NCBI GenBank assembly: GCA_963855995.1
Contig: OY979721.1
Span: forward strand, 14,673,893 to 14,737,892
Direction of reading: 5' to 3'
DNA: 64,000 nt
Origin: Muricea muricata
Lineage: Eukaryota; Cnidaria; Anthozoa; Malacalcyonacea; Plexauridae
This document shows, piece after piece, positions 1 to 64,000 of the stretch (the first letter of the stretch is position 1; each line of letters starts with the position of its first letter). Under the pieces are notes generated by a model. The model worked only from the letters and a program-made list of their open reading frames with translations. It was not told the DNA's origin and searched no databases. The position numbers were made by a program, and so were the translations under genes.

Positions 1-257
1 GCGGTTGAAATACTTGTATCAGATTAGGCATGTATACGTCATCATCGGAGTGTTCATGTGTAGATGCCAACAACGGTACATTTAATGGTGGTAAAGTTTC
101 TAATTACAATAATAAATCTATGGGAACGTATTTATCTTGAAAAAAAATTTAATCCACCAGACATGATGGTTTGTCTGCTTTCAAATGCAATCACAGCTGC
201 TTTCAATTTTTCAATATCAAATAAGCCTCTACACTAATTAAAAATTGCACATTCTAC

Positions 258-471
258 CTCTCAGGCAAATCCATACATCATCGACGTTGTTATGCTGTGC
301 CAATTCTTGCTCAGAAACCTTATGAAACTTGCCTCCGAAACCTTGTAGGTCTTTCCCACTGTTCCCTAATTTTATCCAGTCCATTAAACTTCGTCCAGGC
401 TTCAGAGCTACTTTATTTCTTGCTGTTCCGACCCGTTGAGGCGACCCCACCGACGGAAACGAGTCCGCCAT
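258..471 (-). CDS. CYB5R4: Cytochrome b5 reductase 4, first coding exon (gene continues off the left edge)
   Basis: This exon encodes the N-terminus of the fused cytochrome b5/b5-reductase (Ncb5or), an ER-associated NAD(P)H oxidoreductase. From the ATG (469-471) it shows a short Ser/Pro lead, the family-specific stretch GRSLMDWIKLGNSGKDLQG, and then the start of the cytochrome b5 domain (VSEQELAQHN...DDVWICLRG). Human CYB5R4 has the same order. The exon ends inside the Gly codon after WICLR at a good donor (GTAGAAT on the minus strand, 251-257). The haem-binding HPGG motif and the reductase domains must lie beyond position 1; I could not find a second exon in 1-257. The assignment rests on recognising the CYB5R4-specific pre-b5 motif, which generic cytochrome b5 proteins lack. 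Confidence 0.85.
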
Positions 472-1808
472 GTTGTTATTAGCGGGTTCACCGCGGGTCG
501 CCGAACCAATTCTGGATATTGGACAGCCCAGCTTGGCAGGTTATATTTGATGAACTACAACGGAAGTACTCGTGAATTTTACCCCAAATTCTTTCTGCAG
601 AAGCAAAAAACGCTTAATGCTTTACTATAAAGCCATTTGTTTTGTTTATTTTATAAAGTACATGCCATTTTAGATTATAATTGTTCGTGGACTCCACGCG
701 CCATTCGAGACTTAACTTTCAACTAATGTAATATAACATCATATATATATGTTATACCCAATTTTGCTCAAGTTTGCTGCTTTTTCTTCGTCTTTTTTTG
801 TATTATACTGTTGCACACGCTCAAAGCTGTTGTCACACACATTCATCAATTAGCAGGTGCTTAATTTTGCACTTTAGAAAGGCCGCTGTTTAATTTGGAT
901 AGCCCAAGCTTGCATGAATTAGTCAATATCAACACGAGTAATGAATTGGGGCGTTGGATAATAGCGCTGATGCTAATTTATCTGGACAGCTAAAATGAAT
1001 AGTCAAATAAATGCAAATATGGCAGTACTGAAACAATATAGAGTACGTCAAACGTGTTTATTGTATAATAGCCAAGTGGTTTATTAAAGTGTTTCTGCAT
1101 GGCAGTTCATCCGAAGACGTTTTATTACTCTGAGTATCACAGCTACTGCCTACAGTGCTGTTTTACTCATATGATGCAGTAGACTGAGAAAAATTATATA
1201 TAATACGAAAATATATTGACTACTTTAGACTACTACTGACCTAGATCATAAGAGAGATAAGACTGACGTCGCTATCTTTTAGGGGCTCTTTTTATGTGAC
1301 AGGCTACTTTAGTGCTTAAATACTTTATCGGGCTAACCACATTTTTCTCTGTCTGTCAGCTGATTCAAGACAAGTTGCCCAAAGGAAAAGTGAATTTGAA
1401 AGACATATCCAGTTTATATTAGTCAGTTGTATTTGTATAGTCTTGCGATTTACGAATCTTCGGAGCTCAGTACATGTTATTTATAACAGTCGAGGTACCG
1501 ATGACCCTAGAACAACTGTTGGAAAGGAAACTTAAGCAACCGGAGTATAGCGCCTTTTTAGAAAAGTTTATAATTGATAACGAAAAATGTTTGTATAGAT
1601 GTACGAGTTTAAGTAGTAAGAGGAGCTTGTGGATAAAATCGCGTATGACCATCAAAATTTTCCTCGAACAAATGATCCAGTGGTAATTCTAAAAAGTACA
1701 TGAAAAATCAAATTAGCTGCAGCAGCATTATTATGCTAGCTTGCGCATAGCGCAGACTGTCTATCTGCGTGTAGGCACATTATCTAAGCAAACGTTATTT
1801 ATGCTAAT
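472..1808. other. Intergenic: CYB5R4 upstream region and NT5DC1 downstream region
   Basis: This region separates the 5' end of CYB5R4 from the stop codon of NT5DC1. The part just right of 471 should hold the CYB5R4 promoter. A short open stretch at 1474-1686 (+) reads MTLEQLLERKLKQPEYSAFL..., which loosely recalls the first helices of an RGS domain, but it has no partner exons and is not called as a gene. Nothing else was recognised. Confidence 0.4.
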
Positions 1809-4800
1809 TTAAAATAGCTCAGATACTACGCGCACGATCGGCACGATCGGCATTATCGAACCTGTTATAGAGTCCAAGCCTGCTACCACCAGTGAACTAT
1901 ATTCGTCCACCAGACTTCCGAAAAGTGTATTCATAAGCTTGCCATCCGCACCAAATATAGAGCCCCATGTTTTTGACGTAAGGACATCTTTTGAAGATGC
2001 AGTATGGGCATTTTTTTCATCACCATTCATTTTCTGTAGGGAATTGAAATTATATGATGATTAGTTCTCAAAATGAAATACCGGTAGATGAAAATAAAGT
2101 TTCGAACTAACGTTACCAATTACCAAATGTAGGTAGTGTAGTTAATAGTACACGAAAGGTATATAGATTGTTTCACTACGTGAAACCATGTCCATGATGA
2201 AAAGATAAACGATAAAATGAAAATCGGACGTTTTAAGCGAAAGCTCTTCGTCGGGAAGTTAGTGAATATGGTAAAAAATATTAGGTAACAAAAGAAAAAA
2301 ACATACATTTGACTTCTTTTTCTTTGTATCTGGCTCGTATTCAGTACAATCCTAGAAAAACGCTGACAGATTAATTGTTTTGTTTAACTAAAACCAAGTT
2401 CAAAGTACTGTGTTCACTAGTAGTATGTCGTGACAATTGCGCATACTTTGTTTTTTATTTCTATTTCCAATTCTTCGAGAAGAGCAACTGTTTTCCAGTT
2501 CGAGAAGAATCTTGGAGGGTAGACATCTGATATGATACTGTCACCACAGAACAAAACCTAAAATCAAAATGAAATATTGTGTTGTTCTTCTTAGATGCAC
2601 CTTGATTCCTGTTGTTGATTGATTGTAGTTGTTTTTCAACCTGATCATCTGTTCATGTTTTTCATGTTCATCTTTGTCATAACTTAACTTTCAGCATTCG
2701 TCTTTTTTACACTTTTTCATAGGTAGCCCAGGAACGTGGGCAAAACACCGCATTCCTGGGCTGCCTATGACTTTTCTGATGTTCATCCAAAGTGCAATGG
2801 GAGCAGAGATAGAAGCCTGGGTACGAGGTTGAAGTTTATCATGAAACTTAATTCCGGGCTGTTATCTCATTTATACCTTAAAGTTTGCATCTGTTTTATC
2901 AGTAATTTCTGCAAGATATTTCTGAAGTTCCATAGAATTTCCTTGTGCATAATTTTTATCACACTCTAAGCTTTCAACAGCATCCTTTCCGGTGACTCGG
3001 TTTACTGAAAAACAACACATGCACATGTTATGTAGATTGCTTAACTGCATAATGTATATATTTAGTTCAGAAATGAAAAAGAATTTATTGGTTTTCAACC
3101 TGAACAACCCTAAGTTAACAAATCAATTGAAAGACACTTGTTATGCCCTTCAACTTTACTTTCCATATAGATGCAAGGGCTGTAATCTGGCTAACAGTCA
3201 GTTTACTCACCCACTTCAAGAAAGTGATTTTTATTTCTAAAAAACCCTGAAAGACACATGAATGATTGTAAATCTGAAATAAATACTTTGTAGATACCAT
3301 GCAGATTTTATGGAAATGTTTTAATTTATAGAATCATTACCTGGTTTTTGAGCACGACTTATATAAGCATCAAAATATGATCTCCAATCATTTCTTAAAA
3401 AATACAAATGAAAGATCACTTCACTTATTCCATCCCCGACCCAACTGAACTGAAATAATCTCCTACTCAAGTTCTTACCCAAAAGCATTTTCCAGGACAA
3501 ACATTGAAAAATCTGCCTGCGAATTGGTTATTAAAAATAGTTTCTTTCTTTCTTTTCTTAGCATCTTAAGCCAATCTTTTAATTTTTCTGAAGTTGGTTT
3601 TACATATTTACAAACATCAGCTTTCAAAGTAGGATAAAAGTGGCCTTTATTTCCTAATAATATAAAGTGAGTTATGTCAGAAAGTAGTATACATATAAAT
3701 TATAATCATGGAACTGAACATAAAAACTATTATATGCACCTGCAAAGGAAGCTGAATCAAAGTTTACAATTAATGAGGACAAAACATTTCTCCATATTAG
3801 TTGGTATTTCTGTTTATTCCCACTCTCCTAAAAAAGAATAAAAAGCAAATCAACAAATTTTTGTCTTTACATACTTTAAAGTTTCCATAACGTGCAATTA
3901 CTCACACCCTACTTATACTAACTTCCTTGTCCACAATATCAACCAGTCTTGCACATAATACCATAGCAGGCATGTCAAAGAAAGTATCAAACATTCGGTA
4001 ATTTCCCCGATGTAAGAATCTACCTATTGGGGTAGATAAGCAATTATGTGGTTTTGTGTGAAGAGTGTTACTTCTGTAACATAAACAGGCTTTGGTAAAA
4101 AAACGCAACTTAAATTAATGCAACGCAACTAAAGCTTTCGCAGCCATGCCCTCTAAATTTAATTACAATACATTATGTTATGAAAGGACACGTTATCCAC
4201 TTGAAAAAGGGCAAGGACGTGTGTGTCCCCCAGGGGCGTAACTTGGGTCTCAAGATTGGGGGGGGGGTGTGAACTAATTTTGCCCGACAAAAGGGCGTGG
4301 TTGAAAATGCCACGCCCACACTAAGTAGATATTACTCACAAATAAAAGTAAAAAAAAATCATTTTGTTATGCATTATATTGCACCAACTTTGTAATTTAG
4401 TATTTTTTTACCTTTTAACTTAAACAAATTAAATTTTCTTTGAAACACTTGGTTGCTTTTCGCCCGACTAAACACTTAGTTTTGCCCGACAAAACTGTTC
4501 ATTTTAATCTTTGGGGCGGGGGGTGAACCACCCCCCCATACCCCCAGGATTTACGACGCTGCTGTCCCCTCCCTTCCCACCATCCCTGTACAGTATAAAC
4601 ATAAATGCACATGGAGGGCAGCGGCTAATGTAAAGAATTGCATTAATCTTCGCAGGCTTACTTTTGGATTTCATATCTTCAATAAATTCTTCAAAAGGTG
4701 ACCATTTTCTATCTTCTCCATATTCTTTGTTCATTGCAGTTTCATCCATTATCTTTGTCCCATGTGATGCTCTGAATTAATTTAAATTTAATAGCCTTTA

Positions 4801-5559
4801 TCATGCAATTAGTACATGCATGATCAAGAATTACTGACATGCGTTAAGAAGTCATCCTACATACCTAAGTACTTTTCCATCTTTGCTAAGTTTTACAAAG
4901 TCACCTTTGGCACTGTCTAGGACGAGGCCTCTTGTGCTAAATACAATACAGTATTAACATCATTTTTCCTTCTGCAAGTTGATCTATTTGTTATATAAAC
5001 CAGCTCACTTTTTGACAGCTCACTGTACCATGGGGGGGGGGGGGGGGGGGCAGTGACCTTTCATAACTGATTGATGTTACTTCTGCCACTTAATCCTAAC
5101 CCAATAGGACTATGTGGGAATTAGGACACAAAAAATGAGTCAAAAGCTGATATCTTTCTAACTCCATATAGTCACCAGGGTGAGAGAGGGGGGGGGGGGG
5201 GCAAGGGTTTAGATTGACTGGTACACTAATTCAGGGTTCAGACCCATTGATTTGCCTCATTCATTTACTGACCAAAAGTCTGAAAAATTTTTAAATGGTT
5301 CTTCTAATAATGCTTTAGGATAATTTCTTGTTTCCACTAACACCTGTGCCAAGCTCTCATACACCAGCTAATAAATGAAAAAAACCCATGATTCATACAT
5401 TAAATATAGTACATAAAGTATATTCAAGCACTAAAAACTATATATGCATAGTTCGTGAGTCTGATGACTCACTTGAAAGAGATTTTCTAATTTGTACTGC
5501 ACAAAAGCATGATCAACGTCAAAACCAATCGCGTCAAATTCACAGAGGCGAAAAGCCAT
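1809..5559 (-). CDS. NT5DC1: 5'-nucleotidase domain-containing protein 1 (HAD-type), complete, 13 exons
   Basis: Coding exons on the minus strand are 5473-5559, 5273-5367, 4865-4936, 4662-4771, 3908-4023, 3740-3827, 3479-3653, 3341-3393, 3211-3246, 2877-3004, 2447-2557, 2307-2351 and 1809-2033. Every junction is GT-AG and the phases agree, giving 446 aa (human NT5DC1 is about 455). The N-terminus reads MAFRLCEFDAIGFDVDHAF, carrying the HAD nucleophile DxD in the NT5DC1 context. Later family landmarks are RASHGTKIM (exon 4), FFDMPAMVLCARLVD (exon 5), KLFLITNSQADF (HAD motif II, exon 7) and VLFCGDSIISDVYP (motif IV acidic pair, exon 11). The last exon has the SKTWGSIF tail block. Exon 5 could instead end at 3923; both choices keep phase 0. 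The family is an intracellular HAD hydrolase of uncertain substrate. The start is the first ATG of the conserved N-terminus. Confidence 0.9.
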
Positions 5560-5957
5560 TGTACAAATTACAGAAATTTGTACAAATATTACACAAATTA
5601 TTGTATTTCGTGTATATTTGCAATTTTATTCACATGTGCTTCGTCCGGTCATATCATGTTACAGGCAACTTTTCCCGGTCGGTACAACATCCCGTTTGGT
5701 CTTTTGACCTGTAATCAAACTTTGAAAAATTTCAATAATGATACCAAAAAGCTTTTATTTTTTAATTTTAATTTATTCAAAACATTATAAGAGCAAATTT
5801 CTTTTGCATAATAATGACTCGAGAGTGCGCAGGGTTTATTTACACTGTTCAAAAGAGGTTAGGAAGCCATTCAATGTTGGGATATTTTATATAGTTTTTC
5901 GAGGAGTCGATGTCTACATACTGGGTGCTCTTGTCTAGCACATAATAGGCTAGCATT
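5560..5957. promoter_or_regulatory. Divergent promoter region between NT5DC1 and the first SYTL gene
   Basis: The two start codons point away from each other and are only about 400 bp apart, so both promoters must lie here or in 5' UTR introns. No TATA box was clear on either strand. The call is positional inference. Confidence 0.45.
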
Positions 5958-8900
5958 ATGGCCAAAGAAATCCTGTTAGATTTAAGTTTTCTCACCGAAG
6001 CCGAGCGGGATTTAATAAGCAACGTCATTTCTAAGGATGCCGAAATACGAAAAGCAGAACAGAATCGAATTGGGTAGGTAAAGCCTTTGTAAAGTGTAGC
6101 AGCAAACAAATTTTAAAAAGTCATCTTTGTTTGATGTTGTTTCAATCGAGCTTGAAGCTGCTGGTGTGTATGTTTATCTGATAATATGTGCCTTATCTTC
6201 AAGCCTAAACAGCTAACCGGAATCCTTTTAATATAATGAAATAACATCTCTTGTTCTCTTTGATTTTATTAGTTCTTTAAGAAAAGAGTTAGACGATATA
6301 AAAGAGGAAGGACTCCCTGAAGATCAGCTTGAATCAAAAAACGAGAACTATTGTGCCAGGTGCCAGGCATATTTCGGGGTCCTGTTCAATCGGGGAGCAT
6401 ATTGTCCAAGATGCGAACTTAAGGTTTGCAAAGTTTGTCGGGTCAATGACAAAGATGATGGCTGGATTTGCACTTTGTGCAGCAAAGTCCGGTATGACAG
6501 TGCTCAGTAGTTTAAATTTGAAAATATAATTTTCGATCTCTGAACGCTATTAAACATTTATACAAATGATAATACTAGCCGCGTGTCGCCGTCGTAAAGA
6601 TTTGTTTGTATTCCTATATTGCGGTTCAAATTACTGTTTTGATTAAAAATAGATTTTATATCTTTCACTGCATCCCCTGTCCAAAAGTGATATAAAGCTA
6701 AAAAATGTCTTCACCAAATCAATGTTAGCTATATCATGAACCATATGATGTTGAGATTTAAATCTTCTTTGATCGTAAACATATTTGTAAGACGGAGGCG
6801 TTGTCCTTGGCACTTTGGCTATTATAATTTCATTTTCAGATAAACTCGCAGTTGGAAATCATAATTGTTTTCGTGTTTTTACTAATTGTTTTTGTTCTTC
6901 ATTTTTGTGAAATTGGCACGATGTTGCCAGTATATGAATCTATTCAGTAATTCTACAATAATAGTAACTTTTGCTCAGTTATTTTTTTCAAGGAATGTAA
7001 ATTATTCTAATCCATTATTAAACAATAGAACACCAGTGTTTCATTATTTGTGTGTTACTTTCTTGGGTTTTTTATTACTCCACAGTACATGTAATCAATA
7101 CCAGAACAGAACTTCACATACTAAATTTTATTTACAGTTAATTGTATGCTCATTTGTTACAACACTTAGTTTCTTGAATATTGGAATTAACCTATGATCA
7201 TATTACCAAAAAAGGATATCTACTTGTCTTATATAAGACCTTTTGTTGGAAATGTGATAAAGTTAGATATATGTATTTCAAGGTATAATAATTGTTATAC
7301 TGTACAAGGGAATATATTAGTTAAACTTTAAATACAATATACTAAACATACACTTTAGTCATCTGCAAAAATTAAAATAATAAAATGGCACACACTGTTG
7401 TGCAATACTTTTGAATGAGAGAAATATTAATGTGAGAAATTACCTAATGTACATACCTGATACTCAATGTCCATTATTCTAGGGAGGTTAAGGCACAATC
7501 TGGTGCATGGTTTTTTCAAGGTCATAAGGAGAAAAATGGCAATCTCTTTGGTAGCATGTTGGTTAGGCAATCATTACGAAGACTTCCTGGCAGTTATGCA
7601 AAACCTCTAAAAGGTTGGTCACTATCATTCTCTAAAGAAATTGAACATGATATTCTCATTAAAGATATTAATCAGGACACATTTCACATAGGACAACAGG
7701 AGTCCAGTAACCCATTCATAGAAGATGAGGAGCCTCATTATCCTATTATCAAAGATGAAGATGCTCTTAATCCTTTCAATTCTGGCAGTCATGGTAGAAG
7801 TTCTGAGAAAGTCAATTCCAACCAGTAAATAATCATGATTCTTTTATTCCATTTTTATGTTTCCTGAACTTTTAAATGCATTCATCCCTAATATCACAAT
7901 ATCTCCTGTTTTAGAGCTCAAATTACAAATGGTCACCATAAAATGGGTTACCAATATTCAGATGAGTCTGAAGAAGAGAGTGAACAAAGAAGCCATGATG
8001 GAAGTTTAGAAGATAATCATGACACCATTTCAGACAGAACTCATTCCAGAGGTTGGTTTTCTTTTCTTATCTTTGATAAACTATTTTACATCATCCACTT
8101 GTAAGATTACCTGTATGGCATTGAATGATACCTAGCCTAATTGTAAAATGTGATTTTATTAATGTAAATAAAGTCCTTTGTGCATGATTATAAAAATACT
8201 GTATTGTAATTATATGTGTAAAAACCCAGTCTTCTGGTCTGAAATGACCACAAACCAAATATTTATTAACATAAAATTGGTAGTAAATAGAAAAGTGCTT
8301 GGAATAAAATATAGTAGGAGAATTTTAAACTGTCTGGTGGTTGGATATGTAGGAACATTCTGCCAAACTCTCACTACTGTTCAAATTACCTGTTTAAGCA
8401 AGGAAATTAAATAACCCAGAGAAAGATATTTAAGTTATTTTTACATTAAAGAGCTTGTTCTGTACAATATCAGTGAAGAAAATTTCAAATTAAACTCAGC
8501 ATAACATATTTAATTTGACAACACTTAAATTGAAAGAAAGTAAAAAATAAAAAAATTGTAAAATCTAAAAATCTTGAACATGATTAACTTGTTAAGCTTT
8601 GACAGTCAAACTGTCAAAGTCTGATAAGGTACCCTTTGCCTTTTGTATACCAGGTAACTCAGACAGTAGTGAGAGTTTGGATTCTGATCATGATGAGACC
8701 TTTGAAACAAATGATGATGAACTGAGTCCAGAAGATCAGGGAGATGATAATGTACAGCCAGAGGTGGTTAAGGATGCAGAGGATGAGCTTGTGATTTCTG
8801 AGGACGCAAAAGACATTTCTAATCATCCTTTAACTCTCAATCGTTATACTGATGTGAATTTAAAAAAAAGTTATGTGGATATTGTACCAAAAAAGCCTGC

Positions 8901-11900
8901 AAGGTACACGGAGGGTGATGATGGTACACTAAAGAAGGCGGCAGAGAAAACTCGCAGCCGACCAGGAAGCTTAAACTTTGATGAAGATATGTCTTACGTT
9001 GCTGCTCCAAGATTTGATATTCCAACCAAACGTCGACAGTCCTCAGCCAGTGAAGGTCCATCCCCAAAATGTGAACTGGAATATAATACGGAAGATAGAT
9101 TAGATAAATCTCGTTCCAGGTCAGAGGAAAATTTGTTGAAAAATGAAGGAAAGTTGGGTCAGAATGAACCAATAATTGAATGTACGAATACTAGTAGTTC
9201 TTGTGAAGGGGAAGAAAATATATCTGATGTTTTTGAAGATGTTTTTGAAACAGGAAAGTCTAATAAAAAAGATAGAAAAATTGGTGTGGAAGATGAAATC
9301 AAGTTTAGCCCACCTGATGATTTTGAAAGTGAGGAAAGAGGAAATATTGGCGAGAGCTTACCACCGAAACGCAGTCAGAACTTGAATATGGATGAATTCA
9401 TAGAAAATAACGAAGGACTTAGTTGTGATGAAGAAAAATTGCTCAAAGAGACTGAGATAGCTATCGAGAGCTCTGTTGATGTAGATGAGGATTATGAAGC
9501 AAACACTGAACAATCAAACATCAAGAGTGATAGCTTCACAAACCAGAAGTACGAGGTCTCAACAACAGATGATAAAAAAATGGAGGGTATTGCTATTACA
9601 AGTCACATTCCTAGAAATGTCGATACAGAAGGTGATAATATTTGTCGAAATGCCGTTTCGCAGAGTGATGATGACGAAAATACAGAGAAATTGTCCGTTC
9701 TATCAAGGATTAAGAATTGGGAACATAAATCTGTTGAAAATCGTTTTGGGACAAACGTTGCTCGCCCTAGACCAACTATCGACATTGGTGTAGAAAAAGA
9801 AGATGAGTCAGCTTATGATGATCAAAGAAAGGCAATGAAAAATGAGTATGAAACTTCATCTGAGTCTGGAAGTGAGCAAGATGTAGCGGATCTTGTGTCT
9901 GCAGAAGAGGATGAAGAGACGCAGGAAAGACGGAATTCTTCACCGATTGCCAGTGGTTCCTTAGAAGATCGGATCTTCACCATAACTGCTGGCACCTCAG
10001 CAGATGTTAGTGAATCATCTTTGCGTCTAGATGTAGAATTACAGCAGGAATTGAATGAGAAACCTGATGTAACCTCGGATAACATCATCCCAGACCATGT
10101 CCTTGAAAATGATATTCCATTGGAAGACGTTGATGAAATATCTACGAAGATTGAGGAAGAAGATGAGGTTGAATTACGCCAAGAATCTAACAATGACAAC
10201 CAAAGGGAATTGATGGAAGACGTGAAAGGTAGCGTAGTTGAAGCTGAGATGAAACCACAGCAGGAATCTAGGTATGATGAACACTCTGAAGACTTTGACC
10301 AAGATGAAGCAATGCAAAGTAACCTGCCATCCGAAGGTAGCACAGTTGAAACACGCACGACTTTCGAGGAAGCTGAGAACGAGAATCAATTTAACTATGA
10401 CAAAGACTCAAACAATGTGGATGAATGTGAGGCAACTGAAAATTACTTTTTACCGGAAGACGACAAATCGTCTATAAGTTTGAGGAGAGCTGAGATGGTA
10501 CTAGAGCAGGAATCTAGCGATGACAAAGACTTAAACAACAGCAACCAAGGTGAGGCCATGAAAAATGTCCTTCCTTCTGAAGACGGTGCAATGGAACATG
10601 AATCAGGGATTAAACCTAAATTTGAATTTAGTTCTTCAAATAATGATAGTAGTTTTAAAACTGGCGTCAATTTTTCTACCAGCTCATCTTTGAAATCTGA
10701 TACATTTGTAGACACAGAAGTACCGTCTACGCCGACGAATTATAAAGAAGAGAAGACTGGGGCCAATCCCTTTGACTCCGAGGATGACACACCTGTGTCC
10801 GACGATGAAAAAGAAGCTCTTCGAGATGACGAAGTTCATGCTGAAATATCGACAGAAGATATTCTCCCAGGAGAACCATACAGCCACAATACCAATATGG
10901 TCCAACCCGCACGTGAAGAAGAGCCCTCCTCACCGACGAGTCGAATTAACGCCATGCGGGCATTTTCAGAAACCTTTGTCAGCACGAATCTTGGCTTGAA
11001 AAGAAACGAGTCACACGAAGATCGTGACGCTCACGAAGATCGTGACACTCGCGAAGATCGCGAGTACCTCGAAGAGGAAGTCGCTAGTGAAGGTTATGAG
11101 TATCGCACGGATCAACACAGTCCCGAGGAACGGGAACAAGATGAAGATACTCGCGTGGATCGCAGGTATCTGGCGGGACAAGACACTGGTGAGGAACTTA
11201 GATATGATGAAAAACAGCATGCTAGCAAGGATCGCGAAACTCGCGGGGACCGCGATTATCAGGAGGAGAGTGAGGGGCCTGACTCACGAAGATCGTCCGA
11301 CGTGCACTACGCAGGATTTCAAGGCGACAATGAGTCGATGATTTCCGAGACGTCTGGTTATGGGACTCCAACCGCTAGTGAAGACACCAGTTCTAAACGC
11401 ACACCTTCAATTTCAGGTGATGAAGGAACGAATGCTCCAGGAGAAGCCAGGCGACTACCTTCGGTAAGTACGGAAGTAAATTGTTTTATTCATGTGTGTG
11501 AATAACTCCTTGTACCCCCTAATGTCATGTATACTCCGTGCGTTCTCTGAGTGTTCCCCTTGTAAAGAGGACAGGCAACTGTGATTCACTGATGTGCTAT
11601 GCCTGTGGCCAGTTCCTATGATATGATACTGGACATTAGCGACTAAAAATTTGTTTTGCACATGATTTACAGCTTTGTGAGGGTAGAGTAACTTACATTT
11701 TCGTACCAAACAGATAAGAAATATGATTGTGTAGTGGCTTGGGATTATTAGTGTCTAGTCTCTTACGCCATTACGTGACACAAAAAGAAACCTCCAATTT
11801 GATGTGGATGTCTTTGCAATTTGAAATTTGACAAATAACCGACAAGGCAAATGATTCTGCAAATGTTAGCAAAATGACATCCGAAACGGTACGTCGAAGC

Positions 11901-14900
11901 CGCTCCTCAAATACATATATAAGATATGCAGTCTATTCTCGCAAATGAAAAGGTAGTCTTTATCAACTTTTCATTGAATACCATACTTAGTTCCATTTTT
12001 GAGTATCAATAAAGATGCCGGATGTTATGTTATTTGTAATTTATTACAAATTAGTTTCTCTCTCTTTCTCTCTTTATGATAAAATTTATGTAGTGACACC
12101 GCTGAAGCATATCTGACAATGAACTGGTATTTTAGGAATTTACTCTCAGGATATATTGAATCCTCTAAATAAGCGAATTACTCATAACAAGGCGTGTGTA
12201 CAGAGACTTCTTTCAACTTAACTTCAAGCTGGACATCAAATTCTTTGAGTTTAATGTTGCTATGTATCTTTTGTTTAACTTGTCTTGGTGTATTTCAAAC
12301 AGTTCCAAAGGTTAATCTAATGATAATAACCTTCTAATTTATGTATTGTTATGCAAAAATTAAGCTGTTAAGTGTTGTGTGGTTATTTATATGCATGAAT
12401 TATCAGCATTATTACCTAAGTGTTCTTTAGTCCGGCTTCAGTTATAGTGATGATGTGGTTCTGCAGCGAGCGTGTGCGAGGAGTCGTTGTTTTTCTTCTT
12501 TTCTATCCGACATGATACGGAATGAATTTAAACGGTGCAAGCACCTTCCGATATGGATTACAAGACCTTTCCGATCGTGGTTAAGCCACCTCGTAAGAAG
12601 AAATCTTGTTTAAAATCTGTCTTTTGTTGCTTTTGTTGTTGTTGTAGAAATGACGTTAGTTCAGAGGTATAAATTTACAATTGTACAGCATATAACTGCT
12701 ATGTTGCATAAATAATAACGTTTGTTTGTAGTATATTGAAATTGTACTTGTTTATTTAATGTCTGAGCGGGTGTTTGATGACTGTACAAAATTTCCAACA
12801 TTAAGTTACGTTCATCTACATAAGCTGTTCAGTACCAGTACTCATGCATAGGGCCGTGGTCGTATCGCGTTGGTTTTCACAGTCAAATTGTCAGCCTTGC
12901 AAAGAATATTACCATTCAAAATTCAGCGGTAACATGAAATTGGACTGCATTTAAATGTACAGTAATGCCCAAAACGCTGTATTTGAATTGTACATTGATG
13001 CAGTAACAACAAAATTTGTGATATTGTCGAAGGTGGCTTCTATCTGGAAGTAACCTCAGCTCAACCAAACTAAAACGATATTTTACCATGACAATGAATA
13101 ACATCCTTTAATCTTTCTCCTTCTCTTAAATCCCTCCGCAGAATTTTTTTATTCCAGCTGTCGAAATCTCGCAGTGGTCAGAAGTGTAAATGCATTGTAC
13201 AGGGTGAGTAAAAAGAACTGATGCCCATTCGTATTCAAATCAACCGCATAGCGACTGTAATTTGAAAGAAGTTAATTAACTACAATTAATAGTACACTTA
13301 TTTCACATGCCTCGTATACCCATGAGATATATTTTGGTTACTTCTCTCAAATTACAGTCGCTCTGTCGCTAATTTGAATATGAAAGGGGGTATCAGTTTT
13401 TTTACTCACCCTGTACATTGATTAGGTATTTTAATTATGTTTTTACGGCAACTGAATGATGTAGAAATATGAAGTATCATTTTCTTATTTCTCGTTTCAA
13501 TCTTTAAGCATAGAACAGAAAGGCCACTCGAGTCGGAACCTTTGAAGTTTATGTCCCCACGCATGTCGCATTGCGCACCTTCATTATGCAGCTTCTGGCC
13601 AGTCAATTGCTTTTTCTGGCGAATAGAAATGCTGAACTGGCTGCTCTGCCATTTCTCTGGCCAGTCAATACCATTATAATAGGGGGCATGTTGCACTGCT
13701 GAGTGGCGCTACTGTTTATACCCTATAAGTGTCGTAGTTTGTTATGTATGTACATTATGGTTCTTGTTGGTGTATCAAACTCTAATTTCAAAACGAGTAA
13801 CGTTAAGGAATGTTATTAAACGCTGCGATTGATAAATAAAGTTTCTTTGTCTTACAATGTTGATTTGCGGGAGGGTCACGTCGTCAACCTAATTCTAGTT
13901 GATTACAAAGCAAGTTATCCACACTCAGGCCAAGGGTCAAGTTATTTTGGTAAAGTTTTAAGCTTCAGTATTCACAAGATTTGAGTGAACAAAAGCACTT
14001 CACATTCCGTTGTAATCCATTGTTTGCTAGCACTTCATTAAATATGTCAATCATTGACATCTAGTGCTCGTTGCTTGTTCTTGAAGGTGTTCATTTCTGT
14101 CGTTTTCAAGTTTCCTTTCGTATGGTAATTCGCCCTGACCAGTGATGCATCTATTGTAGTTGCAACAATGTCCTGTCCCGGTTGCTCTGCGATCCATTAA
14201 TACTGGCTCATATTTGGCGCCATTGATTAAGTTTACTTCCAGTTTTCATTAAACCATGGTTCAACCACGCGTGTTAAGTAAACCTTTTTAAATGAACACA
14301 ACCTCCTCTCCTCACGGAGGAATTATACTTGAATGAGACCCCACCCACCCAGCTAGTCCCCCTTCCCGGAGAAATCATTTCAGAAGTTGCAAATTTTGTT
14401 TAGGAAAGTGCGCCTATGATTGTGACAGTCGATGTGGATGATGCAAGGGATAAAAGCGATCGTAATTCCTCGATCACTGAATATGAAGAAGATCTTGATG
14501 TCTCGTTCTCGAAATTTGGAGCAGGACTGGGCAACAGGAAATTGAAGGATCAGTTGAGTATGGTCAGTGTCGTACCGCTTGTTTTCCAATAATGTACCAT
14601 GTTGTTAGCAAATATGCGATACCAGGGAGCACCATTGATATGTATTAAGACTGGATAGTGTAAAGCCCAAATAAAAATTGAAGTCGGAAACACGTCATAT
14701 TTCGAGACCGGCAGCCATTTTGAATGGGCCTCATGCAAGGCGTGAATCGACGAAGTTCCTGTGAAAAAACAACCTGATTTTAGGAAGCTTTTGCCTTTAA
14801 CGCAAAACAAAACATTCTGTATAGAAATCTATGTCAAACCAATACCAAAAATATGACGCACTTCTGACTTTAAAACCCAACAATAGATGTGCTATCCAGC

Positions 14901-16726
14901 TCTAGTACATATCGGTAGATAGCACAGGCGTATTTAAAAAAAAATTAAAATCAAACATTGTGTAATAAGAAGTTTGCGTTCTCTAGTTGTCATATGACTC
15001 ATTTTTGTAATAATCGTAATATTATGATGAAGATCGAATCTATGGATCAAACACTGTAATAAAAAACATATGTGGTCTTACAGAAACCAAACCTTTTCCT
15101 GTTGTTTTTCACAGGGAAGTCGAGAGAGTATTGTTAGTTACTACAGCAATGCTGGTGGGGAGGTTTACGGCAAATATCCAGTCAGTGGGGAGATCTTGTT
15201 TGGTATAAAATACGACCCCAAAATCCAGGAGTTTCAAATCCAGATTCACCAAGCACGTGATATCACTGCTGTAGATAAGAAGAGCAAGACATCAGATCCG
15301 TAAGTATACGTTAAACTCGATTCTCCTGCCTGTACCGCCCCCCCCCCAGCCCGCCTCTTTGGAGGGGTGGAAAATACAATTGAAATTTAATTTCAATATG
15401 TGCATGTAGGTACATTAAGACGTACTTACTGCCTGACAGAAGTCGAACTGGAAAGAGAAAGTCTAAAGTAAAGAAACACACAGTCAACCCAGTGTTTGAC
15501 GAAATACTTACGGTGAGTCTCTTCTACGCTGTTGATAGAATTTATCGCAGCACAACCAAAACATGTACCCTAATTTATAAATTAGATTTTATTGCTCCAT
15601 TTTATTGCTTCGTAACATGTCATTTGCAGCAAATTTGAAACTGAAAAAAAATGATAAAAATCTTTATATGACGAGGGTTCATATCTGGATGTGATGATGA
15701 ATGTTCATACTCATCGTAATACATTCATATTGCAGTACAAGATTACTTATGATGAGATTCTTCAACGAACGTTATGGCTTGCTGTCTGGAATCATGATTC
15801 ATTTGGTCATAATGACTTCTTGGGTGAAGTCTTAGTGCCCATTGATGAGTACCATCAGTCTGGTTTTAGTCTTGAAGATCCAGAGCCTCAGTGGTACGAT
15901 CTTTGTGAACGGGTGCGTTTTCTCAGAAAATATATGTTTTCCAAAAAATACATGCACACTGTTTCCATCATTGATAACAATTAGTTTAAAACTAACGCCT
16001 TTACCACATAGTCTGAGTTGTCGTCTCTTTTACAGCAAGCAGAAGACCCACAATTCTCTTATAATGGAGAGATTGTATTCGCCTTGAAATATGTTCCACC
16101 CTCAGCCTTAGTCAGCACTAAGAAAAAGAAAAAGAAGAAGAAGGCAGACGAAGAGAAAGGAGAGCTTCATATTAATATTATTGAAGCAAGTAATCTTCTG
16201 GCTAAAGATGCGAACGGTTTTTCTGATCCATTTTGTAAGAGGTACAATGTGCAATATAACATTTATCCTCACGTGTTTAGCGTGCGACATTTTGTGCACT
16301 TATTCACCACGTCATTATGTATCTATATTATTTCCACTTTGCTTCTTTCTTCAATTTGTTACTAATTAATTGAATTGTTTCTCCACATGCAGTTACCTGT
16401 TGCCAGACAAGAGTAAGAAAACCAAACAGAAAACACCAGTGGTCAAGAAAAGTCTCAATCCAAAATGGAACTACCACTTCATTTATGATAATGTCACTCA
16501 TGAAGAGCTCATGGACAGAGTCCTGGAACTGACTGTATGGGATTATGATAGAGGATCTAGTAATGAGTTTCTTGGTGGAGTACGATTGGGACTGGGCGCT
16601 GGTCTGCAGGAATGGGATGACTCGACATCAGAGGAACAAGCCGCTTGGAATAAAATGTTGAATAATCAGAATGATTGGAATCAAGTCAGCTTGACTTTGA
16701 GAGATAACATGGGCAGTCATAAGTAA
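5958..16726 (+). CDS. SYTL: Synaptotagmin-like protein (RabBD zinc finger, long acidic linker, C2A-C2B), long form
   Basis: Eleven exons: 5958-6073, 6273-6491, 7483-7824, 7915-8051, 8654-11463, 14404-14562, 15115-15299, 15410-15512, 15736-15912, 16036-16241 and 16393-16726. They join in frame to 1595 aa. Residues 1 to ~120 form a Slp/rabphilin Rab-binding domain: an amphipathic helix ([13 protein letters not shown]), four CxxC pairs (CARC, CPRC, CKVC, CTLC) and the SGAWFF motif used by Slps to bind Rab27. Exon 5 alone encodes 937 acidic, Ser-rich disordered residues. The C-terminus has the Slp lead-in [19 protein letters not shown] and two C2 domains containing [12 protein letters not shown] and SDPFCKSYLLPD. 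The family tethers Rab27/Rab8 vesicles to the plasma membrane; Drosophila bitesize has the same layout and a long linker. The start is the ATG opening the Rab-binding helix. The TAA at 16724 overlaps a possible donor (AA|GTAAGC). Confidence 0.85.
12512..12613 (+). promoter_or_regulatory. Out-of-frame upstream ORF overlapping the alternative first exon
   Basis: An ATG at 12512 opens a 33-codon frame that overlaps the ATG of the Cys-cluster exon (12553) in another frame and stops at 12611-12613. If the short transcript starts upstream of 12512, this ORF could reduce initiation at 12553. It could equally be chance. Confidence 0.3.
12553..12666 (+). CDS. Candidate alternative first exon of the SYTL gene: basic and Cys-cluster N-terminus
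   Basis: This exon lies in the 2.9-kb intron between the giant acidic exon and the exon at 14404. It encodes 38 residues: [13 protein letters not shown], a basic patch RKKKSCLKS, then [16 protein letters not shown]. Seven cysteines within 13 residues next to basic and hydrophobic residues look like an S-palmitoylated membrane anchor. The exon ends GAG|GTATAA, a donor in phase 0, exactly the phase needed by the exon at 14404. Joining it to the six downstream exons gives an uninterrupted 425-aa protein: Cys anchor, short linker, C2A, C2B. Synaptotagmin-17 (B/K protein) has a comparable Cys-cluster anchor, and Drosophila bitesize makes isoforms without the Rab-binding domain. Without splicing the frame stops one codon later. 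Transcription is not shown by sequence alone. Confidence 0.55.
13200..13413. mobile_element. MITE, 214 bp, TA-flanked (Tc1/mariner type)
   Basis: The element begins CAGGGTGAGTAAAAAGAACT and ends with the inverse (...TTTTTTTACTCACCCTG), and is flanked on both sides by TA (13198-13199 and 13414-13415). A second inner inverted pair (CTGTAATTTGA / TCAAATTACAG) strengthens the hairpin. TA target duplication and CAGGG ends are typical of non-autonomous mariner-like elements. It sits in the large SYTL intron. Confidence 0.75.
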
Positions 16727-16771
16727 GCTACTTCTGTATGTATGGGATTTGTTTTTCATTTGTTCGTTCGT

Positions 16772-17019
16772 TTTGTTTGTTTGTTTGTTTGTTTGTTTGT
16801 TTGTTTGTTTGTTTGTTTGTTTGTTTGTTTGTTTGTTTGTTTGTTTGTTTGTTTGTTTGTTTGTTTGTTTGTTTGTTTGTTTGTTTGTTTGTTTGTTTGT
16901 TTGTTTGTTTGTTTGTTTGTTTGTTTGTTTGTTTGTTTGTTTGTTTGTTTGTTTGTTTGTTTGTTTGTTTGTTTGTTGACATTGTTTGTTTGTTTGTTTG
17001 TTTGTTTGTTGTTGTTGTT
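16772..17019 (+). repeat. (TTTG)n microsatellite, about 55 copies, ending in (GTT)n
   Basis: A nearly uninterrupted tetranucleotide array starts about 45 bp after the first SYTL stop codon, is broken once by GACA near 16978, resumes, and ends as GTT repeats. The long VCLFVCLF and KQTNKQTN open frames here are translations of the repeat and not genes. Confidence 0.95.
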
Positions 17020-18458
17020 GCTTGTTGTGTTGGTTGTTATTGTTGCACAGTGATGGTGGTGATAGTAACAGTGGTGGCTAGTCGTTGGTGGTTCTGCTGT
17101 TGTCAACATCATCTATTATATTGTTGTGTGATTCACTCGCATTTATAAGAAAATGTACTCAACAACACGAGATGGGTTTGGTTTATGGATGTAGAGATAA
17201 TAGTATTCTCGTTTTACGACGAGATATTGTGGAGGACTTTTTTCTGTCATTTTTCTAACAATTTTGTATCAGATATTTTTCGTATATTTTGGTATAGAGT
17301 TTACAAGGAGTACATGTTTTTCACTATTTATTTCATATTCATTCATGTGCATTTTGGTATTTTCTTTTATGAAATTTTGTTTTGTTTTTTTTTACTTTTT
17401 CCTTTGCAAAATATTTATATTATAATTGTTCATTTTTGAACTAGAACTATAGCCTAACACATCACATCGTAGTATCATATTGCTTAATGGATAGAATGAG
17501 ATATTCATTGCAGCCCACGCTAACAGAAGAATATTCATTTGAAATATTCAACGAAATACTCAAAGTATTCAAAGTTTGTTTCTTCTCTTATATGACTGTC
17601 AGATCTCCAATCCCATGCATATATTGTATTTATATCACAAAACACATCTATTTATATGCAATGCATATTTCATTTTGTTCTTTATTAACCAATAATTGTA
17701 ACTTTTCAACGTGTAATGCAAGTTTTTGTATGTTTTATTTTTATTCGTATAGTTGAAATAAAATGTACGTTTGTGCATACTTCATCAGTTTAACGTACAT
17801 ACTCTACATACTTCATAAATTTTTAACGTACATATATAATGGCCTCTGTTGTGTCTGCCATAGAGATGCTGTCAAATATATAGACGACATGCCACAGGAG
17901 GGCACGGAATGCACTAAGCAGAAAACCAATATGGCGACTGATTACGTGTATTTGCAAGATATGCATACTGTATACAAATTAAAACCATCAGACATTCAGT
18001 ATCAATCATAACACGACAAAGTTTCTTTTTTGATTGTTTTAAAAATGAAAAATGCTCCATACGATCCCTAAGTGTTCATATACTTTGCACAAGATACATA
18101 AATCATAATGAGTGAACATACTCATCAGATATGCAAGTATGCGTGCAACTTAACTACATATGAATCAAAAGCGAGTCTTAATTGCGGTGCCTCGCAGACA
18201 ATTATCATTCTTTTAATTGTGTCTGGAATTTGAATATTTAAAATGAGTTTCTAGCTAAATCACTAAAATCGAGTCGTTATCATTTTCCCATGAGATATGT
18301 ATAAAAAATTCGAGCTTTAAAAAGGCGTGCTCTTTCGTAGTGGGTTTCTATTCGTGTTAGCGGCGAAGTTTTCGTTTGCGCGAAGCTCCGGAAACGCAGG
18401 AAAAGACTACAAGGCAAGTGATGTTCTTTGTTATATATATTTGCTGTTCATGTTTGCT
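17020..18458. other. Downstream flank of the first SYTL gene
   Basis: This AT-rich stretch lies between the TTTG array and the transposon. It probably holds 3' UTR of the first SYTL gene. The only coding-like part is the candidate alternative last exon at 17864-18011, listed separately. Confidence 0.4.
17864..18011 (+). CDS. Candidate alternative last exon of the first SYTL gene
   Basis: A possible acceptor (TCTGCCATAG, ending 17863) opens a frame reading DAVKYIDDMPQEGTECTKQK..., stopping after VYKLKPSDIQYQS. Its phase matches a possible donor formed by the last codons of C2B (CATAA|GTAAGC, about 16722). Splicing there would replace the normal stop and add about 48 residues. The peptide is not low complexity but matches no family I know. 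It could be untranslated 3' sequence. Confidence 0.25.
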
Positions 18459-18462
18459 TTAA

Positions 18463-21265
18463 GGTAGTCATTCCCCTTTAAAATGTAATTTTTGAAAAAA
18501 AAATCAAATTTTTAAAATTTATATATTTAGGTACTTTAAGTATTATACTTTAAGATAACATGGCTTGTTTTGTTGAAAAAATGCATATTTGTGAGAAAAT
18601 AGGTGTTTAAGAAGCCCTATTTAAAAAATTTCCCCATAGCAACGCCATAGCAACGCGTTTTCCTTCCAAATTTGCTTGATTATTTCACTGACAAAGCGTA
18701 TTTTTTTGAATTAAACTTTTGATGTATGTTATTTAAAGCTATGCCAGTAGATCTCTTTGTGATTGGTTCATTTTCGTAGGCATAGCAACGCGCTGACTTC
18801 TCAAACTCGAGGTCGATTTGTGGCGAGCTGTGTAAAAAATTGTGTCAGAAAATTGCTGTTTTTTTCGCGTTTATAAGTTGAAATATTGTTGTTACAGTGT
18901 AGAATTACATTCCTAAGGTTGTTCTGAGTGTAATTCAGAGTGAATAGATGGGGAACTCGAAAAATAGAGCAAGAAAAAAGAAGAAGATTCCACCGTCAAG
19001 GAAGAAGAATATAATCCAAGATGGCGGACCAAGCTACAAAGATCGTGGACCTTCTGCGAAAAAAATCAGCCAGAATACAGAATTGCTTCGTGGTATGACG
19101 GAAAACATTGATAGTACTGTAAAAGAAGGAACTATTTTAATGGACTTATCCATACTATGCAATGTATTTGACAATGTTTTGAAGTGCCCTGATTGTGGAT
19201 GTGATATAAAGTCACATGCTGACATGAAAAAGAAATGTGGATATTCCAATTACCTCGTGTTACAATGTGAAAGTATGGAGTGTGATTGGGAGTATTCTTT
19301 TAATACTTCAAAGAAACAAGGTCATTCTTATGAAGTGAATGTAAGAACAGTCTTAGCTTTCAGGGAAATTGGCAAAGGGCATAATGCCATGACTACCTTC
19401 AACAAGGTCATGAACATGCCTCCTCCACTAACCCGTCGTGTCTTCACAAAGATCCAAAATGAAAAGGTTTTGCCTGCTGTAAAGAAGTTGGCTTCTGATA
19501 GTATGATCAACAATGCCTATCAAGTCAGAGATGAAATAGCAAATGATGATGGTGAATGTGGAGTGTCGATCGACGGTACTTGGCAGAAGCGAGGATATTC
19601 GTCCCATAATGGGATTGTTACTGTGATCTCCTTGGATACGAAGAAATGCCTGGATGTGGAAGTGTTGTCAGACAAGTGCCAAGAATGCCAAAAGTGGGGG
19701 GAAAAGATTAATGACCCAGGCTACAATGCATGGAAAGCATCCCATGAATGTAAGATCAATCATGAAGGAAGCGCTGGCAGTATGGAGACAACTGGTGCCG
19801 TTCGGATTTTTAAAAGGTCGGTGGCTACGAGAGGGCTGAAATATATGGACATGCTTGGAGATGGGGACTCCTCAACCTATAACAGTATTGTTAAAAGCCA
19901 GCCATATGGAGAGGATTCTATTCCAAACAAATTAGAGTGTATCGGCCATGTTCAAAAAAGGGTTGGAAGTCGTCTACGCAAACTGAAGAGTTCGAACAAA
20001 GGAGTGAAATTGGCTGATGGGAAAGGTTTGGCTGGTAAAGGTAGGCTGACTGACAGTAAAATTGATGTGTTGCAAAACTATTATGGCTTGGCAATCAGGG
20101 AAAACCTTGATGATGTTGGTAAAATGGCCAAGTCCATAGAAGCGTCTCTTTACCATGTTGCATCAACTGCCGAGAATCCACAGCATCATCTCTGCCCAGA
20201 AGGAAAGGACAGTTGGTGTGGATATAAGAGAGACAAGGAAGAATATAAACATAAAAATGGAATACCAAGCTGTATTGTTGATATGATCAAGCCAGTATAC
20301 AAAGACCTTAGCAAATCTGAACTGCTAAGTAAATGTACTCATGGCTTGACACAAAATGTTAACGAGTGTCTGAACAGGCTCATCTGGGACAGATGCCCTA
20401 AGTCTACTTATGTTGAGCAAGAAACTGTGGCTCTTGCCACCTACCTGGCTATTCTTAAGTTTAATGATGGTGACATTTCCTTCTTGAAGTTATTTCAGGA
20501 CCTTGATGTAACTCCTGGTATTTTCACTGGTAAAGCCTCGGAGGAATGTGACAACTCGAGGATAAAACTGTCGGCAAAAAAGAGCTCAGAACAAGTGAAG
20601 AAGAGAAGAAAGATACTGAGGCACCAAAGAAAACACTATATAGACACTACAGAAGACCAAGAAGGTGTTACCTATGAAGCAGGTGCTTTCTAGAGACTAT
20701 ATAAACCAGAACAAAACATTAAAGTACTATTTTCTCAATTTCACAGTTTTCTCATTTCAGTTAATCTTTGTGACAGCATATCTTTCTGAATATTTAGTGT
20801 AAAAGGTTGAAACTTGGTATGTTTATGGCTTTTAACATTATCTAGTAACTGACCATTTTTAATTTTTCATATTTTTCATTAGTAATGTATAAATGAGGTT
20901 TAATTACCTAATTAGCTGTAAAAAATCCCTGTTTTTTCCTAATGTGCAGATTTTTTACCAAATTTTTTGCAAAAATGTTTTAAAGTGAAAATAAAGATGG
21001 TCAGTTACTAGATCATGTTATAAGCTTTCAAAATATATGTCATTTATGTTCTTCTGATTAACGGTGTGTGTGGTATCATGTTTCATGCGACGCCATTTTT
21101 TGGCTAATTAGCGGGCGGCCATATTGGATAATTAGTGTAATTAATGAGTAACCTAAAAATTTTTTTTAGATTTTGATTTTTATCACTGTGCCCCTTAAAA
21201 AAATGTTTTTGCTGAGTCTGTACCTTGTAAAATAAAAAAAAATGCTTTAAAGGGGAATGACCACC
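18463..21265 (+). mobile_element. TTAA-flanked DNA transposon, about 2.8 kb (Kolobok-like)
   Basis: The ends are inverted repeats: GGTAGTCATTCCCCTTTAAA on the left and, reverse-complemented, GGTGGTCATTCCCCTTTAAA on the right (one mismatch). Both sides are flanked by TTAA (18459-18462 and 21266-21269). TTAA duplications are used by piggyBac and Kolobok elements. The enclosed transposase does not look like piggyBac but matches the Mutator-like transposase domain found in many cnidarian and fish elements, so Kolobok-type is favoured. The open frame is intact and the ends are nearly perfect, indicating a young insertion. It lies between the two SYTL paralogues. Confidence 0.8.
18948..20693 (+). 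CDS. Transposase (Mutator-like transposase domain), single exon
   Basis: A 581-aa uninterrupted frame starts at the ATG after a TAG. The N-terminus is strongly basic (NSKNRARKKKKIPPSRKK), suiting nuclear import and DNA binding. A Cys-rich zinc-binding region follows (CPDCGCDIKSH...KKKCGY...CESMECDW, ~residues 80-110). The catalytic core has GVSIDGTWQKRGYSSHNG (first Asp, ~residue 207), a CQECQKW pair, MLGDGDSSTYNSI (second Asp, ~residue 303) and NECLNRLIWDRCPK (candidate third acidic residue, ~residue 475). These blocks are those of the Mutator-like transposase domain family. The C-terminus is basic again. There is no frameshift or premature stop, so the copy may be active. It has no functional link to the SYTL genes around it. 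Confidence 0.85.
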   Translation: MGNSKNRARKKKKIPPSRKKNIIQDGGPSYKDRGPSAKKISQNTELLRGMTENIDSTVKEGTILMDLSILCNVFDNVLKCPDCGCDIKSHADMKKKCGYSNYLVLQCESMECDWEYSFNTSKKQGHSYEVNVRTVLAFREIGKGHNAMTTFNKVMNMPPPLTRRVFTKIQNEKVLPAVKKLASDSMINNAYQVRDEIANDDGECGVSIDGTWQKRGYSSHNGIVTVISLDTKKCLDVEVLSDKCQECQKWGEKINDPGYNAWKASHECKINHEGSAGSMETTGAVRIFKRSVATRGLKYMDMLGDGDSSTYNSIVKSQPYGEDSIPNKLECIGHVQKRVGSRLRKLKSSNKGVKLADGKGLAGKGRLTDSKIDVLQNYYGLAIRENLDDVGKMAKSIEASLYHVASTAENPQHHLCPEGKDSWCGYKRDKEEYKHKNGIPSCIVDMIKPVYKDLSKSELLSKCTHGLTQNVNECLNRLIWDRCPKSTYVEQETVALATYLAILKFNDGDISFLKLFQDLDVTPGIFTGKASEECDNSRIKLSAKKSSEQVKKRRKILRHQRKHYIDTTEDQEGVTYEAGAF

Positions 21266-21269
21266 TTAA

Positions 21270-21814
21270 AGGCCTTACGTCGCGACGTCCAAGTGTTTGT
21301 CATATCAGGATGTGATATTATGCTTGTGTTCATTAAACTCTTGAGCAAGATGCATTGTATATTTTGATTTTAACATGGGAGCTCCTCTTCTAGGTTCTGT
21401 GGTGAAGTCTTTTAAAGACGATCAAGTTCTTAATAGAGGTAATTATAGACATATATAATCTGAATATTAGTACTTAATTTAGGCTGAATATAGATGTGTT
21501 CAAGTTCCGCTAATGCATCTAGTCAGCGTATGAAAGTGTCGCTTTTACCGACTTCCTGACAAGGATTTTTATGTAAAACATCAAACTATACAGGAAAGTG
21601 TGTACGTTGTGTTTGATCGTAGTAACAGTCGATCTGTATAGCCTTCCTCGTAAATTTCACCTGCGGCATGCTAAGTTTATGCCTGACCTCGACTGTATGA
21701 TTGTACTACACTCGTATATAGCTCGTGTAAAACTACATTTATATATAAAGACCATTTTTCAACCGGATCCTGCAGAATAATCGGGCACTTGTATTTATTT
21801 TGTAGAAACCAGAA
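21270..21814 (+). promoter_or_regulatory. Probable 5' region of the second SYTL gene
   Basis: The region between the transposon and the first secure coding exon contains a small frame starting at 21375 (MGAPLLGSVVKSFKDDQVLN) with donors at about 21401 (phase 0) and 21438 (phase 1). The acceptor at 21804-21805 (TTTTGTAG) precedes three in-frame codons (KPE) before the ATG at 21815. The small frame could be a non-coding or coding first exon, but only the weaker phase-0 donor would join in frame. Confidence 0.35.
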
Positions 21815-24800
21815 ATGGATTTATTTCGTGTTGAAACTGGAACGGTTCCTGGACAAAGCTGCACTGAAGAAGCAATGCCGTTCCTTCGACGTAGTTCAAA
21901 AATGAACGAGCCTGCAGTCCCAATAAACTCAAGAGTATTTCTTGTTAGTGATTCCCTAGCTTCTGTCGCCAATATGTCGTTGACTTTGGCCAACGACAAA
22001 GGACACAAGGCAAGTTTTTCTTTGAATATTGTGGCGAGACTAATTCAATTTCCTAGTGAGCGTAGTAAGAATCTTAAAGATTAGCTAACGTAATTCAAGA
22101 GATGGTAGCTGTTATTTGACATTTTTACTTCTTGCTGCAGGAATATTCAACCCCACCCGGCTCTCCTGTAACACAAAGAAATTCTGAAACAAATCCATCC
22201 GTATGCCTTGAATATCGCCAATTATCTCCAAAGAACCTGCTATCGACCAAATGCCTTGTCAATCAACCCCAACGACGTTCAAGCGGTAAAGTCGAGATAG
22301 AAGAAGCCTCACAGACAGTCCAGTCTTCAACATCATCAGTAAACCAATCAAACAATTCGCCAGTTCATTCACGCAAGAAAAAGACATTAGAAGAATTAGC
22401 AAAAGAATGGAATGCAAACAAGGTATACAGTTTGTTTTGTACTTTTTCCTTCGTATTTCCATTACAGTGCCCCTACTATAAGTGGGGCGACTTACACAAC
22501 ACTCGCATATAATCCACCACAATTGTTGATATATATAACGAGGTTTAGATACGCAAGCATGTCGTGTAATGGCTGAGTGTGCATCAGTGCATGACGATTA
22601 CAGTTTACGATTATAGTTCACTCGTTGACTTTTTCAAATTTCACGCTTATTACTAGTTTGTTTATTGTTAAATTGACATTGTTTTTCCGCTACGCTGATT
22701 GGTCAACGTGTCATTTTGAGCGATCTTCCATTGTCGTTCTTCAATGTGATTGGTTAGTGTTGTCTGAGTGGCACTACTTATAGTCGACGTACCGTAACTC
22801 TCTAAAACTTTCCAGTAACACCATCATTAATCTACACAGTTCTCCCTAAGGGTTCTTCTTGGTGTAACGAGTATTAATCGTCCGCCTTCAAGGCACCACA
22901 ATGACCATTCTTGACTGTATAATGTCACTTGGCACTGACTGTATGATCTCATTTTTAGAGTTCTGTTAAAAAAGCGGATAGGGGAACCAAAATTAACCAA
23001 GCAGTTGCCTCAACCCCTGAAGAAGATGACCTCACCCTGGTACGACACAGTGCTTACTATTCCACTTCATCGTCCGTTCATGGCATGTCAAGCCACGAAA
23101 GCCGGCTCCGAAATAAACTGAAGGCGAGGCAGCATTTAAATCGCAATGAAATCGTGTACCAAACAAAGAAGACAGCATCCGCACCATTAATCAAATTGCA
23201 TGCCATAACGACGGAGTAAAGGCGAAAATGTAAGGGACGGAGAATCGCAGAAATTTATGCGAATAAAATGCCGGTTTCTTGTTTAATAATACAATGCATG
23301 CAGTTTAACTATTAAACTATTCAATAAAAGATAAAAAATATTTGTTAACACTATATAATATATAATAAGCATAAATGACATACTTTATAATTATGTTTAA
23401 AAAAATTGTTGTAGTTAAATTGTTAAAGTATACGTGAATTGAAGAAATTGTAAATCATTTTGTAAATTGATCACAACAAATTCAATTGTAATTTCTTTAT
23501 TGCATTGCTACATATATTGTATCCAGAACGACTGTTTTGAAAGAAATAGATCGACAATTACTATCAATTTTGACTGCTACAAGCTAAGCTGTGTTTACAA
23601 GAGAAGAGATTGACTGTTCCTTGAATATTTCGTAAAATGCATTGTCATTTCGGTGTCCGGAGAATCGTAAGGCACGTGATTTAGGCACGCACTGCATGGA
23701 TAAAAATATCCCTTTAAACGATGGAAAATAGTTCGCACAGCACTGTAATGTCTTCTTTCTCCTATAGTTGCAATTTTTGATCCGTTTGTTTGCTGCGCAA
23801 GGAAATGGGTTGTAGTTGTTCTACGTTACAGAACAACTAACCAATTTTCGCTTTGAACAACTAAACCCTTTTTTGTGGGGCGAAAGCATTGTTTCAACTC
23901 TATGTCTCTTCGTCAGAACATGCCAAACTCATGCAGTCGTTACGTTAGATGAAGAAAATCCAAGTAAAAGAGAAGAGATTATTTGCTGGTTTTCTGGACG
24001 TATGCACCGTACAAATCTTGTAGCAGCATTTGTTGGTAGCAATAAATTTTCTGGATACAATTACCATGTGTGGCACATGCTAGCGTCGGCTTTACACGAT
24101 ATAAACAGATGTTTTCTTCGGCCGTTATCTTTTCATGTGGTGAATGATTCTTTGTTTTGTGTGAATAATAAAGTAAATAGTGTTGAATACATGCTACTAA
24201 ATAAAAAGCCGGTTTTGATTGATTGTTTTATTAGCTTACTTACCTAGATTGTTTATACATTGTTGCATTTACAATCATAATATAATCATACATTAAGGCA
24301 CTTCTAACCAAATTGTAATCACTTTAAAATAGATTGTCGCATAAACTAACCCAACCATCGCAAGCTTGAGGCTTTCGTTTAATAAATCACGTCTACGTTT
24401 TCTTTGTTTCTATTCTCGCCACTTGTGAAGATGTATGTATGTATTAGTTAGTGTGAAAATTAAGTATTCACTCGTGTCGTTTTAGGTCAAATGGATTCTT
24501 TTCCAACACTGATCCTGACTTGATGGAAATTAAACCCAGTAGACCAGTAAGTGAACCCAGTTTTAAATATCCCTTACAATAAAAGCTCAACCTCTCTGTA
24601 GTGTTGATGCTGCAGAATTAATTATTATTGTAATTTCTTCACAACTAGCCATTGGATCAAATTCTGCCGGATCACATGTCACCAGACGAACAACTCATAC
24701 GTCATCATGAGTATCACAGTCCTAAAGAGTCGAAGATCGCAATGGCAATGAGATTATCTGAAGAAAGCAACCGGACGCCAGTAGAAAGACCAGGTGGTAC

Positions 24801-26922
24801 CATGGGAATGACTTTAGCTGAACTTGCAAGATCAAGTCCCAGAAAGAAGGTATATGTGGCTTATCAGTGAATATGTGCCACTCAGGGGCAAGACAAGTAA
24901 TCTCACAAGGTTTTTGCATAATATTTTAAAGAGGGAATCCAATGCATCGACTCCAAATCAACCAGCCGTTTCACATTCGTCCTTATCCACACCACATATA
25001 TCCACTCCAGAAATGATAACAGAGGGAACATCGTCTCCTGATTCGCTGGTTCGTCACAGCGAGTTTTATAAAGGTTCCACAAGCGTAATGAGACGTCCAT
25101 CTTCTGAGAGCGCACTCTCGTTCATAGGGCGAGAACGAGGCGGCTCTACTCTATCGGATTTAGTACATCAGGGAAATGTTGATAATGATGTAAGTTGTTT
25201 CTTAAGTCTTCTTTTCGAGTTTCGGAAAAACTGATGTCGTCAATATTTAACGTGTGTTTTTAAGAGAGATGTATCTTCAGTCTTTAAAGCTTCTTACTTA
25301 GCCATTCTCTACGATATTAATATTATCTTGTAATATTTATATGTTTTTAGAGTCTTCGTGGTAGTAATTTGAGCGTGGATGAAGAATTGCTGGTAAGATA
25401 TAGTTCAATTTATATGTATAGAGAGAGATAGCTTCAACATTGAGAAGTTTTGGTCATGCGTTTGTTCACTTATCTCAACATAGGGTAGTCGAGAGAGTGT
25501 TTACAGTAACGATGGTGTCTATGGTAACCATGACGTGAGCGGAGAAATACTTATTAGTTACCAGTACTACAAGGGAAGTTTTAAATTGAAGATTTTTGAA
25601 GCTCGTGGGTTGACTGCTGTTGATAGGACGCAAAATACGTCAAACCCGTAAGTCAGTTTCTAGTGTTGTGCGTAATGGTCAATTCTGAAAGGTACTAAGG
25701 CCGCTATTTGTTTATATTTCAAAAGGTACGTTAAGGTATATTTACTGCCAGATCAAAGCCGAGCTGGAAAACGGAAAACAAAAATAAAACATGCAACTCT
25801 TGATCCTGAATTCAATGAAGAAATGCTGGTAATTATATTGGGCTTGCTAAAAAAGCAAGGTTTCCACATTTGCAGAAAAATGTGCAGAAAGTTCTTGTGT
25901 CTCTCTCTCTTTGCTATTCCCCCCCCCCCCCGCCTCTTTCTTAAGTAAGTACGTTATGGAAACTTTGTAAACCTAAATGCACGATGATCGATTTAAACGT
26001 TGGTGATTTTTTTATTTTACAGTTTAAAATAAGCACGGCAGATTTGTTAAGACGAATAGTGTGGGTCAGTGTATGGACCTATGATAGATTCGGCAGGAAT
26101 GAATTTCTGGGGGAAGTACGAATTCCTCTTGGTGATTATCAAGGTTGCGAGGTTGCACCTGATTGGTATCCATTATTACCTGCAGTAAGTAACGAGATGT
26201 GAATATGTCAAAGAATTGACTTGAATTATATGTCTTGATGTTATGTGTTACGTTGCTACTTATCTATCCCCGCTTTTCTGTTCATGATTGATATCATTTT
26301 CTACATATTTTCTAGCAATCTGCATCAAATGAAACTGGCCAAGGTGAACTTGTAGTAGCCTTAATGTATTCACCAGCAGACAAGAAACGGAAGTCAGGTC
26401 AGGGTGCTGGAAAACTTTATGTCAAAATAATTGAAGCAAAAAATCTCCAAGGCAAAGATGCTGATGGTTTGTCTGATCCATTTTGTAAAAGGTATGATTA
26501 TATTAGAGGTCGTTATTCTTTATCGCTGTATTCGTCAATCAGCTTCACTAACCGCAAACATCACGTTTGCTTTTAGCTATCTTCTGCCCGACCCACAGAA
26601 GAAGAGCAAGAAGAAAACGCCTGTCAAGAAACGAAACTTAAATCCTCGCTGGGATTACAAATTTTCGTACGATAATCTAACTATAGACGACCTCAAGCAT
26701 CGCGCATTAGAGTTGACCGTATGGGATCACGACCTGGGCACCAGTAATGACTTTTTAGGAGGTGTCCGTATAGGCCTGGGAACTAGCGATGAATCATGGG
26801 ACGATTGCACTGGAGAAGAAGTAACCCTATGGCAATTCCTGTTATCAAAGCCCAATACCTGGGCGGAAAGTACTTTGCTTTTACGAAGTGAAATGGGCAG
26901 TAGGAAAGGTCTGAGGACATAA
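21815..26922 (+). CDS. SYTL: Second synaptotagmin-like gene (tandem paralogue), C2A-C2B
   Basis: Coding exons are 21815-22009, 22141-22422, 22959-about 23086, 24486-24546, 24649-24849, 24932-25189, 25351-25392, 25484-25647, 25726-25828, 26023-26184, 26316-26491 and 26577-26922, giving about 705 aa. The donor of exon 3 is uncertain: the next exon needs phase 2 and 23086 is the best candidate. Intron 1 uses a GC donor (AAG|GCAAGT). The N-terminal half is Ser/Pro-rich with no Rab-binding domain. The C-terminus starts with the Slp signature GSRESVYSNDGVYGN and has two C2 domains (SNPYVKVYLLPD and SDPFCKSYLLPD). The five C2 exons have the same phases as the first SYTL gene, and one is the same length (103 nt), so the loci are tandem duplicates. 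C2A has lost several Ca2+-binding acids; C2B keeps all five. Probable role: phospholipid or vesicle tethering. Confidence 0.8.
23040..23219 (+). CDS. Candidate intron-retained short C-terminus of the second SYTL gene
   Basis: Beyond the possible donor CTG|GTACGA the frame of exon 3 stays open for another 59 codons (VRHSAYYSTSSSVHGMSSHE... to TAA at 23217-23219). AATAAA follows at 23323-23328. This would make a truncated protein with no C2 domains. Part of it (to about 23086) is probably coding in the full-length form too. Confidence 0.3.
   Translation, partial: VRHSAYYSTSSSVHGMSSHESRLRNKLKARQHLNRNEIVYQTKKTASAPLIKLHAITTE
23673..23708 (+). promoter_or_regulatory. Possible internal promoter: E-box and TATA-like element
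   Basis: CACGTG lies at 23673-23678 and TAAAAATA at 23701-23708, about 97 bp before the MGCSCS start codon at 23805. The spacing fits a TATA promoter with a ~70-nt leader. Such short motifs can occur by chance in AT-rich DNA. Confidence 0.3.
23805..23824 (+). CDS. Candidate alternative first exon of the second SYTL gene: MGCSCS N-terminus
   Basis: An ATG at 23805 begins MGCSCST. Met-Gly-Cys-x-Cys-Ser is the classical dual acylation signal (N-myristoyl Gly plus palmitoyl Cys) of Lck-type Src kinases and G-alpha-like N-termini. A possible donor (TCTAC|GTTACA) after 20 nt leaves phase 2, which is what the exon at 24486 needs, giving Thr then SNGFFSNTDPD. The joined frame runs to the normal stop as a 510-aa protein. 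Without splicing it stops after 11 codons. The donor is weak, so this is a hypothesis supported by phase, signal type and upstream promoter-like elements. Confidence 0.4.
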
Positions 26923-28686
26923 CTGTTACATTGAGACTGCAGTTGTTGTTTTTTTTATATATTACAACAGGTGGGTTTCATTAAGTATTTAAGCATGTTT
27001 ACACTTTTGATTTCTAGTGCTTTTTTCTTCAGACATCAAATGAATTGATAAGTTATGAATATTCATAGCCGATGTTCTTTTATATGGATATCTCCAGAAT
27101 TACCACTTTAGCAAAACATGAGAAACCAGACACAAATGTTTTGGTATTTACCGTACGGACTACGAAAAAGTAATATATTGAATTTCTTAAATTATTTTCC
27201 ACTTAATTAGTCACTTTAAATCATTCTGATGTTGATGATCAGTTAACTCGTGTGTATTCGTATGTTTAGGTTTAGACCACTCCGGTGGTTTGTATTTCAT
27301 CTAAGGCTGTATACAGCCACCTGTTTGGATGCATAATATATTTAGTTGTATAGTTTCAGTATGAGTTACAGAAGTGTAGATAATGCTCAACTCTGGAAGT
27401 GTTAATACTTGTAAAAGAGAATGTAAAAGAGAGTAAATTATAAAAGAAAGGAAAGCAAATTAATCCCTTTATTTATTTACAAATCAATTTTTTTGGATGG
27501 ACGCATACAGTAGAATAATTTTCTAGCGTTACGGAGTGCTCTATGGACGGGTTTGTGATGGGAGTAATGAGTAATCCCAAGGGGACTGTGCATGGACTAT
27601 ATAAGAACGATTAACAGAATGTTTGTCATTCGAGGCAAATCTCTTCGCCATACAACATTTATTCGCGTTGTCTTGATATTGAATAAGGTATATGTAAATA
27701 AGTCAATAACATCTGTACTTGTCCAAAAAAGAATTGGCAACAAGAGATGCCCTCCTATGCTGTTGGTGACGGAGATTGGCTAGAAAATGTTTTATACTCG
27801 TCAGCATGCATATAGAGTATAAACTACAATTCATTGTAATATCAAAGTAGTGATAGAAATGTACAATACTATTGCATTGCTTCATAGTAATACCCTTAAT
27901 AGCGTAAAACCTCAACGAGCTACCTTATTATAGGTTGGTATAATCACAAGATAGCAAAGAGTAGAGTAAGAGTCAATCCAAAAGCTATGAATTTGAAATT
28001 TTCTTTTTTAAGAAACAAGCCTCTAATTGGTTAGCTAAACAGATCAAAATAAATATTTGTAGTGTTGATTGTAATAATAAATTGTCTAATTTTTATTTGC
28101 TAGAAATAATTACAGAAAGATTAGTGCAGTTAGTGTATTTTGATTGCGCACCTATCTTATAATGTGCAGAAAATCAATTCAAGTGTTCAGGATGGATTTA
28201 TAAAAATTAAAAATGGTTATATTATTTACAATTGTATGGTTTTGATTCAGAAATGTAATCGTATGTCTATACTATTTTGAGAAAAGCTTCAACTTTAGCA
28301 TTGTCATTACGACAGATCTAGAATTGGCCTTTGTTTGTGTGGTAAAATAACATCTTAATTTAGGTTATACCATTACGCGAGTACTGCAAGTGCTCACTTT
28401 GCATAAAAAAGAATGGAAGCTTTTATAGAGTTTGCTCACGTCTTGTTTCCTGAAGATTTGAGGTGCTAGAATATTGGCAATTGTAGTTGCACATATTCAC
28501 ATAGTTGTCTTTTGCCCGATTGATTGTTTTGAAATCCAGGTTTAGTTTTTAATGTCGATTGTTTTAGACTCCATGAGCAAAAACACTTGAATATGGGTTC
28601 CTCTTCTTCATTGTTGATATTCCGGCACCTTTGAAGAGTAAAAGAACTTATTTATTTTGAATAACATCTTATAAGATTACGTTAAC
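26923..28686. other. Convergent intergenic region
   Basis: This region lies between the stop codons of the second SYTL gene (+) and the MCT-like gene (-). It is AT-rich and holds both 3' UTRs. A minus-strand AATAAA (TTTATT at 28651-28656) lies about 30 bp after the MCT stop. No protein-like frame or clear repeat was seen. Confidence 0.5.
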
Positions 28687-31600
28687 CTATTCTCCTGTTT
28701 TCGTTTCTGCGAGCAATCCCAACCCAGATACTTCTGCTGGAGAACAGCCATTTGTATCATAACCACTTGAAGCAGTTGATAACCTAAGTTGCTCTGATCT
28801 TGAATTATCCCTATCTGTCATATATTGTCCGGCGTGCTCCTGATGTCCCTCCTCCTCAAGCTCATCAATAGAATCTTTCATGGTGTTTTCAGTGCGGATA
28901 TTAAACACTGATGAGAGTCTGTTTTTCTTTGCTATTAAACTGTCACTACCAGCCTCGCCTAAATTGTGGGATTCTTCTGGGATTGTTAAAGAAACTACTG
29001 GTAGGGATCCACGTCTTCGGCTAAGGTTGTATGCCTTTGGCTGAATAGGTTTTGATACATTTGGTGGGTTTGCCATGTTTGGATAGTTAACAGCTGGAAG
29101 TGATCCCCGTCTCTTATTTCGGTTAAATTTTGGGGGTGCATTCACACTGACCAGCGGTATTCCTTGTTGTGCGAGAAGGTTAGCGTCGACTAGTAACAGT
29201 TGGGTGACACGCGGCGGCTTAGTGTCTCCTTGTGTTGGGTTACCAGGTTTATAAGCTATTGCAGGAAGAGAGCCCCGTCTAGTTCGCACGCGGTTAGGGC
29301 GTGGTTTATCACTTGCTTGGTTACCACCAGTCGTTGAAGACAGCACAGGCGAGTCAGTATAATTGACCCGATCATCAGAACTCATTTCTGCAGACAATTT
29401 TGCAATTTTCTGTATTCCTGGGGATGGCAATGGTTTTTCTGCAGGCAAATTGGGATTCTGGTTATTCATATACAGCGCAGGTAAAGAACGGCGTCTGCCT
29501 CGTGTGTAGTTTGGCCTCTCCACTGCAATCTGTGTGACTGGAGAAATATTACCGTTTTCAGGAGAGAAGACTTCAATTTCTAGAAAACTATTCCTCTGCA
29601 TGACTGGTTCTGATTCTGTACTGGATAGAAGTTTTCGACGACTTTCAATCGAAGCTCTTCGCTTGAAATCGAATTGTTTTTCCCATGTTTCTGAATGTTT
29701 TTTCACTAATCTTGGTATAAGAAACATCGTCAGGAAACCGACAAAACTGGTACTGCCAGCTACGTAGAACGCGACGTTGTATGACTGCCATGCATCAAAT
29801 ATCCAACCTAGTAGTGAGAAAGTAAGGCTATATCACACCTTTCGTCCACCGTGATTTGTAGGATGCTGTTTATATTAGAGAGGTCCCAGATATTCTTACT
29901 TAAGAGTTGCCCAAAATTAAATAGAAAATTTTCCCACTGATATTCGTTATTGTATCAGAGATCATGAAAGTTCTCATTAAAGATAGTTAATAAGATGATT
30001 GAGGAGTATTCGTATTTGAAAAATGTAAGTATGTGAGTAATCGTGTCGTAGAGTTCATGTACATGTCATTAAAAGTGAGTTTGCTGAAGAATATTACCTG
30101 CTACAGGTGGTCCAAGTGTCATAGGTATAGCAATAGAACCAAACAAATAACCCAAAGCAACATGCAGGTGTTTCATACCAACTATACTTGAAGTGACGAC
30201 TGCCACTTGACCAACGAAACAACCATCGAAGAATCCAAATGTAATAGCATAAAGCACTAGACCCGCATAGCTTGTGGCCAATGACAGTAAAGCAGTCGAG
30301 GCACCGATTATCAGTATTGAAGTTTGAAACATTATGAGTCTATTAACTCGTTTCATGTCACCAATTTTCCCGAAAAACACTCGGCCAATAGTCGAGGCTA
30401 TTGATAGATAGCCTATTAGCCAAGCTGCCTTGTCCGATGACACACCTTGGAGACCGGCAAGTCGTACCTAAATACGATGAAAGATGCACCGGAATTTTTA
30501 AGTTCTATAATATATTGATAAACACACGGTGGGAAACGTAATTTATACTGGAGAAATGTTTCAAGAAATCTTTACAACTTACCAAGTGGACAAATGGAAT
30601 AAAGTACCCAAAAAGAAAGAAGGAGATAGCAACAACCCAAACAATAAACGATTTATTTCTCCAAATGTTCAGATCCACACAAGGATGAGCTGTCTCCTTG
30701 TTCTTTTCCTTTCGACCAGCCAGAGGTCGGAACAACCATACAGCTATAAATAGCAGTGATGCAGTCCCACTCAAAAAACGAAATGTTGCCCGCCAACCTT
30801 AAAGATTAAGAGATTTTCCTCGATTAGAATTTTGTGTGGTGGTATAGTAATAGATCATGAACCTTAGTCCTAGTACAACAAGAACAACAATGTAACTGCA
30901 TGCATATTGAAAATGACTCGACTATTTAACCGTTCGATTGCGAGCTTAGGTGAATAACGAGTAGAGTGATGATAGCATTGCAATATATTCTACTAATTAG
31001 AAATATGTAACTTCGAAGTTTTCGTTAAAGGCAATCGCACTTTGAGAGCACGTTCAAAAATGCAACTTACCTAGAGTAGACAGAAGCTTCTGGATAACAG
31101 GTGCCATGATGAGTGAGCCAAAACCACTTCCAGATGTGCCCAGCCCGTTAGCCAGGGCCATGCGTTTATCAAAGTATTGAGCCAATATAACCATGGATGG
31201 CACGTAGCACAAACTGGAACCTACGCCCCACATTACACCATACGTCGCATACATCTTGGGAACATCTGTACTGGTAATGAATGACGATAAGAGTAGTCCA
31301 GATACTGAGAGAAATGCTCCGGTCAGTGCTGTCAGTCGACAACCAATCCGCTCACATAGTGCACTCGCGATTGGACCAAAGAAAAAGTTGAGACCCATTG
31401 CAATTGAGCCTATCCAGGCTGGAATATCATAAGACAGTGATTTATTATGCATGCAATGCTACAAGAGTTAAACAGGACTTGAAATAGCAGCCAATCATCG
31501 ATTGTTATGTAAATGTCTTTGTATTCTTCGAGACATTATACACAGACACTGGGTGTTATGGACTAGAACGTTCGCTGTCATACTTCAAAGCATAAGGCTA

Positions 31601-33195
31601 AAGTTATCACTTTTGAAATGCTTACTATAAGTAGGGGAGCCAAACAAAATTTGTAATTCATTAGTTTAAACAAGCATACTAAATGTCGTGCTGGGCTGCA
31701 GGAAATAGGATAACTGCTTTGGAAAATGAACTTCGGGCAGTAGCGGGCACTTGCACACGAAGGGGCTGATTGGGATGTCGACATTATTAAAAACATGTTT
31801 CTTCGCGCTCCTCTTTGGCAAAATGATTGATCTATGCTTGGAGGAATAGAGTGTAATCGAAGTTTAGCACAGGAATTAGATATCTTTTTTGCATGAGACA
31901 CGACCTGCGTGAGTGTAAGACACATCACACGACCTGTATGAGTTGTCTCGACATATGCTATGTACAAACAAGTTTTTGTTCGCAGATATTTGACACTCAA
32001 CTCCTATAATCATTCTCCCCCTCGCGACATCATTTTTGTAGTAGCAGTGTTTAAAAGTACAAGCCAGCATGAATCTAGGCTATTTTAACATATACGTGCT
32101 GTTTAGGCAACGTGGGGCTTATTTTTAGTCAAAAATAACGTGCCCTTTAATCGCTGGTATTTCATGTATGTGTAACCAACATTTGATGCAGCAAAAGACC
32201 TGTCCTACCAATAATGATTTCCCAGAGAACAACGAAAGATTTGCAGGCACAATATAACACTCTAGTATTTTAATAGCATGCAATATATGATTTGAGGTAA
32301 ATTAAACTGACCAAAATATATAATATTGTCTATATATATACCCATTTACATTGATCAAGTTATCTCACCATAGTAACAGCAGTTAGTGTCCAATAAGCAT
32401 GTAATATTTATACTTAATATCGTTTCTATATCTTTAACTTTGTACGACTAATATCAGTACGTACGATTCATACCTATAATTGGCTATATAATGTAACCAC
32501 ATCAACACAACTGATAACATGTAATGCATCCCAAATACCTATAATCCTATTACTTCATAGACGATAATGCGATTAGAGTTACGACTATAGTATAGGATCA
32601 TATACATGTGAAGATCTGCAACGTGCTAATGAGCCAAGAATTTGGAGTGCTAAGTATACATGCATTAAGATTATCCAGCTCATTGGTAATCATTGTAGTA
32701 GCATATAATCTAACGGCAAAACCACAACACTATAACTATATGCCTGTTATTAAACACACCTCATACTAACTCGTTCATAGGTAGCGATCAAATTCTAGCA
32801 GTTATCACGAGGGGGGAATATTGAATCATGCACTTTGTTCTTATAGATGTTTGCCGTCAAAATACTGATCGTAATATAATCCTAAACATCGCAAGAGTCT
32901 CACCTGTTTCAGCGCTACTAATTTGTAGCTCCCGAATCAAAGTGCCGTAGATCACCCCGAATGAATTGTGCGTACCAAACACAACAAAATTACAAATAAA
33001 AGCACCGAGGCAAACTAACCAACCAAATCCTCCATCAGGCTTTGTTACTTCGCCACTTTTATTATCCGCCTCTCTCGTTCCCGTTTCTTCCAGTTGTCCG
33101 CTTTCCGCATCCATACTCTTTGGCCTTTCACCGAAAGGATCATTTTCATCGGCCTTGGAGGTATTATTCTCTGTGTTAAGCTCGATTTCGGCCAT
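28687..33195 (-). CDS. Monocarboxylate-transporter-like protein (SLC16, MFS), five exons
   Basis: Coding exons on the minus strand are 32904-33195, 31071-31418, 30583-30797, 30098-30467 and 28687-29807, all GT-AG and in phase, giving 781 aa. After an acidic cytosolic N-terminus comes KPDGGFGWLVCLGAFICNF, which carries the SLC16 TM1 signature (D/E)G(G/S)(F/Y)GW. Further helices include AWIGSIAMGLNFFFGPIASAL, the GSGFGSLIMAPV turn, a long basic loop before WRNKSFIVWVVAISFFLFGY, and GYLSIASTIGRVFFGKIGD after the central loop. The family carries monocarboxylates, aromatic amino acids or thyroid hormone by H+ coupling or facilitation; the substrate cannot be read here. The C-terminal tail (~residues 440-781) is unusually long and has four RRGSLPA-type repeats. 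The start ATG is the only one upstream of TM1 in exon 1. Confidence 0.85.
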
Positions 33196-33774
33196 ATCTT
33201 TCTACTGAACGGCAGAGATAGAAGCATTGCTTGTTATTCATGGGTGTTGTATCCTGTGATGTGTTTTTGTCCTGCACAACGGTTGGTCTAATATTTAAAC
33301 GCAAGGTCAGCTATTAATGTTTAAACTGTATGTACCGAGTTTCCAGTGGAGCAGAAGCTGTCGCTTTTAACTAACTACATTTGTACTGGATAGTTCTATG
33401 TGCTTTAAACTGTTGTTCCTAAAGTTTCAGGATATGTTGATCTTTATATCTGGCATCATGTCAGTAAAAAAACTTGCATGGCTCTGAACTGTTCTTGGTG
33501 CAAGAACGTCGCTAATATTCCTCTTGTTTTACTAATCCCTTTTGCCGTCCTCTACACAAAGTTTGCGAGAGGTTCTACATATTGAAAATCATTGTTTAAA
33601 TATTGAATATTTATTCAGCTGTATTTACACATCGCTTGTTTATATTACAATTAAGTATTCTTCTACTGAAATGCAATGCTAACATTTGATACTATCTGTT
33701 TTATTTACAATTATTAATTGAGATAAAATTATATACATTCAAGAAACTGCACATTCTGTCTCAGACAACTCACG
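33196..33774. other. Intergenic: MCT-like gene 5' region and GPCR 3' region
   Basis: This spacer holds the upstream region of the MCT-like gene and the downstream region of the GPCR. A minus-strand AATAAA for the GPCR appears as TTTATT at 33700-33705, about 70 bp past its stop. Nothing else was recognised. Confidence 0.45.
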
Positions 33775-34856
33775 CTACAGTTGAGTGTTTTTAGTAGGCG
33801 ATGCATTGCCAGAGGTAGAACTGTTTGCTGCCAGACCATGATTCACCACGCCTTCAGCATTGGGCAATCTTGGTTTCTCTACGCGGAAAACTTTCTTGTA
33901 AATCTTTATATACTCTTTTCGAAATTGCGAACTGTAGATGCCATAAAGCGCAGGATTCCAGCAGCTGTTTGCAATGGATAACATAATGAGGCAATAGTGG
34001 GATAGGCTGTTTGGGTCAACAATGCCGTATTTACTCAACATAAAGCTGATGCGACTTGGGATCCACCCTATTATGATCGTAGTGGATGCAGCTAGTGCGA
34101 CGATAGTTACTTTTTGGATTGGTTGATGAGCCGCAGACATGGCCGGTAACCGTTTCATCGTGTGTAGTATGTGGATATACAAGACGATCATGGTTACGAA
34201 AGGGATAATGGATTGTAAAGTAAAGTCAATCCATGGAAATACATCGTTAGCCACACTTAGGGAAGTCCAGGAACATGACTGTTTGGCAGGGATAAACTTT
34301 GCTCGAAATAGGGTGGTAATGTTGATGATTATTCCCCAAAACCATACAAATATCACGGCCTTTATTGCTTGACCTGGCTTGATAGCCCGGTATGTTTGGG
34401 GTCTGGTAACAGCGAGCCAGCGCTCAAACGTGAGAGCGGTACAGGTGTAGATTGATATGTAGCCCAATGTGAAGAGGACCCAAGCAGACCATATTGTACG
34501 ACAGAATATCTCTCGCTGGATTTCGCCTTCTGGTGTTGGAGGCAGGTAGAGATAGCGACTGATCACCTTTACAACAGAAAGTAGAAGGCTTATCGGATAA
34601 AATAAGATGATTTATCGTGAACATATTACAGCCATATCATCCTTAATTAGCTAAACCACGGATCTATATTTACCAAGAATATTCCAGATAAAATATCAGT
34701 CAATGCAAGACTGAATATAAAGATATTGTACGGTTGCTTCAGATAGGATCTCTTGGTAAGAAGCACGTACAATACTAGACTGTTTCCCAGCAAGGCAAAT
34801 GTCGCAATCAGTGAGAAGAGAAAATAGGTCCACCACGTGTTACCTTCGAATGCCAT
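33775..34856 (-). CDS. Class A (rhodopsin-family) G-protein-coupled receptor, two exons
   Basis: Exons 34674-34856 and 33775-34566 join in phase 0 to a 324-aa receptor. TM1 has GNSLVLYVLL (Asn1.50), TM2 SLALTDILSG (Asp2.50), and the TM3 region FCRTIWSAWVLFTLGYIS with the disulphide Cys, ending in ERW where DRY is usual. ECL2 has the partner Cys (QSCSW). TM6 has IIIGWIPSRI, a WxP without the preceding Cys, and TM7 is NSCWNPALYGIYS (NPxxY). The C-tail is Ser/Thr/Asn-rich. The N-terminus is only about ten residues, so the ligand is probably small. The ligand class is not clear; aminergic- or peptide-receptor-like orphan receptors of this size are greatly expanded in cnidarians. Start is the ATG immediately before TM1. 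Confidence 0.85.
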
Positions 34857-38986
<4,130 letters not shown>

Positions 38987-38988
38987 TA

Positions 38989-39840
38989 GACTTGCCACAA
39001 CTCGCTCGTTTATGTACAAAACAAAAATTCGCGCTTGAGAAATGAGGGAGCCAGCGACTTGTGTCACTTAATTGCAAGGTTTGAAATCTGATTAAGTATT
39101 CTGGAACGAAAACCATTTAAAATTATGCAGACGTTAACTACAGTTACTGCTCAAAAGTTTGAATACAAGTGTGAAATGTAGTTTCATGTATTGGCAAAGT
39201 GATACCCATAGCTTTTTTTGGTTAGTCATTATTTCATTGTTGTTAACTTGCATCTTCTAAGGTCTTTGCACACTTGCAATTAAAGTAGTACTAGTAGAAC
39301 ATGCATATATAACCTCAAAATCAGGGAAATGATTGGCATAGTTGACTAAGCCGATCAGCAGGTGTATTCAAACTTTTGAGCAGTAACTGTATGTCAGTTT
39401 CGCCGCTTATAGTTGCCGATTACATAATTTAAGGCTTCTTTAATTTTCAAATCCATCCCAGCGAGACTCATATATAATATTTTCTTACAAAATGGCGTTA
39501 AGAATAAAGTCAAAATACTTAGCTGAAAATGACGTCACCGGAGCATTTTTGCTCCAGTGAATTTGGCGCGCTTGCAAGTGACACAAGTCGCTCGCTCCCT
39601 TATTTTTGTAATAATTCCATGTTTTCATATAAATCTTAATCCAAGCCCTAACCCAAACCCTAATCCTAACCAGCGTTTTATTTGTCATGTTTTAACTTTG
39701 ATGGATTGAAGATTTGGTTATAGCTATGTAGGGCTTGGATTAAAATTTTATTTCGCGTACTGAGAACACGGAATTATTACCCTTATTTCTCAAGCCCTAT
39801 TTTTTGCCACGTACAGTGGGCGAGCAACTTGTGGCAAGTC
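38989..39840. mobile_element. TA-flanked non-autonomous DNA element, ~850 bp (host of a nested MITE)
   Basis: The left end GACTTGCCACAACTCGCTCG is matched by the inverted right end (GACTTGCCACAAGTTGCTCG when reverse-complemented), with further matching about 40 bp inside (GCTTGAGAAATGAGGG). Flanks are TA (38987-38988 and 39841-39842). A second internal inverted pair, AGGGAGCCAGCGACTTGTGTCACTT near 39045 and its complement near 39576-39600, makes it a multi-armed foldback. It has no coding frame. A separate MITE sits inside at 39140-39388. Confidence 0.7.
39140..39388. mobile_element. MITE, ~249 bp, 27-bp perfect inverted ends, TA-flanked
   Basis: The ends CAGTTACTGCTCAAAAGTTT(GAATACA) and the exact complement are flanked by TA on both sides (ACTA|CAGTT and AACTG|TATG). 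This fits a Tc1/mariner-derived MITE inserted into the larger element around it, so it is the younger of the two. Confidence 0.85.
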
Positions 39841-39842
39841 TA

Positions 39843-40200
39843 GCCAGCGTGGCAGGCTCTTAGGAAAACAACGGAGAGAAGAGCCTGCCCGGAAGCCCGG
39901 GTAATTTTCATACCGCCCACATTCCTAATTATGCGATAAATGACATGTTTTGTCATAATTTGTTGGAAGAAACTATTTTTAGGACACATGTAACAAAGTA
40001 AACAACCTAAATATGTTAGCTGGCCACATTGGCAGTAAATATAACTGTAATATGTTGTCGCTTACTCCAAAATATGCCAATCAAAGAGAAACTGGCCAAT
40101 CGCAATTCTGGGCCTCTCACGGCCGAGATGTATGAAAATTACCCGAGCTTCCGGGCAGGCTCTTCTCTCCGTTATTCCCCTAAGAGCCTGCCACGCTGGC
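39843..40200. mobile_element. MITE, ~358 bp, ~70-bp inverted ends, TA-flanked
   Basis: The left end GCCAGCGTGGCAGGCTCTTA and about 50 further bases (through ACGGAGAGAAGAGCCTGCCC and the GGGTAATTTTCAT block) recur inverted at 40130-40200. TA flanks both ends (39841-39842 and 40201-40202). It abuts the previous element and shares its right-hand TA. Confidence 0.8.
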
Positions 40201-40430
40201 TATGGCATGTCTAATTGTAAGCCTAGACCCAGCCTCGTTCACGATCGGCAAAAAAATTAGCAATTATCCGAAGTCGTATATGAAGCACATAGTACGAGCT
40301 AGTGCATACTAATCATTTGATATTTCCACATCTAGCTCATGTTCATTTTTTCCAGTTGGAAAAGTTTTACTTGAAAGTCCTTTTTACAGCTTTGCTTTTG
40401 ACTTGCTATATATATTTAATTTAATTTAAT

Positions 40431-40520
40431 AATTAACACTTCTTAAAATTACAAATTTCCGCGCAAGTATGAGGCGTGAAACTCTGAGTAGCGATATTGG
40501 TAATTTTAAGAAGTGTTAAT
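40431..40520. repeat. Short foldback element with 22-bp arms
   Basis: AATTAACACTTCTTAAAATTAC and its exact complement enclose about 46 bp. Weaker AATTTAAT/ATTAAAT pairing extends outward. It could be a very short MITE or a hairpin remnant. Confidence 0.6.
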
Positions 40521-40652
40521 TTTTGAATTAAATTACTTTTGCTCTACTCTTTGTATTGAGCACTCTTTTACCTACTTCGAAAACAAGTATATATATAAAA
40601 TCGTACAAAACACATCAACTTACCACTACAGTCTATTTCATCCAGAATTCAG

Positions 40653-41364
40653 TAATAATAATAATAATCTTTATTTTGAAAAATCTCCTGACACAGCACA
40701 CGTGTGTTTTTACATGATTATAGGTTATTAAAATATAAATATTCAGATTTACTATATTTACAAATTTGTTTGAGTTGTATAAAAACTTATATAAGAACCT
40801 ATGTACATACAACTAAATTAATTAGAAATAATCAAGCAAGCATCTATTTACAAAGGAACGCTTGAATCTTTCCGTTCTAATATTTGGTAGAATAAAAGGA
40901 TGTTCACGTTTTCTTAAGTTTTTCTGTCTCTTACCGGGCAATAATTCACTAAGAATATGATCAGGATTATCAATAATATCTTTAAACAGAGTTTTGTCCC
41001 TCGTTTCAATCAACTCGGACATTTTGTACTCTCTCAGGACATATCCAAAGCTATGAGCTCTCTTGAAAAACTTGTCAATACGATTTAAGTATTTCTTTTG
41101 CAGGGATGAACCCCAAATTTCAATACCGTACAAAAAAAGCGATAGAATAATCGTGTCAAAGAGATAGCTTAAATGTTCTTTCTGATATCCATACCTCTTA
41201 CAAACTCTTAAAATGTACATTCGACTTCCAGCTTCGGACAACAAGTCGTCAACTTGCAACTCCCAACAGCAGACATCGTCTTCAAAAGTTACTCCAAGCA
41301 ATTTTAACCATTTCTTGCGTTTAATGCCATTTATGGGTCCTGGTGGTGGTTTGGAAGTTCCCAC
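40653..41364 (-). mobile_element. 5'-truncated non-LTR (LINE) retrotransposon
   Basis: The minus strand carries an open frame (40822-41364, 180 aa) with the end of a reverse transcriptase and its C-terminal region: KWLKLLGVTFEDD, SEAGSRMYILRVCKRYGY, LFDTIILSLFLYGIEIWGS, followed by a basic tail with HPFILPNIRTERFKRSF. These are LINE RT thumb/C-terminal blocks (CR1/L2/jockey-like). The catalytic YxDD is missing because the copy is truncated at its 5' end. The 3' end is an ATT-repeat tail on the minus strand (40653-40668), as in LINEs that prime on microsatellite-like tails. Confidence 0.8.
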
Positions 41365-42764
41365 TTAAAAGCATCTCCCATGTAAGTGTTCCACTTGAAA
41401 ATTTCTTCTGGATGTAACAAACTGAAGTGGTACGTCTTTGAGGAATTTTGCACGATTATAAATACATAAACATGCTTAAAAGTAATTTTGACTTTTGGTA
41501 GATGGAAAATATGTCGGGTGTTGTATTACCGTTGAGAATTTCAGAAAATTTGCTTGAGTGTAAGTCGTTCAAAACGTCACGCAAAGCTCCATATTTTGAG
41601 CAAAATCAGTCTTGTGCATGCCTTATTTATGTATTTATTTAATTTGCATACAACTGCCAAGAGACATTTAATTAAAATTAGAACCCAAGAAAAAGAAAAC
41701 TTATTCATAAAAATACAAGTTCGCGTGGCGTTTTTAAGGACTTAAACTCGAACAAATCTATTGAAATTTTGAACAGCAGTAAAACACCGACTCAAAATTG
41801 CTTTTAAGCCTTCCAATTTTGTGCGCAAGTCATTGGGTATATCGAGACCACGAGACCATTATGTTGGGTGAGGGATGTATTCCTCTGCAGTCTTTTCTAG
41901 ATATTCGTCTAACGTCTTTTCTAGGTATTTCTCCACAGTCTTCTTAATTCTGTTGATAAATCTACTGACAATTTCTAATAAATTTACAGACAATTCAAAC
42001 TACATTACTAATGTTTATGGCTATAAACTCTGTTTTACTGACAAGTATTTGTGGAGGGTGAATAGGTGAACTTTAATTGGTGATGTGATGTTTAAATTTA
42101 TGATCTCTTGTATCTTGAACATTTTTAGAGATAGAAAAAAGATGTATTATTGCCAGCATGCCTCAATGAGTGCTCTGGGGACAAGAGAACCCAAAAGAAT
42201 AAGCCAGGGGAACATTTTTGGGAAATGATGATGTAAGATATTTATTATGATGTTTGTTCAAATGTTTGAGAAGTTAGAATAATCTGAACTATGTTTATTT
42301 GATATGTTCTCTATGCGATTAACTTGGTTAATTAAAACCATACTTTTGTCTGATCAGTTCATACTACGCGTTTAATGCAAATCACCCAAAGGGTGCAACT
42401 GGGCACAGCAAAAATGTTTTTATTTTTTGGAACACATTCTACTTGTCTGGTGCTTGGGGGAAGACAGTTTTTCCATCGCTGTGGAAAACTTCATCATATC
42501 ATTGAAATAGAACAGTGATGATTTGTAATTTTTCATGCTCTGTTTGTGCTTTCTACTGTATTATGCTTGCTAAAGTTCTGTAAATTAACCTTTTTATAAT
42601 AGTTGTTTTCACCAATTTATTATTGGTTAGTATAATTGGTTGATGTAACCTAATATTATTGCTCTAAAAATTGGTTCTCTCAGGTGTACTCAAGCAACCA
42701 TTTTTTTTCGGTCATTTTAACCAATCCGTTTTTACAGTGTATATTACATATCAATGAATGCAAC
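41365..42764. other. Intergenic stretch downstream of the EF-hand/dynein-stalk gene
   Basis: AT-rich; presumably carries the 3' UTR of the minus-strand gene to the right. No gene, transposon end or RNA was recognised. Confidence 0.4.
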
Positions 42765-45700
42765 CTAAGTACGTCCTCCGTTGTCTTTTCTGGAAGGCTG
42801 TGATGACACTGGACTTACATCACGTGATCTGGACTCTTTTCTAGCGACATGTAATCCTTGTGTCTTGTCCGAACTCTTTCTAGTCACTCCGGTTCGCTGG
42901 TCTTGTGATATTTTCCGTTTAGTTGGTGATGTCATAGGACTGACCTCACGTGACCTTGCATCTTTCGTAGAAATTTGACTACTGGAAGTGGCGACTCCCT
43001 GTGATTCTTTTCGCCTGATTGGTGATGTTGCAGGACTAACCTCACGTGATGTTTTACGACTCACTTCTAGTCCCTGGCTGTTTGAACGACGTCTTCCTTC
43101 AGTGACGCTGGTCTTCTGTGTTTTTTTCTGCGAGTCTCGTTGTTGTTGTCGTCGTTTACGAGCTTCTTGTCGTTCTTTTTCTTTCTCTTGTGCCTTACGT
43201 TTTTCCTCCGCTTCTTCTATCTTTCGTTTTTCTTCTTCCTCGGCGAGCTTGGCTCGTTGTTCAACACACGCTCTGGCCTCTTCAATCATGTTCGTTGCCT
43301 ATAAAGATTAATTGAAAATCGATCAGGATCACACCATCAAAATTCCAGTGAAGTAGCGACTGTGTTGTATCGGATATACAAACTCGATCTGAAAGAGAGT
43401 TGCATATCTGATACAACACGAAACGACTGTTGTAGTTACTAAATACATAGCTTGTGAAGCTCTGTAGTTTTATCGGTCTATTGGCGAAGTAATTTTAACA
43501 ATACGTCTCATGTAAGACGAAAAAATCAATGTTAAAATTTGTGTGAATCAATCTGCATCACATGTGTAAAAAACACACGAAGCTTTATACTATTCTTTGC
43601 AGCTATGTTAATTAAGGTTTTCTTTTTAAAAGCGTAAACTGTGAACAATGAGCGCGTAAGGGATGATGGATTATTGTTTATCTACTGTAGGGCCTGATTG
43701 ATTGTAGGGCCTGATTTACGCTTTTGGAACGACAGCCTTTACTGAATTAGTTGTATACTAGCTTCTTTCACTACCTAATACGATAAAAACAGAATTCTAC
43801 GTATATCCTTTCAAGCAAAGAAAAATCTATAATTTCGTGTCCTTCAAAGACACCGTTAATTTTTAATCACTCGTTGTTGGATAACTTGTAAGGCCGCCCC
43901 ATTTAAGGATATTGTTTTGTTACCTAAGCACTACTTGATGAGCCATTATATTTTACTTAATGAGTTTCAACCAGACAAATCATTATCTATTTAATCCTTA
44001 TCAATCAATCAGTCTAAGAACCGGCTGCTTACAGTCGCTAGTCATTGATAACAGAGATCTTAAGGTTCTACAACGTCACCAGGTCTACGAGGAAGTCACA
44101 ATTTGAGAACACATTTATGCGCTCAGCAAAAATGCTTAATTTTTTTTCAAACCTTATAAACTGCTTGGATCAGTTAAAACGACATGATGCAAAACGCTTG
44201 ATTTTAATAGATCTTATGCCTTTCCATATCGTATTAACGATCTCGAATTTAATGCAAAGCCGTCGAAGGTATTCCTGACTAATTCCAGGGGTACAAAGTC
44301 GAGTTTATGGAACATTTGTCATTGTTTCAGCTGCCTTGAGGGCAATTACAGTCGAGTTACAGTCCTGCATGTAAATAAACACTTTATCTACATTTTGAAC
44401 TGCTATATTTTGTAGAATATCATTTGCTTTGCTCGTGAATACATGTAAAAATGAATGAAAAATGCATAGTACGGACTGTGACCTATCTTTATCTTTAAAG
44501 ATCGTCTAAAAGACTTGAAACGTTTGTTTTTTCGTGCATAAATTACTACAAACATTCATTTATGTGATGAAATTCGGATAGTACAACGGTTGCCTAGACC
44601 TGAAACTCTCTAATAACTCAAATGATCAATTGAAACACCAGGCGGAAAACGTAATCTGAATATGAATATTAATGCCCAGCAAGTAATTCTAAATTTCTGA
44701 CTCTGACTTTACTATACTGACGTCAGGCAACTCTAAGTTTGATCTTGAAATGCGTGAAAGTCTCCTCATTTCCAAATTAAAACCTATCCTTAATAATAAT
44801 ATTTCCTCCATGCCACTTAATCTATCTTAATCACTAATCCAACTCGAACTTGACCTGGTATTTTGATATACCGGTAATATCTAATCACTCAATTCTTACT
44901 TTGACATATTGCTTTTCTAACTCTTTTACTATTCGTCCCTTCTTTTTAAATTTTTACCGTTTGTAATATAATACTTAGTGATCATGTATATATAAATACA
45001 ACTTATGTTTATTCTTTATATATATAGCTCTGATGATGTTACGATGTAGCGACGAAACGTTAGCAAATTAAATTTAATATAAACTTGAATTGTTTGATAT
45101 GTATGCATTTAGAATTACTTGCTGGGCATTAATATTCACATTCAAATGATCAAACTTCAATTTAGAATGATTTGCCAAAATGTGCAAAACAGAAAGGGAT
45201 TAGTGAAGCAAAATTTAAGTCTATTCTTGACCGTCGCTGAGTCTGTAAATATTTTCAACATAATATTGTAATTGTTGTATACAGTCGTGTGTTGTTACAG
45301 TTGTAACAGTTGTATAATATAGTAGTAGTTGTGTGTAGATGAAATTTTGTAACTGTATGTCTTATTGTTCAACGACCTCTTGAAAAACAGATATGTGTAG
45401 ATTCTGAAGAGTTGTCGTTGTAAAATATTTTTAAATAAATAAATAAATAACTCAAATGATTTGGCTTACCCAAACATAAAATGTTGCTGCGCCAGCGCTC
45501 ACATCTCTGATCGTATCTAATTGATGTTCTTTCAAATAATTCGCTTCAGTGTAGTCTGCTGTAGAATTACTGACTTTTACTGGATCTAATGTAGTCACTT
45601 GTCTCTTTAGCCCTTCTTTGCCCGTCTTTCCCAGAACAGCCTGCACGTTTTTCCAGTTTTTAAGCGGTTTTTCGTTATACCCCAAAAGTAGATACGTCGC

Positions 45701-48700
45701 AATCATGACCTGGTGTACAGCTGGTGGTGGGTTCTGGTAACTACGTATCTCTGATATCGTGCTTTGTTTTAATTCCAGTATTTCCTGTCGTATTCGTTCC
45801 AGCCGTCGTAATCGATTAGCAAGCCTCTCGGCTTCACTCAGTTCTACGTTGTAGTATTGATCTAGACCAGCTTTCTTTACATCCTTAATGGCTTTTTCTA
45901 ACCGTTCCAAGTTTCTACCCTGACAAGCTTCTTTGAGGTTCTTGCCAAGCTGTACTTCGTGTCGTGTCTTTTCGGCATCTTCAATGGGCGCTTTTAAACC
46001 TAAACATAGTCATAGAAAAGATTAAAGGACATTTCAAATATGTCCAGTACTAGCAATTTTGGGTGATAGTGAGAGAGCAGCATCAGATTTGGCTTACTTG
46101 GCATTTTCGCCTGTTTAGCCAGCGTGATTGACTGGTCAAGTTTGTCCAGCTTTCTGGATTTTTGAGCAGCTTTAAGAGATGCACGGTGTTTCTTCTCTTT
46201 GTTCGCCTGAGCTTCGGCCAGAGCTTTCTTCTCCGCTTCTTGTGCCGCCTTTCGACTTTTTTCGTCTTGCGCCTAAAGTGAAAGATAAATCTACATCATA
46301 ATATACATACACTGATACACATCGTTTCTCTTGATTTGAAACTGTATTTAATGCCGTAAACTTACTCCTAATTAATGTTTTGTCTCGGATAATACGCCCA
46401 AGTACAAAGTAAAAACAATACGACGAAATTAATGTTACAGTAGTAACACAAAATGGTAAAGTCATCTTACCTGCTTAGCAGCTTCTGCGGCGAGTCTCGC
46501 AGCTTCTACAGCTTCTTCCTCGGCTTCAGCTGCATCATCTGCCATTTCCTCTGCTTGATCTGCCTCAGCATCCTCTAGTAACTCTCTTTCTGCTCGTTCT
46601 GCAAGTACGTAAATTATACAGTATAGTTGTACAGCCAAATTCATAGCTAGGATCGGGGATTGACATAACAGTAGTCTATGTTTAGATAACAGTATTAACT
46701 ATCATGCTTGCTTACGTAACAGCGTATATCATGCGTTTGCTTCAGTTAAAGTACAAGAAGTCGGATTCTAAAAAGCATACCTCTTTCAAGTCTCTCTCGT
46801 TCCTCTTCTTGGTGTCGTAACAATTCCTCCTTCTTCCATTTCTGACTTGCTTCCTGTTCTTCCCTTTTTCTTTGTTCTTCTGCCATTGCTTTTTGTAGTT
46901 CTTCTTCCCGACGTAACATTTCTTCTTCTGCCTTTAAACGATCTTCCTCTTCTTTTTTCCGAGCGTCCGCTTCTTTCCGTCTTCTTTCTGGAAAAAAGAA
47001 GAGTCGATAAACTACCTCAACCATTTCTTTAGACCTCCTATGTTTAATTCAAGAAACTAACCTTCTTCTTGCGCTTTTTCTAAATAGAAAAAATAGCTAA
47101 GTCAAGAATTGCTTGGTATTAATCAAGGTCAATGTAGATATGGTCTGGAGACTTGGCCAAAGTCTTTGTTCTGTCTTTTTGTTCGTGTTTATGCTTACGG
47201 TGAAGACAATGGGTTTTTTGGTATAATGAAGTAATTGTCCGATAGCCTTGCCTCGCCGAAGCACTCAACCGTACAGTTGAAATGTATTAATTAGCAAAAT
47301 TTCATAAGATTTGTGCACGGTGAAGCCAACTCAACATAAAATCGTTGCTCATCATAAACCCTTTGAAGTTCGCCGAGTTTCCAGACCATGTCTGCATTGA
47401 CTATGTATTAATTAAGTTCCAAATACATCACAAAATAACCACATACTTTTGTCTTTTCTAATTCTCTCATCTTCTTTTTCTTTGAGTTGTTTTTTTCGAA
47501 GTTCATTTTTTTCTTTCTCTTTTCTCAAACGATGTTCTTTAGTTTCTTTCTCTACAAGTAAAACTCTCTGCATTCAGTGACTTGATCATTTTGTGGGTAG
47601 AAACGTTACTTCATTTAAACAAACCTTTCTGTTTCAATTCTTCTCCTTTTTTGAGTTTTTCCTCTTCCTCACGAAGCTTAGCTTGTTGAGCCTTCAACAA
47701 CTCTGAATTGAAGAATTTGTGCCGCTCATGAACATGCGAAGTACATATCACAAGAAGCGACAAATCGCTGCAATACGTTGCAACAAATCGCTTTGTGTGT
47801 ACAGTCAAGTGGCAGATCACATGCGTTCACTGGAGCAATAGATCGCAGACACAAATTCTATTTCTAAACAGGAGAATTTGCCGCCCTAACTGTAACAGGT
47901 CCGCCATGTGAATCAGAGCGCGACCAGAAAGCGTTACGTATGTGGTTCTAAAACCAATTTTATATATAGCTAATTTGATACTTTAACATTGTCTGGGTTT
48001 TGAATGGTGTTGTACAGAGTAGGGCATTCGTGGGTTGATTGTGAGCAACACGGGCGAATCACTTTTTATCGGACCGGATCATGCAGAGGAAACCGGGAGG
48101 AGGGGGGGGGGGCAGTTTGTCTGCCAACTGTGTAGAAGTGGCGTCTACCTCCACGTTCTATGTCCTCCTCCTTAGCGTCTTGCTCAAGCCATTCAGCTGA
48201 AGGAATGCTACACAGTTCAACTTCTATCTCAGCGAAGCTGATGTCACTTCCTGGCACTCGACGTGTCTTCAGAAATTTTAGCCATCGTCTGTGCGAGAAG
48301 AATTCATCGTATACAGCCTGAAATAAAAATCTAGCGTCTTTTTCGCTTATAGTACCACTTTGCTTGCCATCTAACATGGCGAACTCCCATTGCAAATCCT
48401 TTACAAGAAAATACCGCCGGTCCATTTCGTTTAAAACGTCGAAAAATTCGTAAATATCGCAGGTCTCGGCAGCGCATATTTCAGAAATCGATGCCTCTGT
48501 TTGCCGAATGCTGATACCTCCTGGCCGTATTGAGGCGTGAGTGACTTGTAATTGTTCAGCATCAAGCTCTCCGGTGTTTTTTTGGTCGGCATCATTAAAT
48601 AATTTTTGTAAAACTTGCTCTTTGCCGACCAAATCGAACAAGAAAGCCATGTTCGCCATGTTATTGTTTACATTGGTTACGCGAGAATTTGCATGCAGAG

Positions 48701-48713
48701 GCCGGGTTACCAA
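42765..48713 (-). CDS. EF-hand, coiled-coil protein with dynein-type stalk and microtubule-binding domain
   Basis: Nine minus-strand exons: 48149-48713, 47625-47702, 47447-47551, an 18-nt microexon 47062-47079, 46781-46987, 46471-46598, 46098-46272, 45470-45999 and 42765-43298. All phases agree, giving 779 aa. Residues ~30-190 hold two EF-hand-like loops (DQKNTGELDAEQ, degenerate; DGKQSGTISEKD, better). Residues ~190-500 are Lys/Glu-rich coiled coil. Residues ~512-602 read EIRSYQNPPPAVHQVM, LLLG, NWKNVQAVLGK, DTIRDVSAGAATFYVW: the pattern of the dynein heavy chain microtubule-binding tip (NPP..V..VM, LLG, W.....LG, VS.AA...W). The flanking helices would be stalk CC1 and CC2. No AAA motor is present. 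The tail has repeated SREVSP motifs. Likely a microtubule or ciliary protein; no named orthologue recalled. The start could instead be the ATG at 48657-48659. Confidence 0.75.
43360..43560 (+). repeat. Dispersed foldback repeat, copy A
   Basis: It starts with the inverted pair GTGTTGTATCGGATATACAA ... ATATCTGATACAACAC, followed by TAGCTTGTGAAGCTCT, GCGAAGTAATTTT and TAAGACGA blocks. A diverged copy in the same orientation is at 49841-50045. It lies in the last intron of the EF-hand/stalk gene. Confidence 0.75.
44663..45138. mobile_element. Foldback element with 32-bp inverted ends
   Basis: TGAATATTAATGCCCAGCAA(GTAATTCTAAAT) at 44663-44694 recurs as an exact complement at 45107-45138. The interior is AT-rich and non-coding. 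It lies in the last intron of the EF-hand/stalk gene. No target duplication was clear. Confidence 0.65.
48102..48112. repeat. Poly-G run beside the first donor of the EF-hand gene
   Basis: A G-only run lies just downstream of the exon 1 donor. Comparable runs occur at about 4257, 5035-5050 and 5184-5200. Such tracts are error-prone in sequencing. Confidence 0.8.
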
Positions 48714-49731
48714 ATATCGCGCGCAATTTATTCTTGGCGTGCGCAGTGACCAACTGAAGTAATAAATGCTTAGCGTGCTTTGATAAAGTTATTCCCAGCG
48801 TTTCTATGCGCTTTGTTGGTTAAAACCTATGAATTTCAAAAGGATATATTTAGTTGAGTACAGCTGGGTTTCGAAACAACAATAATTAAGCTCGAAAAAT
48901 TAAATTTGTGCAACAAATCACTTATCTCAGAGACCGAAAGAGCATTTATTGGTATTTAATTGTATTTCATTGTGCTGTATCATGCAACATTGTCGGTCGT
49001 GTATTTCTTTTAATCAAACAGAATCATCCCGCCTTTATTTAAACATAATTTCATGTTCAATAATTCTTCATAATCCATTTACTAGGGTAGTATATCCAGA
49101 AAGAGACCATGCATACATATAAAACCATGAATTGTCATCTGTAATTGATGGCGTTTATTGTGAGGTAAAATTCATATTTATACTTTCATTTTTAATAAAA
49201 CTAAAACATTGTTTAAAACATTTTATATACATTCGGATCTATGTTGCAGATTCAAACAAATAATGCTAAATACGTATATACATGCCAATTAAACAGTGTT
49301 ATTTTGTTATGCTGTACAGTGTGTCAAAATGGCTAGCGCATGAGTGCATGACTTGCTTTTGTGCTCATGTAAGCATTTTTGCCATTTGAAATAATTGAAC
49401 TTTATTTGTGCTGGAAATATAGCTATAGTAAAAACATTAAAAACATTTTATTTGGATGAAGTTAATTTCGAAAAAAAATTAAAATAATTCAATTTTAGAA
49501 GAAATATTCAACCCACCAGGGCATCAAATAAATGTTTTTAATATCCGTTTTCTCTATTATTATCGTAATTACATGTAATTAATAATTCATAATGAATTAT
49601 ACTATCGATTTAACAAATTGATAATAACAACAAAATTTTTTAAATTATATCTTAATAATATATAATTATTATTATATATTAAATTATCTTTTATTGTATT
49701 GTATTGTATTCAGATATGGGCATGAATGTAA

Positions 49732-50595
49732 TTAGAAACTCGAGAACGAATGCACATACCTGAATTAGTATCTTTTGCTCTGCACACTTCTCAACTTTGG
49801 CGCTCTTTAATCTTTTTATGTACTATTTACAGCATGAGTGGCCGTGTTGTATCAGCATATACAAACTCGAGACGAAGGCGAGAGTTGTATATCTGATACA
49901 ACACGGACGCGAATTTTGTAAATAGCTTGTGAAACTCTCCAATTGTATAGATCAATTTGCGAAGTAATTTTGATTTTCAAAATACATCTTATATAAGACG
50001 AGAAAATCAAAGTTAAAAGTTATGAAAATCAACAGAATTCTGTATCAGAGTATACAGACTCCTTCACGCTCATGATTTCTTTTGTGTTTTCTTTATGAAT
50101 TATTAATGAGTTTCACAAATATATATATAATCGTGCAAAATATATAATATATAATCGTGCAAAATACGTCTAAAAAGATGGTAACAAATTATCTCAACAG
50201 TATTGCAGCTGTTGAATATATTCGTAATTTGATTTTTTGTTGCCAATATTTGATTCTTTGTGTTTAACACTCGTAACAAACAAGATATTTGTCTTCTTAT
50301 CATACGTATGTATAATACAATACAATAAAAGATAATTTGGTGTGTAATAATAATAGATAAATAAGAAGTGTCATCTTGTTTGTTACGAGAGTGTTAACAA
50401 AGAATCAGATATTAGCAATAACAGAGAATCAAATTACGACTGTATTCAACCTCTGTGTATATATATATAAGCCGACATTGTCCGTGAAAATGAACGAGTC
50501 ATAAAGATTAAAGAGCGCCAAAGTTGACAAGTGTGCAGAGCAAAAAATACTAATTCAGGTAAGGATATATGCATCCTTTTCTCGAGTTTCTCATT
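49732..50595. repeat. Inverted duplication around the beta-helix gene's first exon
   Basis: About 90 bp at 49732-49821 matches the complement of about 50500-50595, including the block GCTCTGCACACTT, CAACTTTGGCGCTCTTTAAT and a donor-like GTATGT/GTAAGG site. An inner pair (CACTCGTAACAAACAAGAT at ~50268-50286 and its complement at ~50372-50392) extends outwards for ~80 bp. The left side has ~330 extra bases, which include dispersed repeat copy B (49841-50045). Confidence 0.65.
49841..50045 (+). repeat. Dispersed foldback repeat, copy B
   Basis: This is a second copy of the element at 43360-43560: CGTGTTGTATCAG...CTGATACAACACG followed by TAGCTTGTGAAACTCT, GCGAAGTAATTTT and TAAGACGAG. It has interrupted the left arm of the inverted duplication around it. 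Confidence 0.75.
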
Positions 50596-50642
50596 ACATT
50601 AATTTAATGCGCATATTTGAATAACATTTTGCAGTGAAGAAA

Positions 50643-52254
50643 ATGATAAAACGCAGATTTTTCACGTTTGTTTTTGCACTGATTGCATTGGTTGTTTTGG
50701 AATATGTAGCGTGTGCTGAACGTCCAAGTAAGTCACAAAGACAACGCTTTTTTCAATTGGCCTTTTAAATTTGTTGCTATTCCTGTTTACTTTGTCGGTG
50801 TTAACGTTTTACTATTAGTATTGTTTACAATTCACTATTTTTTCGTCGTTAGCTTTACACGTTATCCTATCTCTTTAGTCACAAACTTTCTAGAGAAAGG
50901 AGAACCATTTAAGCAAAATACATTAAACGCAAGCGACTACGGTGTGCTTGGTGACGGTTTGACAGACGATTCTGACGCAATGCAAGCATTCATCGACAAG
51001 GCTCGGCTTACAAATAAAATCGCCTTCTTCCCTTCTGGTGAGTACCTAATCCAGCAAAACATTTGGATCAATGGAACGGTCACCATTCACGGCTCTGTCT
51101 CGGGGATGACGATTTTCAAAGCCCCGCGCTTAAAAATCATGCAGATATACATTGGAAACAAGAAACATGGCTTGAAAGGGCTAACAATCGTTCATATTTT
51201 CTTTGACGGGGTTAGGTTGCAATTTTCAAGCAAGAAATACAAGCACAACTTTCGTTTGGCAAATTGTGTGTTTTTTAACAGTCGTGCACCTTTGTTACCT
51301 ATTCCTAAGAAACACAACAAAGCGTTTGTAGATTGGCAGAGAGTTTCAAATGGTTCGATAAGCAACGTCGTTGTACTGCGTTGTAAGGCAACACACGGTC
51401 TGGGCTTTACCTTTTATAAGACAAAACACGTACGGTTAGAGAGCAGCATTGTCGGGCTTGATTTCAATAGCTTAGACTGGTTAGCCACTCAGTATCGTGG
51501 GATAAACTCATGGGACAGATTGGTTGAAAAACTTCGATTCATCAAGACACGCTATAAGATCAACTCAGATCAAGGCCACTTTCAGTCCTCCTTATACGGG
51601 AACCGTGACGACATGCTTACCATAAAAGGAAACATTTTCAATGGTAGTCCTTATACAACCGGTTTTATCGATCACGCGATTTACCTCAAAGGCTTTGAAG
51701 GCCTGTACGTTTTAGGGAACTATGCCCGTGGTTGGCCGAACTCTCCATGGGGAGGACTGAAAATGAGAAACGGGGAGGATTTGGTCGTCGCTCGAAATTA
51801 TCTGGTGGATACTGGTATATTACTCTACACCCATAACGAAATCACTTTTGATCCTTTGTACCAAGGACTGAGCAATGTGTATGTTTATGGAAATCATTTG
51901 GTTGAACTAAGAAATATTGGTAAATGGGGTACAGGCATCAGCTATTACGAACCACACTGGACTGGCGTAGATACCAACATCAATTTTTGTCATAATATAT
52001 TTGAGATTTCAAATTTGAATCTCACGTCTCCACCGATTGCAATCCACGTCTCTAACGGTGACAAGGACGAGCATCACGTGTTCAAAGATAATGTGTATTT
52101 TGGCACGCAGGTCACGGCAAAATTGTTTGGCAATGGTGAAACAGAGTATGAAAATGGTACATGCGAACAAAGTATGATATCACCATACCAGAATATCCGG
52201 ATTCCAAATCTCATCATACCAACCTACTGCAGTCAAGGTGGTGGTTGCAAGTAG
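50643..52254 (+). CDS. Secreted right-handed beta-helix protein (pectate lyase superfamily 3 / GH28-like)
   Basis: Two coding exons, 50643-50727 and 50879-52254, give 486 aa. A 5' UTR intron probably precedes them (donor near 50561, acceptor CATTTTGCAG at ~50633). Exon 1 encodes a signal peptide: MIKRR, a hydrophobic run FFTFVFALIALVVL, then YVACA as cleavage region. Mature protein starts near ERPS. Residues ~45-70 read ASDYGVLGDGLTDDSDAMQAF, the N-terminal signature (D-Y/F-G-a-x-G-D-G-x-T-D-D) of pectate-lyase-3/GH28 beta-helix enzymes. The rest has repeated V/I-N strands typical of beta-helix coils and a Cys-containing C-terminus. The fold is confident; substrate and catalytic residues are not. 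Nearly all of the protein is in one exon and the family is chiefly microbial, plant and fungal, so ancient lateral transfer is possible. An extracellular polysaccharide is the likely target. Confidence 0.8.
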
Positions 52255-52981
52255 GACGCATTTACCTAACGATTGAGAGGCTAGATTGCATACATAACGT
52301 TCTTTTATTTACACTGCACTCATGGGGTTACTAGTAAATTAGACGTAGAGGATTTCACATGCACCTTAGCAATTGTAGAACTTGAGAAAAGAAATGATAG
52401 TTTAATTCTGGCGCAGCAAAAGTCGTAAATCGCTTCATTACATTGTTAGTGATCAAGTAAAATCTTTTCTTTATCTGAGATCATTTTTCCCTTCAATGAT
52501 TAGCGACGTTTGAAACCAGGCCTATTAATGTAAATCATCATCATCACAAATAGTGACTTAATATACCTAATTACAGTATATGATTTTTAGCTTAAGTCTG
52601 GTTCCCACACTCCCAGATGATCAGCGAGTCTTGTCGATAAACATTCAAGGAAAAAATTTGCAAAGGATTTCACTCAAAGAGTGATCACGGACAATGGTCT
52701 TCGCCGATGTCAATGACATATCATCACGTAAAAACGTCAAATTTCAAATTTCAAATCAAATAAGACAAAAAGGTCAATTTTCAAAAGTGTGTATTGTTTT
52801 CAATTTCATCAAGCTTAAAGAAGGATGATCAATTGGACTGATAATTTATTTACAGCACCTATACTGATGGTAATTGCACTTATATTTTAAATATCTTCAG
52901 TTGTTGATTATATATGTTCACATATATACATAATATATACAATATTATTGGGATGTCAAAAATAAAAACCTTCATGTAAAA
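52255..52981. other. Convergent intergenic region
   Basis: Contains the 3' UTRs of the beta-helix gene (+) and MRGBP (-). A minus-strand AATAAA occurs as TTTATT at 52845-52850. No other feature was seen. Confidence 0.45.
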
Positions 52982-55069
52982 TCAACGTCTCCGTTTTGTT
53001 GTTGGAGTAGAATGAGGTGATGGTGGCTGAGATGTGTTCGCTCCTCTTGTTCGTTTGCGTTTAGGTGATGTATCAGGTGTGGTAGGACGAGATCCAGGGG
53101 CAGCCACTGGTTGAATCTTGAGTTTAAGACCAGAACTTGATCCAGGGGGTTCTAGGAAGAGGGGAAACAATCATGATTAACTTTGTCGCACTCGATCTTG
53201 GATAAGTGAGTCTAATCTTGAGTGAAAATCATAGAAATTCATTAAAGATAATATTCTGGCAAGAATCAAACCAGTGTTGTCAAATCATGACCGAAGTTCA
53301 TAGATTTTTGAAATTTTTGTTCTCAACATATGAACTTTTATTGAAAACCATATAAAAAAATCGAAATTACTAATTTTTTTTACACGCTATTTTCACACGC
53401 TTTGAAAACAGTTACATTGTTGCATCTTTCACCAGTCTCTTTGATTTGAACTGAAGTTCACAGTTTTCTTCATGAAGCTTAAACTGTGAAGTTAACGACT
53501 GTTGTATGTCACATTTTGCAGTACATTTAGTGTTGCTAAAATTTGTTATTGTCTGTATTAAGATTTGAAAATATAAAACTTTTTTGACAAACTTTTTCCT
53601 ATTGTACATGACGTTTGATCCACTTATTGAATACAGTCATGCACCATTATACTGACCATCATCATTGTAGTCTGAGCCAGCCTCTCCTGGTGGTTCAAAT
53701 ATTTCATCTGGTAAATTAAATTCATTTTCATCATTTGGAAATGGAATATTTTCAGCTTCATTCTAAGAAATAAAACATACAAAAGTATTTTAAGTTTACA
53801 CCAGATTGCTATAAATTAATTGTAATTAATAAATTAAGTAATGGTTCCAATTAGGATTGGTAATTATGATTATGATCTAATTAGAACTGATATAATTGCT
53901 TTGAATTTTGCTTCTAAATTGTTAATTGAACATAATGTGCATAATGCATGTTTCTTCAATGACCAGTACCTACCAATGCGGGAAGATTGTAAAGCTCTTT
54001 CAAATGTTGCCACAGTTGTTCAGAGGAGATATTTCTATTTCCAGTTGATGTTGTAAACTTGTCATGAATACAGGCCATGTGAAAATGCCTATTTATACCT
54101 GTACAGTGAAAAAATAATGCTAAAGATGTTTTGCATAATCTATTTCAGTTTTTACAGTCACGGCAATAGAAGTGTTCCGAAATTTTTTGACCACTTCACT
54201 TGCTCAAGTTTAGCAGTTCCTCTGATCAATTCCTCCTGTTATTCCTCAAATTTCATTAAAATGTTCACAACTTCCTGTTTATTGACCATATTGACCAATC
54301 AGAATGCTCATGAATAAGATATAGCATTCTGATTAACTATTAATTAATTAATTAATTAATCAATCAATTGAGTTATCCGGAAGTTGTGAATCTTTTTTCG
54401 GAATGCTTCTATTGCTGCGACTGCAAAACCTTTAAAGCAGCTAAGATTTTAATCTTGATAATTTTTATGTCCATGTTAGGCATGTTAATGTTAGACCAGT
54501 CTAGCTGCATTAATTGATACAATAAACAGATGCATACAGAATCTTGCAAGTCCCCAACACCTTGCCATTTCCAAATAACATCAACCCAAGCATATGGTTT
54601 ATTTTAGTGGCAAGATACATTCAATCGAAAAATTTAACCCTTACACGAATTTTTTTCATTGGCGAATTTATATTTCAGCCAATCAGAGGAACGCATTTAA
54701 CAACATCAACAATCAAAACAAGGCTTGATTTAATAAATTTTACATTTATCAGTTTTCTACATAAATTACTATACATTAAAAATCTAACATGAAACAAAAC
54801 CATAAACTGGTGAATTAAATGCAAATTAAAATCTAATGAATGTACACAAAATCAATTGTATTTATACGAAATACAACTATAGAAATGGGCGATAATACAT
54901 AAAATTGAGAATTCAAGCTATCACAAGGCACCAACTATATATATTACAGTTCCAAAAAACGGGTAAAAATATTACATTTATCTTTACCTATTGGTTTGTG
55001 CCCTTTCATTGAATGAAAAAGACTGACTTCCAATTCGGGCGTCCAAACAAGAACCTCTTTGCCCTCCAT
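52982..55069 (-). CDS. MRGBP: MRG/MORF4L-binding protein (NuA4/TIP60 subunit, Eaf7 family)
   Basis: Four minus-strand exons, 54988-55069, 53974-54098, 53657-53762 and 52982-53151, give 160 aa (human about 204). Residues 1-28 read VLVWTPELEVSLFHSMKGHK, matching the human W-S/T-P-E-x-E-V-x-L-F-H-x-M-x-G-H-K-P block. Exon 2 has GINRHFHMACIHDKF and SSEQLWQHLKELYNLPAL; exon 3 has IPFPNDENEFNLPDEI. These are the Eaf7 domain landmarks in order. The tail is basic and Ser/Pro-rich (SPKRKRTRG, TKRRR), as expected for a nuclear protein. MRGBP links MRG15 and related chromodomain proteins to the TIP60 histone acetyltransferase complex. The start is the ATG before VLVW; the acidic N-terminal extension of the human protein is absent. 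Confidence 0.9.
54149..54427. mobile_element. Foldback element in MRGBP intron 1
   Basis: TTTTACAGTCACGGCAATAG and the next ~20 bases at 54149-54190 match the complement of 54389-54427 with a few mismatches. Inside are a TTAA-rich run (~54340-54360) and a second short hairpin (CAGAATGCT/AGCATTCTG). No target duplication was certain. Confidence 0.6.
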
Positions 55070-55850
55070 TTTGTTCTTCCGCGAAATACGTCATGTTGTA
55101 TTCATAAAATGTACTTTTTCGACCATTGCTTTTCCTGCACTCTGATTGGTCGTGATTTTGTGACCAAAAAGTGGTAGCCCCCTAGCCCCTAGCCTTTCGG
55201 AGATGGGGGCTATTTCAAAATGGTTTCTTCGCGAGCAGCTCATTTTAGAACAAAAAAATTTGTTGAGGATTTATATTTCAAGTCTTAAAGCGGAAAAATT
55301 CATTCTAAATTGAATGAGGACAAACGGCTAACATATTTCAAGGTAAGCGTCTAAAAACCTTTGGTTTTCTTGCAAATATAGCGTGTTTCGTCGCTGCAAT
55401 GGACATGTAAATAAACTTTTTTCCCGTTTGGCCGAACCAGTATGGTTTTTGCTTTCAAACCGTTCGTGTGTTATTTATATTGTTATGTTTCGCTGAAAGT
55501 TTGCTGTAATATATTTCTAGAACTATTGTACTCTATTTTCGAGCCTGTCCAAGACCTATTTCCTCAAGCATTTTTTGTTTTGCTTTAAAATGTGTTTTAG
55601 AACTCGTAGCGAGAGTTGTTTTTACCGGCATATTTCGCAGTGTTTTTCTCGCCGTAACTGAAACTTAAATGAGTTTCACTGGGAATTACAATATATGATT
55701 CTGTTTTATCTATAAATCAACATTGTTTATTGAAACTATTTTAACCAATGCCAACCTCAACCTGCAAACAGGCAGTGCTCTGGATGCGAGATTGACTAAT
55801 TACGTGGTCGAGTCGTGGAAAAAATATTCTAAATTTCTAATGAATCGAAA
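55070..55850. promoter_or_regulatory. Divergent promoter region of MRGBP and the CD73-like gene
   Basis: The two start codons are ~780 bp apart and point outward. An inverted CCAAT box (ATTGG, 55145-55149) lies about 80 bp upstream of the MRGBP ATG in a relatively GC-rich patch (GCCCCTAGCC). The right half holds 5' UTR of the CD73-like gene. Confidence 0.5.
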
Positions 55851-58848
55851 ATGAGCGGCGAACGCGCTAGCATTATTTGTCATATTTTAGTTTTATTTTG
55901 CTTGCAAATATCGATTGGTCTCTGTTTTGATTTAACGATTCTTCACACGAATGATATTCATGGTAGATTTGAGGAGACAGATAAACATGGCTTCGTTTGC
56001 AACGCAAACAGTGGTGCGTGTTTTGGCGGAGTAGCAAGATTAGCAGCCGCTGTGAAAGAAGCTCGAAATAAAGCGAAAAATGTCGTGCTTGTGGATGGCG
56101 GGGACAGGTTTACAGGGACAATATGGAGTGAAGTGTACAAAGGGAATGCATCAAGAGTGTTTTTTAATCAACTTAATTACACTGCCATTGTGCGTAAAGA
56201 GATGTATTATTATTACATATCATTAGTGCCATTTGCGTTCAAGCACGTGGTTCAAACAACAGGCATGAACTATTTCACGCGTTTCTTCACGTTTGAAACG
56301 TAACGTTTCATCATTAAATTAAACCGAACACTTTTACCGGTGAAATCGTCATGTTTGATTGAGTTTGAAGTATAATATGTACACAGTTATGACGTCGAAG
56401 AGAACTTTTTCGGCATGTTTACTGGCTGTATACAGCCTGTTTTTCTTATTTCTTAGAAACGGTTAACGACACAGAGTCCTACAAGTGCAAATACGAATTT
56501 GCAAAACTTGCAGAGCATTTGCATCAGCCAAGAAAGATACCAACTACTAGCAGAAGTTAACAAGCGAAAAACAAACGTGTTAATTTCACATTTTCACTAG
56601 AAACGTTACGTTTCAAACGTGAACAAACGCGTGAAATAGATCATCCATCATGCTTGAATGTAACAATTAAACAGCAACAGAGGGAAACATTGGGCATTGT
56701 ATGATGTCAAGGATACCTAAAACATTATAATTACATTTGATAGCACTACTGTATACCCTACCCTTTACCCTCGAAGCCCCCCCCCCCCCAGATCAAATAT
56801 TAACCTTTGCAAAAGATCATGTCAGATAATGCAGACAAAACCACGGACTGAGAATACATGTATCATTACATAAACAACACAAACAGAATTTTTACACTCC
56901 AAGAGAAGGCCCTTCATCAAGAAGTTTGATTTATTGCTTTGGTTAACAATTTTTTTACAGACAAAGTATCAATTTTACAACTCATTACCATACAATTATG
57001 GGTAGAAAGAACTTATATTTTTACAACCATGTTATCAATTGTGTTTTATTCTACTATAATATGACATTTTTAGCCCCCCAAGGGAAAAACAACATTATAT
57101 GGTTTGGCATTTTTTGTACCTACATTTCCTTCTTTAAGACATTGGGTAATCATGACTTTGATTATGGAGTGAAAACTTTACTTAGTTTTCTTGAGCATAA
57201 TGAATGTCCTGTGGTTGTCTCTAACATGAATACGAGCCAAGAACCTTTGTGGCCTGATAACAGTCTGCTTGTCAGAAGTTCTTTGAGTGTTCATGTGAAT
57301 GGGGAAAGAATTGGCTTTGTTGGATACATTGTGCAGGAAACAACAAGGTAGAAATAAATTACTGTATATTACACATGGAAAATATGTCACAGTTATCTTG
57401 TTTTGTCAATCCACTTTTCTGGTTGATATTCCACCAAATTGCCATTCATTCCTAATCTTATGGCTTTAGAACATCAAATCCTGGCAAGAATATAAAGTTT
57501 TTGCCAATTATTCAGTCTGTGCAGAATGCAGTAAAAGAACTGGAATTACAGGGAATAAATAAGATTATTGCCGTTGGACATGCTGGCTTTAATGTTGATA
57601 AAGAAATTGCTAAAAAAGTCATTGGAGTTGATGTTGTTGTGGGTGGACATTCAAATACTTTCCTTTACTCTGGTGAGATATTGGTTAATTGTAGCTAACC
57701 TAAGTCAAATGATTTGACCATAGTCTGTAAGCAAAAAAAATTAATTCAAAGATTAAATACCAAGTTTGTAAATTGGAGAAGTTTTCTGGACTGATTATAT
57801 TTTACATTTTTTTCCAGGCAATCCACCCACAGATGACATATGTAAAGGACCATATCCCTATATTGTCCATCCAGATCATAACATGAACCTTAGTGTCCCA
57901 GTAGTACAAGCATACTACTACACTAAATACTTAGGAAATCTCCAAGTCTCGTTTAACAAGATGGGAGAAGTAACAAACTGGTCTGGTAATCCTGTGTTAC
58001 TAGATTCTACAATACCAAAAAATCAGCCTATTTTTGACATTGTAAAGAAAATGAAAGTGCTAGTTGATCAACGGGGAAACGTATGTCCATGAGAATTCAA
58101 TTCTTTTTTGCCTATATCTTCGTCTGCAAGTGCCTTAAGAACTCTACATTTTTGTAGGAGAAGATCGGCCAAGTAAAACAAAAGCTTGATGTGACTAACT
58201 GTGCTAGTGGTCCATGTTTTCTTGGCGAACTAGTTACCTCAGCTATGCTGTACAGCTTTAGATCGCATAATGCAACTATCTCACTCTTCTCTGGTAGTGG
58301 AATCAAAAAGTCTTTACCGACTGATGCACAAGGTACTGGACCAGGGTGTTAGTTAAAAAAATCTGCATCAAACTGAAATTGGGAAATTTAGTTTGTGTGT
58401 GTACATGTGTAATGGTTCCACGTGTGTCTGGGTTTGGGGGCCAGGCACAACCCCATCAAACATATAGCTTGCCATTTTCACTCCTGTAAAAGATGCATAA
58501 TCATTCATTTGACTAACTTGGGAAAATTGGGAATTTCCAGCCTGAAAGTAATTGGGGAAACCACGTTTAACACGGTTTTTGCGACTGTAGCCAACACCCT
58601 GTGAATACTTTCTTCTTGTTGTAGTACGCTGCACTTGACCTTTAGGGAGAACAGCTTAGATCAGAATCAGCTGATAAAATCAAAACAACTTAAACTGCGT
58701 ATTCAACAATTTGCTTTAGGTAATATTCTATACAAGGACCTGTTTGGTAGTTTTCCATACCGAAATACTATCGATATGGTTGAACTATCTGGTGCTGACT
58801 TGAAGAGTAGTTTGAGTTCGAAAAGCGGAACGTACATTCAAGTGCAAG
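55851..58848 (+). CDS. NT5E: Ecto-5'-nucleotidase-like protein (CD73 family), 5' six exons, incomplete
   Basis: Exons 55851-56189, 57139-57347, 57470-57672, 57818-58080, 58158-58332 and 58720-58848 join in phase to about 439 codons. A signal peptide (hydrophobic ICHILVLFCLQISIGLCF) precedes the catalytic domain. The metal ligands are all present: TNDIHG, VDGGDRF, LGNHDFDYG, VGHAGF and VGGHSNTF. The C-terminal nucleotide-binding domain begins in exon 5 and is altered: NGGGIR of CD73 is replaced by SGSGIK, and the CRFREC loop by CASGPC. The last exon seen ends GTYIQVQ|GTGGGAT, matching FLQVGG of human CD73, so later exons (FLANGGDGF region and GPI signal) should lie beyond 64000 or be lost. Read through the donor, the frame stops after four codons. 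Family role: extracellular AMP to adenosine. Distance between exons 1 and 2 is nearly 1 kb. Confidence 0.85.
56270..56639. mobile_element. Foldback element in CD73-like intron 1, 40-bp arms
   Basis: CTATTTCACGCGTTTCTTCA plus CGTTTGAAACGTAACGTTTC at 56270-56309 is matched by its complement at 56600-56639 with one difference. The interior is non-coding. It is probably a MITE; target duplication was not resolved. Confidence 0.7.
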
Positions 58849-59090
58849 GTGGGATTATGAATTAATTGTCTGTAGTGGTGTCTGACAACAAATTTTTAGG
58901 GACCATTCATTATTTATGGCCGGGGGTGGGCTGGTAATATCTATCATAAACCAAAAAGAAACTTCTTGATCCTCTTATTTAAAAAACAAAAAATCCATGA
59001 TCCCCCTTTTTATGAAAATACAATATATATTAAACTAGCCCGCATTTCGTATTTACATTTATAATAAATAGCAAAAATTTTGAAAAAAAA
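58849..59090. other. Spacer before the palindrome array
   Basis: This is presumed intron of the CD73-like gene. No feature was recognised apart from an A-rich approach to the array. Confidence 0.4.
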
Positions 59091-59111
59091 TATTGGGAAA
59101 AAGTTTTTGGA

Positions 59112-59331
59112 GAGAATTGATTAGTATGCCCAGCCATCTTGACCACCAGACAACAATAAGCAATCCCTGGCGAAAATTTGTTCATGAAGTCATGAACTTT
59201 CATGGTCTGTTCATTTTCATGAACGTTCATGAACAGACCATGAAAGTTCATGACTTCATGAACAAATTTTCGCCAGGGATTGCTTATCGTTGTCTGGTGG
59301 TCAAGATGGCTGGGCATACTAATTAATTCTC
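59112..59331. repeat. Palindrome copy 1
   Basis: Arms 59112-59214 and 59229-59331 (103 bp) around a 14-nt spacer, with only two or so mismatches. The arms contain GCCCAGCCATCTTGACCACC and GGCGAAAATTTGTTCATGAA. Confidence 0.95.
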
Positions 59332-59630
59332 CCCTGAAATTCAAACTTTTGATGATTTTCTCACAATCGTAAAGGGGCACAATTTTTTCCCAAATTTTTT
59401 TTCAAAATTTTCCCCAATATTTTTGTCAATTTTTTTTTCAAAATTTTTTTCCCAAATTTTTTGTCAAAATTTTTTCCCAAATTTTTTTGAAATTCTTTTC
59501 CCAAAATTTTTTCCCAAATTTTTTTTCAAAATTTTTTCCCAAATTTTTTTCAAAATTTTTCCCAAATTTTTTTTCAAAATTTTTCCCAAATTTTTCTCAA
59601 ATTTTTTGGTCAAAGATTTTTGTCAAATTT

Positions 59631-59667
<37 letters not shown>

Positions 59668-60311
59668 TCTCATTTTTTTTTTCAAAATTTTTTTCCAAAT
59701 TTTTTTTCAAAATTTTTCCCAATTTTTTTTTGAAAAAAAAATGGGGAAAAAATTTGATAAAAATATTTTGACCAATAAAATTGGAGAAAAATTTGGGAAA
59801 AAATTTTAGAAAAAATCTTGAAAAAAAATTGACAAAAATGTTGGGAAAAATTTTGAAAAAAAATTTGAGAAAAAGTTTTGAAAAAAAATTTGGGGAAAAA
59901 ATTTTGAAAAAAAATTTAAGAAAAAATTTAAAAAAAAAAATTTGGGAATAAATTTTGATAAAAAATTTTGGAAAAAATCTTGAAAAAAAATTGACAAAAA
60001 TATTGGGAAAAAATTTTGAAGAAAAATGGGAAATTTTGAAAAAAAAAATTGGGAAAAAATTTTGAAAAAAAATTGACAAAAATATTGGGAAAAAATTTTG
60101 AAAAAAAATTTGAGAAAAAGTCTTGAAAAAAAATTTGGGAAAAAATTTAAAAAAAAAATTTGGGAATAAATTTTGATAAAAAATTTTGGAAAAAATCTTG
60201 AAAAAAAATTGACAAAAATATTGGGAAAAAATTTTGAAGAAAAATGGGAAATTTTGAAAAAAAAAATTGGGCAAAAATTTTGAAAAAAAATATTGGGAAA
60301 AAGTTTTTGGA

Positions 60312-60531
60312 GAGAATTGATTAGTATGCCCAGCCATCTTGACCACCAGACAACGATAAGCAATCCCTGGCGAAAATTTGTTCATGAAGTCATGAACTTT
60401 CATGGTCTGTTCATTTTCATGAACGTTCATGAACAGACCATGAAAGTTCATGACTTCATGAACAAATTTTCGCCAGGGATTGCTTATCGTTGTCTGGTGG
60501 TCAAGATGGCTGGGCATACTAATCAATTCTC
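60312..60531. repeat. Palindrome copy 2
   Basis: Arms 60312-60414 and 60429-60531; the arms appear fully complementary. The spacer is the same as in copy 1. Confidence 0.95.
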
Positions 60532-61149
60532 CCCTGAAATTCAAACTTTTGATGATTTTCTCACAATCGTAAAGGGGCACAATTTTTTCCCAGATTTTTT
60601 TTCAAAATTTTCCCCAATATTTTTGTCAATTTTTTTTTTTCAAAATTTTTTTCCCAAATTTTTTGTCAAAATTTTTTCCCAAATTTTTTTGAAATTCTTT
60701 TCCCAAAATTTTTTCCTATTTTTTTTCAAAATTTTTTCCCAAATTTTTTTTCAAAATTTTTCCCAATATTTTTTCCCAAATTTTTTTTCAAAATTTTTTC
60801 CCAAATTTTTTTTCAAAATTTTTTCCAAAATTTTTTGGCAAAAAATTTTTGACCAATAAAATTGGAGAAAAATTTGGGAAAAAATTTTGGAAAAAATCTT
60901 GAAAAAAAATTGACAAAAATATTGGGAAAAAATTTTGAAAAAAAATTTGAGAAAAAGTCTTGAAAAAAAATTTGGGAAAAAATTTAAAAAAAAAAATTTG
61001 GGAATAAATTTTGATAAAAAATTTTGAAAAAAATCTTGAAAAAAAATTGACAAAAATATTGGGAAAAAATTTTGGAGAAAAATGGGAAATTTTGAAAAAA
61101 AAAATTGGGCAAAAATTTTGAAAAAAAATATTGGGAAAAAGTTCTTGGA

Positions 61150-61369
61150 GAGAATTGATTAGTATGCCCAGCCATCTTGACCACCAGACAACGATAAGCA
61201 ATCCCTGGCGAAAATTTGTTCATGAAGTCATGAACTTTCATGGTCTGTTCATTTTCATGAACGTTCATGAACAGACCATGAAAGTTCATGACTTCATGAA
61301 CAAATTTTCGCCAGGGATTGCTTATCGTTGTCTGGTGGTCAAGATGGCTGGGCATATTAATCAATTCTC
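61150..61369. repeat. Palindrome copy 3
   Basis: Arms 61150-61252 and 61267-61369, with one mismatch (ATATTAATC versus GATTAGTAT near the ends). Confidence 0.95.
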
Positions 61370-62808
61370 CCCTGAAATTCAAACTTTTGATGATTTTCTC
61401 ACAATCGTAAAGGGGCACAATTTTTTCCCAAATTTTTTTTTTCAAAATTTTCCCCAATATTTTTGTCAATTTTTTTTTCAAAATTTTTTTCCCAAATTTT
61501 TTGTCAAAATTTTTTCCCAAATTTTTTTGAAATTCTTTTCCCAAAATTTTTTCCTATTTTTTTCAAAATTTTTTCCCAAATTTTTTTTCAAAATTTTTCC
61601 CAATATTTTTTCCCAAATTTTTTTTCAAAATTTTTTCCCAAATTTTTTTTCAAAATTTTTCCCAATATTTTTTCCCAAATTTTTTTTCAAGATTTTTTCC
61701 AAAATTTTTTCCAAAATTTTTTTCAAAATTTTTCCCCAAATTTTTCTCAAATTTTTTGGTCAAAGATTTTTTGTCAAATTTTTTCCCCATTTTTTTTTCA
61801 AAATTTTTTTCCAAATTTTTTTTCAAAATTTTCCCCAATATTTTTGTCAATTTTTTTTTCAAAATTTTTTTCCCAAATTTTTTGTCAAAATTTTTTCCCA
61901 AATTTTTTTGAAATTCTTTTCCCAAAATTTTTTCCTATTTTTTTCAAAATTTTTTCCCAAATTTTTTTTCAAAATTTTTCCCAATATTTTTTCCCAAATT
62001 TTTTTTCAAAATTTTTTCCCAAATTTTTTTTCAAAATTTTTCCCAATATTTTTTCCCAAATTTTTTTTCAAGATTTTTTCCAAAATTTTTTCCAAAATTT
62101 TTTTCAAAATTTTTCCCCAAATTTTTCTCAAATTTTTTGGTCAAAGATTTTTTGTCAAATTTTTTCCCCATTTTTTTTTCAAAATTTTTTTCCAAATTTT
62201 TTTTCAAAATTTTTCCCAATTTTTTTTTGAAAAAAAAATGGGGAAAAAATTTGATAAAAAATTTTTGACCAATAAAATTGGAGAAAAATTTGGGAAAAAA
62301 TTTTAGAAAAAATCTTGAAAAAAAATTGACAAAAATGTTGGGAAAAATTTTGAAAAAAAATTTGAGAAAAAGTTTTGAAAAAAAATTTGGGGAAAAAATT
62401 TTGAAAAAAAATTTGGGGAAAAATTTAAAAAAAAAATTTGGGAATAAATTTTGATAAAAAATTTTGGAAAAAATCTTGAAAAAAAATTGACAAAAATATT
62501 GGGAAAAAATTTTGAAGAAAAATGGGAAATTTTGAAAAAAAAAATTGGGCAAAAATTTTGAAAAAAAATTGACAAAAATATTGGGAAAAAATTTTGAAAA
62601 AAAATTTGAGAAAAAGTCTTGAAAAAAAATTTGGGAAAAAATTTAAAAAAAAAATTTGGGAATAAATTTTGATAAAAAATTTTGGAAAAAATCTTGAAAA
62701 AAAATTGACAAAAATATTGGGAAAAAATTTTGAAGAAAAATGGGAAATTTTGAAAAAAAAAAATTGGGCAAAAATTTTGAAAAAAAATATTGGGAAAAAG
62801 TTTTTGGA

Positions 62809-63028
62809 GAGAATTGATTAGTATGCCCAGCCATCTTGACCACCAGACAACGATAAGCAATCCCTGGCGAAAATTTGTTCATGAAGTCATGAACTTTCAT
62901 GGTCTGTTCATTTTCATGAACGTTCATGAACAGACCATGAAAGTTCATGACTTCATGAACAAATTTTCGCCAGGGATTGCTTATCGTTGTCTGGTGGTCA
63001 AGATGGCTGGGCATACTAATCAATTCTC
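62809..63028. repeat. Palindrome copy 4
   Basis: Arms 62809-62911 and 62926-63028; the arms appear fully complementary. Confidence 0.95.
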
Positions 63029-63720
63029 CCCTGAAATTCAAACTTTTGATGATTTTCTCACAATCGTAAAGGGGCACAATTTTTTCCCAAATTTTTTTTT
63101 CAAAATTTTCCCCAATATTTTTTCCCAAATTTTTTTTCAAAATTTTTTCCCAAATTTTTTTTCAAAATTTTTCCCAATATTTTTTCCCAAATTTTTTTTC
63201 AAGATTTTTTCCAAAATTTTTTCCAAAATTTTTTTCAAAATTTTTCCCCAAATTTTTCTCAAATTTTTTGGTCAAAGATTTTTTGTCAAATTTTTTCCCC
63301 ATTTTTTTTTCAAAATTTTTTTCCAAATTTTTTTTCAAAATTTTTCCCAATTTTTTTTGGAAAAAAAAATGGGGAAAAAATTTGATAAAAAATTTTTGAC
63401 CAATAAAATTGGAGAAAAATTTGGGAAAAAATTTTAGAAAAAATCTTGAAAAAAAATTGACAAAAATATTGGGAAAAATTTTGAAAAAAAATTTGAGAAA
63501 AAGTCTTGAAAAAAAATTTGGGGAAAAAATTTTGAAAAAAAATTTGGGGAAAAATTTAAAAAAAAAATTTGGGAATAAATTTTGATAAAAAATTTTGGAA
63601 AAAATCTTGAAAAAAAATTGACAAAAATATTGGGAAAAAATTTTGAAGAAAAATGGGAAATTTTGAAAAAAAAAATTGGGAAAAAATTTTGAAAAAAAAT
63701 TTTGGGAAAAAGTTTTTGGA

Positions 63721-63940
63721 GAGAATTGATTAGTATGCCCAGCCATCTTGACCATCAGACAACGATAAGCAATCCCTGGCGAAAATTTGTTCATGAAGTC
63801 ATGAACTTTCATGGTCTGTTCATTTTCATGACCGTTCATGAACAGACCATGAAAGTTCATGACTTCATGAACAAATTTTCGCCAGGGAATGCTTATCGTT
63901 GTCTGGTGGTCAAGATGGCTGGGCATACTAATCAATTCTC
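63721..63940. repeat. Palindrome copy 5
   Basis: Arms 63721-63823 and 63838-63940 with a few mismatches (GACCATCAG, GGGAATGC) and one change in the spacer. It is the most diverged copy. Confidence 0.95.
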
Positions 63941-64000
63941 CCCTGAAATTCAAACTTTTGATGATTTTCTCACAATCGTAAAGGGGCACAATTTTTTCCC

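Follow-up and report, generated by a model that had tools for sequence, protein, structure and literature searches.

The window analysed here is a 64,000-nt stretch of the Muricea muricata genome. On its minus strand, positions 48659-42765 hold a predicted gene of nine coding exons that encodes a protein of 761 aa (Table 1). The first in-frame ATG lies at 48659 and the stop codon ends at 42765; the span of 42765-48713 given in an earlier note on this DNA was correct except at the 5' end. All eight introns are GT-AG, and the reading frame is unbroken. Exon junctions were picked by eye and then checked by script for splice sites and frame; the 18-nt exon 4 in particular is a tentative prediction. 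Intron 8, at approximately 2.2 kb, is the longest of the gene, and exon 8 is open throughout, without interruption.

Table 1. Predicted coding exons of the gene, with window positions and encoded features.
Feature	Positions	Strand	Content
Exon 1	48149..48659	-	Start codon and EF-hand-like N-terminal domain, aa 1-170
Exon 2	47702-47625	-	E/K/R-rich rod
Exon 3	47551-47447	-	E/K/R-rich rod
Exon 4	47079-47062	-	E/K/R-rich rod, 18 nt
Exon 5	46987-46781	-	E/K/R-rich rod
Exon 6	46598-46471	-	E/K/R-rich rod
Exons 2-6 together	46471..47702	-	aa 171-349; putative helix, from composition; splice sites and frame check
Exon 7	46098..46272	-	Last part of charged rod, aa 350-407
Exon 8	45470..45999	-	Helices ~aa 410-450, CC1-like helix ~aa 458-493, dynein-type tip ~aa 486-584
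Exon 9	42765..43298	-	Putative CC2-like return helix aa 585-~640, basic tail aa 641-761, stop

Sequence comparisons confirmed that part of the predicted protein is homologous to the microtubule-binding tip of dynein heavy chains (DHCs); the homologous part covers aa ~486-584 and runs across a splice junction. The earlier recognition of a dynein tip was borne out by phmmer against the PDB, by a profile of the genome's own DHCs and by hhalign. Its numbering (aa 512-602) was shifted by about 18 residues, with SYQNPP at aa 494-499 and VSAGAATFYVW ending at aa 584. Searched against 177,635 PDB sequences, exon 8 matched dynein microtubule-binding domain (MTBD) structures, the best being yeast constructs (phmmer E 1.2e-5); 33 sequences were recovered at E up to 1, at least one of them not a dynein (2mh8_A, E 0.94). 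With the first, spliced-on part of exon 9 included, the match to the yeast dynein tip structures improved to E 4.8e-6, and in both phmmer and hhalign the dynein alignment extended beyond the exon 8/9 junction, past aa 585. The spliced region matched 16 PDB sequences at E <= 0.01, 13 of which are named dynein. The remaining three were also counted as dynein: 8glv_Cn and 9fqr_Hl because they have DHC length and match a DHC stalk of this genome (123-125 bits over ~280 residues), and 6rzb, presumably the mouse dynein MTBD of PMC6629372 (mouse cytoplasmic dynein 1).

The genome's own profile, which is independent of the PDB, was built from seven DHC stalks out of about 16 DHC clusters, with pieces roughly joined and splicing inexact; loci L009, L011 and L012, where no piece with the tip motif was found, were left out. 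Among 1536 targets (1535 six-frame window ORFs of at least 25 aa plus the spliced protein), exon 8 ranked first (E 4.4e-10, 36.1 bits) and the spliced protein second (E 3e-9), while the next-best window ORF had an E of 1.8. None of 5000 shuffles reached the score of the exon (top shuffle 12.0 bits vs 36.4), and the reversed sequence had no match to the profile at E up to 100. With hhalign, aa 408-660 aligned to dynein at 96.3% across 116 columns. Other segments of the same protein stayed below 1% (aa 1-170, 0.60%; aa 171-407, 0.06%; aa 585-761, 0.08%), as did the reversed region (0.13%) and the highest-scoring shuffle out of 60 (0.99%). In phmmer comparisons of the tip region with ORFs of eight DHC loci, seven gave E-values between 7.5e-8 and 0.0046 (three of them overlapping) and the eighth, L006, gave 0.15. 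Identity between the tip and the DHC sequences examined was 22-27%.

Of six tip-bearing constructs, two reached 13.3 and 14.4 bits with the Pfam stalk model MT (PF12777), below its cut-off of 24 bits; the model was absent from the matches listed for the other four (761, 238, 176 and 111 aa). It was not the top Pfam match for exon 8, where unrelated families ranked above it; Fusello_VP2_Capsid (E 0.0025) outranked MT (E 0.042), both being under the cut-off. Exon 8 was also not among the matches listed in a genome scan with PF12777 at E <= 0.001. We read the weak score as suggesting a divergent member of the MTBD fold and not the absence of the fold.

Motor domains were sought in the 453-Mb assembly (74 contigs), with only the best candidates scored and all counts being lower bounds. 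AAA_9 matched at least 56 places, which we grouped into about 16 clusters. None of the listed matches lies within 1.2 Mb of the gene; the closest one listed on the contig ends at C6:13,457,423, about 1.26 Mb from exon 8. A comparison of the two genome scans placed all 17 listed Pfam MT places within 5.5 kb of an AAA_9 place. A Pfam scan of the spliced 761-aa protein yielded no AAA family, and with no listed AAA_9 in the vicinity, the earlier claim that an AAA ring is lacking held up. Because the exon phases fit those of the neighbouring exons and the nearest listed AAA_9 is so distant, exon 8 does not appear to belong to a dynein gene. We do not assign the 761-aa protein to the dynein heavy chain family. 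No second copy or paralogue of exon 8 was found in the genome: of seven candidates scored, two matched at E <= 10, namely exon 8 itself and a DNAH6-like dynein (E 0.0244). One scan each of a viral and a prokaryote contig collection found no relatives (32 and 131 pattern matches, respectively, none confirmed), as expected for such collections. The DNAH6-like dynein (L003, G000:C10:9668259-9672122) carries stalk and tip in a single 313-aa open frame, unlike the other listed dynein places, which match the stalk model in shorter pieces only.

The structure of exon 8 alone was predicted with AlphaFold. The model contains two helices, spanning aa 410-435 and aa 438-450, and a third of 36 residues (aa 458-493) that leads into the tip, with a pLDDT of ~90 dropping to ~50 at its end and with heptad-like hydrophobic positions visible by eye. 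In total, 42 of 176 residues reached pLDDT >= 90, and the model is confident only in the helices ahead of the tip; ten-residue blocks from residue 81 onward, which cover the tip, had pLDDT values of 23-51. Later helices (pLDDT < 50) start at the PPP and NW motifs, matching expectation for H1 and H2. A dynein stalk arm has about 100 residues, compared to 36 for the helix running into the tip in this exon-8-only model. Of the antiparallel stalk proposed earlier, a predicted helix ahead of the tip is supported; the stalk looks short and the antiparallel pairing is putative. A Foldseek search of the PDB with this model, whose tip is poorly modelled, gave 119 matches at E <= 10, none of them at E <= 0.001, and no dynein was named among the best 50 of the 119. 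We gave this result little weight because the tip was not modelled confidently.

At the N-terminus, EF-hand_7 scored 28.9 bits for a 198-aa frame with exon 1 and 21.8 bits for the whole protein (cut-off 30). A loop pattern requiring Gly at position 6, which would miss loops without it, detected DQKNTGELDAEQ (aa 25-36) and DGKQSGTISEKD (aa 97-108). Canonical EF-hand Ca2+ ligands occupy loop positions 1, 3, 5 and 12; both loops are non-canonical, carrying Lys as the third residue and Gln or Asp as the twelfth. Matches in the PDB were weak and to hippocalcin- and neurocalcin-type sensors (six sequences at E <= 1, best 0.0099). The AlphaFold model of exon 1 had a mean pLDDT of 47.8. Of the Ca2+-regulating EF-hands that had been suggested for this protein, the EF-hand-like N-terminus stands, but Ca2+ regulation is not indicated and appears doubtful, because both loops are non-canonical and the Pfam EF-hand scores are under the cut-off.

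Charged residues make up 64% of aa 171-349, whereas the tail (aa 641-761) consists of 36% Ser/Thr/Pro and has a net charge of +18. A scan of the window with the X-box consensus (up to two mismatches) gave 13 matches vs 13.03 expected, with none closer than 2 kb to position 48660, and a looser form gave 273 vs 295.1 expected over the window as a whole, which provides no ciliary-promoter support. A ciliary location is plausible but unsupported.

We compared the tip with the residues by which dynein contacts tubulin. Six salt-bridge residues of yeast dynein are named in PMC7042235 (K3117, E3122, R3124, R3152, R3159 and R3201), where K3116 and K3204 were also mutated. According to PMC6629372, tubulin contacts are made by H1, H3 and H6, and some axonemal dyneins carry a flap between H2 and H3 (13 residues in DNAH7). 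The charge is kept at four of these eight yeast positions, including three of the six salt-bridge positions (K3116 = K485, E3122 = E491, R3124 = R493, R3152 = K524), and lost at the other four (K3117 to Gln, R3159 to Gly, R3201 to Asp, which is D573, and K3204 to Ala). Seven aligned DHCs of this genome keep 4, 4, 4, 2, 2, 1 and 1 of the eight charges, with four of the seven having gaps at one or two of the positions.

The best explanation, and one that we consider probable, would be a motor-less protein that binds microtubules passively and perhaps cross-links them. Its EF-hand-like N-terminus would probably serve to dock other proteins and not act as a Ca2+ switch. The charged rod (aa 171-407) may act as a spacer, of ~35 nm if it forms a single continuous helix, and would lead to a short antiparallel coiled coil with the dynein-type tip at its end, followed by the basic Ser/Thr/Pro-rich tail. 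Like that of dynein, this tip would bind at the intradimer site between alpha- and beta-tubulin. Binding would be passive because there is no AAA ring to shift the register of the coiled coil by ATP hydrolysis, and the protein would act as a clamp or spacer, or would cross-link microtubules to a partner held by the N-terminus. Speculatively, strain or tail phosphorylation might modulate binding. Passive microtubule binding is favoured by tip homology across three methods, by a count of contact charges equal to the best of the seven aligned DHCs, by the helix predicted to enter the tip and the basic tail, and by the lack of a nearby listed AAA_9 and of a second exon 8 copy in the search made. 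Against it count the loss of charge at half of the contact positions, a Pfam MT score under the cut-off and surpassed by unrelated sub-threshold families, and a low-confidence tip model with no dynein among the best 50 Foldseek matches. The fuller proposal of a distinct motor-less family, in which the dynein tip clamps microtubules passively, responds to strain and is mounted on a rigid helical spacer, is more tentative, and we hold it at somewhat below even chances.

Known systems resemble the protein in part. With the dynein heavy chain stalk and MTBD (yeast 6kio, 6kjn and 6kjo; mouse cytoplasmic dynein 1, 3j1t), it shares the tip pattern E-I-R-S..NPP..V..VM.A...LG..NW and an alignment that continues into the return helix past ..FYVW. 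It differs in having no AAA ring, linker or tail of the dynein type, an apparently shorter stalk, EF-hand and rod surroundings, and alterations at four of the eight tubulin-contact positions considered. DNHD1 (dynein heavy chain domain-containing protein 1) is likewise a non-canonical DHC relative, but a large, DHC-derived one, whereas the 761-aa protein has only the portion comprising tip and stalk. Microtubule-associated proteins of the MAP7 and caldesmon-like type have long E/K/R-rich helices and basic Ser/Pro-rich regions and are not known to carry a dynein-type tip. The 761-aa protein resembles them in its putatively helical E/K/R-rich rod and its basic tail.

Whether the gene belongs to an old family that is widespread in ciliated eukaryotes, perhaps annotated simply as EF-hand or coiled-coil, or stems from a recent domain capture appears evenly balanced to us; an old family is compatible with a passive microtubule binder. 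The low identity of the tip to the DHCs compared and the lack of a close genome copy as a possible recent donor point to an old family. However, the PDB chains at E <= 0.01 include no non-dynein relative, although 8glv, 8j07 and 9fqr, which we take to be axoneme assemblies, were covered, and among the open-licence PubMed Central articles listed in targeted searches, none describes, in its title or abstract opening, an EF-hand protein that carries a dynein tip. Similar proteins may well exist unnamed in eukaryotic databases.

It is unlikely, though worth weighing, that the tip fold was retained while tubulin binding was lost, with the domain now capping a coiled coil and mediating protein-protein interactions. 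The missing basic residues of H6 (R3201 and K3204), the Gly at R3159 and the weak Pfam score would fit such a role, but this tip keeps at least as many contact charges as any of the seven DHCs aligned from this genome. We reject as very improbable that exon 8, as a stray exon, an exon of a separate dynein or a piece of a DHC pseudogene, was misjoined to an EF-hand/coiled-coil gene: the length of intron 8 would allow it, but the exon is fully open, its phases fit on both sides, exon 9 carries the dynein alignment onward and no AAA_9 is listed within 1.2 Mb. A resemblance by chance or through coiled coil alone is rejected as the least credible reading, since the match falls in the globular tip and the charged rod segments, shuffles and reversed sequence gave none, although coiled-coil proteins do yield spurious matches and unrelated families equal the sub-threshold Pfam score.

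The dynein tip is normally viewed as coupled to a motor, whose stalk helices set its affinity as they slide. If a distinct motor-less family indeed exists, the dynein microtubule-binding domain would be a portable module not exclusive to dynein motors. A natural motor-free tip would reveal the behaviour of the fold itself and offer a system for studying affinity and strain sensing. The protein might also be a cross-linker overlooked in inventories of cilia and cytoskeleton, with a profile score under the usual cut-off.

The window contains several other features. Neighbouring frames encode a C2 domain, a rhodopsin-type receptor and a major-facilitator transporter, as is consistent with an animal genome; by eye, C2-like frames adjoin a long simple repeat at 16628-17148 that reads TNKQ and CLFV in overlapping frames. 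A 581-aa Mutator-like transposase frame without internal stop lies at 18948-20693 on the plus strand (PF20700, E 1.4e-70). A single 514-aa open frame on the plus strand at 50710-52254 is pectate-lyase-like (PF12708, E 6.9e-16). Positions 59071-63979 hold an array with a period of ~12-13 bases that translates as FFK/FFS-rich frames. Five 300-base copies in it, starting at 59071, 60271, 61109, 62768 and 63680, are 98-100% identical to the reference copy, and the array also contains many inverted copies.
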